Positions 1 through 64,000 of a stretch of 64,000 nucleotides of DNA are shown here, piece by piece. Position 1 is the stretch's first letter. The number at the start of each line of letters is the position of its first letter. The notes beneath the pieces were generated by a model. That model was not told the DNA's origin. It saw only the letters and a list, made by a program, of their open reading frames with translations, and did no database searches. Location: NCBI RefSeq assembly GCF_029855045.1, contig NZ_CP123228.1, positions 4,712,001 through 4,776,000 on the forward strand, read 5' to 3'. Both the position numbers and the translations under genes were made by a program. Origin of the DNA: Piscinibacter sp. XHJ-5 (GTDB lineage: Bacteria; Pseudomonadota; Gammaproteobacteria; Burkholderiales; Burkholderiaceae_C).

Positions 1-1
1 A

Positions 2-1304
<1,303 letters not shown>

Positions 1305-1310
1305 TCGGCC

Positions 1311-2156
1311 ATGGAACGCATCGAGCACCATGCCAGCTTCGGCGGCCGCCAGGAGGTGTGGCGGCACGCCAGCAGCACGCTGGGCTGCGAGATGAAGGTG
1401 GGCGTCTATCTGCCGCCGGCGGCGCTGCGCGGCGAGCGCTGCCCGGTGCTGTACTGGCTCTCCGGCCTCACCTGCACCGAGCAGAACTTCATCACCAAGG
1501 CCGGGGCGCAGGAGCATGCGGCGCAGCACGGGCTGATCGTGATCGCACCCGACACCAGTCCGCGCGGCAGCGCCGTGGCCGACGATCCGGCGTACGACCT
1601 GGGCCAGGGGGCGGGCTTCTACCTGAATGCCACGCAGGCACCGTGGGCCACGCACTTCCGCATGGAGGACTACGTGGTGCACGAGCTGCCCGCATGGGTC
1701 GAGCAACACTTTGCGGCCGGCGGACGTCGCGGCATCTTCGGTCACTCCATGGGCGGCCACGGCGCGCTGACACTAGCGCTGCGCCACCCTGGCCGCTATG
1801 CCAGCGTTTCGGCTTTCTCGCCGATCGTGGCGCCCGGCCAGGTGCCCTGGGGCCAGAAGGCTTTCGCCGCGTACCTGGGAGAGGACCGCAACGCCTGGGC
1901 GGCACACGACGCGGTGTCGCTGATGGCCGCGGCGCCCGAACGGCTGCCGCTGCTCGTGGACCAGGGCGAGGCGGACGAATTCCTTTCCACCCAGCTCAGG
2001 CCGGAGTTGCTCCAGGCCGCGTGCACGGCCGCCGGACATCCGCTGGCGCTGCGGATGCGTCCCGGGTACGACCACAGCTACTACTTCATCGCGAGCTTCA
2101 TGGGCGAGCACGTGGCCTTCCACGCGAATGCACTCGTTCCCGCAAGGACGACCTGA
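1311..2156 (+). CDS. fghA: S-formylglutathione hydrolase
   Basis: A 281-residue alpha/beta-hydrolase (esterase D family) that hydrolyses S-formylglutathione to formate and glutathione, the second step of formaldehyde detoxification. The nucleophile elbow GHSMGGHGAL places the catalytic Ser at about residue 146; the His is in GYDHSYYFI near the C-terminus. SGLTCTEQNF and the APDTSPRG segment are family hallmarks. Length is typical (about 280). The start lies 6 bp after the frmA stop, implying cotranscription. In E. coli nomenclature this would be frmB. Confidence 0.95.
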   Translation: MERIEHHASFGGRQEVWRHASSTLGCEMKVGVYLPPAALRGERCPVLYWLSGLTCTEQNFITKAGAQEHAAQHGLIVIAPDTSPRGSAVADDPAYDLGQGAGFYLNATQAPWATHFRMEDYVVHELPAWVEQHFAAGGRRGIFGHSMGGHGALTLALRHPGRYASVSAFSPIVAPGQVPWGQKAFAAYLGEDRNAWAAHDAVSLMAAAPERLPLLVDQGEADEFLSTQLRPELLQAACTAAGHPLALRMRPGYDHSYYFIASFMGEHVAFHANALVPARTT

Positions 2157-2270
2157 CCGCCCGTCGAAACGTCGAGGAAGACGGCTGGCAGCGGACCTGC
2201 ATCCGCAATCCGGAGGATGCGCGTGCGCAGGCTCGACAACTACAACTGCGCCATCGCAGAGGAGAGACCG

Positions 2271-2345
2271 ATGGTCATGCGGGGCTCGAGACGCGGCGCG
2301 CATTCGCGGCAGATCATCGCCCGGTGGAGCGTGGTCTTCGCATGA
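2271..2345 (+). CDS. Possible 24-codon leader ORF coupled to the downstream protease
   Basis: A short ORF (MVMRGSRRGAHSRQ...) has a good GGAGAG ribosome site 4 nt before its ATG, and its TGA overlaps the protease ATG as ATGA. The protease has only a distant, weak ribosome site of its own, so translational coupling is a reasonable guess. The peptide is Arg-rich, resembles nothing I know, and could be fortuitous. Confidence 0.25.
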   Translation: MVMRGSRRGAHSRQIIARWSVVFA

Positions 2346-3319
2346 GCTCGCCTACACCGAAAGGACTGGTGATCGCGCTCGACCTCGTGGCTGCCCCGCC
2401 GGGCGATCCGCTGCCGCCCATTGGCTCGGCCCGCACGGCCGCATTGCGTCGCCTGCGCGCGCTGACCCACCAGCGCAACATCGTCGGTGTGGGGATCAGC
2501 GAGAAGACGACCGATGATGAAACGACCGGCGAGCTGAGTCTTTGCTTCTACGTGCGCAGGAAGACGCCCTTGAGCAAGGTGCGCGGGGACATGGTCGTTC
2601 CGCCCTTCGTCTGCGTGTGGGGCGACCGGAGCTACCTGACCGACGTCAAGGAGATCGGGCCGTGCCGACTCCACCATTCCGCGGTCACCGGACTGCGCAG
2701 CGGCGCGAGCGTGTCGCACGCCGCAACCGCAGCGGGCACCATCGGCGCCATCGTGCAGCGAAACGGCATGCCTTGCATCCTCAGCAACGCCCATGTGCTG
2801 GCGCGCAGCGGCAAGGCCAGGCTCGGCGACCCCATCCTCGCGCCCGGCACGACGGACGGCGGAAAACTGTCCACCGATCTTGTCGCCAGGCTGGTTGCGT
2901 TCGCGCCGCTCGACGGGTTCGGCGAGAACCTCGTGGATGCTGCCGTGGCGGAGATCCTGCCCGACAAGGCCCGAAGCATTCGATTCGATATCCCGGGCGT
3001 CTCGGCGCCCCGACGGATTGGCAAGGTGCGGCGTGGCATGCAGGTGATGAAGACCGGCAAGGCGACGCAGCAGACCGAGGCCCATGTGATCGACGAGCAC
3101 TTTCGCACCCTGCTGCCCTACCCCGGACTGGGTCTGGTTCGCTTCGTCGACCAGATCCTCTGCACGTCGTTTGCCGATCCGGGCGACTCTGGTGCCCTCG
3201 TCGTCGATACAGCCTCCGGGCACGTGGTCGGCCTTCACTTTTCCGGCAACGACCAGGTCAGCATCTGCAATCCCATCGGCCCGGTGCTCCAGGCGCTGGG
3301 CATTTCATTCGCTCTTTGA
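2342..3319 (+). CDS. Trypsin-fold serine protease-like protein (Nal1-like)
   Basis: A 325-residue protein with the chymotrypsin-fold layout of the bacterial Nal1-like proteins: an N-terminal beta region (NIVGVGISEK...ELSLCFYVRRK), then GTIGAIV and LSNAHVLA with the catalytic His, an Asp in ENLVDAAVAE, and the catalytic Ser in GDSGALVV. No signal peptide is evident at the chosen start, so location is unclear; the substrate is unknown. The open frame extends far upstream over fghA, but that part is a shadow. The MSSPTPKG start is chosen because family similarity begins just after it. The lipoprotein gene follows after 22 bp. Confidence 0.75.
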   Translation: MSSPTPKGLVIALDLVAAPPGDPLPPIGSARTAALRRLRALTHQRNIVGVGISEKTTDDETTGELSLCFYVRRKTPLSKVRGDMVVPPFVCVWGDRSYLTDVKEIGPCRLHHSAVTGLRSGASVSHAATAAGTIGAIVQRNGMPCILSNAHVLARSGKARLGDPILAPGTTDGGKLSTDLVARLVAFAPLDGFGENLVDAAVAEILPDKARSIRFDIPGVSAPRRIGKVRRGMQVMKTGKATQQTEAHVIDEHFRTLLPYPGLGLVRFVDQILCTSFADPGDSGALVVDTASGHVVGLHFSGNDQVSICNPIGPVLQALGISFAL

Positions 3320-3341
3320 CTCGAACCACCAGGAGATCGCA

Positions 3342-4370
3342 ATGAGGAGGATCATGTCGACCATGGCGCTGTGCGGCGCTGCCGCACTCGGTGGATGCGC
3401 AGCGGTGAACTCGACGCCCGGCGTGACGCGGTCCAGCGGCGGGCTGATGTACTTCATGCCCAAGCGTGACGTCCTGATCACCATCACGGCAGCGAGCGGA
3501 AGCATCACGTCGATCACGGCGGCGCCTTCCACGTCGTATGCAGATCGCAGCAAGGCCTACCAGCTGGACTACCAGCCCCACCTGCTTGCCAAGAACACGA
3601 TGGACCTGGACGTGAGCGAGGCCGGCCTGCTGACCAGTTCCCAAGCCAACCAGACGGGCGACGCCGTGGCCGCGCTCGCCGGTCTGGGAACCCTCGCCGG
3701 CTACGTTCGCGGCAGCAACCTCGTCATCCAGTCCAGCCCCACGGGGGCCAAGTTGATGGCAGCCACGGATGAATGCCTGCAGGACGGCAGCTACAGCTAC
3801 CTGTTGCCGGTCGACGGCCCGAACGTGCGCGATCTGTGCAGCGGCATCCGGGTCAGCATCGAACGGCATGGATGGAACCTCGACTCCAGGACGAACGATA
3901 TCGGTCCGACGAGCAACCTGACCGACGGGAACACGTACGCGGGCGTGTTCTATCGCACCAACCTCCCGTACAAGGTGACGATCTCCTCCTCCGGCCTGAA
4001 GTCAGAGACCATCGTGCACTCGCCTTCCGAGTCGGCGACGCACTTCCTGCCGCTTGCGCGCACGGCCTTTGCCAACAACGATGCAAAGATCACCCTCGCG
4101 CATGGCGCTGGCGTGCCGTCCAAGTATGTGCAGGACACGGACGGGGAAGCTGCTGCGCTCCTGAAGCTGCCCGCTGCCATCGTCACCCCCTACTTCGCCG
4201 CCATAGGGCAGCTCTTCACGGCCTTCAGCAGCCGGCGCACCTCGCAGGCCGCCGACATGACCAGCAGCATTGCGCTGGAACTGGCCAAGCTGAAGTACCA
4301 GAGCTGCCTCAAGGCCATCGAGGCCAAGGACACCGACCTGATTGCCAGCTTGAAGTGCCAGGCGGACTGA
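3342..4370 (+). CDS. Uncharacterised secreted lipoprotein
   Basis: A 342-residue protein beginning MRRIMSTMALCGAAALGGCAA, a clear lipoprotein signal with lipobox LGGC, so it should be acylated and envelope-bound. The rest is Ser/Thr-rich, with alternating hydrophobic stretches and no motif I recognise (a Cys pair surrounds DECLQDG...RDLCSGI, and another pair ends the protein at SCLKAIEA...SLKCQAD). The ATG has an AGGAGA ribosome site 5 nt upstream. It lies 22 bp after the protease gene on the same strand, which suggests a protease-lipoprotein pair; the functional link is inferred only from position. Confidence 0.75.
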   Translation: MRRIMSTMALCGAAALGGCAAVNSTPGVTRSSGGLMYFMPKRDVLITITAASGSITSITAAPSTSYADRSKAYQLDYQPHLLAKNTMDLDVSEAGLLTSSQANQTGDAVAALAGLGTLAGYVRGSNLVIQSSPTGAKLMAATDECLQDGSYSYLLPVDGPNVRDLCSGIRVSIERHGWNLDSRTNDIGPTSNLTDGNTYAGVFYRTNLPYKVTISSSGLKSETIVHSPSESATHFLPLARTAFANNDAKITLAHGAGVPSKYVQDTDGEAAALLKLPAAIVTPYFAAIGQLFTAFSSRRTSQAADMTSSIALELAKLKYQSCLKAIEAKDTDLIASLKCQAD

Positions 4371-4406
4371 CGACGCGCGCGCTCGTCGAGGTGATGTGAC
4401 CCTCGC

Positions 4407-4760
4407 TCAGACGTCCACGATGGGCTCGAAGCCGCCGTAGATCAGGCGCTGTCCGTCGAACGGCATCGGGTTGCTCTCGGGTTGCAGGCGCGGGTCGGCC
4501 ATCACCTTCTTCATTCCCTCGTCGCGCACCGCGCGCGACGGCCAGACGACCCACGAAAACACCACCGTCTCGTCGTCCCTGCGCTTCACCGCCATCGGGA
4601 ACGAGGTGACCTTGCCTTCCGGCACGTCGTCGCCCCAGCACTCCACCACGCGCTCGGCGCCGTGTTCCTTGAACACCACGGCCGCCCGCTCGGCGTGCTT
4701 GCGATACGCCTCGCGGTTGGCGGAAGGCACGGCAGCGACGAATCCATCCACGTACGACAT
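4407..4760 (-). CDS. DUF1428 family protein
   Basis: A 117-residue cytoplasmic protein with the full DUF1428 pattern: MSYVDGFVAAVP at the start, ERVVECWGDDVPEGKVTSF in the middle, then VVFSWVVWPSR and DGQRLIYGGFEPIVDV at the end. Families of this kind have a dimeric alpha/beta ferredoxin-like fold; the biochemical role is unknown. Two ATGs lie in frame; the one at 4760 is preferred because AAGGAG lies 6 nt away, whereas the other abuts it. Its promoter side faces the MITE-like element, and tetR lies beyond on the same strand. Confidence 0.85.
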   Translation of the reverse strand: MSYVDGFVAAVPSANREAYRKHAERAAVVFKEHGAERVVECWGDDVPEGKVTSFPMAVKRRDDETVVFSWVVWPSRAVRDEGMKKVMADPRLQPESNPMPFDGQRLIYGGFEPIVDV

Positions 4761-4887
4761 GTCCATCTCCTTTTGTCGGGGCGCCCCTGCGCCCTCCCTG
4801 ACACGACGGACCGCGGCTGCCGGCTTCGACATCGGAGGCCGACTGTTACACCTCCATGCAGGCGTGGCTGCCGACCGCAAACGTTCC

Positions 4888-4986
4888 CTAGTGTCGTGAG
4901 TCCAGTATTGGCCCCTTCGCGCAGCCGCCCGATCATCACCATCTGGTCGAATCGAAATGCCACGTATTTCCAACTCACGACACTAG
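4888..4986. mobile_element. 99-bp MITE-like element with perfect 14-bp terminal inverted repeats
   Basis: The ends are CTAGTGTCGTGAGT (4888-4901) and its exact reverse complement ACTCACGACACTAG (4973-4986), enclosing 71 bp that encode no complete protein. Ends carrying CTAG/TA recall elements mobilised by IS630/Tc1-type transposases, but no transposase is present, so this would be non-autonomous. The right end reaches into the adjacent tetR gene and supplies its TAG stop codon. No second copy was noticed in the window. Confidence 0.6.
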
Positions 4987-5639
4987 CGCTTGCCGGATCG
5001 CTCGCGGGCCTCGGCCAGGGCCTGCCGCACCAACGCCTGCGCCGCCCAGCCGCTGGCGGCCAGCGCCTCGTCGAGACTGGCGCCGGCAACGTCGCGCAGC
5101 GACAGCGCCGCTTCCGTTCCCATCAGCATGGCCAGCGCATGGACGAGCCGTCGTCGCGCGCCGGCGGTCAGCTCGCTCTTCATGGCCTCGACGATGGGCG
5201 TCACGTACTGCATGCGCCGCGCAGGGCGCGGCGGCCGCGACTCCGGCGGGCTGTCCAGCCATGCCGACATGAACGAACGCTCCACCGCGTGCAAGCCCAC
5301 CTCGTCGTCGAGCAGCAGCTTGTTCATGGTGCGCGCCGCGCGGGCGGCCGCTTCCGCGGGATCGTCGTGCCCGCGACGGAAGAAGCTTTCCAGTGGCGGC
5401 ACTGCCCGTTCGAACATCGCGTCGCTGATCAGGTCCTCGACCGAGGCGTAGTAGCGATAGGCCGTGGCGCGCGACACCATCGCGCGCTCCGCCACTTCCG
5501 GGAAGCTTGGCTTGCGGCCGCCCTCGCACAGTGCGAGCGCGGCCTCGATGAGCGCGCGCCGCGTGCGCCGGCGTTGATTGACGCGGCCGTCGCCGGCCGT
5601 GGCGCCGCGCGAATCCCCGCTTGACGTGTCGGTTTTCAT
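4983..5639 (-). CDS. TetR-family transcriptional regulator
   Basis: A 218-residue regulator. The N-terminal helix-turn-helix covers about residues 22-65 (RRALIEAALALCEGG, then FPEVAERAMVSRATAYRYY, where the recognition helix lies); the C-terminal helical domain would bind a ligand. The start MKTDTSSGD is chosen because upstream in-frame Met codons lie within the divergent promoter. The stop TAG belongs to the end of the MITE-like element, so the C-terminus may have been trimmed by insertion. It is divergent from the NTF2-like gene at 5717 across a 77-bp region carrying a large inverted repeat, so it probably represses itself and that gene plus the membrane-protein gene behind it. Confidence 0.85.
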   Translation of the reverse strand: MKTDTSSGDSRGATAGDGRVNQRRRTRRALIEAALALCEGGRKPSFPEVAERAMVSRATAYRYYASVEDLISDAMFERAVPPLESFFRRGHDDPAEAAARAARTMNKLLLDDEVGLHAVERSFMSAWLDSPPESRPPRPARRMQYVTPIVEAMKSELTAGARRRLVHALAMLMGTEAALSLRDVAGASLDEALAASGWAAQALVRQALAEARERSGKR

Positions 5640-5645
5640 TGCTTC

Positions 5646-5687
5646 ATAATGAGATTGCTGTCTCATGAAGAGAGACGGTCTCATTAT
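5646..5687. promoter_or_regulatory. Inverted-repeat operator between tetR and the NTF2-like gene
   Basis: Perfect 9-bp arms ATAATGAGA (5646-5654) and TCTCATTAT (5679-5687) flank a centre that carries two smaller repeats (TGAGA/TCTCA at 5650-5665, GAGAC/GTCTC at 5672-5682). The nested symmetry lies in the divergent intergenic region, as expected for cooperative binding of TetR dimers. Confidence 0.6.
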
Positions 5688-5716
5688 ACATCTTTGTCGC
5701 ATGAGCGAGGAACACC

Positions 5717-6154
5717 ATGGAAGCAATCCCCAAGGAACAGTTCGATCGCATGATCGATCGCCATTTCCGCTTCGAGGCGCATGACGATGTCGAGGGCGTC
5801 TTGAGCACGATGAGCCCCGACGTCGAGCACGAAGTGGTCGGCTCGCCCACCGGCCCGCTGCACGGTGTCCAGCAGGCGCGCGCCTTCTACGACGCGCTGT
5901 TCGCGGATCTGAGCGGCGAGAAGGTGACGTCGCTGCGCCGCTACTACGGGCCTGATTTCGTCGTCGACGAGAGCATGTGGGAGGGCACCGCGCCCGGAAC
6001 GCCGTTCGGCATTTCCGGCGGAGGCCGGCGCCTGAGCTTTCGCCTGCTGCACGTGTTCGACATGGCGCCCGATGGCTTGATCCGGCGCGAGAACGTGTGG
6101 ATCGATCTCGCCTCCATCATGCGGCAGCTGGGCGCTGCGCCGGTCGCATCGTGA
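5717..6154 (+). CDS. NTF2-like/SnoaL-fold protein
   Basis: A 145-residue protein with the NTF2-like alpha+beta cone fold: an N-terminal helix (EQFDRMIDRHFRFEAHDD), VEGVLSTMSPDVEHEVVGSP, a HGVQQARAFYDALFADL helix, then strands ending SFRLLHVFDMAPDGLIRRENVWID. SnoaL-like proteins include small isomerases, hydrolases and ligand binders; catalytic residues cannot be named here. It is divergent from tetR and is followed after 29 bp by a small membrane-protein gene, so it is probably controlled by the neighbouring TetR. Confidence 0.8.
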   Translation: MEAIPKEQFDRMIDRHFRFEAHDDVEGVLSTMSPDVEHEVVGSPTGPLHGVQQARAFYDALFADLSGEKVTSLRRYYGPDFVVDESMWEGTAPGTPFGISGGGRRLSFRLLHVFDMAPDGLIRRENVWIDLASIMRQLGAAPVAS

Positions 6155-6183
6155 CGGTCCACCGAACATCAAGGAGCATCTCC

Positions 6184-6615
6184 ATGACCGACAACGCTCG
6201 CAGCCGCGCCTGGTTCCGCGTGGGCATCGTCTACTTCGTCGTCGCGGTCGCGCTGGGCATCGCGATGGGAGCCTCCGGCGACCACTCGCTCACCGCGGTG
6301 CACGCACACCTCAATCTCCTCGGCTGGGTCAGCATGGCACTGTTCGCGCTGATCGGCATGGCCCATCCGGCCGTCACCGAAGGGCCGGTGGCGACAGCGC
6401 AGTTCTGGCTGCACAACACCGGCGTGCCCGTCATGCTGGCCGCACTGGCGCTGCGGCTCAAGGGCTACACGGCGGCCGAGCCGGTGATCGGCCTGGCCTC
6501 CGTCGTCGTCGGCATCGGTGTGGCGCTTTTCGCCTGGCTGGTGCTGACCCGCATCGGTGCGCAGTCCGCCACCAGCACAAAAGGCGGCGAGACGGCGCGA
6601 CTGCACCTGTCGTGA
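6184..6615 (+). CDS. Small four-helix membrane protein with a His-rich motif
   Basis: A 143-residue inner-membrane protein with about four hydrophobic helices (residues about 12-30, 40-60, 74-92, 102-122). The motif HAHLNLLGWVSM at the second helix resembles His motifs of haem-copper oxidase subunit I-like proteins and of small relatives often annotated as such, and a further His lies in QFWLHNTGV. Haem binding is only inferred. It starts 29 bp after the NTF2-like gene with an AAGGAGCATCTCC ribosome site, so the two likely share a transcript. Confidence 0.7.
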   Translation: MTDNARSRAWFRVGIVYFVVAVALGIAMGASGDHSLTAVHAHLNLLGWVSMALFALIGMAHPAVTEGPVATAQFWLHNTGVPVMLAALALRLKGYTAAEPVIGLASVVVGIGVALFAWLVLTRIGAQSATSTKGGETARLHLS

Positions 6616-6686
6616 CGAGGCCATGGGGCGCGTCTCGGCCGACGACACGAGCCCCGGATGCAGCGCGAGGCATGCCGCGTCGTTGA

Positions 6687-7583
6687 TCACGCGAAGGGCG
6701 CGCGCCGCACCTCGTCCATCAACCAGCGCTGGAAGGCAGCGACCTTCGCGTTGACCGGCTTGCCTTTGGGCCGCACGAAGTAGTACGCCGCTCCCGGATC
6801 CACGGTCACGTCGAGCAACTGCGCCAATTGGCCGGAGTGCAGGTCGTCCTGCAACAGGCCGCGAAAGAACAGGGCCACGCCGTGGCCGTCGACGGCTGCG
6901 CGACGCAAGGCATGCGAGTCGTCGATCAGCACCACGTCGAGCCGGCGGGACGACGTGTCGCCCGCACGCCTGAACCACTCTTCCCAGTGGCGCTTGTCGA
7001 ACTCGCAAAGCAGCCGCTGCCGCGCGAGCGCGGCCAGCCCCTTGCGCGGTGCGAGCTCGCGCGCCAGCGCCGGGGTGCACACGGCGACGAACTCGCCGGT
7101 CAGCACCTTCCTGACCTCCGCATCCTCCCAGCGGCCATGGCCCCAGTTGATGCCGGCATCGACGTCGTCGTGCAGGAAGTCCGCCGGCTGATAAGCGTGG
7201 CGCAGCTGCAGATCGATGTTGGGGTGCCGTGCCCACCACCGGCCCAACCGCGGGGTGAGCCACTTCGCGGAGAAGTACGGCGCGATGCTGACGGTCAGCG
7301 CGTCTTGCGCATCGCTGATCAGCAACTGCCGAACCGCGCGTTCCAGTGACTCGAACCCGGCGCTGCATTCGGTGCACAGGCGGCGTCCGTCATCAGTGAG
7401 CTCGATGCGCCGGTGCAACCGCCGCAGCAGCGCGATGCCCAGGTGCTGCTCGAGGTGCCTCACGTGGTGACTGAGCGCCGACTGCGTCACGTGCAGTTCG
7501 TCGGCCGCGCGCTTGAAGCTGCCATGCCGGCCCACCGCCTCGAACGCGCGCAGCTGGTTGACGAGCATCGTCGACAAGGCCAT
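6687..7583 (-). CDS. LysR-family regulator, GcvA-like
   Basis: A 298-residue LysR-type regulator. The winged helix-turn-helix occupies the first 65 residues (LRAFEAVGRHGSFKRAADEL, TQSALSHHVRHLE) and the GcvA-like effector domain follows (VSIAPYFSAKWLTPRLGRW, then DAGINWGHG and the C-terminal YYFVRPKGKP). It is divergent from the ornithine cyclodeaminase-like gene, with symmetric sequences between them, so it probably controls that gene. The effector cannot be read from the sequence. Confidence 0.9.
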   Translation of the reverse strand: MALSTMLVNQLRAFEAVGRHGSFKRAADELHVTQSALSHHVRHLEQHLGIALLRRLHRRIELTDDGRRLCTECSAGFESLERAVRQLLISDAQDALTVSIAPYFSAKWLTPRLGRWWARHPNIDLQLRHAYQPADFLHDDVDAGINWGHGRWEDAEVRKVLTGEFVAVCTPALARELAPRKGLAALARQRLLCEFDKRHWEEWFRRAGDTSSRRLDVVLIDDSHALRRAAVDGHGVALFFRGLLQDDLHSGQLAQLLDVTVDPGAAYYFVRPKGKPVNAKVAAFQRWLMDEVRRAPFA

Positions 7584-7596
7584 GGCTCATCTTACG

Positions 7597-7697
7597 CTTG
7601 AGTCGTGCTCAAGTGAAAGCAAGCCAAAGCGTTTGAGCTTCCGGTTGTGAGGGACAAATATGTGTGCATTGCCACACGGACCTTTGAGCCCAGCTCA
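7597..7697. promoter_or_regulatory. Divergent control region with two palindromes, likely LysR sites
   Basis: CTTGAG-N5-CTCAAG lies at 7597-7613 just upstream of the lysR start, and TGAGC-N3-GCTCA at 7685-7697 just upstream of the cyclodeaminase start. Both share TGAG/CTCA half-sites. Placement between a LysR gene and its divergent neighbour fits an autorepression site and an activation site. Confidence 0.45.
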
Positions 7698-7705
7698 CCA
7701 CAATC

Positions 7706-8713
7706 ATGACCAACACCTCTTCGACCAAGCTCGACAAGGCGGCCTTCGAGATCCGCAAGGGCGGCCTCCCGGTCCGCACCCTGAGCGAATCCGACGTCGA
7801 GCGCTGCCTGCCCCTGCCTCGACTGCTCGATGCCCTGGAAGAGGGGTTCGAGGCCCTCGAGCGCGGTGAGGTGCAGGCGCCGCCCCGACCGGAGATCGTG
7901 ATTCCGGGCCGGGGATTCAGCCTGGCGATGCCCGCATGGCAACCGGGCTCGAAGATCGCGGTCAAGGTCGTCAATGTCTTCGACGGCAACCTGCGCGCGG
8001 GGTGGCCGAGCCATCTGTCGCTGATCACGCTGTACGAGGCAGACACGGGTGTCGCCTGCTGCGTGATGGACGGCACCTACATCACGGCGGTGCGCACGGC
8101 GGCGTCCGCTGCACTGTCGGTCCGGATGCTGGCGCGCCCCGACGCGCGGGTCGCCACCGTGATCGGCGCCGGCGTGCAGGCGCGCGAGCACTTGCGCCTG
8201 CTCCCGCTCGTGCGGCAGTTCGACCACATCAACGTCTGCTCACTGCATGACGACGAAGCCCGGCGGCTGGCCGCAAGTCATCCACTGGCACGCGCGCCGG
8301 GCGATGCGCGCGCCGCGGTCGCCGAGTCCGACGTGGTGTGCCTGGCCACCCACAGCGCGGAGCCGGTCATTGATCCGGACTGGCTTCGGCCCGGTACCCA
8401 TGTCTCATCCGTCGGCTATCACCCTCCGGCCGGCGAGTTGCCGGTGCGCCTGCCGCGCGAGCACCGACTCTTCGTCGAAACCCTGGATGCGCTGCTGCCC
8501 CCGCCGGTCGGATGCGCCGAGCTGTCGACGATCGATCGTGCCCGGGCGACCACGCTGGGTGCTGTCGCGCTGGGCAAGGCGCCGGGCCGTTGCAACGACG
8601 AGGACATCACCGTCTACAAGGCAATGGGCATTGCCATGGAAGACCTGGTGGCCGCGAACCTCGCGTTGCGCTGCGCGGTCGAGCAGGGCGTCGGCGACTT
8701 CATGCGCTGGTGA
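7706..8713 (+). CDS. Ornithine cyclodeaminase / mu-crystallin family protein
   Basis: A 335-residue NAD(P)-dependent enzyme of the OCD/mu-crystallin family, which includes ornithine cyclodeaminase, alanine dehydrogenase and ketimine or imino-acid reductases. Visible signatures are MDGTYITAVRTAASAAL in the substrate domain, the Rossmann VIGAGVQAREHL, and the C-terminal ITVYKAMGIAMEDLVAA. The exact substrate cannot be assigned. It is transcribed away from a LysR regulator, suggesting induction by its substrate, perhaps an amino acid. The start is ATG in the CACAATCATGACC context without a strong ribosome site. Confidence 0.85.
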   Translation: MTNTSSTKLDKAAFEIRKGGLPVRTLSESDVERCLPLPRLLDALEEGFEALERGEVQAPPRPEIVIPGRGFSLAMPAWQPGSKIAVKVVNVFDGNLRAGWPSHLSLITLYEADTGVACCVMDGTYITAVRTAASAALSVRMLARPDARVATVIGAGVQAREHLRLLPLVRQFDHINVCSLHDDEARRLAASHPLARAPGDARAAVAESDVVCLATHSAEPVIDPDWLRPGTHVSSVGYHPPAGELPVRLPREHRLFVETLDALLPPPVGCAELSTIDRARATTLGAVALGKAPGRCNDEDITVYKAMGIAMEDLVAANLALRCAVEQGVGDFMRW

Positions 8714-8806
8714 TGCGCACGCCGCGACATGAGCCCTGCGCTCCCGTTCTTGATCCGTTCACGTCAACCGAGGCCAGGCCGGCCTCACCAACCCAGGAGA
8801 GTCATG

Positions 8807-9358
8807 ATGAAACCCAATGCCATCCTTGCCTGCATCGGCCTCGCACTGGGCGCCGCCTGCGTGACGACGACGACGTACGCTCACGGCGACCCCGAGCCCA
8901 CTGATTTCAAGCTGCAGGAGCTGCTGCACGATGCCCGAAAGGCCACCAGGCCGTTCACGGACCTGCAGAGCGCACTGGCCGCCGGGTACACCAAGTTTCC
9001 CGACCTGAACGGCGACTGCGTCGACCAGCCCGGTCAAGGGGGCATGGGCATCCACTACGTCAACCCTGCGCTGGTGGGCGACGCCGAGCTCGACCCCATG
9101 CGTCCGGAGTTCCTGGTCTATCGCCAGGACCGCCATGGCAGGCACGAGCTGGTGGCGCTCGAGTACGTGGTGTTCGCGCCGTACTGGGACGCCGCGCATC
9201 CCCAGCCCCCCGTGCTCTTCGGCCATCCGATGCACCTGGTGCGCACGCCGAACCGCTACGGCACAGCCATGCCCTTCTACGAGCTGCATGTGTGGCTGTG
9301 GGAGCACAACCCGAACGGCCTGTTCAACGACTGGAACCCGAGGTTCAGCTGCCGCTAG
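8807..9358 (+). CDS. Secreted uncharacterised protein
   Basis: A 183-residue protein with a signal peptide (MKPNAILACIGLALGAACVTTTTYAHGD; cleavage probably after YAHG or nearby), so likely periplasmic. The mature part has conserved-looking blocks GGMGIHYVNP, RPEFLVYRQ, ALEYVVFAPYW, FYELHVWLW and NPNGLFNDWNPRFSC and two Cys that could form a disulfide (GDCV and the final FSC). These blocks recur in uncharacterised secreted proteins; I know no function. Two adjacent ATGs exist; the second is chosen because AGGAG lies 7 nt away. A long non-coding gap follows. Confidence 0.7.
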   Translation: MKPNAILACIGLALGAACVTTTTYAHGDPEPTDFKLQELLHDARKATRPFTDLQSALAAGYTKFPDLNGDCVDQPGQGGMGIHYVNPALVGDAELDPMRPEFLVYRQDRHGRHELVALEYVVFAPYWDAAHPQPPVLFGHPMHLVRTPNRYGTAMPFYELHVWLWEHNPNGLFNDWNPRFSCR

Positions 9359-9792
9359 AGATCTCGACGCGCGGTCGCGCCCGCTGCGCACCGCGACGGC
9401 GTGTCGTGGTTCCAGTGCGGACACAACCTTCCAAAAACGGTCATGACATGAAACGCGGCTTGAACGCCGAGTGCGGGGGACATGTCCCGAAGGGACCCAC
9501 GGCCCTTCGGGACTCGCACCCTGACAACGACCGGTCCATTGCGGACCGGGACCCGAGCTCACGGTTCCAGCCAGAGCAGGTCCGGCGAACTCACCGGCAC
9601 CAGGTCGCCTTCGGGCAGCAGTCTGAGAGCCTGCGCGGCTGAATTCCGCCTCGCGCAGGCTGAGAGACGCCTTGCCGCACGTCACCGGGATGTCCGACAC
9701 GCCGGCGATTTGGAGTACAAGGAACAACAGCGCCGACAGCGCCTGCCTGGTGCGGATGCCGACGTGGGACCCCGACCAGAAAGGCTTCGACC
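9359..9792. other. 434-bp intergenic region with strong hairpins
   Basis: No convincing gene. GGGACATGTCCC (9477-9488) is a perfect 12-bp palindrome. It overlaps a perfect 11-bp stem GTCCCGAAGGG/CCCTTCGGGAC (9484-9494 and 9503-9513, loop of 8). A third stem CCGGTCC/GGACCGG lies at 9531-9549. The cluster follows the secreted-protein gene and precedes the chaperone gene; it may act in transcript termination or stability although no T-tract follows. Confidence 0.5.
9484..9513. terminator. Strong stem-loop, possible terminator or mRNA 3' end
   Basis: An 11-bp perfect stem with an 8-nt loop lies 125 bp after the secreted-protein gene. Without a run of T it is not a classical intrinsic terminator; it could instead protect a 3' end or belong to a repeated extragenic element. 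Confidence 0.35.
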
Positions 9793-10845
9793 ATGAGAAC
9801 TGCTGGAGCCCGGCGCGAACCATGGCGCACGCCGTGGATGGTGGTTGCGTTTTCCGTGGTCACCGCCGTGGCCGTGGCTCAGCAACACGAGAATCCGCCG
9901 GTGGTACGCGACGAGATCGTCGTACAGGTCAACAACGAGGTCATCACCCGCTCGCAGGTACTGCGCGAGAGCCATGAACTCGGGGCGACGCTCACGAAGC
10001 AACGTGGGATGACGACGGAGCAGGCCCGGGGCGAGGTCGAGAAGAGGCAGCCCGAGATCATCCTGAATCTCATCAACGAGGCGCTTCTTGTCCAGAGGGC
10101 CAACGAACTGGAGATGTCCGGGGACATCGACGCCGAGGTCAACCGCGAGGTGCTACGCATCGGCAGACAGGTGAACCTGCGCACCCCCGAAGAGCTCGAG
10201 GAGGCCATGCGCAGGGACGGCTTGGATCTTGCCGACGTCAAGAAGGCGATGCACCGCAGCTTCATGCGTGAAGCGGTGCTGCGGCGCGAGGTGGATGCGA
10301 AGATCTACTACGGCCTGACTGACAAGCAGCTTCGCGACTACTACAACGCGCACCGCGACCGCTTTGTCAGCGTCACGTTGTCCGAGCTGTTCCTGGGCCT
10401 TGCCGGCCGCAGCGAGAACGAGGTCAGGGCCAGCGCGGCCGACCTCGCCCGGCACGCCCGCGCGAGCACGACGAGCTTCGAGGAACTGGTGGAGAAGAAC
10501 TCCGAGCGCGAGGCGACCCGCAAGACCCGGGGCGTGCTCTCGGACGGCGATGGCAAGCCGCGCTGGTTTCTTGTCTCCGAGCTGCGCCCGGACATCGCGG
10601 CGGGCGTCAAGGACCTGAAGGCAGGCGGCGTCGCCGACCCCATCAAGGGAGACGACGGCTACGTGGTGCTGCGCATCAACCAGCGCGACGACTCGTTCAG
10701 GGACAACCTCGTGCGTGGCGTGATGACCTCGGAGCGTGCCGACAAGGCACGGTCCGAGTATCTGAAGCAGCTGCGAGACGATGCACACCTGGCGGTGGCA
10801 GAGCCTTGGCGTGCCGTGCTCGAGCCCTACTTGATGAAACGTTGA
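9793..10845 (+). CDS. SurA/PpiC-like periplasmic peptidyl-prolyl isomerase or chaperone
   Basis: A 350-residue protein with an N-terminal signal sequence (MVVAFSVVTAVAVAQQ), then the SurA N-domain pattern: DEIVVQVNNEVITRSQVLRE, PEIILNLINEALLVQRANE and the helical DLADVKKAMHRSFMREAVLRREV. About residues 180-300 form a parvulin-like module (VTLSELFLGL, TSFEELVEKNSE, GYVVLRINQRDD). SurA-type proteins help fold outer-membrane proteins. It differs from housekeeping SurA in having one parvulin module and no lptD/pdxA neighbours, so it is probably a paralogue. It precedes three envelope-protein genes, possibly its clients. Confidence 0.8.
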   Translation: MRTAGARREPWRTPWMVVAFSVVTAVAVAQQHENPPVVRDEIVVQVNNEVITRSQVLRESHELGATLTKQRGMTTEQARGEVEKRQPEIILNLINEALLVQRANELEMSGDIDAEVNREVLRIGRQVNLRTPEELEEAMRRDGLDLADVKKAMHRSFMREAVLRREVDAKIYYGLTDKQLRDYYNAHRDRFVSVTLSELFLGLAGRSENEVRASAADLARHARASTTSFEELVEKNSEREATRKTRGVLSDGDGKPRWFLVSELRPDIAAGVKDLKAGGVADPIKGDDGYVVLRINQRDDSFRDNLVRGVMTSERADKARSEYLKQLRDDAHLAVAEPWRAVLEPYLMKR

Positions 10846-10961
10846 GGACGGCCACGGGTTCGAGGGGACAGGGTCACGCTGACTTCCATGCCTGCGCGTC
10901 CGCCCTCGGCTCGCGCGCGTGAAGCGCGGTGGGTGCCCCCGTGGCGATGTCGGTCGCCCTC

Positions 10962-10977
10962 CCCCTACGCTTAGGGG
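10962..10977. promoter_or_regulatory. Palindrome CCCCTA-N4-TAGGGG in the leader of the envelope-protein cluster
   Basis: A perfect 6-bp inverted repeat with a 4-nt centre, about 114 bp upstream of the ATG at 11091. Position and symmetry suit a dimeric regulator such as a LuxR/NarL-type protein; no cognate regulator is adjacent. Confidence 0.35.
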
Positions 10978-11090
10978 CCTGTCTTTCCGGTCCGCGACCA
11001 CAGGCACGCGGCCCGCCCGGTTCTCCATTCCATTGGGGATGCGGTTCCAGTCGAGAGGGCATACGTTGTCTCTCCAACGGGGAGATCGCG

Positions 11091-11456
11091 ATGAAACGCA
11101 AGAGTGCCTCCGTGAGAAGGGCGATCGCCAGAAACTCGGCACTGCGGCTGGCGCTGCTGGCTGCCTTGTCGGCCGCTCCGGCGGGGGCTCGTGCCGGTGA
11201 GGTTTTCGGAACGATCAGCGAAAACAACAAGCCGGTGCCCAACGAATCCGTCTCGATCCGGTGCGACGCCGGCACCAGCGACACCAGATCCACGGACGAG
11301 TTCGGCTCGTTCCGGTTGTTCGTCGGCAGCGAAGGACCGTGCAAGCTGACGGTTCGCGGCCTGGAGGGCGTGACCGTCCAGTCCTACAGAAGTCCGCAGC
11401 GCTACAACCTCGAGATCAGGAAGTCCGGAAGCAATACCTCCCTGCAACGGAGGTGA
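11091..11456 (+). CDS. Secreted protein with a carboxypeptidase-regulatory-like (transthyretin-like) fold
   Basis: A 121-residue protein with a signal peptide (RLALLAALSAAPAGARAGEV, cleavage near ARA). The mature part GTISENNKPVPNESVSIRC, then TDEFGSFRLFV and CKLTVRG resembles the short beta-sandwich of carboxypeptidase-regulatory-like domains, with two Cys that could pair. No enzyme motif is seen; a structural or binding role is inferred. Start: ATG with GGGGAG 5 nt upstream. It is followed after 3 bp by a membrane-anchored protein gene, forming an operon-like set of three. Confidence 0.7.
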   Translation: MKRKSASVRRAIARNSALRLALLAALSAAPAGARAGEVFGTISENNKPVPNESVSIRCDAGTSDTRSTDEFGSFRLFVGSEGPCKLTVRGLEGVTVQSYRSPQRYNLEIRKSGSNTSLQRR

Positions 11457-11459
11457 GGC

Positions 11460-12341
11460 ATGGCCTCATCGAAACCCAAGGACCGATGGGAGAAGGCCGA
11501 TATCGTCCTGAAGGCGCTGCTGCCGGTGGCCGTCGCAGCTGTCGGCTACTTCGGAACCTCCTATCTCTCGGACAGGCAGCACGCCGAGTCGACGAAGCAG
11601 TTCTACACCGACCTGCTTGCCCGTCGAGAAGAGTCCGACAGCAACCTCCGCAAGGAGATGTTCCGCTACGTCATCGACAACTTCCTCGGCAACCCGCAGG
11701 CCGATCCCGTGAAGATGGTGGTCGGCCTCGAGATGCTCGCGCTGAACTTCCACGATTCCTTCGACCTGTCCCCGCTCTTCAAGGATGTCCACGCGGCGCT
11801 GCAGAAGATGCAGAACGCCGAGTCGACAAAGGCGTTGCGCACACGGCTGATCGACATCAGCAAGGAGATCGCGGATCGACAAGCCGCGTCGCTCGCCGAT
11901 GTCGACCACCGCTGGGACACCGAGATCAGCGACTTCGCGGAGACGCTGGCACCCAACTTCGGCAGCAAGTTGCTGCTCAAGCGTGACCTGAAGCCATTGT
12001 CGGAACCAACGACAAGCGGCAGGCAGTCGACCGTCAACCTGACGCTGGAAGTGCTCGCCGTCGACACGATCCAGCAGACCGCGCAACTGCGGCTCGAGGT
12101 ACGCCGTGCCGATGCGCCGCAACCCGTGGTGGAACGCGCGTTCTGGCTGTCGTACTTCGACTTTCCCGCACTCAACAACGTGCGACTGCCCAACCGCGAG
12201 CGTGTCGCCGTTGCGCTGCGGCGGTTTGACGGCAACAGCGCCCAGTTGCAAGTGCTGCACTTCCCGGAGACGCGCGCGAGCCTGAAGGAAAAACCTTATT
12301 TCGATGACCTGATCTTCGAAATGAAGCATCGGGCCGACTGA
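11460..12341 (+). CDS. Membrane-anchored protein of unknown function
   Basis: A 293-residue protein with one N-terminal hydrophobic helix (LKALLPVAVAAVGYFGTSYL, about residues 17-36), followed by a helical stretch rich in charged residues (about 40-145) and then a predicted beta-rich C-terminal part (STVNLTLEVLAVDTIQQTAQ onward). I do not recognise the family. It sits between two genes for secreted beta-sandwich proteins, 3 bp after the first and 9 bp before the second, so all three are probably co-translated and may act together in the envelope. Confidence 0.75.
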   Translation: MASSKPKDRWEKADIVLKALLPVAVAAVGYFGTSYLSDRQHAESTKQFYTDLLARREESDSNLRKEMFRYVIDNFLGNPQADPVKMVVGLEMLALNFHDSFDLSPLFKDVHAALQKMQNAESTKALRTRLIDISKEIADRQAASLADVDHRWDTEISDFAETLAPNFGSKLLLKRDLKPLSEPTTSGRQSTVNLTLEVLAVDTIQQTAQLRLEVRRADAPQPVVERAFWLSYFDFPALNNVRLPNRERVAVALRRFDGNSAQLQVLHFPETRASLKEKPYFDDLIFEMKHRAD

Positions 12342-12350
12342 GAGGATGCA

Positions 12351-12794
12351 ATGTCCGCATGCTTTCGCAACTCGTCGCACGGATGCCGTCTTCGGCTTGC
12401 CGCCGCATCGCTTGTCGTCCTGCTGAGCCCCCTTGCCGCAGGCGCGCAGCCCAAGCCCGCGGCACCGCCGGCGGCCAGCGGTCCCGCCTCCGCTGTGCCT
12501 GCTAAGACGATCACGCTCACGGTGGAGGTCGTGGGAGGCACGCCCAGCCAGCCTATCAGCGGGGCGCGGATCTTCGTCCGTACGGAGACGGGCACATTGC
12601 TCGTCGAGAGCCGTACCAACAAGCACGGTCTGGCGGTGATCCAGGACGTTCCCGCCGCAAAGGTGAAGCTGCAGGTCACCGCGACGAACGACTGGGCGCC
12701 ACAAGGCGTCGTCGTCGACGTGGGCCGACTCAAGTCACCGCCCACGGTGACGTTCGTTCTGCTTGCCAACACGGCTGCGGAGCCCACCCGATGA
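12351..12794 (+). CDS. Secreted protein with a carboxypeptidase-regulatory-like domain
   Basis: A 147-residue protein with a signal peptide (LRLAAASLVVLLSPLAAGAQ, cleavage after GAQ or nearby), a Pro/Ala-rich linker (PKPAAPPAASGPASAVPA), then a beta-sandwich: TITLTVEVVGG, PISGARIFVRTE, TNKHGLAVIQDVP, AKVKLQVTA. This resembles repeats used in cell-surface adhesion or binding. It ends the three-gene set starting at 11091 and is distantly similar in layout to the first gene. Confidence 0.7.
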   Translation: MSACFRNSSHGCRLRLAAASLVVLLSPLAAGAQPKPAAPPAASGPASAVPAKTITLTVEVVGGTPSQPISGARIFVRTETGTLLVESRTNKHGLAVIQDVPAAKVKLQVTATNDWAPQGVVVDVGRLKSPPTVTFVLLANTAAEPTR

Positions 12795-12923
12795 GACCCT
12801 GCGCATGGGGCAGCGAAGAGCGGCCACCTGGCACTTGGCCCGCGAGCCGCTCGCTGTCATCATCCGCCTCGCGCGCCAGGCACCAGCTTCACACCCCATC
12901 GAAGGCAATATCCGGAGGGCACA

Positions 12924-13304
12924 GTGGCAAGACAGATCGTCTTCACTCCGAAGGCCGCCAAGCCGCCGACAACATACAGCCAAGCCGTCAAGGCGGGCGG
13001 CCTGGTGTTCGTCTCGGGCACGGCCCCGGCGGACCCGGTCACGGGCGCCATCGTGGGCACCACCATCCAGGAGCAGACACGGCAGTGCCTGACGAACATT
13101 CAGGCCATCCTGGAAGAAGCAGGCAGCTCGCTGGACAAGATCGTCAGCGTCACCGTCGTGCTGGCGGAGGAAGACGACTTTGCCGGAATGAACGAAGAGT
13201 GGCTGAAGTGGTTTCCCTCCGACCCACCGGCTCGCCAGGGCGCCAAGCTGCCTGCGCGCATTCCGGGCCTGAAGGTGTCCATTGCGGCCATCGCCGAGGG
13301 CTGA
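12924..13304 (+). CDS. RidA/YjgF/YER057c/UK114 family protein
   Basis: A 126-residue cytoplasmic protein of the RidA superfamily (trimeric imine/enamine deaminases and relatives). Visible features are YSQAVKAGGLVFVSGTAP, an RQCLTNIQAILEEAGSS helix, DKIVSVTVVLAEEDDFAGMNEEW and the C-terminal AKLPARIPGLKVSIAAIA. The Arg that binds substrate carboxylate in true RidA is at the usual RxxV position only loosely (LPARIPG), so it may be a paralogue with another role. The start is GTG with a strong GGAGGG site 5 nt upstream; the ORF has no operon partner. Confidence 0.85.
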   Translation: MARQIVFTPKAAKPPTTYSQAVKAGGLVFVSGTAPADPVTGAIVGTTIQEQTRQCLTNIQAILEEAGSSLDKIVSVTVVLAEEDDFAGMNEEWLKWFPSDPPARQGAKLPARIPGLKVSIAAIAEG

Positions 13305-13387
13305 TCGGCGTCGGCATCTCCCTTTGGCGCCCGCTTCCGTTTGACTGCAAGGCGATCAGCTCGTGTTGCATGGGATGCACGAGCCGC

Positions 13388-13792
13388 TCACTGCCGTGTC
13401 GGCATCGCGTCATCGTCGCCGGGAGGCGCAGCGACACCGCCGATCGAGTTAACCCTGAAAAAAGGCCTGCCGGCAATGTCGACGCGCTGCAATTTCACGT
13501 CCACTCTGGCGCCGCCGTAGCGCAGCTCGATCCAGCCATCCGGCATGTACTTGGCGTTGGAGCAATGCGCTTCCACAAGGAACGCCAGAGAACTCGGCTC
13601 CAGCATCTCTCCCACAGGAAGGAAGTCCCATGGGTCGCTGCTGCATCCGGACCGACTGGGAGACGGGGGGTGCGAAGCGCCTGCCGCGATCAAGAGTGCG
13701 CAAGCGATACCCAAGCACACGGCGAGTGCCTGAGCGGTGCGATCAGGAACGCTCTTGCCACGTTCCAGCCAGAGGACGCTGGGCGACGTCAT
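13388..13792 (-). CDS. Hypothetical membrane-anchored or secreted protein
   Basis: A 134-residue ORF. After a short basic N-terminus (MTSPSVLWLERGKSVPDRT) comes a hydrophobic helix, LAVCLGIACALLIAAGASH, and a mature part with Cys (RSGCSSDPW, VEAHCSNAKY) and beta-type stretches (GWIELRYGGARVDVKLQRVD). No family is recognised. The only argument for a gene is that composition and hydrophobic N-terminus look genuine. The first in-frame start lies further upstream; MTSPSV is chosen for a normal signal-anchor length. Confidence 0.45.
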   Translation of the reverse strand: MTSPSVLWLERGKSVPDRTAQALAVCLGIACALLIAAGASHPPSPSRSGCSSDPWDFLPVGEMLEPSSLAFLVEAHCSNAKYMPDGWIELRYGGARVDVKLQRVDIAGRPFFRVNSIGGVAAPPGDDDAMPTRQ

Positions 13793-14068
13793 GTCGCAAC
13801 TCCCAGAAGCGCAGGGATCGATGCAGCATAGTCCGATCGCCCCCATGCCGCTACGGGGGAGCTGCAGGGCAGAAGCCTGCGGATCCGCCAGCTCAACCGA
13901 GCGCTAAAGTTTGCGAACCCGGCGAGCAAGTCGTACCTCGCCGCCACCACCCGAAGAACGCCCCTTCCTCGTTTTTCCAGCCGTCGGCACGGAACGGCAA
14001 CAAGGCTGGATTCTTTCGGCCGGAATGGGCATCATTCGAGGTCTGCCGTCACAGCCAAGGAGATTCGC

Positions 14069-14626
14069 ATGTCCTTGCTTCCCGCTACCTACGGTCAGGT
14101 CATCTCAGGGCTCAGCCACAACGGCCAGCCGGTGCAAGCGGCAGTGTTCAACGACAACCAGGTGCGCGCCGCGGCCGGCATGGCGCTGGTGCTCGCTGCC
14201 GTGGCCCTCGTCTACGGCCGCTTCGAGCAGTTCTACCTGCCGATGCAGGCCATCACGACATTCCTGTTCGTCGAGTTCCTGATCCGCGTGACGATCGGCA
14301 TCCAGTACAGCCCGCTCGGTGTGCTGGCGGGCTGGATGGTGCAGCGCAAGGGGCCCGATTGGGCCTCGGCCAAGCCCAAGCGCTTCGCCTGGACGCTCAA
14401 CCTCATCATGGCGGGCGCGATGATGGTCATCACCAACGCCGGCGTCACCGGCATCCTGCCGCTGACGATCTGCGTCATCTACATGCTGCTGCTCTGGATG
14501 GAGTCCGTGCTGGGCGTGTGCGTCGGCTGCGAGATCCACGGCTTCATGGTGAAGCAGGGCTGGGTGCAAAAGGACAGCGCCTTCGAGATCTGCGCCCACG
14601 GCGCCTGCGAAGTGCCCAAGCGCTGA
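14069..14626 (+). CDS. DUF4395 membrane protein
   Basis: A 185-residue inner-membrane protein with about four helices (residues about 36-56, 58-80, 108-128, 130-152). The Cys/His motif CVGCEIHGFM in the last loop, and a second Cys pair FEICAHGACEV at the C-terminus, are consistent with DUF4395, often found near rhodanese or sulfur-handling genes. Metal binding or sulfur transfer is inferred from the Cys pairs. The AAGGAGA site 5 nt before the ATG is good. A hemerythrin-like gene follows after 36 bp, so both may serve metal or redox chemistry. Confidence 0.8.
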   Translation: MSLLPATYGQVISGLSHNGQPVQAAVFNDNQVRAAAGMALVLAAVALVYGRFEQFYLPMQAITTFLFVEFLIRVTIGIQYSPLGVLAGWMVQRKGPDWASAKPKRFAWTLNLIMAGAMMVITNAGVTGILPLTICVIYMLLLWMESVLGVCVGCEIHGFMVKQGWVQKDSAFEICAHGACEVPKR

Positions 14627-14662
14627 GCCTTCCAGCTTCCTGCTTCCCCCGAGGAGACCGTC

Positions 14663-15388
14663 GTGCCAGATGCCATTCCCCTCGGCGCTGCCGCCGAGGT
14701 ACCGAGGCCCATGCCGTTCGCGATCATGCGCAACGCCCACGAGGCCTTGCGTGCCAGCATCCAATTGCAGCGCGACGCGCTGGAAACCGGCGCCCGCACG
14801 GCCTTCGCCGAAGAGTGGAAACGCCTGCGGCGCGCACTTGCGGTGCACATGGCGATGGAGGACCGCAGCATGTTCGCCTTGCTCGATGCGGTGAGCGCGG
14901 GTGCTTGCACCGGCGCCGGCCTGCCCGCCGAGCACGCGGACGACGTGCGCCTCGCGGCCGCCGTGGACGCTGCGCTGGCCGACATCGACATCGCGGCCTT
15001 GCAGAAGGCCTGGGCCGCCTGGCGCGACGAGCACCTGCATCACCTCGAGCACGAGGAGGCGGTGATGATGCCGCTGACGATGAAGACCGCGCCCACGCCC
15101 GAGGGCCGCGCGCGCATCGTCAACGAACGCCTGCTCACGCCCAGCGCCGAGATGGCCGACTTCGACTGGTTCGTCGGCTGGGTGGTGGAGATGCTCAGCC
15201 GCCACGGCTCTACCGCGCAGCCGCCCGCCGTGGCGACACGCGTGTTCACCTGGGGCCTGCAGCACGCCTGCACGCCGGAACAGTGGCGGCGCTTCCGGCC
15301 CATCGTCGAGCGCAGCTGCCCGCCCACGATGTGGGACGAGCTGGTGCGCGACTACGGACTGGATGCCGACGGGAAGATCACCGCCTGA
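14663..15388 (+). CDS. Hemerythrin-domain protein
   Basis: A 241-residue protein with the hemerythrin HHE four-helix bundle: MRNAHEALRASIQLQRD (first His), AVHMAMEDRSMFALLD, AWRDEHLHHLEHEEAVMMPL (HxxxE-type iron ligands). The C-terminal 90 residues form an extra helical part with WFVGWVVEML and FTWGLQHACTPEQWRRFRP. Hemerythrin-like proteins bind a di-iron centre and sense or bind O2, NO or iron. The start is GTG (VPDAIPLG) with GAGGAG 7 nt upstream. It is probably cotranscribed with the DUF4395 gene. Confidence 0.8.
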   Translation: MPDAIPLGAAAEVPRPMPFAIMRNAHEALRASIQLQRDALETGARTAFAEEWKRLRRALAVHMAMEDRSMFALLDAVSAGACTGAGLPAEHADDVRLAAAVDAALADIDIAALQKAWAAWRDEHLHHLEHEEAVMMPLTMKTAPTPEGRARIVNERLLTPSAEMADFDWFVGWVVEMLSRHGSTAQPPAVATRVFTWGLQHACTPEQWRRFRPIVERSCPPTMWDELVRDYGLDADGKITA

Positions 15389-15415
15389 GCGCGTGCCGCC
15401 GCGCACGCGCCAGAC

Positions 15416-15889
15416 TCAAGGCAAGTCTCCCTCGACGAACGGATTGGAGGCCTCGTACTCGGCCCGGCTCTTGCGACGATGATCACCGGCGAGTTGAACC
15501 GAGCTCATGGCCCGATCCACGTAGATCTCCGATCGAAGCGGCCAACTGCGAGCGGCATCGAACAGGCCCGGCATGAGTTCATAACTCGATGGCTCGCCTC
15601 CGGCCTGGACATCGTTGAACCACAAATGCGAACCGCAGCGCGGGCAGAAGGCCCGCTCGGCGAAGGATGAGGATCGGTATGTGGCCACCTCGCCGGTGAC
15701 AGTGACCGCGGAAGCATCCGCCGTGAAGCACAGGAACAGCCCGCCCGACCACCGCTGGCACATCCGACAGTGGCAGGCTCCGACGCGTGGGTCGTGCTGA
15801 CCGGCAACCGCAATCGTCACGGCGCCGCAGAGGCAGTGCCCGATGATGCTCGTCGCGGCGAGCCCGGGTTCGACAGGCGTTGGCTGCAT
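15416..15889 (-). CDS. GFA (glutathione-dependent formaldehyde-activating enzyme-like) family protein
   Basis: A 157-residue zinc protein of the GFA/CENP-V fold. The three Cys clusters are all present: GHCLCGAVTIAV, CHCRMCQRWSGG and FCPRCGSHLWF, which bind two zinc ions. Family members were first linked to formaldehyde-glutathione adduct formation, but many have other or unknown roles. Start MQPTPVEPG is chosen because GGGAG lies 6 nt upstream. Its C-terminus converges on the hemerythrin gene. Confidence 0.85.
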   Translation of the reverse strand: MQPTPVEPGLAATSIIGHCLCGAVTIAVAGQHDPRVGACHCRMCQRWSGGLFLCFTADASAVTVTGEVATYRSSSFAERAFCPRCGSHLWFNDVQAGGEPSSYELMPGLFDAARSWPLRSEIYVDRAMSSVQLAGDHRRKSRAEYEASNPFVEGDLP

Positions 15890-16186
15890 AGACGGCTCCC
15901 AAGTGATCCCCGCCACCAGCAACTGGCGAGCCCAGGTCACGAACGTCAGTCGCGTGCAAGAGCCTGGGCAGATGCGCCGGGCGAGCGGCCTCCATGCGAG
16001 CCACAAGGGCGTCGGGGCGTGGAAGGCGGCGCGGGCACGCCTGGACCTTCACCGGTCCCCGCGAACTTTTTTCAATGCGGCTGAGCCCGCGCGATGCCGC
16101 GCTTGTCGATCCGGCTGATCTTCGTTCGTCGTAGGGGTTGAGGCGGCGGAATCGTTCCGCCGCGCCACGACCCAGGAGACGTGACC

Positions 16187-16555
16187 ATGCGATTCCTTTC
16201 GATGATCCGCATCGACGAAGCCACCGGCCAGGTGCCCAGCGAACAGCTGATGGCCGACATGGGCAAGCTGCTCGAGGAGCTCACCCGCACCGGACAGCTG
16301 GTGAGCACTGCCGGGCTGAGGCCCACCTCGGAAGGCGTGCGCGTGCGGCTGCACCGCGGAGGCAAGCTGTCAGTGTCGGATGGCCCGTTCACCGAGACCA
16401 AGGAGGTGATCGGCGGCTACGCCATCCTCGAGGCGGCGTCGAAGGCGGAGGCGGTCGAACTGACGCGGCGATTCCTCAAGGTCCACGGTACCGATTGGGA
16501 CGTCGAGTGCGAGGTGCGCCAGCTCGACGGGCCGGAGTTCGGCTGCAAGTCCTGA
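16187..16555 (+). CDS. YciI/YCII-related (DGPF) domain protein
   Basis: A 122-residue protein with the YCII-related ferredoxin-like fold: MRFLSMIRIDEATG, STAGLRPTSEGVRVRLHRGG, the hallmark SVSDGPFTETKEVIGGYAI, and AVELTRRFLKVHG. Such proteins frequently accompany ECF sigma factors, but none is adjacent here. The reaction is unknown. ATG at 16187 is preferred over the GTG 6 nt earlier because AGGAG is 8 nt away. Confidence 0.85.
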   Translation: MRFLSMIRIDEATGQVPSEQLMADMGKLLEELTRTGQLVSTAGLRPTSEGVRVRLHRGGKLSVSDGPFTETKEVIGGYAILEAASKAEAVELTRRFLKVHGTDWDVECEVRQLDGPEFGCKS

Positions 16556-16648
16556 GGCGCGCAATCACGCCACGCTTGTTACTCACGCCGTCGGGCCGGC
16601 CGCATTAGCCTGCCCGTCAGATCACACCAAATCAGCCAAGGACCGGCC

Positions 16649-17881
16649 ATGTCTTCCTGGACGAACGCTCTGCGCCATCACTACCGTTGGATCATCGTCG
16701 CCGCGGGTGGCGTGCTCGGCTGCGTGGCGATCGGCGGGCTCTTTTCACTGCCGGTGTTTCTGCGGCCGATCGCTCAGGACACGGGGTGGTCCACGACCGG
16801 GATCTCCACCGCAATGACGCTCGCCTTCGTGGCGCTGGCGCTCGGCAGCATCGCCTGGGGCTACCTCAGCGACCGCGTGGGGCCGCGCATCGTCGTGTTC
16901 GCGGGTTCGATATTGCTCACCGGCGGACTCGCGCTGGCCAGCCTGGCGACATCGCTCGTGGCGTTCCAGCTGCTGTTCGGCGTGGTCGTCGGCTTCAGCG
17001 CGGCGGCGATCTTTGCACCGATGATGGCGTGCGTCACCGGATGGTTCGACACGCGGCGGAGCCTGGCGGTGTCGCTGGTGTCGGCGGGCATGGGCATGGC
17101 GCCGATGACCATGTCGCCGCTGGCCGCGTGGCTGGTGCAGACCCACGACTGGCGCACGTCGCTGCAAATCATCGCAGCCCTGGTGGCGGCCATCATGGTG
17201 CCCGCGGCTCTGCTGGTGCGCCGCCCGCCCGCGCTGGCGCAACCCGCGGCCGTTGCGGCACCGGGCTCGGCGCATGAGCCGGCCATGTCTGTCGGGCAAG
17301 CCCTGCGCTCTGCGCCATTCCTCATCCTGGTGGTGACGAGCTTTCTGAGCTGCGCCACCCACTCGGGGCCGATCTTTCACACGGTGAGCTACGCCGTCAC
17401 CTGCGGCATTCCGCTCATGGCTGCCGTGTCGATCTACAGCCTGGAAGGCCTCGCGGGGATGGGCGGGCGACTCGTGTTCGGGCTGCTGGGCGACCGCTTC
17501 GGGGCGGCGCGCGTCCTGGTGCTGGCGCTGCTCGCCCAGGCGATGGTGGTGCTGGGCTATGTGTACGCGCGCGAGCTGGGAAGCTTCTACACCGTCGCTG
17601 CGTTGTTCGGTTTTACCTATGCGGGGGTGATGCCGCTGTTTGCCGTCATCGCGCGCGAGAATTTTCCGCTGCGCATGATGGGCACGGTGATCGGCGGCAC
17701 CACCATGGCCAGCAGCCTTGGAATGGCGCTGGGCCCCGTGCTGGGTGGAATGATCTACGACACGTTTTCGAGCTATGCGTGGCTCTTCATCGGCGCCTTC
17801 TCGCTGGGCATCGGCGCCTTCCTGGCCGCGCTGGCGTTCACGCGGCTGCCACGGCGGCAGATGATCGCTGTGGGGGCATGA
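16649..17881 (+). CDS. Major facilitator superfamily transporter, probable organic-anion type
   Basis: A 410-residue inner-membrane transporter with 12 predicted helices. The MFS loop 2-3 motif is seen as GYLSDRVGPR and again as GLLGDRFGAA in the second half. The N-terminus FSLPVFLRPIAQDTGWS and ISTAMTLAFVALALGSIAWG resembles the oxalate/formate antiporter and monocarboxylate-type MFS branch; the substrate is not determined. The gene stands alone; the SGNH hydrolase gene follows after 137 bp. Confidence 0.85.
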   Translation: MSSWTNALRHHYRWIIVAAGGVLGCVAIGGLFSLPVFLRPIAQDTGWSTTGISTAMTLAFVALALGSIAWGYLSDRVGPRIVVFAGSILLTGGLALASLATSLVAFQLLFGVVVGFSAAAIFAPMMACVTGWFDTRRSLAVSLVSAGMGMAPMTMSPLAAWLVQTHDWRTSLQIIAALVAAIMVPAALLVRRPPALAQPAAVAAPGSAHEPAMSVGQALRSAPFLILVVTSFLSCATHSGPIFHTVSYAVTCGIPLMAAVSIYSLEGLAGMGGRLVFGLLGDRFGAARVLVLALLAQAMVVLGYVYARELGSFYTVAALFGFTYAGVMPLFAVIARENFPLRMMGTVIGGTTMASSLGMALGPVLGGMIYDTFSSYAWLFIGAFSLGIGAFLAALAFTRLPRRQMIAVGA

Positions 17882-18018
17882 GCGCTACTGGCCCGACTGG
17901 CGCTTTGTCAATAAAGTGGTCACCGGCACCATCGCCTGGCGACCCCGACTGCGACATGCTGACGCAGGGTCGATGGCGGTGGCTTGCGCCGCTTGCGCTG
18001 TCGACGCCAGGAGAAGCC

Positions 18019-18858
18019 ATGACCTCGGTTGCCATCAAGGGTTCCCGCTACAGGATCAAGCCGGAGGAGGCGGACAAGTACGGACCCTTCAACAGAACCT
18101 TCCTTGCCGAAGGAGATTCGTGGATGGACGCGAGCGCCTGGAATCAAGGCTCGCTGCCGGAGTACCTCGCTCGCGAGTTCAACAACCTCGGGCGTACGAA
18201 CCTGATCGTGAACGTCTCGACCTCCGGCCACACGCTCACTCGAATCGTCGACATGATGACCGATGACTTTGTCTGGTGGCTCGATCAGCAGGAGTACGAC
18301 GGCGTCCTGTTCAGCGCTGGCGGCAACGACTTCATTGACGCAGCCCGGGACACACCACCGGGACAAGGGATCCTGCACGACATGCACGGCCAGCCGCTTC
18401 CGGAGAATGGTGATGCATGTGTCCGGCAGGACGCACTCCAGGATCTGGTGGCCTACCTGAACACGAACTTCGAAGCGATCTACCAGGCACTGAGAACGAG
18501 CAGGAAGAACGCAAACACGCCGATCTACTTGAACTGCTATGACACGCCTGTGGCTCGGGATGCGCCCGCCTTCCGCAACTTCTCCGGTCCCTGGCTGTAC
18601 ACGGCGTACACGAACAACGGGATAGACCCGTCACTTTGGGATGCTCTGACGCAGCGCCTATTCGAGGAAATCAAGGACACGATCCAGGGCTGGACCGTGG
18701 GGCGAGCCGGCGTGGTCGCCGTCGCCACCACGGGCCGCATGGACAAGGCTGATCCGAAGGCAACCGGCGACAGCTTCGATTGGGTCAATGAGATCCACCC
18801 CAACAAGAGCGGATGGAAGAAGCAGGTTCCTGCCTGGCTGGCTGTCCTGCCACCGTAA
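18019..18858 (+). CDS. SGNH/GDSL-type hydrolase
   Basis: A 279-residue protein with SGNH-hydrolase blocks: block I EGDSWMD with nucleophile Ser34, block III GGNDFID with Asn103, and block V DWVNEIHPN with the Asp254/His260 pair. The Gly of block II is probably in STSGHT. No signal peptide is seen, so it appears cytoplasmic. Family members are esterases, lipases or acyl hydrolases; the substrate is unknown. AGGAG lies 5 nt before ATG 18019. The in-frame open stretch upstream overlaps the MFS gene and is not part of it. Confidence 0.8.
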   Translation: MTSVAIKGSRYRIKPEEADKYGPFNRTFLAEGDSWMDASAWNQGSLPEYLAREFNNLGRTNLIVNVSTSGHTLTRIVDMMTDDFVWWLDQQEYDGVLFSAGGNDFIDAARDTPPGQGILHDMHGQPLPENGDACVRQDALQDLVAYLNTNFEAIYQALRTSRKNANTPIYLNCYDTPVARDAPAFRNFSGPWLYTAYTNNGIDPSLWDALTQRLFEEIKDTIQGWTVGRAGVVAVATTGRMDKADPKATGDSFDWVNEIHPNKSGWKKQVPAWLAVLPP

Positions 18859-18941
18859 GGCCCCGAGCTGGTCTGGCAGCACGCGTGCAGGCGGTGTCCC
18901 TGTCGGCGGCGCTGCCGATGGCGTCGCGATGACCGGCACGG

Positions 18942-20079
18942 CTATCTGCGCGCCAGCGCTTTCTCCAGCGTGAGCAGCGGCGCCTTGTAGTAGGGGCTGA
19001 CACCTGGCGGGGCACCGCCTCATACATCATGGGATCCTGCATGGTCCGCCCCCGCACGGCACCGATGTTCGGCACCGACGCCAACACCGCCTCGGCCTCG
19101 TCGAAGCGCCCCTGCATGCTGCGGTTGCGCGCCAGGTGGGAGTAGCGAAACGCGTTGCAAGGACAGCTGGCCCACACCACCTTCTGGAGCTCGAGCGCTT
19201 CGCGAAAGTGTCGATCCGCTTCGTCATGCTCGCCCCGATCGTGAAAGACTTCGTCGTCGACGTGTTCAAGGTGAACGCGCGCGACAACCCCGCGAACGAC
19301 GAACTGCGGCAGTTGCCCGCGCAGATGCGACGCGCGCCTGCTCGGCCGCATCGTCCGCCCTGCGCGCCTGCACCAGTGCGGCGCCTGCGCCCAGGACCAC
19401 CGTCGAGCAGATGCGCCTCGCCGTCGGCAGTGACGAGCACGTTGGAGGGTTTGAGGTCGCGGTGCACCACCAGTCGGCCGTGTGCATAGGCCACGGCGCG
19501 TGCCACCTGCAGGAACAGGCGGAGTCGTTCGGGCACGCCGAGCGCCTTCGTTTCGCACCATGTGTCGAGCGGCTGCCCGTCGATGTACTCGAGCGCGAGG
19601 TAAGGCCGGCCCGATGCATCGACACCGGCGTCGTAAAGCCGTGCGATGTTCGGGTGCTCGAGGGAAGCACCGATGTCGCGCTCGCGCGCCATGCGCTCGG
19701 TCAGACCCGCACCCCAGGCCAGGCGCGGCAGCTTGAGCGCGACATGTCGCTTCAGGCTCCCATCGGCTCGCTCGGCCAGCCACACCGCGCCCATGCCGCC
19801 GCGCCCGATCTCTCGGATCAGCCGGTACGGGCCGACGAGGTCTTCGGCCCGGGCCACCGTTTCATCAACCGCGCCACCCGCCAGCTTCGCCCCGGCGGAC
19901 ATGAAGCCGGCGTGGCCCGGCGACAGGTGCTCGGACAGCATCTCGCGCAGCTGCGGCAGCAGGTGACGATGCGCTTCGGGCAGCGCTGCGAGCCAGGCTT
20001 CGACCTGCGCCGGTTCGAGGTCGAGCGCTTCGTCGAGCAGGCGGCTCAAGGTCGAAAGATCGGCGAGGCTCGGCGACAT
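18942..20079 (-). pseudogene. Degenerate Ser/Thr protein kinase with C-terminal TPR region
   Basis: The N-terminal part is intact: a helical leader (LDEALDLEPAQVEAWL), glycine loop IGRGGMGAVWLAE, Lys in VALKLPRL, and catalytic loop VHRDLKPSNVLV, to HLLD. There the frame breaks: the DFG segment and whole C-lobe are missing and the sequence jumps, in another frame, to a membrane-helix end and linker (VVLGAGAALVQARRADDAAE). Next, 19241-19306 looks inverted: the plus strand reads KDFVVDVFKVNARDNPANDE, the usual linker of these kinases. TPR coding resumes on the minus strand (ADRHFREALELQKVV) and ends, after another shift, at SPYYKAPLLTLEKALARR. The product cannot be an active kinase. It is paired with the adjacent ECF sigma gene, a typical arrangement. 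Confidence 0.75.
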
Positions 20080-20144
20080 GGTGCGGACTCGGTCGTGGCT
20101 TTCCGGGTACGGACGCATTTTGGCGCCCGCACCGGACACGGCTG

Positions 20145-20699
20145 CTACGTCTTCATCGCCTTCATCAGCAGCAGTCGGGCTTTCTCCCAGTCGCGCCGCA
20201 CCGTTCGCTCGGTCACGCCCAGGACCTCGGCAATCTCAAGCTCGCAGTAGCCACCGAAATAGCGCATCTCGACCACCTGCGCCAGGCGCGGCTCGGCCTG
20301 TTCGAGCGCGAGCAGGGCTTCGTGTACATGCAGGACCTCGTCCTCACCGCTCGGCAGCTCGGCCGTGACCTGCGTGTCCAGGGTCAGCTCGGTCGGCGCC
20401 CCACCACGCCGCTCTGCCTGGCGCTCGCGAACGGAATCGATGATGACCGAGCGCATGACCTTGGACGCATACCCGAAGAATGCCCTTCGGTCTTCGATCC
20501 GCAATTCCCCGACCTTCACCAAGCGCAGATACGACTCGTGCACCAGGGCCGTGATCTCGAGAAAGGTGTTGCGTCCGCCGTCTCGCAGCCGTGAGCGTGC
20601 GAGCTTGCGCAGCTCGGAGTAGGCCGCCGCGAACAACTCGTCGCGCGCCGCGGGGTCACCGTGAGCGACCTTCTGGATCAATTCCGTAAGACTGCGCAT
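20145..20699 (-). CDS. ECF-type RNA polymerase sigma factor (TIGR02999 / ECF-HATPase-like group)
   Basis: A 184-residue sigma-70 family factor. Region 2 is in ELFAAAYSELRKLARSRLR to AFFGYASKVMRSVIIDSVRE, and region 4 is in VVEMRYFGGYCELEIAEVLG, TERTVRRDWEKARLLL. The phrases ITALVHESYLRLV and RRAFFGYASKVMR are typical of the group that pairs with Ser/Thr kinases. Start MRSLTEL fits the family. The partner kinase just downstream is broken, so the sigma factor may be unregulated or non-functional in practice. Confidence 0.9.
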   Translation of the reverse strand: MRSLTELIQKVAHGDPAARDELFAAAYSELRKLARSRLRDGGRNTFLEITALVHESYLRLVKVGELRIEDRRAFFGYASKVMRSVIIDSVRERQAERRGGAPTELTLDTQVTAELPSGEDEVLHVHEALLALEQAEPRLAQVVEMRYFGGYCELEIAEVLGVTERTVRRDWEKARLLLMKAMKT

Positions 20700-20917
20700 G
20701 CGACCCGACTCCTCTGGATCGTCTCGTGCCGATTGGGGCACAAACCGAAGGGATTGAGAAGGGCCGAGCTCGGTCGAGTTGGGCCTGCGGAGCTGGCAAT
20801 GGCCTCTTTGGTCGGTGATGTCCGGTCTGGCGTCGAATGCGCGTCCGATGAAGCGAGGGCAGGTGTGGAGTTCGATCCGACACCCTGAGCCCCGCGATCC
20901 ACCTGACGGAGCACGCC

Positions 20918-21160
20918 ATGTCCATCGACTTCCGTTCCACGAAGCAGCCCATGCGGCCGAGCTACCCACAACCCAAGCGTGCCAGGAAGGCCGCGATGGC
21001 CCTTGTCGCCGTGCTGGCCAGCAGCACGCAGCTGGGGGGCATGCTGACCATGTTCGAGATGCGCAGCGATGACACGGCGATGGCCCGGGCATCGATCAAG
21101 GCCCAACCGTCAAGCACAGACATCGTCGTGCGCAAGATCGATTCAGGGCCACGCGGCTGA
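20918..21160 (+). CDS. Small hypothetical protein with one hydrophobic segment
   Basis: An 80-residue ORF divergent from the sigma gene, with GGAG 8 nt before ATG. It has a basic N-terminus (RPSYPQPKRARKAA) followed by a hydrophobic stretch AMALVAVLASSTQLGGMLTMFEM, suggesting a membrane anchor or long signal. Nothing is recognised. It lies 48 bp before another small secreted-protein gene on the same strand; the sigma factor may control both. Confidence 0.45.
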   Translation: MSIDFRSTKQPMRPSYPQPKRARKAAMALVAVLASSTQLGGMLTMFEMRSDDTAMARASIKAQPSSTDIVVRKIDSGPRG

Positions 21161-21208
21161 ACCGACGACCAAGGCACCGAGCCTCAACCCACCCTCCTGG
21201 AGATTGAC

Positions 21209-21544
21209 ATGAACCGTACCCTCTCCACTTGGATCCCGCTCACCGCCTCCGTATGCATCGCGCCGTTCCTGGCGCACGCTCAGGACGCGAAGGTCACCAC
21301 GGCGACCACCATCTGGAACGCCGAATGCGCGGGCGCGGCACACCTGTCGCATCTGCAGGGCCGCCTCGTCGACAAGGCGGCGCAGGGCACCGTTCCCCTG
21401 CGCCAGTTTGTCTGGAGAACTCGGATGATTTACCAACTCGATCTGATGGAAACCGTCGCGTGGCTCGACCAGCGGCGTGCGCTGCTGACGGCCTGCGAGC
21501 AACGCTCTGCGCACATCGACCCGATCGCCGCAGCGCGCTGGTAG
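21209..21544 (+). CDS. Small secreted hypothetical protein
   Basis: A 111-residue protein with a signal peptide (TWIPLTASVCIAPFLAHAQD, cleavage after AHA) and a helical mature part (SHLQGRLVDKAAQG, QLDLMETVAWLDQRRALLTA) with two Cys (AECAG, TACEQ). CTGGAG lies 7 nt before the ATG. No family is recognised. Its stop is close to the 3' end of the convergent monooxygenase gene. Confidence 0.55.
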   Translation: MNRTLSTWIPLTASVCIAPFLAHAQDAKVTTATTIWNAECAGAAHLSHLQGRLVDKAAQGTVPLRQFVWRTRMIYQLDLMETVAWLDQRRALLTACEQRSAHIDPIAAARW

Positions 21545-21662
21545 ATCTGCCCGTCCCATGTGCTGGTGGACATACGAAGCCGCCACTCACGACTGCCCGC
21601 AAAGGCGCCGACCATGCACGTTCGCGGACACCCGCATGGCCGGCGCCGACGAGATGGACATT

Positions 21663-23264
21663 TCATCCGCCGATGCGGACATGCTGCACCTGCGCGATCG
21701 CGGCCGGTTCCCGCCATCCCACGCGCTCGGCGAGATAGCGGCTGATCTGGTCGACGTCGAGCCGCGTGCCGGCGAGGCCGACATGACCATCGGGCCTCAG
21801 CAGATAGAACGACGGTTGCGCGATCCCGGCGCGAGCCAACACTTCGTCGTTGGCGGCATCTGAAGGAACGCTCCACGCGCGCAGCATGTCGCCGGCGGAC
21901 GGCGGCGTTTCGGCCCGCTGGCCGAACGACAGCAGGTGAAATCGCTCGTCGTCGAGCCTCTCGTACAGGTCCTCCACCGGGCCGCCAGCTTCGAGGCGCA
22001 GACGCAGCCATGGGAATCGGTCGCCGGGTTGCGGTGCGCCTTCGGGCAACGGCGCGAGCGATTGCGACAGCCCGCTCTCGCGATACGCGATGCCGATCTG
22101 CGACAGCGTGCGGAACGCAAGCCGGCGCATGCGCTGCAGCCTCATCGCGGTGGCGGCGACCTTCGCGATCACCCTCGTGCGCAGGAGCGAGGCGACCCAC
22201 GAATCGGAAACGATGAGCGTGAATGCGCGGTCGGTGCTGTCGAGCAGGCGTTGCGCGACCGGCATCCGCTCGGCCGCGTAGCTGTCGAGCAGCGCGGGAC
22301 CCGCGTCGTCCTTGACGACCGCGGCGAGCTTCCAGCCCAGGTTGTAGGCGTCCTGCAAGCCGGTGTTCATTCCCTGCCCGCCCATGGGGCTGTGGATGTG
22401 CGCGGCATCCCCGAGCAGGAAACAGCGGCCGTCGCGAAAGCGCTCGGCGCTGCGGTGCTGGATGCGGTACGTCGAGAACCAGTCGCAATGCCTGAAGTGG
22501 ATGCCCGTTCCCGCCTCGGCGACGATCGACGGTGCGACGTCGTCGAAGGTGACACTGTCGCTGTTGCGCAGCGTCTTGGGCAGGATGCCGATCACCCGCC
22601 AGCGGTTCGCGCCGCGCATCGGAAAGAACAGATGGAAGCCGTCGCGCCAGAGGTAGACGTTCAGCTCATTGGGCGTCATCGACCCGACGGCGGTGGTGTC
22701 GGCGACGAAGAACGTGTGCTCGTACGGCGCGCCGGGAAAGCCGACGCCGCAGCGCTCGCGCACGGCGCTGTGCGAGCCGTCGCAGCCGGCGACCCACGCG
22801 GCGCTCACGCGTCGAGTCGAGCCATCGGGCTGCTTCAACTCGACGTCGACCCGGTCGCTCTTCTGTTCGAGCGCGACCAGCTCGGTGTTCCACTGCACGT
22901 GGATGCCGAGTTCGCGCAGCCGCTCGCCCAGGATGCGCTCGTTGTCGTCCTGGCCCAGCATCAACACGTACGGGAACGGGCTCAAGTCCTGGCCGATCTC
23001 GCCGAGCGGGATGCGCGCGGAGCGGCGCCCCTCGGCCCACATGTTGGCCGCATCGCCCCGCTGACCGAGTGCGACAGCGCGGTCGGCGATGCCGAGCTTC
23101 GCGTAGATCTCAAGCGTGCGCGCGTGCACCGCCATCGCGCGCGTCTGCTGCGCCGGGCCTGAATGGCGGTCAATCACCAACGGGCGCACGCCACGGCGCG
23201 CAAGCTGGTTCGCGAGCATCAAGCCTGTCGGGCCTGCGCCGACGATCAGGACGTGGGTATGCAT
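21663..23264 (-). CDS. FAD-dependent aromatic monooxygenase (PheA/TfdB family)
   Basis: A 533-residue class A flavoprotein hydroxylase. Motifs in order: dinucleotide-binding VLIVGAGPTGLMLANQLAR at the N-terminus, the DG motif GCDGSHSAVRERCGV, and the second FAD motif FLLGDAAHIHSPMGGQGMN. The C-terminal 140 residues look like the thioredoxin-like domain of phenol hydroxylase-type enzymes (SFYLLRPDGHVGLAGTRLD). Such enzymes hydroxylate phenols, chlorophenols or polyketide-like aromatics with NAD(P)H and O2. A LysR gene lies upstream on the same strand. The normal length and intact motifs argue that it is functional; the substrate is unknown. Confidence 0.9.
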   Translation of the reverse strand: MHTHVLIVGAGPTGLMLANQLARRGVRPLVIDRHSGPAQQTRAMAVHARTLEIYAKLGIADRAVALGQRGDAANMWAEGRRSARIPLGEIGQDLSPFPYVLMLGQDDNERILGERLRELGIHVQWNTELVALEQKSDRVDVELKQPDGSTRRVSAAWVAGCDGSHSAVRERCGVGFPGAPYEHTFFVADTTAVGSMTPNELNVYLWRDGFHLFFPMRGANRWRVIGILPKTLRNSDSVTFDDVAPSIVAEAGTGIHFRHCDWFSTYRIQHRSAERFRDGRCFLLGDAAHIHSPMGGQGMNTGLQDAYNLGWKLAAVVKDDAGPALLDSYAAERMPVAQRLLDSTDRAFTLIVSDSWVASLLRTRVIAKVAATAMRLQRMRRLAFRTLSQIGIAYRESGLSQSLAPLPEGAPQPGDRFPWLRLRLEAGGPVEDLYERLDDERFHLLSFGQRAETPPSAGDMLRAWSVPSDAANDEVLARAGIAQPSFYLLRPDGHVGLAGTRLDVDQISRYLAERVGWREPAAIAQVQHVRIGG

Positions 23265-23573
23265 TTGCGCGCGTCTCCTGGCTGTGATTGCGTTTGCTGG
23301 GTCCTTGCGGACGCTCAGCTTCTGCCCGCCGCCCGTCGGGCCGATTGCAACGGCACCGTCGCATATTTCGGTTGAAATCGCGCTCCGCGGATCATCGAAG
23401 GTCGATCGCCCCGCGAATGGCCGATGGGGATGTGCTGCGGGCGTTCCGGGAGTCCTTCATGGGAGGACCGCTGGCGACGGATGCCGTTGGCCGATCGGCG
23501 AAGTGAGCGGCCGAGCTCGGCCCAGTCCTGCCGAGCCGAGCGACGACGGGCAGCGGTGAGCGATTCAGCAAGC
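23265..23573. other. 309-bp intergenic region with a LysR-type box
   Basis: No gene seen. ATTTC-N4-GAAAT at 23365-23378 fits a LysR-type box and lies about 100 bp upstream of the monooxygenase start. The remainder is ordinary high-GC sequence. Confidence 0.5.
23365..23378. promoter_or_regulatory. Possible LysR-type box upstream of the monooxygenase gene
   Basis: A perfect 5-bp inverted repeat, ATTTC-GGTT-GAAAT, in a small AT-rich island. It would suit the neighbouring LysR protein acting on the monooxygenase gene. This is inferred from position and symmetry only. Confidence 0.35.
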
Positions 23574-24509
23574 TCAGCGCGGCTCGGCCTCGCCGTAGCC
23601 GCTCGCGTGCAGCCCCGCCTGCACGAAGTCGAGGAAACACTGCACCTTCATCGGCAGGTGGCGCCGCTGCGTGGTGACGCCGAGCACCCCGTGTGCCGGC
23701 GGCATGCACTCGGGCAGCAGCGCCACCAGCTTGCGGGAGGCCAGCAGGTCGTCGACCACGAAGAGCGGCGTGAGCGTCAGGCCCAGGCCGGCGAGCAGCG
23801 CCTCGCGCAGCATGAGGCTGTTGTCCACCTGCAGACGGCCGGTCACCGGCACGGTGAGCTGACGCCCACGCACGGTGAACGGCCAGCGGTTGCCCATTCC
23901 CGAGGTGGCATACACAAGCACCTGGTGCGCCGCCAGTTCGGCCGGCGTGCGCAGCGGCGACGCGCTCTTGAGATAACGCGGCGACGCCACCAGCACACGC
24001 GGCATGCGCCCCAGGCGGCGTGCATGCAGCGACGAATCCTCCAGCGTGGTGCTCACGCGCAGCGCGCAATCGAAGCGCTCGGAGACGAGGTCCACGAAGC
24101 GGTCGTTGAGCGACAGGTTGAGCTCCAGCCCCGGATGGCGCACCAGGAAATCCGGCAGCCGTGGCCCCAGCCAGCGCAGGGCAAACGAGGTGGGCACCGA
24201 GACGCGCAGCAGCCCGGCCGGCCGCCCGCCGCGCTCGCGCAGGCGCTCGACGGCCGACTCGGTCTCGTCGAGCACGCGCGCCGCCGATTCGTAGAAGTCC
24301 TCTCCCGCCTCGGTGAGGGCCAGCGTGCGTGTCGTGCGCTGCAGCAGCAGCACGCCGAGCTCCTGCTCGAGCCCCGCCACCAGCTTGCTCACCGCGCTGC
24401 CGCCCACGCCCAGCCGCGCGCCGGCGCGCTTGAACGACTTCAGCTCGACGACGGCACGGAAGGCGCGCAGGCCTTGCAGCGACGAAAGGGCCACATTGAT
24501 TCCAATCAA
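23574..24509 (-). CDS. LysR-family transcriptional regulator
   Basis: A 311-residue LysR-type regulator of the DsdC/PtxR-like sort widespread in Burkholderiales. The HTH is within the first 70 residues (LRAFRAVVELKSFKRAGARL, GSAVSKLVAGLEQELG). The effector domain shows LRVSVPTSFALRWLGPRLPDF and CALRVSTTLEDSSLHARRLG. It is divergent from the EamA transporter gene (gap 83 bp) and lies upstream of the monooxygenase gene, so either may be its target; divergence favours the transporter. Confidence 0.9.
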   Translation of the reverse strand: MIGINVALSSLQGLRAFRAVVELKSFKRAGARLGVGGSAVSKLVAGLEQELGVLLLQRTTRTLALTEAGEDFYESAARVLDETESAVERLRERGGRPAGLLRVSVPTSFALRWLGPRLPDFLVRHPGLELNLSLNDRFVDLVSERFDCALRVSTTLEDSSLHARRLGRMPRVLVASPRYLKSASPLRTPAELAAHQVLVYATSGMGNRWPFTVRGRQLTVPVTGRLQVDNSLMLREALLAGLGLTLTPLFVVDDLLASRKLVALLPECMPPAHGVLGVTTQRRHLPMKVQCFLDFVQAGLHASGYGEAEPR

Positions 24510-24592
24510 GACTTGGTGAAGTTCCGTCGGATGCTAACCAATGCCGATGCGGAATTTCTAAAGTGCGCCTCATCGCGCCACAGGACACCACC

Positions 24593-25507
24593 ATGCCGTT
24601 GCAGACCATCATCACCGACCCGTCCCCCTCGACCCTGCTCGGCGCCACCGGCTTGGCGCTCGGCGTGGGCGTTCTGCTGGGCAAGCAGGCGGTGGCGCAC
24701 GGCGCCGCCCCGCTCGCGTTTGCGATGTGGCCGGCGCTGTCCACCCTGGCGGTGCTGGGCTGGCTGGCGTGGCGCCGCCATGGGGCGGCGCCCGCTGCGG
24801 CCGTGTGGCTGCGCTTCGGTCTGCCGGCCGGGCTGCTGGGCGGCGCCGTGCCGAACACGCTGGCGGCCTGGGTGGCGGTGCAGGCGGGCGTCGGCATCAC
24901 CGCGCTGGCCTACACGCTGCCGCCGCTGTTCACGCTGGCGCTGATGCTGCTGCTCGGCTATGAGGCGCTGCGCTGGCAGCGCCTGGCGGCCGTGGCGCTC
25001 GCCTTCGGCGGCGCGCTCTGGCTGGCGAGCACGCGGGTGGCGGCGGGCGAGCTGCCGGTGGAAGCCGCAATCGGGCTGCTGGCGATTCCGCTTTCCCTGG
25101 CAGGGGGCAACGTCTTTCGGGCGCGTCGCCTGCCGCGCGGCGTGCCCGTGGCATGGCTGGGCGCGGCCACGGCGGCTGGTGCGGCGGCACTGCTGCTGCC
25201 CGCCTGGATCGCGACCGGTGCGCCGGCCGTGCCGTCTGCCGCCTGGCCTTACGTGGCCGCGCAGATGGCGGCCGCGCCGCTGGCGATGCTGTTGTTCTTC
25301 CGGCTGCAGGAGCGCGCGGACGCGATGACGATGAGCTTCATCGGCTATGCGATGGCGCTGTGCGCGGCGCTGCTCGGCACCCTGCTGCTCGGCGAGCGGC
25401 TGCCGTGGCAGCTGCTGCCCGCCCTCGTGCTCATCGTCACCGGATTCGGCTGGATGCAGCATGCGGGCCGGGGGCCGGCCGCCGCACCCCGGGCCGTGCG
25501 CGGCTGA
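24593..25507 (+). CDS. EamA/DMT-family transporter
   Basis: A 304-residue inner-membrane protein with ten predicted helices in two homologous halves of the drug/metabolite transporter superfamily. The second-half GYAMALCAALLGTLLLGERLP matches the EamA repeat. Substrates of this family include amino acids, purines and drugs. A GTG 30 bp upstream could extend the protein by ten residues; ATG 24593 is chosen for the membrane topology. It is divergent from the LysR gene and is followed by pirin after 34 bp. Confidence 0.85.
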   Translation: MPLQTIITDPSPSTLLGATGLALGVGVLLGKQAVAHGAAPLAFAMWPALSTLAVLGWLAWRRHGAAPAAAVWLRFGLPAGLLGGAVPNTLAAWVAVQAGVGITALAYTLPPLFTLALMLLLGYEALRWQRLAAVALAFGGALWLASTRVAAGELPVEAAIGLLAIPLSLAGGNVFRARRLPRGVPVAWLGAATAAGAAALLLPAWIATGAPAVPSAAWPYVAAQMAAAPLAMLLFFRLQERADAMTMSFIGYAMALCAALLGTLLLGERLPWQLLPALVLIVTGFGWMQHAGRGPAAAPRAVRG

Positions 25508-25541
25508 GCCCACAACACCGACGCAGGGAATGAACGACACC

Positions 25542-26291
25542 ATGGACGCCCTGGACCTGCGCCGCGCCGAGAGCCGCGGCCGCCTGCGCAGCACGTGGCT
25601 CGACGCGCGCTTCAGCTTCTCGTTCGGCGACTACCGGCACCCGGCGCGGCATCGCTTCAGCGTGTTGCGCGCGCTGAACGAAGACATCGTGCAGCCCGGC
25701 ACCGGCTTTGCGATGCATCCGCACCACGACATGGAGATCCTGATGCTGCCGCTGGCCGGCGCGATCGCCCATGGGGACAGCCTGGGGCACGAGGCCGTGG
25801 TGCACCCCGGCGAGGTGCTGCTGATGAGCGCCGGCGCCGGCATCCGGCACCGCCAGATGAACGCCTCGGCACAGGCGAGCGACCACCACCTGCAACTGTG
25901 GCTGCTGCCGCGCCGACGCGGCGGCCGGCCGCACGTGGCGCTGCGGCGCTTCGAGCCAGCCGGCCGCGCGGGCCGCTGGCAGGTGATTGCCTCGCCCGAC
26001 GGGCGGCAGGGCAGCCTGCGCATCGACCAGGACGCGTGTGTGATGCGCGCCATGCTGGCCGAAGGCTCTTCGTTGGAGTTCGCGCCCGAGGGTGCGGGTC
26101 GCAGCGTGTACCTGCATCTGGCCACCGGCGAAGTGACCCTGCGCCGGCCCGCCCGGGCCGGCGCGGCCGTGCCGCTGGGGGCGGGCGACGCTGTCGCGTG
26201 GCGGGAGGGCGAGCGCATCGAGCTCCGCGCCGCACCGCAGGGCAGGCCCAGCGAGCTGCTGCTGTTCGAGCTGCCGCCGCACGCCGATTGA
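25542..26291 (+). CDS. Pirin family protein (YhhW-like cupin)
   Basis: A 249-residue bicupin. The N-terminal cupin holds the metal-binding residues MHPHHDMEILMLPLAG with the His-His-Glu pattern and HRQMNASAQ further on; typical pirin phrases are TWLDARFSFSFGDY, FSVLRALNEDIVQPG and HDMEI. Bacterial pirins bind iron or other metals; some have quercetinase activity. ATG at 25530 (four residues longer) is also possible. Behind it lies the remnant of a flavin reductase gene, a frequent partner of pirin genes. Confidence 0.85.
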   Translation: MDALDLRRAESRGRLRSTWLDARFSFSFGDYRHPARHRFSVLRALNEDIVQPGTGFAMHPHHDMEILMLPLAGAIAHGDSLGHEAVVHPGEVLLMSAGAGIRHRQMNASAQASDHHLQLWLLPRRRGGRPHVALRRFEPAGRAGRWQVIASPDGRQGSLRIDQDACVMRAMLAEGSSLEFAPEGAGRSVYLHLATGEVTLRRPARAGAAVPLGAGDAVAWREGERIELRAAPQGRPSELLLFELPPHAD

Positions 26292-26328
26292 GATGGATTC
26301 GATGAACCCCGAAGACAAGGAAAACCCC

Positions 26329-26430
26329 ATGACCTCTCCCCTCAACGTGGCCGTGCTCGTGGGCAGCCTTCTGCAGGCGTACGAGGGGTGGGTGCGGCGG
26401 AACATGGCGGCGGCGGGTGGTGAGGCCTGA
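26329..26430 (+). pseudogene. NAD(P)H-dependent FMN reductase remnant with a large internal deletion
   Basis: Only 33 codons remain. The start MTSPLNVAVLVGSL is the typical N-terminus of NADPH-dependent FMN reductase/ChrR-like flavoproteins (normally followed by R-x-x-S), preceded by an AAGGAA site. It runs directly into LQAYEGWVRRN, which resembles a C-terminal helix of the same family. An in-frame deletion of about 150 codons would explain this. Without the FMN-binding loops it cannot function. Its position behind pirin supports the identification. Confidence 0.55.
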
Positions 26431-26459
26431 TGCGGGCTGATGCGGTCCAGGTGACTGAC

Positions 26460-26870
26460 ATGCGCCCGGGACAACAAGAAGGCGATGAAGCCGACATCCG
26501 GCAGCTCATCGCCGACGCGCAGAAGCACCAATTCGACGTGCTGGAGCTTCTGAAGCTGCATGACGACGAAGCGGTGATCGTCAACATGGCGGGGCGCCGC
26601 GTCTTCGGCAAGGCGGCATTTGGCGAAGCGATGACGCAGGCGCTGTCGTCCTCGCTGCGTCAGGTGCCCGCCACGGTGGCGGTGGATCGCGTGCAATTCC
26701 TCTCGCCGGACAGCGCGCTCGTCTCGTGCCGGAAGACGGTGCAGGACCTGCGGCCGGCGACCGAGCGGACCGCGCTGCCGGGCAGCGAGGGGGTGACGAG
26801 CTATGTGGTCGTGCGACAGGGCAAGCGATGGGTGATTGCGTTGGCGCAGACGACGGCGGTGAGGGTGTAG
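26460..26870 (+). CDS. SgcJ/EcaC-like NTF2-fold protein
   Basis: A 136-residue protein of the NTF2-like superfamily in the SgcJ/EcaC branch: DEADIRQLIADAQKHQFDVLELLKLHDDEAVIVN at the start (helix then strand), RRVFGKAAFGEAMTQAL, FLSPDSALVSCRKTVQDL, and SYVVVRQGKRWVIALAQTT at the end. These proteins have unknown or diverse catalytic roles. An upstream ATG at 26430 overlaps the flavin-reductase remnant's stop and is also possible; the chosen start keeps the normal family length. Confidence 0.75.
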   Translation: MRPGQQEGDEADIRQLIADAQKHQFDVLELLKLHDDEAVIVNMAGRRVFGKAAFGEAMTQALSSSLRQVPATVAVDRVQFLSPDSALVSCRKTVQDLRPATERTALPGSEGVTSYVVVRQGKRWVIALAQTTAVRV

Positions 26871-27320
26871 GGGTGCCTTGTCGGTCGGGACTGCGTTGCG
26901 CTGGGGGGTCGGAAGTGTGCGATGGAGGTGGCGCTATGACGGCGGCATGTGGCAATGCACCACGGCGGCCTACCGCGTCGGCCAGATCGATTTCGTTAAC
27001 GCGTGGATCGGAAGCAGCGATCGCGCAAGGTGGGCTGTTGCGCAGCGTTTGAAGCCGGTGGCCGCCGCGGCCCTACTCACGCTGACTGGCACCAATCAGT
27101 TGTTGGACCGCGGGATAGGTGCGGGCTCGAACGTCAGCTGTACGGGGCGCTGCGGTAGTACGACCTCCACGACACGTTCACCGCCGCGTCGCGGACCGCT
27201 TCGCCGCCGCTCGAACCAGCGGTACCGACCCAGAGCCGAAGTAGACGCGGGCATCCAGACTTCCCGCCAACGGACGTTGATCAGATCAAGACCTTCGTTG
27301 CGAAAAGCGCACAACGCTAC
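26871..27320. other. 450-bp intergenic region without a recognisable gene
   Basis: Short ORFs exist on both strands (for example 27096-27314 minus) but none resembles a known protein or has a convincing ribosome site. The region ends in the first tetR operator. Some shorter phrases, such as WREVWMPASTSALGRYRWF on the minus strand, hint at decayed coding but cannot be assigned. Confidence 0.45.
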
Positions 27321-27335
27321 TAGACGACTGGTCTA
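27321..27335. promoter_or_regulatory. TetR operator 1, TAGACGACTGGTCTA
   Basis: A 15-bp inverted repeat with perfect TAGAC/GTCTA arms immediately upstream of the tetR start region. Nearly the same 15-mer recurs at 28012-28026 before the DJ-1-like gene (one base changed: T to C at position 9). The spacing, just before the coding start, fits autorepression. Confidence 0.7.
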
Positions 27336-27356
27336 CTCTTGCCTACAGTGATGCTC

Positions 27357-27959
27357 ATGCGCTCCTCCCACGACACCTTCGACACCCGCCAGAGCATTGT
27401 CAACGCCGCCCAAAAGATCATGAGCGGCAAAGGCTTCTCTGCGGTCGGCTTGAACGAGATCCTGAGTTCAGCCAACGTTCCGAAAGGGTCGTTCTATCAC
27501 TACTTCGAGTCCAAGGATGCGCTTGGCGAAGCGCTGCTAACCGAGTATTTCGACGACTACCTGACCGACATGGATCACACGCTGAACATGCCGGGCCAAA
27601 ATGCGGCGCAGCGGTTGATGAACTACTGGCTCCAATGGGCGCAGGCGCAGCAGAGTTTCGATTGCCAGGGCAAATGCCTCGCGGTGAAACTGGGAGCGGA
27701 GGTCTCCGACCTGTCGGAGTCGATGCGCCAAGCGCTCAAGACCGGCACGGCCGAAATCATCGGCCGTCTGGCGGTCACCATCGAGGCTGGGGCAGCCGAT
27801 GGCTCCCTGGAAGTCGAAGGTCGCGCCGATGAAGTAGCGCAGAACCTCTATCAACTTTGGCTCGGCGCCAGCGTGATGGCGAAGATCGTGCGCGACGCCC
27901 AGCCGTTTGAAGAAGCACTGCGGATGACACGCCGGATATTGCACCTACCCGCTGCCTGA
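27357..27959 (+). CDS. TetR-family regulator (AcrR/NemR-like)
   Basis: A 200-residue regulator. HTH: RQSIVNAAQKIMSGKGFSAV, GLNEILSSANVPKGSFYHYF, with the recognition helix within the latter. The C-terminal domain has a conserved Cys (FDCQGKCLAVKLG), similar to redox- or electrophile-sensing NemR/AcuR-type regulators. Several close in-frame starts exist (27339 TTG, 27351 ATG, 27357 ATG); the last is chosen. It should repress itself and the DJ-1-like gene through the twin operators. Confidence 0.85.
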   Translation: MRSSHDTFDTRQSIVNAAQKIMSGKGFSAVGLNEILSSANVPKGSFYHYFESKDALGEALLTEYFDDYLTDMDHTLNMPGQNAAQRLMNYWLQWAQAQQSFDCQGKCLAVKLGAEVSDLSESMRQALKTGTAEIIGRLAVTIEAGAADGSLEVEGRADEVAQNLYQLWLGASVMAKIVRDAQPFEEALRMTRRILHLPAA

Positions 27960-27981
27960 CGGTGGGCAGGTTCGAAGGAAT

Positions 27982-27999
27982 GCGCAGAGCGCTTTTTTT
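27982..27999 (+). terminator. Weak intrinsic terminator after tetR
   Basis: GCGC-AGA-GCGC followed by seven T residues. The stem is short (4 bp, GC only) but the T-tract is clear. It separates tetR from the second operator and the DJ-1-like gene. Confidence 0.5.
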
Positions 28000-28011
28000 C
28001 CGACCTGGAAC

Positions 28012-28026
28012 TAGACGACCGGTCTA
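28012..28026. promoter_or_regulatory. TetR operator 2, TAGACGACCGGTCTA
   Basis: Second copy of the 15-bp operator, located about 58 bp upstream of the DJ-1-like start. The core GACC/GGTC is fully symmetric: AGACGACCGGTCT. It lets the preceding TetR gene control the following gene as a separate unit. Confidence 0.7.
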
Positions 28027-28083
28027 ATAGTGGCGCGCCGGCGTCCCCCTTCCTCGCCACTTTCACATCCGAAAGGAATGAAG

Positions 28084-28770
28084 ATGAAGATCCTGATTGT
28101 CCTGACCTCCCACGATGAACTCGGCAACACCGGGCTCAAGACTGGCTTCTGGCTGGAAGAGCTCGCAGCGCCCTACTACGAGTTCAAGGCCGCCGGTGCC
28201 GACATCGTGTTGGCCTCGCCCCGCGGCGGCCAGCCGCCGCTGGATCCCAAGAGCAACTCCGAAGCATTCCGCACCGAGGCGACCCGGCGATTCGAGGCGG
28301 ACGCCGATGCCATGGCCGCGCTCGCGAGCACCGTGCCGCTGGCAAAGGTCACTCACGAAGGCTTCGATGCCGTGTTCTATCCCGGCGGACACGGCCCTCT
28401 GTGGGATCTGGCCGAAGACCCAAACTCGGTCAAGTTGATCGAAAGCACCCTGCAGGCAGGAAAGCCGGTGGCGCTGGTCTGCCATGCGCCTGGCGTTCTT
28501 CGCCATGCGAAGCGCGCGGATGGGCAGCCGCTGGTGGAAGGCCAGAAGGTCACCGGCTTCACCAACTCCGAGGAAGCCGCGGTGGAGCTGACCGACGTGG
28601 TGCCTTTCCTCGTGGAGGACGAGCTCAAACGTCTCGGCGGTCGCTTCCAACGCGCGGGCGACTGGCAGTCGTTTGTCGTGCAGGACGGACTGCTGATCAC
28701 CGGCCAGAACCCGGCTTCGTCCGCAGAGGCGGCGGTGCGTGTGATGACGGAGCTGGCGCGGGCGCGCTGA
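28084..28770 (+). CDS. DJ-1/PfpI (Hsp31-like) glutamine-amidotransferase-fold protein
   Basis: A 228-residue class I GATase-like protein. The nucleophile elbow is ALVCHAPGVL with the reactive Cys, and the preceding PGGHGPLWDLAED supplies backbone and acid residues; LVEGQKVTGFTNSEE and LITGQNPASS complete the Hsp31-like pattern. Relatives act as glyoxalase III/methylglyoxal-detoxifying enzymes, deglycases or holding chaperones. The second of two in-frame ATGs is chosen because AAGGA is then 7 nt upstream. Control by the preceding electrophile-type TetR fits reactive-carbonyl stress. Confidence 0.85.
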   Translation: MKILIVLTSHDELGNTGLKTGFWLEELAAPYYEFKAAGADIVLASPRGGQPPLDPKSNSEAFRTEATRRFEADADAMAALASTVPLAKVTHEGFDAVFYPGGHGPLWDLAEDPNSVKLIESTLQAGKPVALVCHAPGVLRHAKRADGQPLVEGQKVTGFTNSEEAAVELTDVVPFLVEDELKRLGGRFQRAGDWQSFVVQDGLLITGQNPASSAEAAVRVMTELARAR

Positions 28771-28867
28771 GCCTTGCGAGCCGCGCCGCATCGCTCTCCC
28801 CGAACTCGAGCTGCACCCTGCACAAGTGGCGCAGACGAGTTCGATTCATCCGCTGGCCGAGCCCGCA

Positions 28868-30151
28868 ATGTTGCAAGGCGAGCGGAAGGCCGAAGCCCCG
28901 GCAGCGAAGGCGAACTCGAGTTTGACATTGGCCGCCGGCATTGCCTGCATCGTGTTGGTCGCCATCGACCTTCGCCCGGGGATCGTGTCGGTGGGACCGC
29001 TGCTCGGACAGATCCGCAACGAGTTCGGGATCTCCAACGCGCAGGCTTCCCTGTTGACGGCGATTCCCAACATCCTGATGGGCTTGCTGGCGTTGCCCAC
29101 ACCGTGGCTTGCACGGCGATTCGGCCGCGATCGTGTCATCCTGGCCGCGCTCACCACGCTTAGCATCGCCTCGCTGCTGCGGGCCTTCGTCCAAACGACG
29201 ACCCAACTGCTTGTCACCACGGCAGGCGTGGGTGCCGGCATCGCAGTCGCCGGCGCCCTGATCTCAGGCTTCGTCAAGGCCCGGTTCCCGCGGCATGTGT
29301 CGTTGCTGATGGGTCTGTACGCAATGTCGATCGGACTGGGCAGCACTTTGGCCGCAGCTGCGACCGCTCCGCTCTCGGCACTTGGCGGCGGCTGGCGGCT
29401 CGGAACGGGCATCTGGGCGCTGCCAGGGTTGACCGCCATCGCTGCGTGGACGGTCGTGTCACGATCTGAGCGGACGGCCGAGCCGGCCTCGGTCTCAGAG
29501 TTGGCTGGGGCGCGTCGCCATCCTGCGAGTTCAGTGAGCGCTTGGCTGGTGGCTTCCTACTTCGCGACCAACAACTTCTTGTTCTTCGGCTTCCTGTCCT
29601 GGATCGCGCCGATCTATCGGGAGCTCGGTGCGACTGCGGCGCACGCAGGGCTGCTGCTGGCCTGCTTCACGATGGCGTTCATGTTCTCCAACCCGCTGCC
29701 CGCCCTGCTTTCCAAGAGCGAGGATCGCCGATGGCTGGTCGGACTGTTCGCGAGCCTCGCTCTTGTCGGGCTCTTTGCAACCGCCGTCGCGCCGACGTTG
29801 ATGCCCTTGGTGATGATCCCCATCGTGGCGTGCGGTATCGGTGCCTCGTTTTCGCTCGGCATGACACTCCCGCTCGACAACGCATCGAGCCCAGAGGAGG
29901 CCAACTCTTGGACGTCCTTCGTCCTGTTCGTCGGCTACCTTCTCGGAGCGCTCGGGCCCCTCACGCTTGGGCTGCTGCGAGATCGAACCGGGAGTTTCCA
30001 CGCAGCCCTTTGGACACTGGTGGCTGCCGCCGCTCTCATGGTTTCGCTGGCTCCGTTTCTCTCGCCGACGCACCGTCGTGCGAAGGCGCAGCGTGCCGGA
30101 GGGGCGGGCACTAGACACCGCCCACCAAACGTCGGGGCAAATCCGGCTTGA
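28868..30151 (+). CDS. CynX/NimT-family MFS transporter
   Basis: A 427-residue inner-membrane transporter with 12 helices. The hallmark of the CynX/NimT (cyanate porter) family is visible at IDLRPGIVSVGPLLGQI and in PNILMGLLALPTPWLARRFGR. Cyanate, nitroimidazole efflux or other substrates are known in the family; the substrate here is unknown. A GTG 42 nt upstream could be the start; the ATG is preferred on length. It follows the DJ-1-like gene by 97 bp and might belong to the same TetR regulon. Confidence 0.8.
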   Translation: MLQGERKAEAPAAKANSSLTLAAGIACIVLVAIDLRPGIVSVGPLLGQIRNEFGISNAQASLLTAIPNILMGLLALPTPWLARRFGRDRVILAALTTLSIASLLRAFVQTTTQLLVTTAGVGAGIAVAGALISGFVKARFPRHVSLLMGLYAMSIGLGSTLAAAATAPLSALGGGWRLGTGIWALPGLTAIAAWTVVSRSERTAEPASVSELAGARRHPASSVSAWLVASYFATNNFLFFGFLSWIAPIYRELGATAAHAGLLLACFTMAFMFSNPLPALLSKSEDRRWLVGLFASLALVGLFATAVAPTLMPLVMIPIVACGIGASFSLGMTLPLDNASSPEEANSWTSFVLFVGYLLGALGPLTLGLLRDRTGSFHAALWTLVAAAALMVSLAPFLSPTHRRAKAQRAGGAGTRHRPPNVGANPA

Positions 30152-30390
30152 ATGAGGCGGTGCGTTGGCGGCGGCGCTGGCTGTCGCGACCGTCTCTTCC
30201 TGGCCGAGGCTGTCAGTTCGCTCCCCGATGCCGACAACGGCCCTTCGGAAGTGATCGCCTCGCGGCCATCGGCAGCTGTCAGCGAGCTTTGGGGAGCGCG
30301 TGGTCCCGGCCAAGAACCGCCGCTCGAACTCGGAACTCGATTCGCTGGTGACCGCTCTGCGGGCACAGCGCACGAAGCCCCCTCGACACG

Positions 30391-31566
30391 TCACCGCGGG
30401 ATTGGCACCAATTGCTCGAGGATCGCGTAGGCCGCCTCGACCCGCGCCGGAATCGGAAAATTTCTGTTGGCCAGAATGACCAGGCCGAATCGCTTTGCCG
30501 GCACGAAGGCGACATAGGCGCCGAAACCGCCCGTCGATCCGGTCTTGTCGAACAAGCGTGGCGAGGCAGGCCGTTGCGACGCCTCGGGCTGCACGGGGTT
30601 CGGGTCGAAGATGACCTCTGGCGCATTCCCGCCCAGCAGCAGCTCGCGGGACAGCGGGTAGGGAAACTGCTCCCACCCGAAGCCCTGCACCATGCCACCG
30701 AGCCTGAAACGGCCGACCTGGGTGATGCGGATCGCTTCGCGCAGCGAGGCATCCGGCCCGCTGGGGTCGATGTTTGCCTGCACGAACCGGAGCAAGTCCG
30801 AGGCCGTCGACTTGATGCCGTAGGTTTCGTCGTCCAACGGACCGGGATTCACCCGTACCGGTCTGCCTTCGCGGTAGCCCCAGGCGTAGTCGCCCATGGC
30901 GTGGGGCGGCACCTGGATGTACGTGTGGCTCATGCCCAGCGTGCGCAAGAGGTGTGTCTCGATCAATCTCGCGAAGTCACCCTTCATCGCGACGGCAACC
31001 ACTGCGCCCAGCAGCCCGACGCTCGGATTGGAATACTGCCGCACCGTTCCAGGCCGTCCCTCGGCCTTCCAGTCGTGGAAATATGCAAGCGCGGCACTGT
31101 CGTCTCCAACAGGTTCGGGAAACTGCAGTGGCAAGCCGCCGGCGGTGTGTGTCCCCAGATGGAGCAGCGTGGCCCGGTCGATGGGCTGACCCTTCAGGCG
31201 AGGAAGATAGCGCCCAGGATGATCGTCCAGCGAGAGCTTGCCGGTCACGTGCCCATAGGCTGCCAACGTCGTGGTGAACATCTTGCTGATCGAGCCGATC
31301 TCGAAGATCGTCGATTCGGTCACCCGCGCCTGGGTCTCCTTGGACGCCACCCCGTAATTGAAGACGTAGGACCGGCCATCCACCGTCAGCGACACCGCCA
31401 CGCCGGGTATGTCGTGCTGAGACATGAGCGGGCGAATCGTCCCGTCGACGATGGCCCTGACTTTCGCAGCGTCGTTGCTGGCGCTCGACGCGAGGGGAAC
31501 CAGCAGTGCAAGCAGGAGCGACAGCGCTCGGGTACGACAGGGCATGGACGCAGGAGCGATGCTCAT
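30391..31566 (-). CDS. Class C (AmpC-like) serine beta-lactamase
   Basis: A 391-residue periplasmic protein. It has a signal peptide (SLLLALLVPLASSAS) and the complete class C active-site set: SISK (Ser92, Lys95), YSN (Tyr178-Asn180) and KTG (Lys341). FEIGSISKMFT, HLGTHTAGGLPLQFP and QYSNPSVGLLG are diagnostic of AmpC-type enzymes rather than distant esterases. It would hydrolyse cephalosporins and related beta-lactams. No adjacent ampR is seen, so regulation is unclear. Confidence 0.9.
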   Translation of the reverse strand: MSIAPASMPCRTRALSLLLALLVPLASSASNDAAKVRAIVDGTIRPLMSQHDIPGVAVSLTVDGRSYVFNYGVASKETQARVTESTIFEIGSISKMFTTTLAAYGHVTGKLSLDDHPGRYLPRLKGQPIDRATLLHLGTHTAGGLPLQFPEPVGDDSAALAYFHDWKAEGRPGTVRQYSNPSVGLLGAVVAVAMKGDFARLIETHLLRTLGMSHTYIQVPPHAMGDYAWGYREGRPVRVNPGPLDDETYGIKSTASDLLRFVQANIDPSGPDASLREAIRITQVGRFRLGGMVQGFGWEQFPYPLSRELLLGGNAPEVIFDPNPVQPEASQRPASPRLFDKTGSTGGFGAYVAFVPAKRFGLVILANRNFPIPARVEAAYAILEQLVPIPR

Positions 31567-31684
31567 CGCGCGATCTTCGTGCATCGCGCGCTGCAGCGTT
31601 GAAGCGTTGAAGCGTTGTTTCCTGGCCCCCAGGAAAGCCGATCACGAGACGGCGCCGGTCAGCGCCGCCTCGTGCCGAAGAGTG

Positions 31685-34600
31685 TCAGGGCGTGACGCTC
31701 TGGACGATCACGTCGCCAGACCCGACCACCAGGTTCGTGTCGGTCCTGACCTGAACGTTGCCCAACAAGACGCGACCTGCTGCTGGCGCCGCATTCGCGG
31801 TCACGCTGCCCGGAACCGTCCACGACGCGCCCGCCGGCCGCAGGGCGTTGGCGTCGGTCACGCTGATGCTGCCGAATGCCGCATTGACGAACACATCCCG
31901 GTAGTTGTAGCTGGTCGTGCCTGCGGGTACCGAATAGCCGTCAATCAGCACCAGCCAGGTGCCGGCCGCCGGATTGGCGATGGTCACCGACTCGTCAGAG
32001 TCGCCGTCGGCGCTCTGCCCCGCCAGCACGCAGGTCCCGGTGCTGCAGTTGTAGACGTACAGGTCGAGGTCGGCCGCCGGGTCCGACGGACTGTTGATCG
32101 CCGCGCGCAGCGATGTCGATCCGGCTGCCACCTGCACCAGGTACTGCTGCTGCGCTCCGCCGGCGATCGTCGGCGTCGCCTGCACCGCGCTGCCCAGGGT
32201 CGTCCCGAACGCGCGGCCGGTGAATGCACCGAAGCCGTTGGTGATCGTGTAAGTGCGCGCCACCGGCACACCGATCCCGGCAGCCGCGATCACATCGGGA
32301 TTCGGCGAGACCGAGGCACCCAGGATCGATGCCGTCAGTGAGAACGGTGCCGCATCGGTGTCCGAGGTACGCCGCGCGTCGACGGTGACTTCCCAGACGC
32401 CCGCCAGCGGGTTGTCGAGGGTGCGGCTGTTGGGGCTGCCGGTGCTGCAGGCCAGGCCCACGTAGCAGTTCGAAACTGCGTTGCTGTCGATACCGACGCC
32501 GTACGGATGCCACCTCAAGAACCGCGCCTGCCCCGTGCCGGGTGATCCGGACGGACCCGTGAAGTCGACCTTGAAAGCTGGCGCTCCCGCCGGAACCTGG
32601 AAGAAGTAGCTCTTTGACTGCGCGCGGTCGATGGTCGAACTTGTCGTCACCGCATAGTTGTTGGCGGCCGTGAACTTGTCCGCGGCGATCACCGTGTTCA
32701 TGATCCGGTACTCGATACCCGCGGACTCGGGGCTGTCCAGCGTCATGATCGCCGAGTGTTCGCCAGCGACCGATGGATTGATCGTGACGGGGAACTGCAC
32801 CGGCGTGTTCAGCGGCAGGTTGACCGACCCAGGCGATGCAAACGAAGCGACATCGCCGAGCCAGTTGACGTTGTACGTGACCGCGGTCGAAGGCCTTGGG
32901 TGCGCACCAGCGTATAGGTCCGCGTGTAAGGGCTGCCCACGGTCACGCCTTCACGGTCGTAGATGCCCACGCCAATGCCCGGTTGCGCCAGGAATCCGCT
33001 CAGAACGGTGTTGACCGGAACACTCGCCGAGAACTCGGAGGTCTTGATGTTGGTCTTCAGCAGGTTCCAGGCCACGCCGGTGTTCATCAGCCCGTTGCCC
33101 TGCCAGGTGATCGGCACCCGGGTGAAATCAGCATTGGCCTCGGTGATCAGGCTTGCCGACGACAGCATCGCCTGGCGCAGCTGCGCGGGCTGGTACTGGA
33201 CGCCCACCTGCTTGGCCGCGCTGATCAGCAATGCCGCCGCGCCGGCAGCCTGGGGCGCCGCCATCGACGTGCCATTGAACAGCGAATAGCCAGGTGGCAC
33301 CACCGCCGCGAGCCCGCCGCCAGGTTGCCACATCGGTGTGGTCGAAATGGCGTTGCCCGCAGCCAGTATCTCGGGCTTGAAGCCGCCGTCCTCACGCGGC
33401 CCGCGCGAGGAGAAGTAATGCACGTTGTGGTCGAACTGCGTGATGACGCCGTAGTTGGCGAGGTGCGATGCCTTGCTCACGTAGGCGCCGACGCTCACGA
33501 CCTTGGATGCGACCGAAGGATCGCCGACGGTGTTCAGGCCCGGGCCGCTGTTGCCGGCCGAGAGAAACATCTGGACCTTGTAGCGCTCGATCAGCCGGTT
33601 GTACAGCTCGGCGCGCGCGGTGTTGCCGTCGTTCAACGACGGCAGCCCGCCGACGGACATGTTGATCACATCGACGTTGGCTTGCTTGGCCGCGTAGATC
33701 ATGCCTTCGATCATTGCGTGCGCTGTGCAGCCTGTGATGAACAGGCACACCCGCACCGAGACGATCTTGGCACCCGGCGCCGCCCCGCTCATCTGGCCGC
33801 CGAACATGGCGTTGGCCGCCGTGATGCCGGCCACGTGCGAGCCGTGCGCGCCGGAAACGATGCCGATGTTGACAACCTTGTTCTTGCCGTCGGTCTGCAC
33901 GACGAAGGGCATGCGCTCGGCCACCGCGGTTGCCGGGTTGTCGGTGCCGAAGTAGCCGACGTCGCGGTTGACGCGGTAGTCGGTCATCGCCTTCTCGTCG
34001 GCAAAGCTGCGGTTCTGGTTCGTATCGACCCAGACAACGTTCGTCGCCGGATCCCACAGCACGGCGAAGAGGCCGCTGCTGCCGGAAGGATTGCCGTCGC
34101 GGTTGACGTCGGACTGGACTTCGCCGCCCAAGCGCGCATCACGCTCGTTGAACACGCCGATGCGGAACGCCCCGGCGTACGGTGCCTTGTATGAGACGCC
34201 GTTGAAAGTGACGTTGGCGCCGCTGACCTGCGCCGACATGTTGATCCATGTCGGGTCGTCGTCGGTGAAGGGGTCGGTGTACGTGACCCAGTCGACGATC
34301 TTCGCCTCGCCGGTCGAAGTGGTCCGCAGCGACGGGTGGTCGAGCGTGACGCCGCTGTCCAGGATGCCGATCGTGACCTTGCGGCCGTCGAAGGTCGGAT
34401 TGGCCGTGACGAATTGCGCCGCACCCGTGTCCTGCGTCGGCATGTAGGGGTTCGCGCGCGGCGTCGCGGCACTCGGCGGTGCCTGCGGAATCAGCGCTGC
34501 GGCGCCGTCTGGCCGCGGGTCAGGCAGCGGCAGAACTTCATCCAAGTCGATGAAGCGCACCGACCCCAGCGCCGCCACCTTCTCGACCTGCCCAGTGTCG

Positions 34601-34887
34601 ACCACAACGCGCAGATAGTCGATCGAGTCCTCGCTGTACACGACCTTGCCGCCCAGCGACGTAATCGCCGACTTTGCGGTCGCGGTCTGGCCCGACACCG
34701 CGGCAATCAGGAGGGTCACGCTTCGTTGACCCTGGTCGCGCAAAGCCCTCAGCTGTAGCTCGGTCGTGTGGCTGAGTTTGCCGGTTCGCGCATAGGCCCC
34801 GGCCGACGCCTCGTCGCTGAACCCCATGCTCAAGGCAACCGCTGTGACGCAGATCGCGATGGCCGATCCGATGTAGCTTCTCCGCAT
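31685..34887 (-). pseudogene. Secreted S8 (subtilisin-like) peptidase gene broken by a frameshift
   Basis: Start MRRSYIGSAIAICVTAVALS has an AGGAGGGG site 4-8 nt upstream and encodes a signal peptide. The peptidase domain keeps its triad: Asp177 (GILDSGV), His348 (GAHGSHVAGI), Ser541 (NGTSMAAPQ). At about 32893-32903 a one-base loss throws the ribosome into a stop at 32809. In the restored frame the protein continues RPSTAVTYNVNWLGDVASFA, with about 400 more residues of beta-sandwich repeats (pre-peptidase-C-like DLDLYVYNCSTG, GTWLVLIDGY) ending IVQSVTP. The C-terminal part thus has no start of its own. Total about 1067 residues when repaired. A sequencing error at the homopolymer CCCAAGG is a real alternative. 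Confidence 0.8.
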
Positions 34888-35048
34888 AGACCCCTCCTGG
34901 CGCACCTGGTGGGAACGCGTCGTTCAAACGCCGACTCGGCCAGAGCGAAGCTCGAGGCCGCTGCTGCGTACGTCGCGCCCGTTGGCGAAATTTCTCGGAC
35001 TGTTGCGACGAATGTGGGCGGGGTGCTTGTGCTCGTCAATTAGGGCGC

Positions 35049-35399
35049 TTACCCATAAACCCGAAGTCGCACTGCGTAGCCGAGGCCTCGCCGCAAGCGG
35101 GCGTGAGCGTCGTCAACCACGCCGACGCTGAGCAGCGCATCGGCCAGGAACGCCACGTACACCAGCACGAAGGCCAGATCGCGGCCGTCCTCGATCTCGG
35201 CCAGCGCGTCGCGCATCGCGACGATGCCGGCACCGGCTTCGCCTTGCTCGAAGTGCGCTCGCCCGGCAATCAGACGCGCCTCGATCAGCAAGGTCTCCAT
35301 CCCATGCTCTTGCGACAGCGTCACCAGTGCGTCCGCCGCGGCCACGAATTCTTCGGGCCGTCCACACGCTGCGTAGACAGTCTCTTCAAGCCCGACCAC
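35049..35399 (-). pseudogene. TPR-repeat fragment, probably the C-terminal remnant of a large ATPase or cyclase regulator
   Basis: About 116 codons that lack a convincing ribosome site. The peptide (ETLLIEARLIAGRAHFEQGE, AGAGIVAMRDALAEIED, FVLVYVAFLADALLSVG) closely matches the tetratricopeptide tail of adenylate-cyclase/AAA-type regulators, where EQGE..AGI..MR.AL is common. The catalytic and ATPase parts are absent and no upstream coding in the frame is seen. Confidence 0.5.
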
Positions 35400-35487
35400 C
35401 GCGCCGACCGCCTACCTGCGGGGACGACAAGCTCTCTTCGGACGATTACGCTGCACGCCATCGATCAAATCCTGAAGGGGTGACGCC

Positions 35488-35859
35488 ATGCTCACGTACC
35501 GGGCCGCGGCGCTGATGGCTGCCTTGATGACACTCACCTTGGCGCTGCCTCAGGATGCCGAGGCCCGCGGCGGCAGACGCGCGGGCAGCCACAGCACCAA
35601 GAGCAAGTCCACGAACAGCGATGGCGACCGATCCCCCGCCAGCAGCGCTGAAACGACCACCAACTCCACGCCCCGCACCCGAGTGACTGCCGTTCGGTCG
35701 GCGGGCGATGCTCAGCAAGCTCCAGCACGCGCCCAAGGCCAGGCGAGACAGGAGCCGGCCCCGGGACCCGACGTGGAATGCGCGGACGGGTTGATCACGC
35801 GCGCCCCGGGCGGCTGCAGCGGACACGGCGGTGCTGCCTCGAAGGTGCGCAAGCGGTAG
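35488..35859 (+). CDS. Secreted, basic, low-complexity protein with a DUF3761-like C-terminus
   Basis: A 123-residue protein with a signal peptide (ALMAALMTLTLALPQDAEA, cleavage after AEA), a Ser/Thr/Arg/Gln-rich middle and the C-terminal motif CADGLITRAPGGCSGHGG. The motif resembles the CKDGT...C.HHGG end of DUF3761 proteins; their function is not established. It may be a cell-surface or wall-associated protein. ATG with AAGGGG 8 nt upstream. Confidence 0.6.
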   Translation: MLTYRAAALMAALMTLTLALPQDAEARGGRRAGSHSTKSKSTNSDGDRSPASSAETTTNSTPRTRVTAVRSAGDAQQAPARAQGQARQEPAPGPDVECADGLITRAPGGCSGHGGAASKVRKR

Positions 35860-35962
35860 TGCGGCCTGTGCTCATTGATGCGAGATCGAGTCGTGCCCTG
35901 TCTTGGAACCGGCCGCATGCGCGCAGAATCCCCCGCAAGCGATCAGCCAATCAGGAGGCAGC

Positions 35963-36430
35963 ATGTCGCAACTTCGGGGCGGATGTCGTTGCGGCGCGGT
36001 GCGCTACACGGTCGCGCTCGAGACCCTGCCGCGGACGTATGCATGCCATTGCCGGGACTGTCAGACCTGGACCGGCAGCGCCTTCAGTCAACAGGCGCTC
36101 CTGCCTGATACCGCGCTGAACGTGAGCGGTCCCGTGACGGTCTTCGAGCTGACGACCCCCAGCGGCAGTATCTCGACGCAACGCATGTGCGGCGTGTGCC
36201 ACACGCGCATCTACAACTCGAACAGCGGCAAACCGGGTTTCATGATCTTGCGCGCCGGTACGCTGGACCGAAGCGACGAGCTCGACGTCGCCGCCCACAT
36301 CTGGGTGAACCGCAAGCAGCCCTGGCTCGAACTGCCCGACGACGTTGCCACCTGGCCCGAGGCGGCTCCATTCGCGCAACTGCTGCAGGTGCTGGCGTCG
36401 GACGACCCGGCCAAACAGCAATTCACGTGA
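35963..36430 (+). CDS. GFA family zinc protein
   Basis: A 155-residue protein with the GFA fold. Its zinc clusters are GGCRCGAVRYTV, CHCRDCQTWTGSAF and CGVCHTRIY. It is the second GFA protein in the window and differs from the first by having a longer C-terminal helix (PFAQLLQVLASDDPAKQQF). CAGGAGG lies 6 nt before the start. It overlaps the following ankyrin gene by 4 nt (GTGA), so the two are cotranslated. Confidence 0.85.
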   Translation: MSQLRGGCRCGAVRYTVALETLPRTYACHCRDCQTWTGSAFSQQALLPDTALNVSGPVTVFELTTPSGSISTQRMCGVCHTRIYNSNSGKPGFMILRAGTLDRSDELDVAAHIWVNRKQPWLELPDDVATWPEAAPFAQLLQVLASDDPAKQQFT

Positions 36431-37122
36431 AGGCCCGGGATGCCGCCCTGCTGCTGGCCCTCTTAGCGGCCTCTGCCCTCCCCTGGCGTGTGCACGCGCA
36501 GGTGCCGCCCACGGCCACTGAAGCGGCGGCGTACCAGGGCCTGCATGCTGCGGTGTACCGAGGCGACCTGGCCGGGATCAAGCAGCTGGCCGCCGACAAG
36601 GCGGCGCTGGAAGCGCGCGACGGCGCCGGCCGCACACCGTTGCACGTGGCCACGTTTGCACGCCGGCCACAGGCAGTGCAGGCGTTGCTGCAAGCCGGCG
36701 CCGACCACGCGGCGTTGGAACAGGGGCGCTACGACGCCGTCACCATCGCCGCCGTGGCCGACGACGAGGAAACGCTGCGGGTGCTGCTGGCCGCAGGTGC
36801 CAGCGCCAGGCTCACCACCAGCCGTTATGACGGCACTGCGTTGATCGCCGCCGCGCACCTCGGCCACGACGGCGTCGTGCGCCTCCTCATCAAGGCCGGC
36901 GCGCCGCTGGACCACGTGAACAACCTGCACTGGACCGCGGTGATCGAGGCGATCGTGCTGGGTGACGGCGGCGCTCGACATCAGGCCACGCTGAAGGCGC
37001 TGCTGGACGCTGGCGCCAGCACGCAACTGGCCGACCGCAGCGGCGCCACGCCGTTGCAACTGGCGCGTGCGCGCGGCTACGGCACGATGGTGGAAATGCT
37101 GCAGGCCGCCGGCGCGCGCTGA
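36427..37122 (+). CDS. Periplasmic ankyrin-repeat protein
   Basis: A 231-residue protein with a signal peptide (LLLALLAASALPWRVHAQ, cleavage after HAQ) and about five ankyrin repeats: GLHAAVYRGDLAGIKQL, GRTPLHVATFARRPQAVQAL, YDAVTIAAVADDEETLRVLL, GTALIAAAHLGHDGVVRLLI, GATPLQLARARGYGTMVEML. Ankyrin proteins bind other proteins; the partner is unknown. It starts at a GTG that overlaps the GFA stop, pointing to translational coupling with that gene. Confidence 0.85.
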   Translation: MKARDAALLLALLAASALPWRVHAQVPPTATEAAAYQGLHAAVYRGDLAGIKQLAADKAALEARDGAGRTPLHVATFARRPQAVQALLQAGADHAALEQGRYDAVTIAAVADDEETLRVLLAAGASARLTTSRYDGTALIAAAHLGHDGVVRLLIKAGAPLDHVNNLHWTAVIEAIVLGDGGARHQATLKALLDAGASTQLADRSGATPLQLARARGYGTMVEMLQAAGAR

Positions 37123-37169
37123 CACGCGGCGGTGCGCGACAAGGCTTGCTCCCCGAAACGGGGACCGGT

Positions 37170-37469
37170 CTATTGATCGCGGTTGTCGTTGTCGAGACGA
37201 GCGGACAGCAGCTCCAACACCAGGTCGCTTGATGCCTTCGCCACGCAAGGCAGTATCCAGCCCTCGGCCTGTTCTTCGCGCGACAGGCCTGGCCACTCGA
37301 TCGTGTGCGTCGCACTCCCCGAGAGCACCCTGCAGCGGCAGGTGCGGCAGGTCCCGTTGCGGCAGGACACCGGCAGACGCTGACCGGCGGCGAGCGCGGC
37401 CTGGAGGATGGTCTGCCGCTCGTCCGCGACAAACGTCCCGCCCGCGGGATGAAGCGTGATGCGCGTCAT
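37170..37469 (-). CDS. 2Fe-2S ferredoxin
   Basis: A 99-residue plant-type ferredoxin. Cluster ligands fit C-x4-C-x2-C: SCRNGTCRTC, with the distant fourth Cys in WILPCVAKASSDL. The N-terminus ITLHPAGGTFVADERQTILQAALAAGQRLP has the usual beta-grasp start. It would carry electrons to an oxygenase or other partner. Its start overlaps the stop of the HxlR gene upstream by 4 nt (ATGA), so both are cotranslated. Confidence 0.9.
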   Translation of the reverse strand: MTRITLHPAGGTFVADERQTILQAALAAGQRLPVSCRNGTCRTCRCRVLSGSATHTIEWPGLSREEQAEGWILPCVAKASSDLVLELLSARLDNDNRDQ

Positions 37470-37924
37470 TGCGTTTCGATGCCGGCGCCGCAGACCGCAC
37501 GTGGGTCCGCAGCAATGTCCGGTGTCCCCTCGCAAGCGCGGAAATCCTGATGCGCCATGCCCCAGCGCCGAATCGCTTCGGCCACCGGCAGCAGCGACCG
37601 GCCGTGCGGCGTCAGCGCGTAGATCACCGGGGCGGGCACCCGGCCCCGCGGTTCGCGGTCGAGCAGTCCGTCAGCCTGCATTTCCCGCAGTTGCTGCGCC
37701 AGCACCTTTGCGCTCATCTCCGGCAGGCTGCGTCGCAGCGCCGCGAAGTGCATGGGACCATCGGAGAGCCGGTACACGATGAACAACTTCCAGCGCCCGC
37801 CCAACGCGGCGAGCGCGGCCGTGAGCGCGCATCCGGACACCGCGTTGGCACGCGCGACGCGCGGACCGTTACCTGCAGGTGCCTTCTTGGTGCCAACGAT
37901 GGTGCTGGCTACAGTCGTTTCCAT
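37466..37924 (-). CDS. HxlR-family transcriptional regulator
   Basis: A 152-residue winged-helix regulator: CALTAALAALGGRWKLFIVYRL (first helices with the family Cys and GGRWK), FAALRRSLPEMSAKVLAQQLREM (recognition region) and the wing GRVPAPVIYALTPHGRSLLPV. The conserved Cys may sense redox state or electrophiles. The start ATG overlaps the divergent lipoprotein gene's ATG by two bases, so the two cannot both use a conventional upstream promoter unless one starts further inside. Cotranscribed with ferredoxin. Confidence 0.85.
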   Translation of the reverse strand: METTVASTIVGTKKAPAGNGPRVARANAVSGCALTAALAALGGRWKLFIVYRLSDGPMHFAALRRSLPEMSAKVLAQQLREMQADGLLDREPRGRVPAPVIYALTPHGRSLLPVAEAIRRWGMAHQDFRACEGTPDIAADPRAVCGAGIETQ

Positions 37925-38531
37925 GTGCTGGATCCCTGCTCTGCGCGCTGTGCGCGTCGCCGTTGTCGTCATGGCCGTTGCCGTTGTCGCAGCTTGCGCA
38001 GAACCCTCGCTGCCGCCGAGCCCGGGCCATGATAGGGCGCCCGTGATGCCTCACACGCCGGACGGCACGCCGCGCGATTTCGATTTCGAGCACGGCCGCT
38101 GGCGCACGTCGGTCCGAAGGCTCGTGCAGCCACTGAGCGGCTCGCCACAGTGGGCCGACTACATGGGCACCACCACTGTCCATCCCTTGCTCGGCGGGCG
38201 GGCCAATCTCGCCGAGCTGGAGGTCGCCGGCCCGCTGGGCCGCATCGAAGGGGTCTCGTTGCGCCTGTTCGACACGCGACGCCAGCGCTGGACGCTGAAC
38301 TTCTCCAACGCAACGGGCGGCACGCTGGAACTGCCCATGACGGGCGGCTTCGACGGCGGCCGGCACGGCGTCTTCTACAGCGCCGAGACGTTCAACGGCA
38401 AGCCGATCCTCGCGCGATTCCTCATCGACGTCCTGGACGCCGATCACTGCCGTTTCGAGCAGGCGTTTTCGGTTGACGGCGGGGCGAGCTGGGAAGTCAA
38501 CTGGATTGCGTTTGATACGCGGTTGCGTTGA
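37923..38531 (+). CDS. Lipoprotein with a DUF1579-like domain
   Basis: A 202-residue protein. MCWIPALRAVRVAVVVMAVAVVAAC is a lipoprotein signal with lipobox VAAC. The mature domain resembles DUF1579-like beta-barrels: DFEHGRWRTSVRRLVQPLSG, GRANLAELEV, RLFDTRRQRWTLNF, DADHCRFEQAFSVDGGASWE. A binding function is likely; the ligand is unknown. The start chosen is the first with a proper signal sequence, but it overlaps the divergent regulator's start; a later ATG (37971) would lack the positively charged N-region. Confidence 0.7.
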   Translation: MCWIPALRAVRVAVVVMAVAVVAACAEPSLPPSPGHDRAPVMPHTPDGTPRDFDFEHGRWRTSVRRLVQPLSGSPQWADYMGTTTVHPLLGGRANLAELEVAGPLGRIEGVSLRLFDTRRQRWTLNFSNATGGTLELPMTGGFDGGRHGVFYSAETFNGKPILARFLIDVLDADHCRFEQAFSVDGGASWEVNWIAFDTRLR

Positions 38532-38810
38532 TCACTTTGCGCGGCCCCACGGGCCAAGACGGTAAAGGCTGGGCCGGCCGACCCCAAGTCGCTGCGGCGT
38601 TCGCTGAACTCCTTCTTGGGTGCAGAGGCGACGGAGGACCACGTCGAGCAAACACTTGGTCGCCTGATGGACCAGGGCAGCAGTGAGATGGACTCGGCAG
38701 CAGGCGTCTCCTATCCCGCGTTTTCTGTGCCCCCGCCGGCAACGACTAGCGCTTGCGCGCTGGGGCAGCCAGAATCCCCGCGATCCGAAGATCACGTCAG
38801 GGAGAGGAAA

Positions 38811-39686
38811 TTGTCGAGACGTCGAAAAACCAGTCCAGCCGAAGCCCTGCTGGAGCTCGTGTCGCGAATGCCATGGTGGGTGGGCATTGCGTTGGCGGTC
38901 GGCATCTACCTGCTGCTGCATGACTGGGCTGGTCGACCGGTACCCGTCAGCACACAGCCCGGGCAGCTCGGAGCGATGGTCACACAGGCGATGTGGCGCT
39001 CGTTGGCCAGCGTCGGGCAGTACATCTTGCCGGTGATCTGTCTGGTCGGGGCCGGTGCTTCGGCGTGGCGTCGGAACAGGCGACAACGACTCATCGCTGA
39101 CGTGGCCCAGAGTCTGGCCGCAGACGTCCTCGACGGAATGGGCTGGCATGAGTTCGAGAAGCTGGTCGGCGAGGCCTTTCGGCTGCAGGGCTACCGCGTG
39201 GCGGAGACCGGTGGCGGCGGAGCCGATGGTGGCGTCGACCTCCTGCTGACCAAGGGCACCGAGAAGTTCCTCGTGCAATGCAAGCAGTGGCGAGCATTCA
39301 AGGTGGGCGTCGAGGTCGTTCGAGAACTCTACGGCGTGATGGCCGCACGAGGCGCAACGGGCGGCTTCGTGGTGACGTCGGGTCGATTCACCGAGGATGC
39401 TGCGGCCTTCGCGAAGGGCCGCAACATCCAATTGATCGACGGCCCGCAGCTGCATGCATTGATCCGAACGGTTCGGGGCGCAGCGCCAAACCCGTCGATC
39501 GCCCTCACCCAGCCACAGCCAGCCACCGCAGGAGCGGCGGCAATCGATGCATCGACCGCGCCTGCATGCCCGGTGTGTGCCAAGGCGATGGTCAGGCGGG
39601 TCGCGCGGCGCGGGGGCAATGCCGGTGGCGAGTTCTGGGGCTGCTCGGGGTATCCGGCCTGCCGGGGCACGAGGGCGGTCGGCTGA
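38811..39686 (+). CDS. Membrane-anchored Mrr-like restriction endonuclease with a topoisomerase-type zinc finger
   Basis: A 291-residue protein starting at a TTG with GGAGAGGAAA upstream (MSRRRKTSPAEALLEL). Two hydrophobic helices (about 22-37 and 66-86) anchor it in the inner membrane. The Mrr-type PD-(D/E)xK nuclease domain follows: EFEKLVGEAFRLQGYRV, GGVDLLL with Asp143, and VQCKQW with Gln156/Lys158. The C-terminus is a zinc ribbon (CPVCAKAMVRR...GCSGYPACRG) as in topoisomerase I. Type IV-like cleavage of modified DNA, or recycling of DNA ends at the membrane, is inferred from family. An ORF start further upstream is less likely. Confidence 0.8.
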   Translation: MSRRRKTSPAEALLELVSRMPWWVGIALAVGIYLLLHDWAGRPVPVSTQPGQLGAMVTQAMWRSLASVGQYILPVICLVGAGASAWRRNRRQRLIADVAQSLAADVLDGMGWHEFEKLVGEAFRLQGYRVAETGGGGADGGVDLLLTKGTEKFLVQCKQWRAFKVGVEVVRELYGVMAARGATGGFVVTSGRFTEDAAAFAKGRNIQLIDGPQLHALIRTVRGAAPNPSIALTQPQPATAGAAAIDASTAPACPVCAKAMVRRVARRGGNAGGEFWGCSGYPACRGTRAVG

Positions 39687-39873
39687 GGTCAGTGCCAGTG
39701 GGGGCTAACGCAAGGCGGATGGTGGGTGGAAGCAATGCATGCATGCCATTGCGCACCGCCACGACACTGACCGGCGGCTCACTACAGGCCGCTGTCGCAG
39801 TCTCCGCTGGAGGGTCCCGTCGGCCATGCGCAATGGTAGCTGGTGCTGCCGCGCTTGCATGAATGTTGGAACT

Positions 39874-39935
39874 GGGTGCTATGCGTCATAGCGTCTTAGA
39901 CTGGATAGACTGGAAGCCCAGGGGGCATAGCACCC
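39874..39935. repeat. Structured element with 10-bp inverted ends and a 9-bp tandem repeat
   Basis: GGGTGCTATG (39874-39883) is exactly matched by CATAGCACCC (39926-39935). Inside, the left arm can alternatively fold with an adjacent GCTATG-CGT-CATAGC hairpin, and TAGACTGGA occurs twice in tandem (39897-39914). Two mutually exclusive folds are possible, as in a regulatory RNA or recombination site; no function is established. Confidence 0.5.
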
Positions 39936-40102
39936 GGCACAACCTGTGCCCGACAAGTCCCCTAGTTTGGAACCAGCTATTCCGCTGACATCCTTGGCCT
40001 AGGGACCGTCTGCGATCCACAAGTGCGCCGCCGGCTTGTGCGTCGCCCCAAGGGGTGTTTGGATGTGAGACTGAGGAGCATGATGCGAACCGCAAAACGG
40101 GT

Positions 40103-40130
40103 GGGCGGTGTCCTCTTTTGCGGACACCCA
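40103..40130 (+). promoter_or_regulatory. Hairpin just upstream of the 2TM protein gene
   Basis: GGTGTCC (40107-40113) and GGACACC (40122-40128) form a 7-bp stem with an 8-nt T-rich loop, 20 nt before the start codon. It could attenuate transcription or affect translation of the leader. Confidence 0.35.
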
Positions 40131-40148
40131 TGAACCACTCAGTCAGGC

Positions 40149-40796
40149 ATGCTTAACGATCGACTCTCCTGGGCATCGACCGCTGCGACCGTAGCAGTGA
40201 TGTTCTTCGCCATAGTCTGGCTACAGCCGCTCATCCGCGGTTTGGAACCAGTCCTCGCTGCCGCAAGCGGCGTCGCGGGCGCCGTTGCCTCCCTTGGAGT
40301 CTATCGCCTACTTTCCAGTGCTTTTCTCTGGCTCTTTGGCAACAGTCTTGTTCTTCGTAGACTCATTCTCGGCAAGAGCTTTCTCGAAGGAACTTGGATT
40401 GGTCACTATATGCACGAAGAAGAGCATCGCTTCACGATTGAGTTCGTCGATCAAGCTTCCGGGACTACCGTGATTCACGGACGTGAGTTCGATTCGGCGG
40501 GCAAGACACGAGCATCCTGGGCTTCTGACACGGTCTCCATTGATATCGAGCGCATGCACCTTGTTTACGCCTACACATGCAAGGTGTTCGTACGCAAGCA
40601 CGTGCAGGAGGGACTCGGAGTCTTCACCCTGGTACGTGAGTCCAGCGAGAAGGCGCCAACGAAGCTGGACGGATACGCAGTTGACCTTATCGATGGGGAC
40701 CGCGATCCGAATACTGAGTACAAAATTTGCGATGAACCACTCCCAGATGAGGAGTCTTTGGCCGAAGCTAGGAAGCGCTTCAACGTCACTGAATGA
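40149..40796 (+). CDS. 2TM beta-strand-rich protein resembling the Cap15-type effector
   Basis: A 215-residue protein with two N-terminal membrane helices (about 10-30 and 36-60) and a beta-rich C-terminal part: FLEGTWIGHYMHEEEHRF, TIEFVDQ, TTVIHGREFDSAGK, MHLVYAYTCKVFV, GVFTLVRE. This layout resembles the SMODS-associating 2TM beta-rich effector (Cap15) of CBASS phage defence, but no cyclic-nucleotide synthase or other CBASS gene is near; the link is only by architecture. Codon use is less GC-biased than in neighbouring genes, suggesting transfer. The gap to the DUF2971 gene on the same strand is 68 bp. Confidence 0.55.
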   Translation: MLNDRLSWASTAATVAVMFFAIVWLQPLIRGLEPVLAAASGVAGAVASLGVYRLLSSAFLWLFGNSLVLRRLILGKSFLEGTWIGHYMHEEEHRFTIEFVDQASGTTVIHGREFDSAGKTRASWASDTVSIDIERMHLVYAYTCKVFVRKHVQEGLGVFTLVRESSEKAPTKLDGYAVDLIDGDRDPNTEYKICDEPLPDEESLAEARKRFNVTE

Positions 40797-40864
40797 CGCG
40801 GGTCTGGACCTCAACGACCCAATAGCCAAGCCTCACTTTGGACCCTTCGCAGATTGGATGTCCG

Positions 40865-41848
40865 ATGCAAGAGTCGAACACCGCCAAGATTTTGCCGCCC
40901 AATTCGCTGTACAAATATTTCTCGAGGGCGGGCGTCCTGCGGTTTTTGAGCGGCTTCAGACTTCGCTTCTCACCGCCCTGCGTCTTCAATGACCCATTCG
41001 AAGCGTTGCCCTCCATATCGGGGATGCAAGGTGAATTGGGTGAGGAGTCGGATGAGATCGCGATGCACAACCATCTCCAGGCAGCGCTTGCGCGGTCCAT
41101 TGGAGGCAATGTCGGAATCTTGTGCTTGTCGGAGGATCCGCTGAATCTCTTAATGTGGGGTCACTATGCGAATGCGCACCAAGGCGCAGTGGTCGAATTC
41201 GATGCGTCGAACGAGTTTTTCTCAGGATCCAGGACACCACTTGGGTTCCATCAGTTTCTCCGCAAGGTCGATTACAGCGACGCACGTCCGGAATTGCCTC
41301 TGGAGCACTTTCGCCGTCACAAGATGGGGTTTCTGAACGATCATGGATCGGGCTGGCTTGAATTGCTTCGCGCCGAGCATCCGATTTTTTCCACGAAGAG
41401 TCGAGACTGGTCGTATGAAAGGGAGTGGAGGCTCGTGCGCCAGTTAGTCGGACCCGAAGACCCGTTAAGTAGTCGGCCAAAGGCAACGCAGATGTACGTT
41501 GGATTGCATGTGTCCGCGGCCTACGCACAAGATCCGCAACCTTCGGATGTCGAAATCGCGCCTGTTCCGCTCGATTGCGTGAAGGCGGTCTATCTTGGAG
41601 CGCGGTCACGAACCTATACAGGGGATATGCCCGACTTCGAGGCAGAAGTCTGGGGACGCTTGTCGAAGTCGCACGACGCGCGACACATTCGCATCTTCGA
41701 AGCGCGGTTCCATCCGGAGAACTTCGCGATGCTCGCCTACGATCTTCGAGACGTTGAAGACGTCCGCAAGAACGTTTCCCGTCATGAGTTCAAGACGCGG
41801 CGTGACGGCCTCGAAGCTGTCCCCTTTCAGCGGCGACGCAAGAAGTGA
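40865..41848 (+). CDS. DUF2971 family protein
   Basis: A 327-residue protein with the DUF2971 signature: SLYKYFSRAGVLRFL, LRFSPPCVFNDPFEALP, LCLSEDPLNLLMWGHYANAH, VVEFDASN and STKSRDWSYEREWRLVRQ. The function of DUF2971 is unknown; it is common in accessory islands. No signal peptide. Start MQESNTAK is preferred over a TTG 27 nt earlier. Third-position G/C bias is lower than in the core genes on either side. It follows the 2TM protein by 68 bp and is probably cotranscribed with it. Confidence 0.8.
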   Translation: MQESNTAKILPPNSLYKYFSRAGVLRFLSGFRLRFSPPCVFNDPFEALPSISGMQGELGEESDEIAMHNHLQAALARSIGGNVGILCLSEDPLNLLMWGHYANAHQGAVVEFDASNEFFSGSRTPLGFHQFLRKVDYSDARPELPLEHFRRHKMGFLNDHGSGWLELLRAEHPIFSTKSRDWSYEREWRLVRQLVGPEDPLSSRPKATQMYVGLHVSAAYAQDPQPSDVEIAPVPLDCVKAVYLGARSRTYTGDMPDFEAEVWGRLSKSHDARHIRIFEARFHPENFAMLAYDLRDVEDVRKNVSRHEFKTRRDGLEAVPFQRRRKK

Positions 41849-42255
41849 TCACCGTCTGGTAGAGCGTAAGCACCGCGCATCCTGAGCGTCGACGTTTGCG
41901 TTTCGCTGCGCGAGACAACGGCGCGTCGATGTCGTCGGCGACAGTCTCGGTGTCCCGATGCCAGCAATTCGCACTAGAGCCACCCGAACAGGTAATGGTG
42001 TGTAGGCTGCCAGCACGAACGACCGCGCGACCGCGGCCGTCGGGCAAGGATTTCCTTGACGACGTTGGCGAAGGGCAAGTTCCAAGGTACACCGGTCACT
42101 CGCCCGGGCGGCACGCCAACGACAGGTTTCGTAGGTTGCTGCCGCTCAGTTCCCAAACGCGAGTGACCGAGTCCAGTCTTTTCCTGCCTTAACTGCACAA
42201 ACGCGACCGACAGCTCACAGCGGCAGGGAACGCACCCGAGCGACAGATGCGGCGT
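41849..42255. other. 407-bp region without a supported gene
   Basis: Short ORFs on both strands overlap one another, and none resembles a known family. GC content rises again here compared with the two genes to the left, marking the right edge of the accessory patch. Confidence 0.4.
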
Positions 42256-42945
42256 CTACGGATTGAGTGCCCGCTGCTGCCACGGCCATGTGTGAGCCCC
42301 GCAGCGAGCGGCCCTGTGCTTCACGCGCAAAGCCACCACGAATGCCACCCCGGCCAGGAAAAGTTCGAAGGTAGCCGGCTCGGGAATGCCGTAGAGGACC
42401 AGACCCAATGACCCGAGCGATCCGGTCTGAAACGGGCTGTCCGGAGACAACGCGATCAATGTCTCGGAATAGCTGTAGTGGTCGGCCTGAACGCACAACG
42501 TGGCGTAGACGGCGTAGAGCGGTTGGCCTCCGGCAGCGAATGTCCGTTGATCAACCACATTGGCACACAGGCTCAAGTTAACCAGGCGGTTGTCGCGTAC
42601 CGAGGCAGCGAACGTCATGCCATTGAACGGCGCTCCGGGCGAAGGGTCGACGCGAGCGTGTCCGATGTTGACGAAGGCGCCCGCTGCCTGCGCCGCGGTG
42701 ATCGGCGTCCCATCCGGCGCTCTTGCCGCGCCGGGCCGGTCATAGAACCATTCGTAGGTACCGTCGGGAATGGGACTGGGGCCCTCGATCACCACCTGTC
42801 CGAGGATACTCGGATCCGTCAGATCGCCTCCCGTGCGAAGGAGCCTGAAATGTCCGTCGGCAAGTTGGGCGTGAGCCGCTGCGCCAGCGGTAAGCAAGAG
42901 CGCGGCGAACATGCGGCGGCGAACAACGTGGGATAGAAAGCCCAT
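42256..42945 (-). CDS. PEP-CTERM sorting-domain protein
   Basis: A 229-residue exported protein with a signal peptide (RRMFAALLLTAGAAAHAQ, cleavage after HAQ) and at its end the PEP-CTERM sorting signal: IPEPATFELFLAG, a hydrophobic helix and a basic tail (ALRVKHRAARCG). In the PEP-CTERM/exosortase system such proteins are sorted to the surface, usually in polysaccharide-forming bacteria. The mature domain is unremarkable (FVNIGHARVDPSPGAP). No exosortase is seen in the window, so it must be elsewhere. Confidence 0.85.
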   Translation of the reverse strand: MGFLSHVVRRRMFAALLLTAGAAAHAQLADGHFRLLRTGGDLTDPSILGQVVIEGPSPIPDGTYEWFYDRPGAARAPDGTPITAAQAAGAFVNIGHARVDPSPGAPFNGMTFAASVRDNRLVNLSLCANVVDQRTFAAGGQPLYAVYATLCVQADHYSYSETLIALSPDSPFQTGSLGSLGLVLYGIPEPATFELFLAGVAFVVALRVKHRAARCGAHTWPWQQRALNP

Positions 42946-43376
42946 GAGTCTCTCCTCACAAGGTCTCCCGGCGTGGTTGCAATCTTGCGCTCATCAAGCC
43001 ATTGGCCTGCCTTTCACATCAACGGCGTCTTGGTTTTGATTCAGTGTCGAGCAGGGCGGGCCGTCAGCAAGCGACTCGCAGCGCCAGTTCGTCACCTCAT
43101 ATTGCGGACGCTGCAAGCAGAGCCTTCAGCTCACCGCCTGGATAAGCGGTCGGACCACCGGTTTTGAGCTTGGTCGGTCGTCCGCCGCGAGAGCGGCTCA
43201 CCGACGGCTTGCGGTGAGCACCGTCATTCGAACGTTGAACGTCGAATGTCGCAGACCAGTCTGGCGCGGTCCGTCGCGCCGCCGGGTCTTCCCGCCGGCG
43301 CGCTTGCCGTACGGTGAGTGGCTCTGGTAGTTTGAGCGTGGGGCCCTGATACGAACCAGAGCAACCGGGAGGGAAC
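42946..43376. other. 431-bp intergenic region with a perfect hairpin
   Basis: No gene is recognised. CATTCGA (43225-43231) and TCGAATG (43242-43248) form a 7-bp stem. The promoter of the following membrane-protein gene probably lies in the last 130 bp. Confidence 0.4.
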
Positions 43377-44771
43377 ATGGACATCAACTGTTCAGCGAGA
43401 TTGGAGTTGTCCGGGTGGCTGGCATGGCTCGGTCTCGGTCCGTCCAACATCGGCCGCGCCGCAGCGGGCGTCCTGATCGTTCTGGTCCTGGCCGCTTGCC
43501 TGGCGCTCCTTCGCCATCAGACGAAGCGCCTGACCGTGGTGTCCAGGGCGGACGTGCGTCCTTACGCGGGAGCACTCCACTGCCTGGCACCCGCCTGCTG
43601 GACCCTCGCCGTGTTTGGAGCTCTGCTCGCGGCCTACTTCGCCTCCGGCTTCTACCGGAAGTTCAACCCCGACCTCATCGCCTTCCTGAACCCGCGACCC
43701 GCTCCGCTGAATCACCCTGCAGAGATGGCAGCGAGAGGCGTCTGGGCCGCCACGTTCTGTGCGGTCCTTCTGGGTTCGATCGCGGTCTGCTGGGTCGGTG
43801 CCCGGGTCTATTGGGCCACAGCATGCCGCCAGACGACATCGATCCTGTACCGGCTCCTGCCGCTCGCGCTTGTGCCGGTGGTGAGCCTGCTGCTGCTCGG
43901 CGCACTCGACTTGTTGCCAGCCTTCGGCTCCGAAACGTCGGCGCTCATGCTCTGCAGCACCTGGAACCGCAACGGGCTGGGCTATCTCGGGCCCACGACC
44001 GATGGCCTCAACGTAGTGGCCATCGCGGTAGTCGTCGTTGCGGCGACCAGCTTCTGTCTACTGCGGTGGGGCGTCCACGCGGCGACGCAGGCGACCCCGG
44101 CCCCGCTGCAGGAAGGATCGTCAAGGGCGGCGGTACGTGCCTTCGGCGCCACGCGGTTGTCGGTTGCCAGGGACGCGCACTCGATCCAGGCGCTGATGGA
44201 CTACGCCCTGTACGCGGGCGCGGCGGCCCTCATCGCTGGACTGCTGGAGGTCGTGGCCACGCTGTCCTGGTCTTTCGCGCCGTTCCAATCGAGCGCCGAA
44301 CTGAAGGTCCAGGCCGATCTCTGCAAGGCAATGCAGTCAGCGGCTGCCGGCTCTGCACCTTCTGAAGCCGTCAAGAAGATCTGCGGCGACGTCGAGCAGC
44401 AGCTTCCCATGGCGGCCACCGTTGACGACCTGCGCAAGTTCACGCGCTCGGTCGGGATCATGTTCGGGGCGGTCTTCAGTGCGTTGCTTGCAGCCATGTA
44501 CCTGCCGGTGGCGCTGGCTCAGCAGGAGTTGGTCGACCTCCTGGCGCGCACCTCGCCCACGCCCGGGGAGCGCACCCCGCCCCAGCGGCAAAGCGCCGAC
44601 AAGGATTCGCGCGATCGAAGCAAAGGCGGCGAATCCGCCCGCGATCCCGCCACGCTGCCGCTCGACGGCGAACCAGAACTCAATCGAAGCACCCTCCAGC
44701 GTGCCTTCAACGTGCTCGCCGCGCTGGGCCCTCTGGCGGCCGCGATCGTCTCCGCCGTCTTTGGGCTGTAG
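43377..44771 (+). CDS. Large multi-pass membrane protein of unknown function
   Basis: A 464-residue protein with about seven predicted helices, among them AAAGVLIVLVLAACLALL, LAVFGALLAAYFASGF, LLPLALVPVVSLLLLGALDL, ALYAGAAALIAGLLEVVATL, GIMFGAVFSALLAAMYLPVAL and the C-terminal LAALGPLAAAIVSAVF. A Pro/Arg-rich cytoplasmic or periplasmic linker precedes the last helix. GGGAGGGA lies just before the ATG, a strong ribosome site. No family is recognised; no partner genes are near on the same strand. Confidence 0.7.
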   Translation: MDINCSARLELSGWLAWLGLGPSNIGRAAAGVLIVLVLAACLALLRHQTKRLTVVSRADVRPYAGALHCLAPACWTLAVFGALLAAYFASGFYRKFNPDLIAFLNPRPAPLNHPAEMAARGVWAATFCAVLLGSIAVCWVGARVYWATACRQTTSILYRLLPLALVPVVSLLLLGALDLLPAFGSETSALMLCSTWNRNGLGYLGPTTDGLNVVAIAVVVVAATSFCLLRWGVHAATQATPAPLQEGSSRAAVRAFGATRLSVARDAHSIQALMDYALYAGAAALIAGLLEVVATLSWSFAPFQSSAELKVQADLCKAMQSAAAGSAPSEAVKKICGDVEQQLPMAATVDDLRKFTRSVGIMFGAVFSALLAAMYLPVALAQQELVDLLARTSPTPGERTPPQRQSADKDSRDRSKGGESARDPATLPLDGEPELNRSTLQRAFNVLAALGPLAAAIVSAVFGL

Positions 44772-44951
44772 CGCCCCTCATCGACGGCAAGCGAGTGTGT
44801 GTCGCAATGGGGATGCGGCGTGGCGGCGGGTGCCAAACCTCGCTCATCAAAGGGTGAGGTACCCGCTGTGGGATGACCTGCCGTCCCTCGAGGCGCTCTT
44901 GCGCCCAGAAGCGGTCCTGGCTTGCGCCGCGACCTTCGTGAAGCCGACGAT

Positions 44952-46532
44952 CTAAGCTGCCAGCAACTGCGCCATGCGCGCACGAATGTCGTCATCGGGC
45001 TCCTCGCGCTCCGCTTGCGACAGCAGCGCGAGCGCGCCGTCGGGCCAATGCACGCGGTCCCAGGCCGCCAGCGCACGCAGCGCCATGTTGCGGTTGCGGA
45101 TGACCGGACTGCGCAAGCCCGCCGCGACCAGCGGCCAACCCTGGCCCGGGAACTCCCCGAGCGACTGCAGGATGAAGTCCAGTGCCATGTGCTGCCGGTA
45201 CTCCGGCCCTAGCCCCGGCGCATCGGATGGGCCGGTGGCGATCGCGCGCAAGTCGATCTGCGCCTCGGCCAGCGCGATGACCCGCTCCACGCGCGCAGGA
45301 TCGCCCGTGCGCATCAAGTCGAACCAGTGTTCGCCCCGGCCGTCGCGCTGCCGTGCGAAGTGCGTTTCCCACGTGTCCATCCCCATGCGTTGCGCGGCCG
45401 TGCTGGCCACCCAGAATGCGGCCCGATCGTCCTCATCCAGCGCCGCGAGCGCCATGCCTGGCCAATGCGGCGCGGACAGGATCGACGCGGCCGCGTCGCG
45501 CACGCGCCGTCGATGCTCGGGCGTCCATCCCTTGGCTTCCAGTGGCGCCCAGGTCCGGTCGGCGCTATCCACGGACTCGGCGATGTCTGAGACGGCGAGG
45601 TAGCTGGTCAGCGGCGGCGCAGCGCGCGTGGCCGCGTGCGCGAGGTAGTGCTGCACCACCTGCGCGCCATCGTCATAGTCGCTGATGTCCTCGGCCGGGC
45701 CGCCGCGCAGCAGGGCCTGGATCAGCTCCCCAGCGCCATCGAGCAAGGGTGCGTCGACGGCGTCGGCCTGCAGCGCCGGCAAGAGCCCGCCGCCGGTCGC
45801 GCACGCATGAGCGAGGTACTCGTGCATGACCGAGTTCTTGTACCCCTCCCGCAGCAACCAGGCCTTGAGGTCGGGCCGGGTCGATCCGGCCAGACGTTCC
45901 ACGAGATGGATGCGGCCCCAGCCGTCCACGCGACGAGCCAGGGACCACAGCGCTTCCTCCCGCTCTGGCTGCGCCAAGGAGTTGCCGAGCGCAACGGCGG
46001 CATACAGCGTGAACTCGTCATGCAAGCCCAGCCGCAGGAGCAGCTCGGTGTCCTGCGGTGGGCGGAACAGTCCGAGCAGGGCGATGCCCATCTTGACTGG
46101 CGCACGATCGGGGCTCTCGCGCGCCAGCCACTGCGCGAAGGCATGAAGCCTCGAGGCATCCAGTGTCCTCGAGGTGCGCACGGCGTCCAGCAGTGGATCG
46201 GCCAGGCTCAGCACATCGCCTTCGTTCACGAGGTCGTAGAAGTCCTTCACATGCTCCGGCGTGGGCGTGTGTGATGTGGCTTCGAGCATGTGCAGCGCCT
46301 TGTCCAAGGACGTCGCCTCGGAGGCTTGCACGTGGCGGCCGAACACGCCGTCCAGGGCGCCGGCGGCCCAGCGCAGCTTCGAGCCGCTGCGGCTGACCAG
46401 CACATCCTCGTCGGGAAGCGATGACGCAGCTTGCGGCAGGCTCCCATCAGGCTCCAGCGGGAAGCTCACAAGGTAGCCGAACAGACTGGGCCGGTCATCG
46501 GCCCACGGCGCGGGAATTCCGTTCACCATCAT
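44952..46532 (-). CDS. Large helical, HEAT-like hypothetical protein, possibly frameshifted at the 5' end
   Basis: A 526-residue protein rich in paired helices: PLLDAVRTSRTLDASRLHAF, VKMGIALLGLFRPP, ELLLRLGLHDEFTLYAAVAL, RNMALRALAAWDRVHW, RARMAQLLAA, reminiscent of HEAT repeats. It lacks a signal peptide. The best ribosome site (AGGGAG) lies before a GTG at 46582 that opens a 17-codon ORF in another frame (VEWLKRLLGR, typical of a protein start), which ends in TGA overlapping the ATG here. So the 5' end is either translationally coupled or has lost its frame. Function unknown. Confidence 0.6.
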   Translation of the reverse strand: MMVNGIPAPWADDRPSLFGYLVSFPLEPDGSLPQAASSLPDEDVLVSRSGSKLRWAAGALDGVFGRHVQASEATSLDKALHMLEATSHTPTPEHVKDFYDLVNEGDVLSLADPLLDAVRTSRTLDASRLHAFAQWLARESPDRAPVKMGIALLGLFRPPQDTELLLRLGLHDEFTLYAAVALGNSLAQPEREEALWSLARRVDGWGRIHLVERLAGSTRPDLKAWLLREGYKNSVMHEYLAHACATGGGLLPALQADAVDAPLLDGAGELIQALLRGGPAEDISDYDDGAQVVQHYLAHAATRAAPPLTSYLAVSDIAESVDSADRTWAPLEAKGWTPEHRRRVRDAAASILSAPHWPGMALAALDEDDRAAFWVASTAAQRMGMDTWETHFARQRDGRGEHWFDLMRTGDPARVERVIALAEAQIDLRAIATGPSDAPGLGPEYRQHMALDFILQSLGEFPGQGWPLVAAGLRSPVIRNRNMALRALAAWDRVHWPDGALALLSQAEREEPDDDIRARMAQLLAA

Positions 46533-46728
46533 CGGCGCCGACGGGGCGCCGCACGCCCGAGCAGGCGCTTCAACCACTCCACAGGTTTCTCCCTCTATCT
46601 CCTGATCGCCGAATTGTCGATCAGTGGAACCTCAGGCCCCGCGGCGCAGCCGAACCTCCATGCGGTTCCGTGCGGGAGTCGGCCATGCCGGGCCGTCGCC
46701 GACGTTCAACGTCTCCCTTCTGGCGAAC

Positions 46729-47862
46729 TCAACCGGGCTCAATCTCCCACTCACTGGCGTCCAACTTTTCCAGAGTGGCCACGGTTGCACGCTGAAGCTC
46801 TCCGAGGCGCATGTCGGACAACCGCCCTTCGACCATGGCTTGCACAGACCATGCGTCTTCCTTGAACCTCACTGTGAGTCCGTCGACCTGGGTCAGGAAG
46901 ACGTTGTGCTCAGCGCCTTGCTCTGGCGCGGTCGCCGCGGGCTCCAGTCGGTACAACGCGTCGAGTGCATCGAAGTCCGGTGCTTCGGCGTGCTTCCAGT
47001 GGCTCTGGAGGCTCAGAGATGGATGGTCGTGATTCCAGCGCTCTTGCCGCGTGTCCCACAGGCGATTGCGCCTACGGTCCTTTCTGACCATCGTCCAACG
47101 CTGCCAATCCAGCGTCGTCAATCGTGTCCACACGCCCGTAGCGGTATTCAGCGACCAGGCATCGATGTTCTCTTGCATGGTGCGCTCATTCCCGAGCCAC
47201 AGCTCGCCGCCGCGCACCACGATGGTCCCTCCGTCCTCTGCCAGTTGCGCCATGTGCCCATGGATCCATCCCGGTGCCTCACCGCTCGTTGCGACAGGCC
47301 CGATGATCATCGTGTCGGTTTGGAGCCGGAAGACGGGAGTCGATCCAACCGTTCGTTGATGTCGATACCCGAGGCAACCAATGATGAAGATGGCGCCGCC
47401 TACCAGCGTGGCGCTGTGAAAGTCGGTAGGGGGAAAGACGTCCGGTGAATAGCCGTTGATCGCAATGGAACCATCGCGATCAATGACGACGACATCGTTG
47501 TAGATGTGGAAGTCTGCATCGTAGTAGTCCTCGTGCTCGCCGCCGACGTGCACGACCCGTCCATCCTGCAGCGTCGTCTCACTCTTGCCGAAGCGATCGA
47601 AGCACCACACGGGTCCGGCATGGGACGACGAAGGACCTTGCATCACGGCGTTCGCGCTGTAGCCGGAATGACGCGTTCGGACGAGCCAATGCCAGAGCGG
47701 GTTGTCGAGACGAACCGGACCCCCGGTCACCACACGCGGCGAACGCCAGGCCAGGAACTCCTCATTGCCGATCGCCGGCGGGGGTTCCTTCTTGCGCTCT
47801 GTGTCGGCCGCTTCTTCTGCTGCCTCCGCGGCCCATTCATCTTCCGAGTCTTCGTCATTCAT
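46729..47862 (-). CDS. Kelch-like hypothetical protein
   Basis: A 377-residue cytoplasmic protein. An acidic N-terminus (DEDSEDEWAAEAAEEAAD) is followed by repeats that resemble a beta-propeller/kelch pattern: RVVHVGGEHEDYYDADF, IYNDVVVIDRDG, SATLVGGAIFIIGCLGYR, GTIVVRGGELWLGN and DAWSLNTATGVWTRL. The C-terminal part is helical with FKEDAWSVQAMVEGRLS. Start MNDEDSED has an AGGAG 6 nt upstream. The HEAT-like gene follows on the same strand after 196 bp. The function is unknown; a protein-interaction role is inferred. Confidence 0.65.
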   Translation of the reverse strand: MNDEDSEDEWAAEAAEEAADTERKKEPPPAIGNEEFLAWRSPRVVTGGPVRLDNPLWHWLVRTRHSGYSANAVMQGPSSSHAGPVWCFDRFGKSETTLQDGRVVHVGGEHEDYYDADFHIYNDVVVIDRDGSIAINGYSPDVFPPTDFHSATLVGGAIFIIGCLGYRHQRTVGSTPVFRLQTDTMIIGPVATSGEAPGWIHGHMAQLAEDGGTIVVRGGELWLGNERTMQENIDAWSLNTATGVWTRLTTLDWQRWTMVRKDRRRNRLWDTRQERWNHDHPSLSLQSHWKHAEAPDFDALDALYRLEPAATAPEQGAEHNVFLTQVDGLTVRFKEDAWSVQAMVEGRLSDMRLGELQRATVATLEKLDASEWEIEPG

Positions 47863-48019
47863 ACGGGCTCCTGCGACCTCGGAGCGGCCGCAACGGCGCA
47901 TTGACGCTGTTTCGCCTGATGGTAGTGCGTCTGCTTTCAGCACTCAGCGGTCGTTCAGTGCCCGAGCTCGAGCGGCAACAGTCAGTCTTGCCTCGCCTGT
48001 CGGCCGGCGAAAGATTCGG

Positions 48020-48802
48020 TTAGTTCTTCAGCCGGTACCCGGTGCGCACCATCCAGCTCACCACTGCCACACACGCAATGAGGAGCAGGATGGTGGCACC
48101 CAGGCTCCAGCCCACACCCACATCGGCGGTGTCCACGAAGGTCCAGCGGAAGCCGTCGATCAGGTAGACCACCGGATTGAAAAGCGTCACCGTGCGCCAC
48201 AGCGGTGGCAGCATGTCGATGGAGTAGAACGCACCGCCCAGGAAGGTGAGCGGCGTGATCACGAGCATCGGGATCAGCTGCAACTGCTCGAAGCCCTTTG
48301 CCCAGATGCCGATGATGAAACCGAAGAGGCTGAAGGTGACGCACGTCAGCAGCAGGAAAACCACCATCCATGCCGGGTGCGCGATGTGCAGCGGCACGAA
48401 CAAGGCCGCCGTGAGCAGAATCACGAGGCCGAGCACGATCGACTTGGTGGCCGCCGCGCCCACGTAGGCGATCACCATCTCCAACGAGGAGATGGGCGCC
48501 GACAGCAGCTCGTAGATGGTGCCGGTGAAGCGAGGGAAGTAGATGCCGAACGACGCGTTCGACAGGCTCTGCGTGAAGACGGACAGCATGATCAGCCCAG
48601 GCACGATGAAGGCGCCGTACTCCACACCGTTGACCTTCTGCATGCGCTCGCCGATGGCTGCGCCGAAAACCACGAAGTACAGCGAGGTGGTGATGACCGG
48701 CGTAACGAGGCTCTGTCCCACGGTACGCAGGAAGCGGGCCATCTCGAAGCGGTAGATGGCCCACACCCCGTAGCGATTGAAAGCAGCGATGGCGGTGCTC
48801 AT
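48020..48802 (-). CDS. ABC-2 type transport permease
   Basis: A 260-residue membrane subunit with six predicted helices and ABC2_membrane signatures: [18 protein letters not shown] at the start, [19 protein letters not shown], the motif [18 protein letters not shown], and [19 protein letters not shown]. It forms an exporter with the ATPase encoded just upstream, overlapping it by 4 nt (ATGA). Drug, polysaccharide or lipid substrates are known in the family; none can be assigned here. Confidence 0.9.
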
Positions 48803-49773
48803 GCGGCGGCGCCCTGCTGGCGCTCGTCGCGCGATGTGTCATGAACCAGGCTCACGAAGATCTCCTCCAGCGAACTCTGCTGCGTGTTCACGTCCTTGAA
48901 GCCAATGCCAAGTTCGCCCAGACGGCGCAGCAGAGGGGCCACGCCGGCACCGGCATCGCCGGCGTCGAACTCTCGCTGCAGCGTATGGCCGCCCGGCTTG
49001 AGCAGGAGGTTCCACGACGCGAGCTCTGCCGGCACCTCCAACAGCGGATGGTCCAACTCGATGGTGAGCTGCTTCTTGCCGAGCTTCTTCATCAGCGTGG
49101 CCTTCTCCTCCACAAGGATGAGCTCACCCTTGCTGATCACGCCCACGCGGTCGGCCATTTCCTCAGCTTCGTCGATGTAGTGGGTGGTGAGGATGATGGT
49201 GACGCCGCCCTCGCGCAGCCGGCGCACCATCTCCCACATGTCGCGGCGCAGCTCCACGTCCACGCCGGCCGTGGGCTCGTCGAGGAAGAGGATCTCCGGC
49301 TCGTGCGACAGCGCCTTCGCGATCATCACCCTGCGCTTCATGCCGCCCGACAGCGCCATGATCTTTTCGTGTCGCTTGTCCCAGAGCGACAGGGCGCGCA
49401 ACACTTTCTCCACGTGCGCGGGGTCCGGCGGCCGGCCGAAGAGGCCGCGACTGAAGCTGACCGTCGCCCAAACGCTCTCGAAGGCGTCTGTCGCGAGCTC
49501 CTGAGGTACAAGGCCGATCTTGCTGCGGGTGATGCGGTAGTCACGCACGATGTCGTGCCCGGCCACCCTCACTTCGCCACCGCTGGCGGTGACGATGCCG
49601 CAGACGATGGAGATCAGCGTGGTCTTGCCTGCGCCGTTGGGGCCGAGCAGCGCGAAGATCTCCCCGCGGCGAATGTCGAGGTCCACGCGCTTGAGCGCCT
49701 TGAAACCGCTGGCGTATGTCTTCGAGAGGCGGGTGATGGAGACCGCGTGAGCGCTGTCGGGAGAAGTCGGCAT
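48799..49773 (-). CDS. ABC-2 type transport ATP-binding protein
   Basis: A 324-residue ATPase: Walker [15 protein letters not shown]-loop LVPQEL, signature [15 protein letters not shown], Walker [15 protein letters not shown] and switch His in [13 protein letters not shown]-terminal 90-residue extension ([15 protein letters not shown]...[17 protein letters not shown]) is usual in the DrrA/CcmA-like export group. Start [10 protein letters not shown] is supported by position; the longer ORF start would run upstream without similarity. The permease follows with a 4-nt overlap. Confidence 0.9.
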
Positions 49774-50301
49774 GGGCGGGCGTCCTTCTTGGAAAGGCGC
49801 GCATGGTAGGGCAAGTCCATGACCTTGTTTGCACGCGGATGGAACTCTTCCGGCCGCTGACGCACGTTGATCCGTCACCGAGTCTTTCGAGGAGTGCCGT
49901 CGCCAGGTCGTCGCAGATTCCGTAGCGGTCGGCAATCTCTTGTCGCGAGGCGACGGACTTCACACGCCTGCGGTGCTCGTGATGGTGGTCGGCTGAAGCC
50001 GGGAAGACCCTCTTCAGTCCGCCTTTGCCGTCGGAGGGCTCGCCCGCAGCGGTTGCGGGCGGTGGCCTCCGGCAGGCGTACTCACGCTGACCAGCGCCAA
50101 GCCGTCACTGGGCCGCACGAGAGGCGCGCGCTTGAATGGCGGGTTCCATGACAGCGGCGACTATCCGGACTTGCGCATGCCCTTCAGCGCGGCAGTGATA
50201 CCACGCTGGAGCAGTGACCAGTCCAAACGCTGGCCTGCAGCGTCGTATACCCGCCGACGTGCGGCGGGCGTCGAGGCGGCGTGCCTTTGGCGCATCGGCC
50301 A
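49774..50301. other. 528-bp gap with only coding fragments
   Basis: No intact gene. On the minus strand a peptide [20 protein letters not shown] (49900-49960 region) looks coding-like but has no recognisable rest. The part between 50161 and 50277 holds the C-terminal fragment described separately. A Gly/Pro-rich repeat of GGC/GCC triplets also appears near 50050. Confidence 0.4.
50161..50277 (-). pseudogene. C-terminal fragment of an unidentified protein
   Basis: A minus-strand frame reads RRRVYDAAGQRLDWSLLQRG, then ITAALKGMRKSG and a TAG stop at 50161. The phrasing looks like a genuine protein end, but the frame breaks upstream and has no start. The original family is not recognised. Confidence 0.3.
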
Positions 50302-51342
50302 TCAGCGGTGCGCCAGCGTGGCCGCGTTCGGGATGCCTTGGATCGGCGCCTCGTCCGTGCCGACGGTCTCGCGCGTGATCGCCTCGACGCGCCTGCGCGT
50401 GCCTTCAGGGTCGTTCACCCACTGACCGTAGAACTCATACGGGCACGCGGCCATGCCCTGATCGCCCTCGCGCGAGTTGATCAGCCCGGTGTAGCCGCGG
50501 TGCAGCAGCTTGAACAGGTGGTTCTCGCTCTGGCCGTTGCGGCGGAAGTCGCGGATCAGGCTCTTGGACAGCGCCGCGTACTGAATGCCCATCTCCTCCT
50601 CGCCGCACTCGCCCAGCGTGCGCCCGTCGAAGCCGATGAGCGCGCTGTGGCCGAAGTACGAGTACACGCCGTCGAAGCCCGATGCGTTGGCGACCGCCAC
50701 GTAGGTGTTGTTGGCGAAGGCCATCGCCTTGGAGATCAGGATCTGCTGCTCCTTCGCGGGGTACATGTAGCCCTGGCAGCGGATGATGAGCTCGGCGCCC
50801 TTCATCGCGCAGTCGCGCCAGATCTCCGGGTAGTTGCCGTCGTCGCAGATGATGAGGCTGATCTTCAGGCCCTTGGGCCCGTCGCTCACATAGGTGCGGT
50901 TGCCCGGATACCAGCCCTCGATCGGCACCCACGGCATGATCTTGCGGTACTTTTGGACGATCTCGCCCTGATCGTTCATCAGGATCAGCGTGTTGTAGGG
51001 CGCCTTGTTCGGGTGCTCCTCGTGGCGCTCGCCGGTGAGCGAGAACACGCCCCACACCTTGGCCTTGCGGCACGCGGCGGCGAAGATCTCGGTCTCTTCG
51101 CCGGGGACGGTTGCGGCGTTGTCGTACATCTCCTTGGCGTCGTACATGATGCCGTGCGTGCTGTACTCGGGGAAGACCACGAGGTCCATGCCCGGCAGAC
51201 CGAGCTTCATGGATTCGACCATGCGCGCGATGTTCTTCGCGTTCGCGATCACCTCGGCCTTCGTGTGCAGCCGCGGCATCCTGTAGTTCACGACGGCGAC
51301 GCCGACCGTGTCCTTGCTGCTCGAAATGTCGCCGTGGTGCAT
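50302..51342 (-). CDS. amiE: Aliphatic amidase (acetamidase, AmiE)
   Basis: A 346-residue amidase, exactly the length of Pseudomonas AmiE, hydrolysing short aliphatic amides (acetamide, propionamide) to the acid and ammonia. The nitrilase-superfamily triad falls at the AmiE positions: Glu59 (VVFPEYS), Lys134 (YRKIMPW) and Cys166 ([11 protein letters not shown]). The open frame runs further 5', but start [20 protein letters not shown] fits known enzymes. It ends the minus-strand amide cluster. It has its own upstream region (51343-51550) with the palindrome TACGTCAATCAACGTA about 65 bp ahead of the start, so it is probably controlled by the same two-component system as the urt genes. Confidence 0.95.
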
Positions 51343-51400
51343 GCGGGTCTCCCGATCGATGAAGCAGTGATCGGAGCATTCTGCGAAGGGGTTACGGCGC

Positions 51401-51423
51401 GGCGAATACGTTGATTGACGTAG
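51401..51423. promoter_or_regulatory. Palindromic site upstream of amiE, core TACGT-N6-ACGTA
   Basis: Core at 51407-51422; on the minus strand it reads TACGTCAATCAACGTA, identical to the plus-strand core at 58290-58305. The outer GGCGAA also recurs. The arms TACGT/ACGTA are inverted repeats around a 6-bp centre, spacing typical of a dimeric LuxR/NarL-type response regulator. It lies 64 bp before the amiE start. Confidence 0.75.
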
Positions 51424-51550
51424 GGTACCGAGCCTGCCCAACAATCGGGCGCGCGACGCGACCATGCCGACCGACGCGCTGGTGCGCCTGCGCGACGTCA
51501 TGCTCGAGACCCGCGCTGAGTCGCTCTTCGGCGGCGGCTGCCGATCCGGT

Positions 51551-51907
51551 TCAGTGGCTGATCATCCAGGGCCGCTTGCTCGGGAACGCCTTGCTGCCGT
51601 TGGCCCCGCGGACGGTCGCGCCGCGCCCCTTCGGCGACGAGCAGCAGCCGCAGCCGCTCGGGTGGCGCATGCGCCCGTAGGCGCCGGCGCCGTCGCCCGA
51701 ACGGCGCGGCTCGTGCGTGGCACGTTCGTTCACCTCGATCGCGCTGCGGGTGTTGCCGTCCATGCACGCCAGCGCCGGCGCGCTGCCGTGGATGCGCGCC
51801 GACGGGGTCGCGCAGCGCGGGCACGGTGCCGGGTCGTTGCGTGCGGCGATCGAACGCAGCGCGTCGAATTCACCGCAGGCGGCACAGGCGTAGTCGTAGG
51901 TCGGCAT
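51551..51907 (-). CDS. fmdB: FmdB-family zinc-ribbon protein
   Basis: A 118-residue protein: [20 protein letters not shown] begins the FmdB zinc ribbon, with Cys pairs CAAC and CPRC; a second Cys cluster GCGCCSS follows at the end. The family is named for the fmd cluster of Methylophilus, where a regulatory role in amide use was proposed. It starts 9 bp after the fmdA stop, so it is in the same transcript as fmdA, and amiE follows 208 bp downstream. Confidence 0.85.
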
Positions 51908-51916
51908 CGCGCAGCC

Positions 51917-53149
51917 TCAGGCGAGATCGGGCGACAGCGGCATGTCGATCTTGCCGTCGATGTGTTTCACCGGGCCGGCCGCGCTCGGGTTGATGTCGAA
52001 GTCGAAGATCTGCGTCGGCAGCCACAGGGTGGCGCATGCGTTCGGGACGTCAACCACGCCGCTGATGTGGCCCTGCACCGGCGCCGTGCCGAGGATCGAG
52101 TAGGCCTGCGCCCCCGAGTAGCCGAACTTCTTCAGGTACTCGATCGCGTTGAGGCAGGCCTGGCGGTAGGCGATGTGCACGTCGAGGTAGTACTGCCTGC
52201 CCTGTTCGTCGACCGAGATCCCTTCGAAGATCAGGTAGTCGTTGTAGGTCGGCGTGATCGGACTGGGCTTGAAGATGGGGTTCCTGATGCCGTACTTCGC
52301 CATGCCGCCCTTGATCAGGCTCACGCGCATGTGCACCCAGCCGGCCATCTCGATCGCGCCGCAGAAGGTGATCTCGCCGTCGCCCTGGCTGAAGTGCAGG
52401 TCGCCCACCGAGAGGCCGGCGCCGTCGACGTACACCGGGAAGAAGATCTTCGACCCGCGCGAGAGATCCTTGATGTCGCAGTTGCCGCCGTGTTCGCGCG
52501 GCGGCACCGTACGCGCGCCTTCGGAGGCGACCTTCGCCGCGGCGTCGCCCTTGAGCTTGCCCAGATGGGCGGTCGGCGCGAACGGCGGGTTCGCGAGGCC
52601 GGGCACGCGCGTCGAGTCGGTCGCGATGAAGTCGATCTCGCGCTTGTTCCACATGTCGAGCATGGGCTTGTCGGGCAGGCAGCCGATGAGCCCAGGGTGG
52701 ATGAGCCCCGCGAAGTTCACGCCGGGCACGTGACGCGAACTGGTGAACATGCCGTGGAAGTCCCAGATCGACTTCTGGGCCTGCGGAAAGTGGTCGGTAA
52801 GGAAGCCGCCGCCGTTCTTCTTGCTGAAGAAGCCATTGAAGCCCCACAGGCTGTCGGGCTTGGCGCCAATGTCGAGCAGGTCGACGACGAGCAGGTCGCC
52901 CGGCTCCGCGCCCTTCACGCCGACCGGGCCGCTGAGGTAGTGCACGGTCGACAGGTCGATGTCTCGCACGTCGTCGGCGCTGTCGTTGTTCTTGATGTAG
53001 CCGCCAGTCCAGTCGTAGGTCTCGAGCACGAATTCGTCGCCCGGCTTCACCCAGCAGGCCATCGGGATGTCGGGGTGCCAGCGGTTGTGCACCATCTCGT
53101 TGCTGGGCGCAGGCTTGCTCAGGTCGACCTTGATCAGGGTTTCGGGCAT
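51917..53149 (-). CDS. fmdA: Formamidase (FmdA)
   Basis: A 410-residue enzyme of the FmdA_AmdA family that hydrolyses formamide (and sometimes acetamide) to formate and ammonia. Typical phrases: GAEPGDLLVVDLLDIG, WDFHGMFTSSRHVPGVNF, GLIHPGLIGCLP, REHGGNCDIKDLSRGSKIFFPVYVDGAG and SQGDGEITFCGAIEMAGWV. No catalytic residue is named with confidence. Length matches the Methylophilus protein (about 407). It lies 43 bp after urtE, so it is probably transcribed with the transporter operon. Confidence 0.95.
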   Translation of the reverse strand: MPETLIKVDLSKPAPSNEMVHNRWHPDIPMACWVKPGDEFVLETYDWTGGYIKNNDSADDVRDIDLSTVHYLSGPVGVKGAEPGDLLVVDLLDIGAKPDSLWGFNGFFSKKNGGGFLTDHFPQAQKSIWDFHGMFTSSRHVPGVNFAGLIHPGLIGCLPDKPMLDMWNKREIDFIATDSTRVPGLANPPFAPTAHLGKLKGDAAAKVASEGARTVPPREHGGNCDIKDLSRGSKIFFPVYVDGAGLSVGDLHFSQGDGEITFCGAIEMAGWVHMRVSLIKGGMAKYGIRNPIFKPSPITPTYNDYLIFEGISVDEQGRQYYLDVHIAYRQACLNAIEYLKKFGYSGAQAYSILGTAPVQGHISGVVDVPNACATLWLPTQIFDFDINPSAAGPVKHIDGKIDMPLSPDLA

Positions 53150-53192
53150 GTCGCTATCTCCTCGGGTGGAAGCGTGGAAACAAGGGAAGGAG

Positions 53193-53882
53193 TCAGACGG
53201 AGAGGTACTGCCTGATGCGGCCCACGTCGGTGTCGGCGCGCGTGGTCTCGTGCACGAGCCGGCCGCCTTCGATGACGAAGAGGCGGTCGGCCACGTCCAT
53301 CGCGAAGCTCAGCACCTGCTCGGAGACGACGATCGTGATCTCGCGCAGCTTGCGGATCTCGTTGAGCGCCTTCGCGATGTCCTTGATGATCGAAGGCTGG
53401 ATGCCTTCGGTGGGCTCGTCGAGCAACAGCACCTTGGGCTCGGTGACGAGCGCTCGGGCGATCGCGAGCTGCTGCTGCTGACCACCCGAGAGGTTGCCGC
53501 CCTTGCGGCGCTTCATGTCGAACAGCACCGGGAACAACGCGTAGATCTCGTCGGGAATGCGCCGCGTCTTCGAGTTCTCGAGGCCGGTCTGGATGTTCTC
53601 CTCGACGGTCAGCGTCGGGAAGATCATGCGGCCCTGCGGCACGTAGGCGATGCCCTTGGCGACGCGTCGAAAGCTCTCGTCCTTCGAGACGTCGTTGCCG
53701 GCCACTTCGATGTGCCCGCTCTTGAGTGGCAGCACGCCCATCAGGCTCTTGAACAGCGTGGTCTTGCCCATGCCGTTGCGGCCCATGACCGCGACGGTCT
53801 CGTTCTTCGCCACCTCGAACGAGATGCCGTGCAGCGCCTCGCTCTGGCCGTACGCGACGAACAGGTCGTTGACTTTGAGCAT
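53193..53882 (-). CDS. urtE: Urea/short-amide ABC transporter, ATPase UrtE
   Basis: A 229-residue ATPase of the branched-chain amino acid/urea type (LivF-like). Walker A GRNGMGKTTLFKSLMG, signature LSGGQQQQLAIARAL, Walker B VLLLDEPTEGIQPS. It starts 26 bp after urtD, and fmdA follows 43 bp on. UrtE works with UrtD as the ATPase pair of the UrtABCDE importer for urea; in the fmd gene clusters a homologous ABC importer serves short amides as well. Confidence 0.95.
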   Translation of the reverse strand: MLKVNDLFVAYGQSEALHGISFEVAKNETVAVMGRNGMGKTTLFKSLMGVLPLKSGHIEVAGNDVSKDESFRRVAKGIAYVPQGRMIFPTLTVEENIQTGLENSKTRRIPDEIYALFPVLFDMKRRKGGNLSGGQQQQLAIARALVTEPKVLLLDEPTEGIQPSIIKDIAKALNEIRKLREITIVVSEQVLSFAMDVADRLFVIEGGRLVHETTRADTDVGRIRQYLSV

Positions 53883-53908
53883 GTGGAGGTCTCCGGTTGG
53901 TGCGCGTT

Positions 53909-54652
53909 TCAGTGGCCGAGGTAGACGTCAATCACCTTCGGATCGGCCTGTACGCGTTCCATCGGCCCCTCGGCGAGGATCTTCCCCTGGTGCATCACGG
54001 TGACCTTGTGGGCGATCTTCTTGACGAAGTCCATGTCGTGTTCGATCACGATCACCGAGCGGCCCTTGCAGATACGTTGCAGCAGCTCGGCGGTAAGCTC
54101 GCGCTCGCGGGCGCTCATGCCCGCGATCGGCTCGTCGAGCATCAGCAGCTCAGGCTCCTGCATCAGCAGCATCCCGATCTCGAGCCACTGCTTCTGGCCG
54201 TGGCTGAGCAGGCCCGCCTCGGTGTCGAGCTTGTCGATCAGGCCGATGTCCTCGGCGATGACCCGCACCCGCGAACGCACTTCGTCGGTGCACTTGAACG
54301 CGAGCGCGCCCAGCACCGAGCGGCCCGACGGGAACGAGACCTCGAGGTTCTGGAACACGCTCAGGTTCTCGTAGATCGACGGCGTCTGGAACTTGCGGCC
54401 GATGCCCAGGCGCACGCGCTGGTGCTCGGCCATGCGCGTGAGCTCGGTGTTCTTGAACTTGATGCTGCCGGCGCTCGCCTTGGTCTTGCCGCAGATCAGG
54501 TCGAGCAGCGTCGTCTTGCCGGCGCCGTTCGGCCCGATGATCACGCGCAGCTCGTTCTTGTCGATGTACAGCGTCAACGCGTCGATCGCCTTGAAGCCGT
54601 CAAACGAGACGGTCAGGTCCTCGACGGCGAGTGCAAAGTCGGTGTTGCTCAT
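53909..54652 (-). CDS. urtD: Urea/short-amide ABC transporter, ATPase UrtD
   Basis: A 247-residue ATPase (LivG-like). Walker [17 protein letters not shown], signature LSHGQKQWLEIGMLL, Walker B LLMLDEPIAGM, His in VIEHDMDFVKK. The variant signature SHGQKQ is characteristic of UrtD. The start is close to urtC (12 bp). Together with UrtE it powers import through UrtBC. Confidence 0.95.
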   Translation of the reverse strand: MSNTDFALAVEDLTVSFDGFKAIDALTLYIDKNELRVIIGPNGAGKTTLLDLICGKTKASAGSIKFKNTELTRMAEHQRVRLGIGRKFQTPSIYENLSVFQNLEVSFPSGRSVLGALAFKCTDEVRSRVRVIAEDIGLIDKLDTEAGLLSHGQKQWLEIGMLLMQEPELLMLDEPIAGMSARERELTAELLQRICKGRSVIVIEHDMDFVKKIAHKVTVMHQGKILAEGPMERVQADPKVIDVYLGH

Positions 54653-54664
54653 CGTCGTGCCCCT

Positions 54665-55882
54665 TCAGGCCCGCTGGCCGCTGACGCCGCCGGGCAGCGG
54701 GGTGTCGGGGGAAGCGCCGGGCGCGCGCGCGGTTCTGACCAGCGGCTCGACTTGGCTCGGGATCGCGCTCGCCGAGGGCGCGGCGGGCGCAGCAGTCGAA
54801 CGCTCGCGCCAGCGCTTCCAGCGCGGCACCACGTGGTGTTCCCACACGCCGGCCAGGCCCATCGGAAAGGCCATCGTGACGCCGATGAACAGCGCGGCCA
54901 TCAGGAACAGCCACAGATCCGGGAAGCTCTCCGAGAAGTACGTCTTGCCGGCGTTGACGAGCAAGGTGCCGTACACGGCGCCGACCAGGCTCATGCGCCC
55001 GCCGACCGCCGCGAAGATCACCATCTCGATCGACGGCACGATGCCGACGAAGCTCGGCGACATGAAGCCCACCTGCAGCGAGAACAGTGCGCCGCCGATG
55101 CCCGAGAGCGCCGCCGCGAGGCAGAACGTGAAGACCTTGAAGTTCGCGACGTCGTAGCCGGAAAAGCGCACCCGGTCTTCCTTGTCGCGCATCGCGAGCA
55201 GCAACGTGCCGGCCTTGCCGGTCTGGATCCAGCGGCACAGGAGGATGCTGCCGATCAGCAGCGCGACGCAGACGTAGTAGAGAACGTACTTGGCGTGGTC
55301 GGTGCGCGTGTCCCAGCCGAGCAGCGTCTTCAGGTCGGTCATGCCGTTGACGCCGCCCGTGTAGCCCTGCTGGCCGATGATCAGCACCGTGAGGATCAGC
55401 GCGACCGCCTGCGTGATGATCGCGAAGTACACGCCGCCGACACGGCGCTTGAACATCGCGTAGCTGATGATCCAGGCGAGCAGCGTCGGCACCGCCACCA
55501 CCGCGATCAGCGCGAGCGGGAAGTGCTTGAACGGTACCCAGAACGCCGGCAGCGCGGTGAGCTGGTTCCAGTCCATGAAGTCGGGAATGCCGGGGGTCGA
55601 CTGGATCTTCGTGCTGACCGGATCGGACGCCTCGAGCTTCAGGAACATCGCCATCGCGTAGCCGCCGAGCCCGAAGAACACGCCCTGGCCGAGGCTCAGC
55701 ACCCCGCCGTAGCCCCACACCATCACGAGGCCGATCGCGGCGAACGCGTAGGTGAGGTACTTGCCGATCAGGTTCAGGCGGAAGATGTCGAGCGCCAGCG
55801 GCAACACGACCGTGAGCAGGATCGCCAGCAGCAACACGCTGCCGAGCTGGTAACGCTTGAGCCAGGCTTGGACGAGATTCAT
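54665..55882 (-). CDS. urtC: Urea/short-amide ABC transporter, permease UrtC
   Basis: A 405-residue permease (LivM-like) with about ten helices and the conserved GYGGVLSLGQGVFFGLGGYAM and VNGMTDLKTLLGWD. The long C-terminus (APAAPSASAIPSQVEPLVR...) is a cytoplasmic tail. The gene is 40 bp after urtB and 12 bp before urtD. Forms the channel with UrtB. Confidence 0.95.
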   Translation of the reverse strand: MNLVQAWLKRYQLGSVLLLAILLTVVLPLALDIFRLNLIGKYLTYAFAAIGLVMVWGYGGVLSLGQGVFFGLGGYAMAMFLKLEASDPVSTKIQSTPGIPDFMDWNQLTALPAFWVPFKHFPLALIAVVAVPTLLAWIISYAMFKRRVGGVYFAIITQAVALILTVLIIGQQGYTGGVNGMTDLKTLLGWDTRTDHAKYVLYYVCVALLIGSILLCRWIQTGKAGTLLLAMRDKEDRVRFSGYDVANFKVFTFCLAAALSGIGGALFSLQVGFMSPSFVGIVPSIEMVIFAAVGGRMSLVGAVYGTLLVNAGKTYFSESFPDLWLFLMAALFIGVTMAFPMGLAGVWEHHVVPRWKRWRERSTAAPAAPSASAIPSQVEPLVRTARAPGASPDTPLPGGVSGQRA

Positions 55883-55922
55883 GGAAGGCTGCTCCGGATG
55901 GCTATCGAAGGGGTCGGGCCGT

Positions 55923-56837
55923 TCATCGCCGCACCTTGCTCGCGAACAGCCCCTGCGGCCGCACCATCAGGATCAGCACGATCAGCGAGAGCGTCAGCAC
56001 CTTGGCCATCGAGCCGGCCATGAAGAATTCGGTGATCGACTGCGTCTGCGCGATGCCGAACGCCGAGACGACGGTGCCCAGCAGGCTCGCCGCGCCCCCG
56101 AAGGTGACGACAAGGAAGGAGTCGACGATGTAGAGCGAGCCGGACGTCGGTCCGGTCGAGCCGATCGTCGTGAACGCGGCGCCCGCGATGCCGGCGACGC
56201 CGCAGCCGATCGCGAAGGTGAGCCGGTCGGTGCGCTTGGTGTCGATGCCGATCGCGTTGGCCATCACGCGGTTGCTCACCGTGGCGCGTACCCGCAGGCC
56301 CCAGCGGCTCTTGTTCAGCGCGATCAGCAGGCCGCCGGTGACGACGGTCGTCAGCGCAAGCACGAACAGGCCGTTGATCGGGATGTCGAGACCCGGGTGC
56401 GGCGCCCAGGAGCCGAGCAGCCAGTCGGGCAGCGTCGGGCTCACCTCCTTCGGGCCGATGAAGCTGCGGAAGGTCTGCTGCAGCGCGAGGCTGATGCCCC
56501 ACGTCGCGAGCAGCGTGTCGAGCGGGCGCTTGTAGAGGTGGCGGATCATCGCCCACTCGACGATCCAGCCGCCGATGAACGCGAACACGAACGCGAGCAC
56601 GATCGCGATCGGGAAGTAGTACGGCACCAGGCCGGGTGCGTGTTTCTCGGCGAGCGTCGAGCCGAGGTAGATGGTGTAGGCGCCGATCGTCATGAACTCG
56701 CCGTGCGCCATGTTGATGACGCCCATTTGTCCGAAGATGATCGCGAGCCCCAGGCCCATCAGCAGCAGCACCGCGAACAGGCTGAGCCCGGCGAAGCCCT
56801 GCATCAGGCCGATGTTCAGCATTTCGGAAAGACTCAT
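55923..56837 (-). CDS. urtB: Urea/short-amide ABC transporter, permease UrtB
   Basis: A 304-residue permease (LivH-like). FGQMGVINMAHGEFMTIGAYT is the family hallmark; VIGC-type helices follow (ATWGISLALQQTFRSFIGPK, CGVAGIAGAAFTTIGSTGP). Unlike UrtB of cyanobacteria and many proteobacteria, the extended periplasmic N-terminal domain is absent, as in the FmdE-like permeases of amide clusters. Starts 85 bp after urtA. Confidence 0.95.
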   Translation of the reverse strand: MSLSEMLNIGLMQGFAGLSLFAVLLLMGLGLAIIFGQMGVINMAHGEFMTIGAYTIYLGSTLAEKHAPGLVPYYFPIAIVLAFVFAFIGGWIVEWAMIRHLYKRPLDTLLATWGISLALQQTFRSFIGPKEVSPTLPDWLLGSWAPHPGLDIPINGLFVLALTTVVTGGLLIALNKSRWGLRVRATVSNRVMANAIGIDTKRTDRLTFAIGCGVAGIAGAAFTTIGSTGPTSGSLYIVDSFLVVTFGGAASLLGTVVSAFGIAQTQSITEFFMAGSMAKVLTLSLIVLILMVRPQGLFASKVRR

Positions 56838-56922
56838 CGCAACGCTCCGGAGGCGGTCGGCAAGGGGCGCCCCGCGCGCCCCGCAAGAGGCGCCGGTGAC
56901 GACAACGGACGGGGACGGGGGC

Positions 56923-58173
56923 TTACTGGTAGCCGGCCGGGAACGGATCGGGCTTGATCAGCTGCGGCGACTCGGACACGACCTTGAACGTGGCGTCGGG
57001 CATGCCCATCGCGATGCGCGACTTGCTCCACAGGTGGTGGTTCGCGTCGAGCTTCACGTAGCCTTCGGGCGCTTCCTTCAGTTCGATGCCCGGCGAGGCG
57101 GCGACGATCTTGTCGACGTCGAAGCTCTTCGCGCGTTCGACGGCGGCCTTCCAGAGCCACGGACCGAGGTAGCCGGCCTGCGTCACGTCGCCGATCACGG
57201 CGTCCTTGCCGTACTTGCCCTTGAACGCGGCGACGAACTTCTTGTTGTTCTCGTTGTCCAGCGACTGGAAGTACTTCATCGACGAGAAGAAGCCGGCGAA
57301 GTTCTCGCCGCCGACGCCGGTCATCTCGTCCTCGGTGACGGACAGCGTCACGAGCAGCTGCTTGTCGCCGGTGATGCCCGCAGCCTTCAGCGCCTTGTAG
57401 AAGGCAACGTTCGAGCCGCCGACCACCGCCGCGTAGATGCAGTCGGGCTTCTGCACCTTGATCTTGTTCATCAGCGAGCCGAAGTTCGTGCTGCCCAGCG
57501 GGTAGTACTCCTCGCCGACGACCTTGCCCTTCTGGAAGTTCTCGATGTGCTTGCGCGCGATCTTCATCGAGGTGCGCGGCCAGATGTAGTCCGAGCCGAT
57601 CAGGAAGAAGGTCTTGGCCTTCTTCTGGTCCTTCGCCCACTCGAGGCTGTAGAGGATCTGCTGGGTCGCTTCCTGCCCGGTGTAGAAGACGTTCTTCGAC
57701 TGCTCCAGGCCTTCGTAGAAGGTCGGGTAGTACAGCAGCCCGTTCTCCTTCTCGAACACCGGCAGCACCGCCTTGCGCGAGGCGGAGGTCCAGCAGCCGA
57801 ACACCGCGGCGCAGTGGTCGTTGATCAGCAGCTTCTTGGCCTTCTCCGCAAACGTCGGCCAGTCGGATGCGCCGTCTTCCTTGATCACCTTTATCTTGCG
57901 ACCGAGCACGCCGCCCATCGCGTTGATCTGGTCGATCGCGAGCTGCTCGGCCTGGATCGAGCCTGTTTCGGAGATCGCCATCGTGCCCGTCGACGAGTGC
58001 AGCTGGCCCACCGTGACTTCGGTGTCCGTGATCGCCAACTTCGTCGTGTTGACCGAGCCGGTGGATTGGCCGAACGAGAAGTTCGCAGCACCGAGCAGGG
58101 GCACCGCAGCGGCACCCTGCAGCAGTCGACGGCGGCTCGTATCGGGCGATTGCGGATCGTTGTCGCGAGACAT
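56923..58173 (-). CDS. urtA: Urea/short-amide ABC transporter, substrate-binding protein UrtA
   Basis: A 416-residue periplasmic binding protein of the type-1 fold (Peripla_BP_5). It begins with a Tat-type signal (TSRRRLLQGAAAVPLLGAAN), consistent with folded export. Typical pieces: EVTVGQLHSSTGTMAISETG (ligand site), FGCWTSASRKAVLPVFE, LEQSKNVFYTGQEATQQIL and GGSNVAFYKALKAAGI. Start MSRDND is preferred to a longer ORF because GGAGAG lies 7 nt upstream. It is the first gene of the minus-strand operon; the shared palindrome lies about 116 bp ahead of it. Confidence 0.95.
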   Translation of the reverse strand: MSRDNDPQSPDTSRRRLLQGAAAVPLLGAANFSFGQSTGSVNTTKLAITDTEVTVGQLHSSTGTMAISETGSIQAEQLAIDQINAMGGVLGRKIKVIKEDGASDWPTFAEKAKKLLINDHCAAVFGCWTSASRKAVLPVFEKENGLLYYPTFYEGLEQSKNVFYTGQEATQQILYSLEWAKDQKKAKTFFLIGSDYIWPRTSMKIARKHIENFQKGKVVGEEYYPLGSTNFGSLMNKIKVQKPDCIYAAVVGGSNVAFYKALKAAGITGDKQLLVTLSVTEDEMTGVGGENFAGFFSSMKYFQSLDNENNKKFVAAFKGKYGKDAVIGDVTQAGYLGPWLWKAAVERAKSFDVDKIVAASPGIELKEAPEGYVKLDANHHLWSKSRIAMGMPDATFKVVSESPQLIKPDPFPAGYQ

Positions 58174-58283
58174 GGTGTGGTTCTCTCCGGATGAAATGGT
58201 CAAGCGTCGAACCGAGCCGCGCCGCCTCCGCAGAGGACCGCGCTTCGTCGGGCTGAAGAAATGGTGCGTGGGGGCGTGCGTGC

Positions 58284-58306
58284 GGCGAATACGTCAATCA
58301 ACGTAG
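58284..58306. promoter_or_regulatory. Palindromic site in the urtA/kinase divergent region, core TACGTCAATCAACGTA
   Basis: Core at 58290-58305 with the same GGCGAA flank as the site upstream of amiE. It lies 116 bp before urtA and 103 bp before the kinase gene start, so one protein bound here could control both directions. The repeat of the same 16-mer at two control regions of one functional cluster is the strongest regulatory signal in the window. Confidence 0.75.
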
Positions 58307-58408
58307 CGACGCGCGCCACCGGCGTCGGCGAGCCTTGCGCGCAAACCGGGATCGGTTCTTGCAACGCCCTGGATTTCGCGCCGTCGCGCGCCCCATGATC
58401 GTGCCCAC

Positions 58409-61400
58409 GTGGTCAGCCAGCCGCTGAAGACGCCGCTCTTGAAGCCGCAGAAGATCTTCCACATCCGCCGCGACTACAACTCCTGGGTCGCGAACGAGTC
58501 GATGGAAGACTATGCGCTGCGCTACACGCCGCGCAGCTTTCGCAAGTGGAGCGAATGGCGTGTCGCGAACACAGCGTTCGGCGCCACCTCGTTCCTCGCG
58601 CTCGAGGCGATCGGCGGCGCGATAGCGCTCAGCTACGGCTTCACGAACGCGCTGTGGGCCATCCTCGTGGTGGGCCTTGTCACCTTCCTGACCGGGCTGC
58701 CGATCAGCTACTACGCCGCGAAGTACGGCGTCGACATGGATCTGCTGACCCGCGGTGCCGGCTTCGGCTACCTCGGATCGACGATCACCTCGCTGATCTA
58801 CGCGAGCTTCACGTTCATCTTCTTCGCGCTCGAGGCGGCCATCCTCGCGCTCGCGCTGCAGATGTACTTCGGCTGGCCGCTTTCGGTCTGCTATCTGGTC
58901 GCGTCGCTCGGCGTAGTGCCGCTCGTGATGCACGGGATCACGCTGATCCAGCGTCTGCAGTGGTGGACGCAGCCTGTGTGGATGATCCTCTTCGTGCTGC
59001 CGTACCTCGCGGTGCTGATCAAGAAGCCCGACGCGTTCAGCGACTTCACGACGCTCGTGGGCGGCGTGTCGCACAGCAACGGCTTCGACGCGCTGATGTT
59101 CGGTGCCGCCGCGACGGTCGCGTTCTCGCTCGTCGTGCAGATCGGCGAGCAGGTCGACTACCTGCGCTTCCTGCCCGAGAAGACGACGGCGAACCGCGTG
59201 GGCTGGTGGACGGCCGTGCTGGTGGCCGGGCCCGGCTGGATCGTGCCGGGCATGCTGAAGATGCTCGGCGGCGCGTTTCTCGCCTTCCTTGCGCTGCAGC
59301 ACGAGATCCCGGTCGACAACGCGATCGAGCCGACGCAGATGTACCTCGCCGGCTTCGGCTACCTGTTCGATTCGCCCGCCTGGGTGCTCGGCGCGACAAC
59401 GCTGTTCGTCGTGGTGTCGCAGATCAAGATCAACCTCACAAACGCCTACGCCGGCTCGCTCGCCTGGTCGAACTTCTTCGCCCGGCTCACGCACAGCCAC
59501 CCGGGCCGCGTGGTGTGGCTGGTGTTCAACGTGCTGATCGCGGTTCTGCTGATGACGCTGGGCGTGTTCGAGGCGCTGGAAGGCGTTCTCGGGCTCTACA
59601 GCAACGTCGCGATCGCGTGGGTCGGCGCGCTGGTCGCGGACCTGGTCATCAACAAGCCGCTCGGCTGGAGCCCGAAGCACATCGAGTTCAAGCGCGCACA
59701 CCTGTACGACATCAATCCGGTCGGCCTCGGCGCGATGCTCGTCGCTGCCGGACTCGGCATGGCCGCCTACGCCGGCGCGCTGGGCGCGGCGGCGCGCGCA
59801 TTCGCGCCCTTCATCGCGCTGCTGACGTCGATGGCGATCTCGCCTCTGCTCGCCTGGTGGACGAAAGGCCGCTTCTACGAGGCGCGCCCGAACCTCGCAC
59901 CATGGAAGCCGGGAGAACTGGTCAAGTGCTCGGTGTGCACGAACGAGTTCGAGTCGGAAGACATGGCGCATTGCCCGGCCTACGACGCGCCGATCTGCTC
60001 GCTGTGCTGCACCCTCGAATCGCGCTGCCACGATCGCTGCAAGACCAGCTCGCGCGCCGCCGAGCAGGTGCGCACCGCGCTGACCTCGGTGCTGCCCGAG
60101 GCGGTCAGCAGCCGCGTGAATTTCCGGGTCGCCCACTACCTGGTCGCCGTGCTGTCGCTGATCGCGTTGTTCGCCGCAATCCTCGGGGTCGTCTACGAGC
60201 AGCACGCCGCGTTGCACGGCGCAGAGCGCGAGCTCCTGCGCGCGCCATTGCTGAAGGCCTTCGCCCTGCTGTCGCTGTGCGCGGCGGTCGGCGCGTGGTG
60301 GATGGTGCTCGGCAGCGAAAGCCGGCGCATGGCGGAGGACGAGTCGAGCCGGCAGAACGAGCTGCTGATGCGCGAGATCGAAGCGCACAAGCGCACCGAC
60401 AGCGCGCTGCAGGCGGCCAAGGACCTGGCCGAGGCGGCGAACCAGGCGAAGACGCGCTACGTGACCGGCATGACGCACGAGCTGCGCACGCCCCTCAACG
60501 GCATCCTCGGCTACGCCCAAATCCTGCTGAAGGACGAGCAGATCCAGGGCTCGCGGCGTGCCGCGGTCGACACCATCCATCACAGCGGGGAACACCTGCA
60601 CGGCCTGATCGACGGGCTGCTCGACCTGGCGCGCATCGAGGCCGGGAAGCTGCGGCTCGACATCGCACCGCTGCCGATGCGCGACTTCCTCGACGACGTG
60701 GTCCGCATGGTGGCACCGCAGGCGACGGCCAAGGGACTCGCGTTCGAGCTGCGCACGCAGGGCCGCGTGCCGACCTACGTGCGTGCGGATGCGCGCCGCC
60801 TGCGGCAGATTCTGATCAACCTGCTCGCCAACGCCGTGCGCTTCACCGACAGCGGCAGCGTGACGCTTCTGCTCGATCACACGCGCGAGGTGGCACGTTT
60901 CCACGTGATCGACACGGGCATCGGCATTGCCTCCCAGGACCTCGAGCGCATCTTCCTGCCGTTCGAGCGGGGCAGCGCCGGTCGTCGAAACGGCGAGCCC
61001 GGGACGGGGCTCGGCCTGACGATCACGCGGCTGCTGACGCAGCTGATGGGCGGCGAGATGACCGTGCGCAGCTCGCCGGGAGAAGGCAGCACGTTCACCG
61101 TGCGCCTCTACCTCAGCGAGACCGCCGAGCCAGGGCGGGCGCGCACGCCGCGCCATCGGCCGGTCAGCGGCTACATCGGGGCGCGCCGCAACCTGCTCGT
61201 CGTGGACGACCATCCGACCCAGCGCCAGATGCTCGCCGGCATGCTCCTGCCGCTCGGCTTCCGGGTGCTCGAGGCGGCCAGCGGGCGCGAGTGCCTGGAG
61301 AGCGTGCGCGACAGGCGCCCCGATGCCGTGCTGCTCGACATCTCGATGGACGACATGGACGGCTGGGAGACGCTGCGCCAACTGCGCGCGCACGGTTTCC

Positions 61401-61840
61401 ACGACCTGCCGGTGATCATGGTGTCTGCCAACGCGTTCGAGAACCAGAGCGACCGCATCGCGGCGAGCGGCTGCCAGGGCTTCGTCGACAAGCCGGTGAT
61501 CGAGTCGGAGCTTCTGGCCGTGCTGCAGCGCCACCTGGAGCTCGAATGGGTCGCCGAGCTGGCCGTGTCCGGCTGGACACCGCTTCCGACCGAACTACCG
61601 GTGAAAGCGCTCGCGGTCATCCCGACCCCGCACCTGCAGGCCCTGATGCAGCTGGCGCATCTCGGCCACGCACGCGGAGTACAGCGTGCGCTCGACGCAC
61701 TCGTCGAAGAGGACAGCGCGCTCGAACCGCACGTCGCGGGGATGCGCGCACTGGCCACGCGCTTCGCGTGGGGCGAGCTGATCGAGTATCTGGCGAACGA
61801 GCTGCAGCGCGCCGACGACGCGACCGAGGCAGCCGCATGA
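58409..61840 (+). CDS. NCS1-type transporter fused to a histidine kinase and a receiver (hybrid sensor)
   Basis: A 1143-residue protein. Residues about 45-490 are a complete NCS1 (purine-cytosine permease/hydantoin-type) transporter: GATSFLALEAIGGAIALSYG, DLLTRGAGFGYLGS, GEQVDYLRFLPEKT, QIKINLTNAYAGSLAWS. Residues 507-544 are Cys-rich (KCSVCTNEF...SRCHDRCK). Two more helices (about 573-640) lead to a HisKA domain (His690 in MTHELRTPLNG), HATPase motifs (NLLANAVRF, DTGIGI, GTGLGLTI) and a receiver (VVDDHPTQR, phospho-Asp977 in LLDISMDD). The tail lacks the Hpt His. It is divergent from urtA and overlaps the response regulator by 4 nt. Probably it senses urea or a short amide as a transported ligand. 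Start: GTG 58409 (no better one in frame). Confidence 0.9.
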   Translation: MVSQPLKTPLLKPQKIFHIRRDYNSWVANESMEDYALRYTPRSFRKWSEWRVANTAFGATSFLALEAIGGAIALSYGFTNALWAILVVGLVTFLTGLPISYYAAKYGVDMDLLTRGAGFGYLGSTITSLIYASFTFIFFALEAAILALALQMYFGWPLSVCYLVASLGVVPLVMHGITLIQRLQWWTQPVWMILFVLPYLAVLIKKPDAFSDFTTLVGGVSHSNGFDALMFGAAATVAFSLVVQIGEQVDYLRFLPEKTTANRVGWWTAVLVAGPGWIVPGMLKMLGGAFLAFLALQHEIPVDNAIEPTQMYLAGFGYLFDSPAWVLGATTLFVVVSQIKINLTNAYAGSLAWSNFFARLTHSHPGRVVWLVFNVLIAVLLMTLGVFEALEGVLGLYSNVAIAWVGALVADLVINKPLGWSPKHIEFKRAHLYDINPVGLGAMLVAAGLGMAAYAGALGAAARAFAPFIALLTSMAISPLLAWWTKGRFYEARPNLAPWKPGELVKCSVCTNEFESEDMAHCPAYDAPICSLCCTLESRCHDRCKTSSRAAEQVRTALTSVLPEAVSSRVNFRVAHYLVAVLSLIALFAAILGVVYEQHAALHGAERELLRAPLLKAFALLSLCAAVGAWWMVLGSESRRMAEDESSRQNELLMREIEAHKRTDSALQAAKDLAEAANQAKTRYVTGMTHELRTPLNGILGYAQILLKDEQIQGSRRAAVDTIHHSGEHLHGLIDGLLDLARIEAGKLRLDIAPLPMRDFLDDVVRMVAPQATAKGLAFELRTQGRVPTYVRADARRLRQILINLLANAVRFTDSGSVTLLLDHTREVARFHVIDTGIGIASQDLERIFLPFERGSAGRRNGEPGTGLGLTITRLLTQLMGGEMTVRSSPGEGSTFTVRLYLSETAEPGRARTPRHRPVSGYIGARRNLLVVDDHPTQRQMLAGMLLPLGFRVLEAASGRECLESVRDRRPDAVLLDISMDDMDGWETLRQLRAHGFHDLPVIMVSANAFENQSDRIAASGCQGFVDKPVIESELLAVLQRHLELEWVAELAVSGWTPLPTELPVKALAVIPTPHLQALMQLAHLGHARGVQRALDALVEEDSALEPHVAGMRALATRFAWGELIEYLANELQRADDATEAAA

Positions 61841-62766
61841 GCCGCAGGGCCGACCCCGACGCGACCGTCCGAGCGCGACGCGACGTCATGAGCGACGTCG
61901 GCGACATCGTGCTGGTCGTCGACGACGCGCCGCGTTCGCTCGGCGCCTTGTGCAGGGAACTCGAGGAGCACGGCTACACGGTGCTCGTTGCATCCGACGG
62001 CGAGTCTGCGCTCGAGCGACTCGAGCTCGTGACGCCCGACGCGGTGCTGCTCGATGCGCTGATGCCGGGGCTGGATGGCTTCGAAACCTGCAGGCGGCTG
62101 AAGTCGAACCCGGCCTGGTCGCACATTCCGGTGATCTTCATGACCGGACTGTCGGAGACGGATCACATCGTCAAGGCTTTCGGTGCCGGCGGGGTCGACT
62201 ACGTCGTCAAGCCGGTGCGCACGCCCGAGGTCCTGGCGCGCCTGGCGGCCCACGTTCGCAACGCGCGTGCCGCCCGCATGGCGCGCGACGCCATCGACAT
62301 CGGCGGGCACGGCGTGCTGATGGTCGATGCGCACCGTCGCATCGCTTGGCGATCGCCGCGCGCTGCGGCGATGGTCGGCGAGTTCTTCGGCGGCGACGAC
62401 TCCGCCTGTGCCGAGTGGCTGGACAAGAGCGTGGCTGCGGGCGGTGAGCTGCACACGTTCACCCGCGGCGGGCACACGATCAGCGCACGACAGCTCGGCG
62501 CCGCGGGCCTCGGCGAGACGATGTGGCTGCTCGGTATGCGCGGTGACGACGCGCCGAGCGCGTCGCGCTTGGCGACGGCATTGCTCACGCCGCGCGAGAC
62601 CGAAGTCCTGTCGTGGATCGCGAAGGGCAAGACCAACCGTGACGTCGGCGATATTCTCGGCATGAGCCCCCGCACGGTGAACAAGCACCTCGAACACGTG
62701 TTCGAAAAACTCGGCGTGGAGACGCGTGCGGCGGCCGCGGCGTTGGCGAGTCGCGAGTTGGGATGA
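61837..62766 (+). CDS. LuxR-type response regulator
   Basis: A 309-residue regulator. The receiver covers about residues 23-145 (VLVVDDAPRS, phospho-Asp73 in LLDALMPGLDG, VIFMTGLSE, VVKPVRTPE). A 90-residue middle part (GVLMVDAHRRIAWRSPRAAA) is PAS-like but short. The C-terminal LuxR helix-turn-helix is complete: LTPRETEVLSWIAKGKTNRD, GDILGMSPRTVNKHLEHVFE. The start at 61837 overlaps the kinase stop (ATGA), so the two are cotranslated; an alternative start is ATG 61888. It is the obvious candidate to bind the TACGT-N6-ACGTA sites and activate the urt, fmd and amiE genes. Confidence 0.9.
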   Translation: MSRRADPDATVRARRDVMSDVGDIVLVVDDAPRSLGALCRELEEHGYTVLVASDGESALERLELVTPDAVLLDALMPGLDGFETCRRLKSNPAWSHIPVIFMTGLSETDHIVKAFGAGGVDYVVKPVRTPEVLARLAAHVRNARAARMARDAIDIGGHGVLMVDAHRRIAWRSPRAAAMVGEFFGGDDSACAEWLDKSVAAGGELHTFTRGGHTISARQLGAAGLGETMWLLGMRGDDAPSASRLATALLTPRETEVLSWIAKGKTNRDVGDILGMSPRTVNKHLEHVFEKLGVETRAAAAALASRELG

Positions 62767-63169
62767 CCTCGTGGGTACGCTGGCGCTCGACCGGGGATGC
62801 TCTGAACGCGGCAGTTCGATCGACTTGATGAGTCTTCCGGCGCTAACGCGACATGTTCGACCCGCGGAGTGAAGCCTGACGGCGAGCTCGTCGCCGCCGC
62901 ACCACTGGAGTTGCGCGCAGCGGTGAGCTACGGCCGTTGGCCCTCCGGCTGATCGACGGTGCGTCGCGTCGATCGGAGACGCCTCCAGCGACCCCGCGAC
63001 CACTCGATTGCGCTTCCCGGATCGCCCGGCCGCCCAACTCCGAGCGGTGCAGTTCTGAGCGGGGCCAGCCGCCATCCTTCGAACTGGGGAGGACCCCATC
63101 GTTCAAGGCAGCGATTGAAAGGGCTGGAGTGCTGGCGTACGCTCTCGATCGATGCGCGGAAGGCGCGCA
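62767..63169. other. 403-bp region without a supported gene
   Basis: Overlapping frames on both strands without recognisable families. The upstream part follows the response-regulator stop and might hold its terminator; no clear hairpin with T-tract is seen. Confidence 0.4.
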
Positions 63170-64000
63170 ATGGAGCGGCCAATGTGTCAGCGCGCAGCCG
63201 TGGGGCCACTGGGTGTGTCCGAACCCATCGACCGTCTGCACCACGAGGACCGTGTGCCGGAGGACCACGCGTGCGGCCCGCGCTGCGTGGGGCGCGTGCC
63301 GGGACCAATCGGCCATCAGGCGCTCATGGCGCCGGGATCCCGCGGCGACTGGTCCGTCGAATACGACCCGACCCCGAGTGAGGATCAGGTTGACCGTTTC
63401 ATTGGTCGTGCGTTTCGACGACGATCCGACGTACGGAGGTATCTCGCCACGGAACGCGGAGGGCCAATCGATTCTCAGCACCTGAACTGGATACCCGAAG
63501 TTTTCGTAGCAATGCAGCACATTGCGACCGGAGATAGCTTCACGCTCGAAAAGCACTATCGTGGGGCGCATTTCGAACAATCCTACACGCCCTCTAGGTA
63601 CCGCTCCGCGGCAACGGAGCACTACTCGGCGGAGGAAAACATGGCGATATCGATCGTCTTCGACTTCAGTTATCGCTTCGAAACAATGCAGCGTAGCGTC
63701 GGGATGGCCGGCTATTTGTCGAGTTTTTCGAGTGAAGATCTTGCAACGAATAGAACAGGGATAGAGATTGCAATTCGATTTTGGCGTTTGCTGGTGCGTG
63801 AGGGAAGAGATGTGTCTCATTCCGCCGATACGCTTGCCGCAGAGAATCCCGAGCATCTTCATGGGGCTGCAAGAACCGTTCTGCGAGAGCTTCGGCCGCT
63901 TTCAACAATTGGAGTACTCGACGAGTGGGCAGGAGAACTTGTCCGGGGAACAATATTAGGGAGAAGTAGCGTACGGCCGTTCGGGATAGAAAATCCCCCT
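63170..64000 (+). CDS. Partial hypothetical protein running off the right edge, less GC-rich
   Basis: An ORF without a stop before the end of the window; 277 codons are visible from ATG 63170 (GGAAGG 6 nt upstream). Peptide features: VDRFIGRAFRRRSDVRRYL, LNWIPEVFVAMQHIATGD, AISIVFDFSYRFETMQR, YLSSFSSEDLATNRTGIEI and ARTVLRELRPL, suggesting a cytoplasmic mixed alpha/beta protein; family unknown. The last 500 bp are visibly less GC-rich than the genome average, and a long minus-strand ORF overlaps part of it, so the reading is uncertain until the right end is seen. Confidence 0.45.
   Translation, partial: MERPMCQRAAVGPLGVSEPIDRLHHEDRVPEDHACGPRCVGRVPGPIGHQALMAPGSRGDWSVEYDPTPSEDQVDRFIGRAFRRRSDVRRYLATERGGPIDSQHLNWIPEVFVAMQHIATGDSFTLEKHYRGAHFEQSYTPSRYRSAATEHYSAEENMAISIVFDFSYRFETMQRSVGMAGYLSSFSSEDLATNRTGIEIAIRFWRLLVREGRDVSHSADTLAAENPEHLHGAARTVLRELRPLSTIGVLDEWAGELVRGTILGRSSVRPFGIENPP

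Follow-up and report, generated by a model that had tools for sequence, protein, structure and literature searches.

The hybrid sensor kinase and LuxR-type regulator encoded in the window, the 64,000-nucleotide stretch of DNA that was analysed, are best explained as a two-component switch for small amides, to which we assign a probability of about three in four. At the sequence level this reading is carried by the architecture and conservation of the kinase, the linkage to amide and urea genes, the distribution of a predicted operator and the co-variation of this operator with a residue of the recognition helix. The sensor family is widespread in bacteria and probably switches on uptake and breakdown of formamide, acetamide and urea via the predicted DNA site.

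Results

The kinase gene (58409..61840, + strand, GTG start) encodes a protein of 1143 amino acids and is followed by the gene of a response regulator with a receiver and a LuxR-type helix-turn-helix (61837..62766, +, ATG at 61837), the recognition helix of which reads SPRTVNKH. The 4-nt overlap (ATGA) of kinase stop and regulator start described in the initial annotation holds if the regulator starts at its first ATG; an alternative in-frame ATG lies 17 codons further on. The divergence of the kinase gene from urtA was also borne out. The opposite strand encodes a urtA-type binding protein (56923..58203, ORF from TTG 58203 with an ATG at 58173), the permeases urtB (55923..56837) and urtC (54665..55882), the ATPases urtD (53909..54652) and urtE (53193..53882), the formamidase fmdA (51917..53149), an FmdB-type zinc-ribbon protein with an RPWMISH domain (51551..51907) and the aliphatic amidase amiE (50302..51342, likely start 51342). 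Each of the 8 products scored above the cut-off of its NCBIfam model, UrtA only narrowly (TIGR03407, 503.5 bits vs 492.75).

The N-terminal part of the kinase is an NCS1-type transporter domain by homology (residues about 30–495; 58496..59893, +). Hydropathy averaged over 152 aligned sequences, that is, 160 loci minus 8 with called kinase frames shorter than 870 aa (L118, L139, L141, L156, L166, L170, L180 and L210), revealed 12 hydrophobic segments. A full NCS1-like transporter of about 445 residues had been proposed before; NCS1 homology was upheld by profile-profile comparison, whereas the Pfam NCS1 model gave no match and the length is nearer 465. This model, PF02133, matched neither the window kinase nor any of the relatives scanned (0/20), nor anything else in the window's own genome. 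Searching Pfam and PDB with this part returned nothing useful, and no SLC5 model matched it in the domain scan, its sequence relatives being NCS1 proteins. Homology to NCS1 was reached only via NCBIfam, with a sub-cut-off cytosine-permease match (E 2.5e-8), and via hhalign, in which an alignment built from four NCS1 proteins was matched (99.7%, E 4e-27, 422 columns); that alignment in turn detects Mhp1 (E 2e-38) and CodB (E 2.5e-30). The transporter part is moreover 30% identical to the stand-alone protein L118, which matches PF02133. Judged by these comparisons, it is a divergent branch of NCS1 and not a canonical member. All nine polar or charged transporter positions that were examined are invariant in the 152 sequences; E142, K340 (152/152) and N345 are invariant.

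Between transporter and kinase lies a Cys-rich linker (residues 505–546 in the alignment of 152; 59921..60046, +), in which C507, C510, C522, C530, C533 and C534 are kept in 152/152 sequences and C540 and C544 in 151/152. The linker, which had no Pfam match at 1e-3, is a probable metal-binding finger. It is followed by two extra hydrophobic segments (hydropathy cores 578–594 and 614–630; 60140..60298, +). The domain matches and the alignment confirmed the earlier claim of a single ORF joining transporter, HisKA/HATPase kinase and receiver with intact His690 and Asp977: HisKA covers residues 681–746 (E 2e-17) and includes the codon of the phosphoacceptor His690 (60476..60478, +), HATPase_c covers 794–902 (E 8e-27), and the receiver (REC) covers 930–1039 (E 1e-24) and includes the codon of Asp977 (61337..61339, +). 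His690, Asn804 and Asn808 are kept in 152/152 aligned kinases and Asp977 in 143/152. The protein thus has the HisKA His, the HATPase N-box Asn and the receiver Asp of a hybrid HisKA sensor kinase. The regulator, with a receiver (residues 25–136), a GerE helix-turn-helix (249–304) and a palindromic candidate site, is of the LuxR/NarL type. The Cys-rich stretch, the extra hydrophobic segments (578–630) and the operator sites had not been mentioned in the initial annotation.

Related fusions are linked to genes of the same function. Genes for urt, fmd, amiE or urease were found at 127 of the 132 kinase loci that span 17 kb or more, compared with 0 of 40 arbitrary stretches. These came from 40 of the genomes concerned and were hand-picked blind to content rather than randomly drawn. 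The initial reading would have been refuted by related fusions apart from amide or urea genes, an outcome that these counts do not show, although five named loci are without marker genes. The 132 loci are the 72/80 and 60/80 that passed the 17-kb and kinase-score filters, where the 72 take in the window and the second copy of its own genome, and the named loci are the top 80 among 575 confirmed ones. Marker-free clustering of ORFs placed the largest clusters at the positions of the kinase (151 loci), the regulator (129) and the Urt/Fmd/AmiE/Ure genes, the names being assigned by position. A chance neighbourhood was rejected on the basis of this clustering and of the 127/132 versus 0/40 counts.

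Upstream of the kinase gene we found the palindrome ATACGTCA-NN-TGACGTAT. Motif search placed one predicted operator, ATACGTCAATCAACGTAG (58289..58306), in the urtA/kinase intergenic region and a second, ATACGTTGATTGACGTAG (51406..51423), 64 bp upstream of the likely amiE start. Across the 6.65-Mb genome the palindrome core occurs twice, once between urtA and the kinase gene and once a short way upstream of amiE. Among relatives, TACGT-N6-ACGTA lies upstream of the kinase in 66/157 regions, while the largest dyad in five letter shuffles was 4. The 24 places of TACGTC-N5-ACGTA in 17 other genomes comprise 17 in the kinase-upstream gap, 3 at fmdA, 3 at amiE and 1 elsewhere, so that 23/24 are upstream of kinase, fmdA or amiE. 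Since the kinase-upstream sites served motif discovery, new evidence is limited to the sites at fmdA, amiE and urtA2 and to the rarity of the motif elsewhere. Control patterns read backwards were about equally frequent or commoner genome-wide; the operator argument therefore rests on placement and not on number. At 58/160 loci neither operator type is present. In genome G207 amiE and the kinase gene are on different contigs, but each is close to a contig end and the two could be adjacent, so that this case is not counted as regulation at a distance.

The window's own genome encodes a second such kinase, next to ureABC. The variant site TACGCC-N4-GGCGTA occurs once in this genome, upstream of urtA2 and 36 kb from its kinase, and in 17 further genomes 13 of its 15 places are upstream of urtA2, often at a great distance from the kinase, as in G379 (245 kb). 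The operator letter co-varies with one residue of the recognition helix, which is Asn in 67/67 TACGT-type loci and Asp, Thr, His or Lys in 17/20 TACGC-type loci; a strict pattern on 85/160 regulators was used first, and the count used comes from an HMM built from those, with 141 regulators. Between ureA and the kinase gene of the urease branch a shared operator was looked for without success; a variant is present there in 3/21 cases, and the own second copy is without any. The urease-linked clade fits the gene context only in part: 23 of its 34 rows carry urease genes and one carries fmd, while urease genes are also present in 5 rows outside it. The window kinase groups among the amide-linked kinases. 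By sequence, the window probably carries the amide branch, with the paralogue as the urea branch; as a candidate for urea, the kinase next to ureABC is preferable. The control of urt and amidase genes by kinase and regulator, as first proposed, is well supported by the shared placement of the operator and its co-variation with the recognition helix.

Discussion

We infer the ligand, the direction of the signal, the route of the phosphate, activation rather than repression and the division of labour as follows. The membrane NCS1-fold domain would bind a short amide, most likely formamide or acetamide and possibly urea, and the conformational change would reach the HisKA/HATPase core by way of the Cys-rich finger and the two added helices. 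His690 would be phosphorylated and the phosphate handed to the LuxR-type regulator, either directly or gated by the attached receiver. The phosphorylated regulator dimer would then bind the palindrome and activate urtABCDE-fmdAB, amiE and its own operon, while the paralogous pair next to ureABC, whose variant site lies upstream of the second urtA, may handle urea in the same cell.

A true transceptor, in which the NCS1 part would itself take up amides or urea by active transport and the kinase would sense transport flux or the occluded state, as proposed for CbrA, seems rather unlikely. In its favour, the domain is complete, has 12 hydrophobic segments and shares homology with the transporters Mhp1 and CodB; against it, a dedicated ABC transporter is encoded alongside. 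Na+ coupling is unlikely because the invariant K340 aligns by hand with what we take to be the Na2-site residue of Mhp1. H+ coupling may still apply, because CbrA, which moves histidine with proton coupling, likewise has a Lys at its Na2 site in the excerpted text of PMC13022988.

Considerably less probable is that the NCS1 part or the Cys-rich finger responds, instead of to the amide or urea, to a product or to the nitrogen state (ammonium, pH or nickel). Ammonia represses the M. methylotrophus cluster, the invariant Cys cluster could bind metal, one branch adjoins a nickel enzyme, and the transporter-kinase fusion Ks-Amt5 is named as a binder of external ammonia (PMC12918730, in excerpt). 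However, the presumed substrate site has invariant polar positions, the finger is retained at amidase-linked loci without nearby urease genes, and no sigma-54 consensus site was matched at 49–63 kb of the window, where other nitrogen control may still operate. Transporter-derived anchors could decay to passive roles. An unremarkable membrane anchor on an ordinary hybrid kinase is unlikely given the invariant transporter positions, and we see very little chance that the NCS1 part is a mere anchor, the pair answering another cue and the amide neighbours being historical, as all nine positions examined are invariant and the variant operator stands at urtA2 even where urtA2 is far from the kinase.

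Returning to the amide switch, we give slightly less than even odds to a wider reading: an undescribed receptor family would use the NCS1 fold as a carboxamide receptor with a charged pocket (E142, K340, N345) and a new eight-Cys module leading to the kinase, duplicated into an amide and a urea branch that changed one operator letter (TACGT to TACGC) with one recognition-helix residue, both running in one cell. The NCS1 part may bind or transport amides or urea. A literature search found neither a functional description nor a sensor for amide/urea uptake clusters of this type, which recur across proteobacteria; the family would be a candidate sensor for them with a defined operator and regulon. 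NCS1 would join the few transporter families known in kinase fusions (SLC5, Amt), and the paired branches resemble a natural instance in which a two-component system duplicated and its DNA specificity changed in step. The family would also supply components for biosensors of amides and urea.

The partner of CbrA is an NtrC-type regulator. CbrA, with the layout SLC5-STAC-PAS-kinase, resembles the window kinase in using a LeuT-type transporter as histidine kinase input, and its Lys at the Na2 site has a counterpart in the invariant Lys at the corresponding hand-aligned place, but it differs in transporter family, in having no attached receiver and in its global carbon control (PMC13022988, in excerpt). 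In its workings the window system appears to match CrbS/CrbR, apart from a different transporter family and linker. According to the excerpt of PMC5715377, both have a transporter domain fused to a receiver-bearing hybrid kinase, a LuxR-family regulator and an imperfect palindrome (ACTU motif in CrbS/CrbR) upstream of regulated genes; CrbS/CrbR, however, has SLC5 instead of NCS1, a four-helix STAC linker instead of what appears to be a Cys-rich finger with two helices, and acetate instead of amide/urea genes. The layout of transporter fold, hybrid kinase, LuxR regulator and palindrome would thus recur with a different transporter. Ks-Amt5, also linked to nitrogen, likewise has a transporter-type module attached directly to a histidine kinase, but the module is Amt, the regulator is said to be unidentified and the organism is an anammox bacterium (PMC12918730, in excerpt); GrtK of the same source, with a PilS-like domain and 427 aa, is unrelated, as are the systems in the excerpts of PMC8905175 and PMC12411852.

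The cluster fmdCABDEF of Methylophilus methylotrophus, induced by formamide and urea, likewise encodes a formamidase, a putative regulator and a transporter with binding protein that serves short amides and urea; in the excerpt of PMC10781810, however, the only regulatory protein named is a putative positive regulator, and a sensor kinase is not mentioned. In the excerpt of PMC13209695, AmiC and AmiR, the known regulators of amidase, are absent from an amide/urea uptake cluster of the present type in Pseudomonas. A kinase and regulator beside urt genes are recorded without function in excerpts of two genome papers (PMC13296017, PMC2907700); these kinases may or may not be members of the present family.

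Mhp1 (2JLN) and CodB (7QOA) are homologous over most of the transporter part, via the intermediate NCS1 alignment, but differ in that the window transporter part is missed by PF02133 and fused to a kinase. Core pocket positions are identical between the amide and urease branches. By hand alignment, what we take to be the Mhp1 pocket residues W117, Q121 and W220 presumably correspond to F138, E142 and V237. As a lead only, transporter position 148 is Tyr in 34/34 urease-branch rows and mostly Leu in 40 beta/gamma amide-branch rows.

Architecture of the sensor kinase and its transporter part

The hybrid kinase gene at 58409-61840 (+ strand) encodes a protein of 1143 aa with matches to HisKA, HATPase and receiver domains, and is directly followed, with a 4-nt overlap, by the gene of a receiver-LuxR regulator. 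Divergent from the kinase run urtABCDE, fmdA, the gene of an fmdB-type protein and amiE, every one above the cut-off of an NCBIfam model. The kinase-receiver reading frame, its overlap with the LuxR regulator and the divergence from the urt genes, as described in the initial annotation, were borne out by reading frames and domain matches.

The same annotation called the transporter part NCS1-like, which holds for its homology and not for direct model matches. Pfam left this part unmatched in the window protein and in the relatives scanned, and an NCBIfam cytosine permease match (E 2.5e-8) fell under the model's cut-off. A profile of 20 relatives and one made from four NCS1 proteins aligned at 99.7% (E 4e-27, 422 columns), and the latter retrieved Mhp1 and CodB from the PDB set. 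A stand-alone protein from a kinase locus of another genome (L118:8453-9940) matched the Pfam NCS1 model and shares 30% identity with the sensor transporter part; it is a candidate relative of the sensor's ancestor. By the profile alignment and this relative, and despite the silence of Pfam, the transporter part is a divergent NCS1 branch.

Hydropathy averaged over 152 relatives gives 12 hydrophobic segments, a Cys-rich stretch and two further segments along the protein. E142, K340, N345, Q244, E247, Q248, D250, Q338 and N342 are identical in 152/152, while position 138 is Phe in 137 and position 237 Val in 145 of them. Transferred by hand via two profile alignments, Q121, W117, W220 and N318 of Mhp1, which we take to be site residues, correspond to E142, F138, V237 and N345, and T313, presumably a Na2-site residue, to K340. 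The invariant polar positions would fit a small polar ligand and the absence of a sodium site. The stand-alone NCS1 protein has Arg at the place of the sensors' invariant Lys340.

Gene neighbourhood and two branches

A word-based protein search gave at least 8000 candidates (all E ≤ 1e-3); for the best 120 of them, architecture was judged from their Pfam lines. In an even draw from the phylum, 61 of 398 genomes had any match, 52 with E < 1e-100 and nine with weak matches alone. At least 575 relatives were confirmed in a scan of named genomes, and the best 80 of these, including four cyanobacteria, were kept. Neighbourhoods were sampled as flanks of up to 20 kb around 78 places, the window and the second copy in the same genome, together with the 80 named loci; UrtA, FmdA, AmiE, UreA and UreC served as markers and loci of at least 17 kb were counted. 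The proposed tabulation of neighbours confirmed the association with urt, fmd, amiE or ure genes: at least one marker was present in 72/72 loci of the first set and in 55/60 named loci (from the best 80 of 575) versus 0/40 arbitrarily chosen 20-kb segments taken from 40 of the genomes that carry these loci; kinase loci share descent, so that the counts are not independent, and their spread across several classes is the stronger point. Of the marker-free loci (L199, L200, L206, L209, L214), three fall inside a urease-linked clade and two are cyanobacterial. In a marker-independent clustering of ORFs, named by position and by eye, the biggest clusters match the positions of the kinase, regulator, Urt, Fmd, AmiE and Ure genes, and a few small clusters (6 to 9 loci) were left unnamed.

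The second kinase-regulator pair of the genome (L004:8754-13218, contig C1 1354753-1359217), with 65% identity in the transporter part, is divergent from ureA-ureB-ureC, which were named by reading and then served as marker proteins. After the pair comes a large ORF (L004:13226-15916) whose end looks LuxR-like by eye. This copy lies within a 34-row clade (FastTree support 100) with urease genes in 23/34 rows, urtA-type genes alone in five, fmd plus urtA in one and no marker in five; outside it, fmd or amiE occur in 57/75 rows and urease genes in five. The split of the tree by gene context is therefore strong, not clean.

The urt operon adjoining fmdA may encode an amide transporter. An earlier study came to this conclusion for the Bradyrhizobium japonicum cluster that adjoins FmdA- and AmiE-type genes (PMC3098086), and formamide uptake was suggested for a Pseudomonas cluster (PMC13209695). 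In two genomes (G246, G225), UrtA beside the amide-type kinase scored 522 and 507 bits against a urea UrtA model versus 598 and 597 for the genome's second UrtA, which is what a separate subtype would predict; kinase-linked UrtA of other loci score up to about 563 bits, and score ranges overlap between genomes.

Candidate operators and co-variation with the regulator

TACGT-N6-ACGTA occurs upstream of the kinase in 66/157 regions, while the top dyad among five letter shuffles reached 4. The refined consensus of this candidate operator is ATACGTCA-NN-TGACGTAT. Scores above 8 were obtained in 96/157 regions with a matrix trained on the same sequences; the best scores per shuffled region peaked at 12.8, with their 95th percentile at -1.1. 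Kinase loci (3.03 Mb) hold 152 above-threshold sites versus two in 0.8 Mb of control: 101 in the urtA/kinase gap, 15 upstream of fmdA, 12 upstream of urtA alone, nine upstream of the kinase alone, three upstream of amiE, two in the ureA/kinase gap, one in the fmdA/kinase gap and nine at none of these.

The 6.65-Mb single-contig genome has two exact copies of the core, one between urtA and the kinase and one upstream of amiE, and likewise two matches to a backwards-read control. Across 17 other genomes that carry amide-type kinases, TACGTC-N5-ACGTA marks 24 distinct places, namely 17 kinase-upstream gaps, the training source of the motif (opposite gene urtA in 16, fmdA in G414), three upstream of fmdA, three upstream of amiE and one elsewhere. 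In G246 and G412 the amiE site is 10 to 13 kb away from the kinase; in G207 the two are on different contigs. Since strand-matches are about as frequent for the motif (38) as for the backwards control (31), placement and not number carries the argument for an operator.

Kinase loci of the urease-linked clade have TACGCC-N4-GGCGTA-type sites upstream of a second urtA, urtA2, which in this genome (L262:7225-8596, C1 1391224-1392595) is followed by urtB- and urtC-like ORFs, read by eye. Here the exact variant occurs just once, immediately upstream of urtA2 and 36 kb from its kinase, versus four times for the backwards control. A separate count over 17 further genomes gave 15 variant places versus 45 for the control, 13 of the 15 upstream of urtA2; four of these 17 genomes have none. 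Seven of these 13 sites (G404, G399, G413, G019, G225, G389, G379) were not part of the stretches that first revealed the variant; by coordinates they lie 14 to 245 kb from the kinase in five genomes and on another contig in two.

Among 141 regulators, the residue after RTV in the recognition helix is Asn in all 67 TACGT-type loci (site upstream of the kinase in 58, elsewhere in the locus in nine), versus Asp, Thr, His or Lys in 17 of 20 TACGC-type loci (14 and six, respectively), with Asn kept in three. Six mixed-site loci have three Asn, two Asp and one Thr, and 48 site-less loci 26 Asn, 17 Lys, two Asp, two Thr and one His. Read by eye, the tree places the change in three lineages, one with Asp, one with Thr and one with Lys/His. 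This co-variation ties the regulator to the site on grounds that go beyond position.

Proposed mechanism and relation to known systems

Most likely, as far as sequence can tell, the NCS1 fold binds an amide, the signal travels through the Cys-rich finger to the kinase, and the kinase signals to the regulator, which would activate urt-fmd, amiE and its own operon. As no HPt domain was matched in the domain search of kinase and regulator, direct transfer from His690 to the regulator is assumed, with the attached receiver as a modulator. For a comparable cluster of M. methylotrophus, formamide and urea induce and ammonia represses; the available text mentions no sensor (PMC10781810).

Parallel designs are CrbS/CrbR, in which the LuxR-type regulator depends on a palindrome that lies upstream of the acetate genes (PMC5715377), and CbrA, termed a rare transceptor (PMC13022988); their transporter module is SLC5, whereas that of the window kinase is NCS1. 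In Ks-Amt5 an Amt module is joined to a kinase (PMC12918730). No account of an NCS1-kinase fusion was found in the literature searched, which left most subscription papers outside its scope, and an earlier report is possible.

Several relatives depart from the usual architecture. Three loci (L097, L114, L134) form a separate NCS1-kinase group, in which the attached receiver Asp is absent and a formamidase gene lies downstream; the marker search found no regulator of the usual kind there. In L122 and L136 the open frame of the kinase is shorter (923 and 1018 aa) and lacks the receiver Asp; these two kinases are possibly truncated or frame-broken. Cyanobacterial members (L200, L206, L215, L216) are likewise without the attached receiver Asp; the L200 kinase is followed by an isochorismatase-family protein, and that of L215 has urt-like genes beside it, as well as an amidase sharing 79% identity with AmiE.
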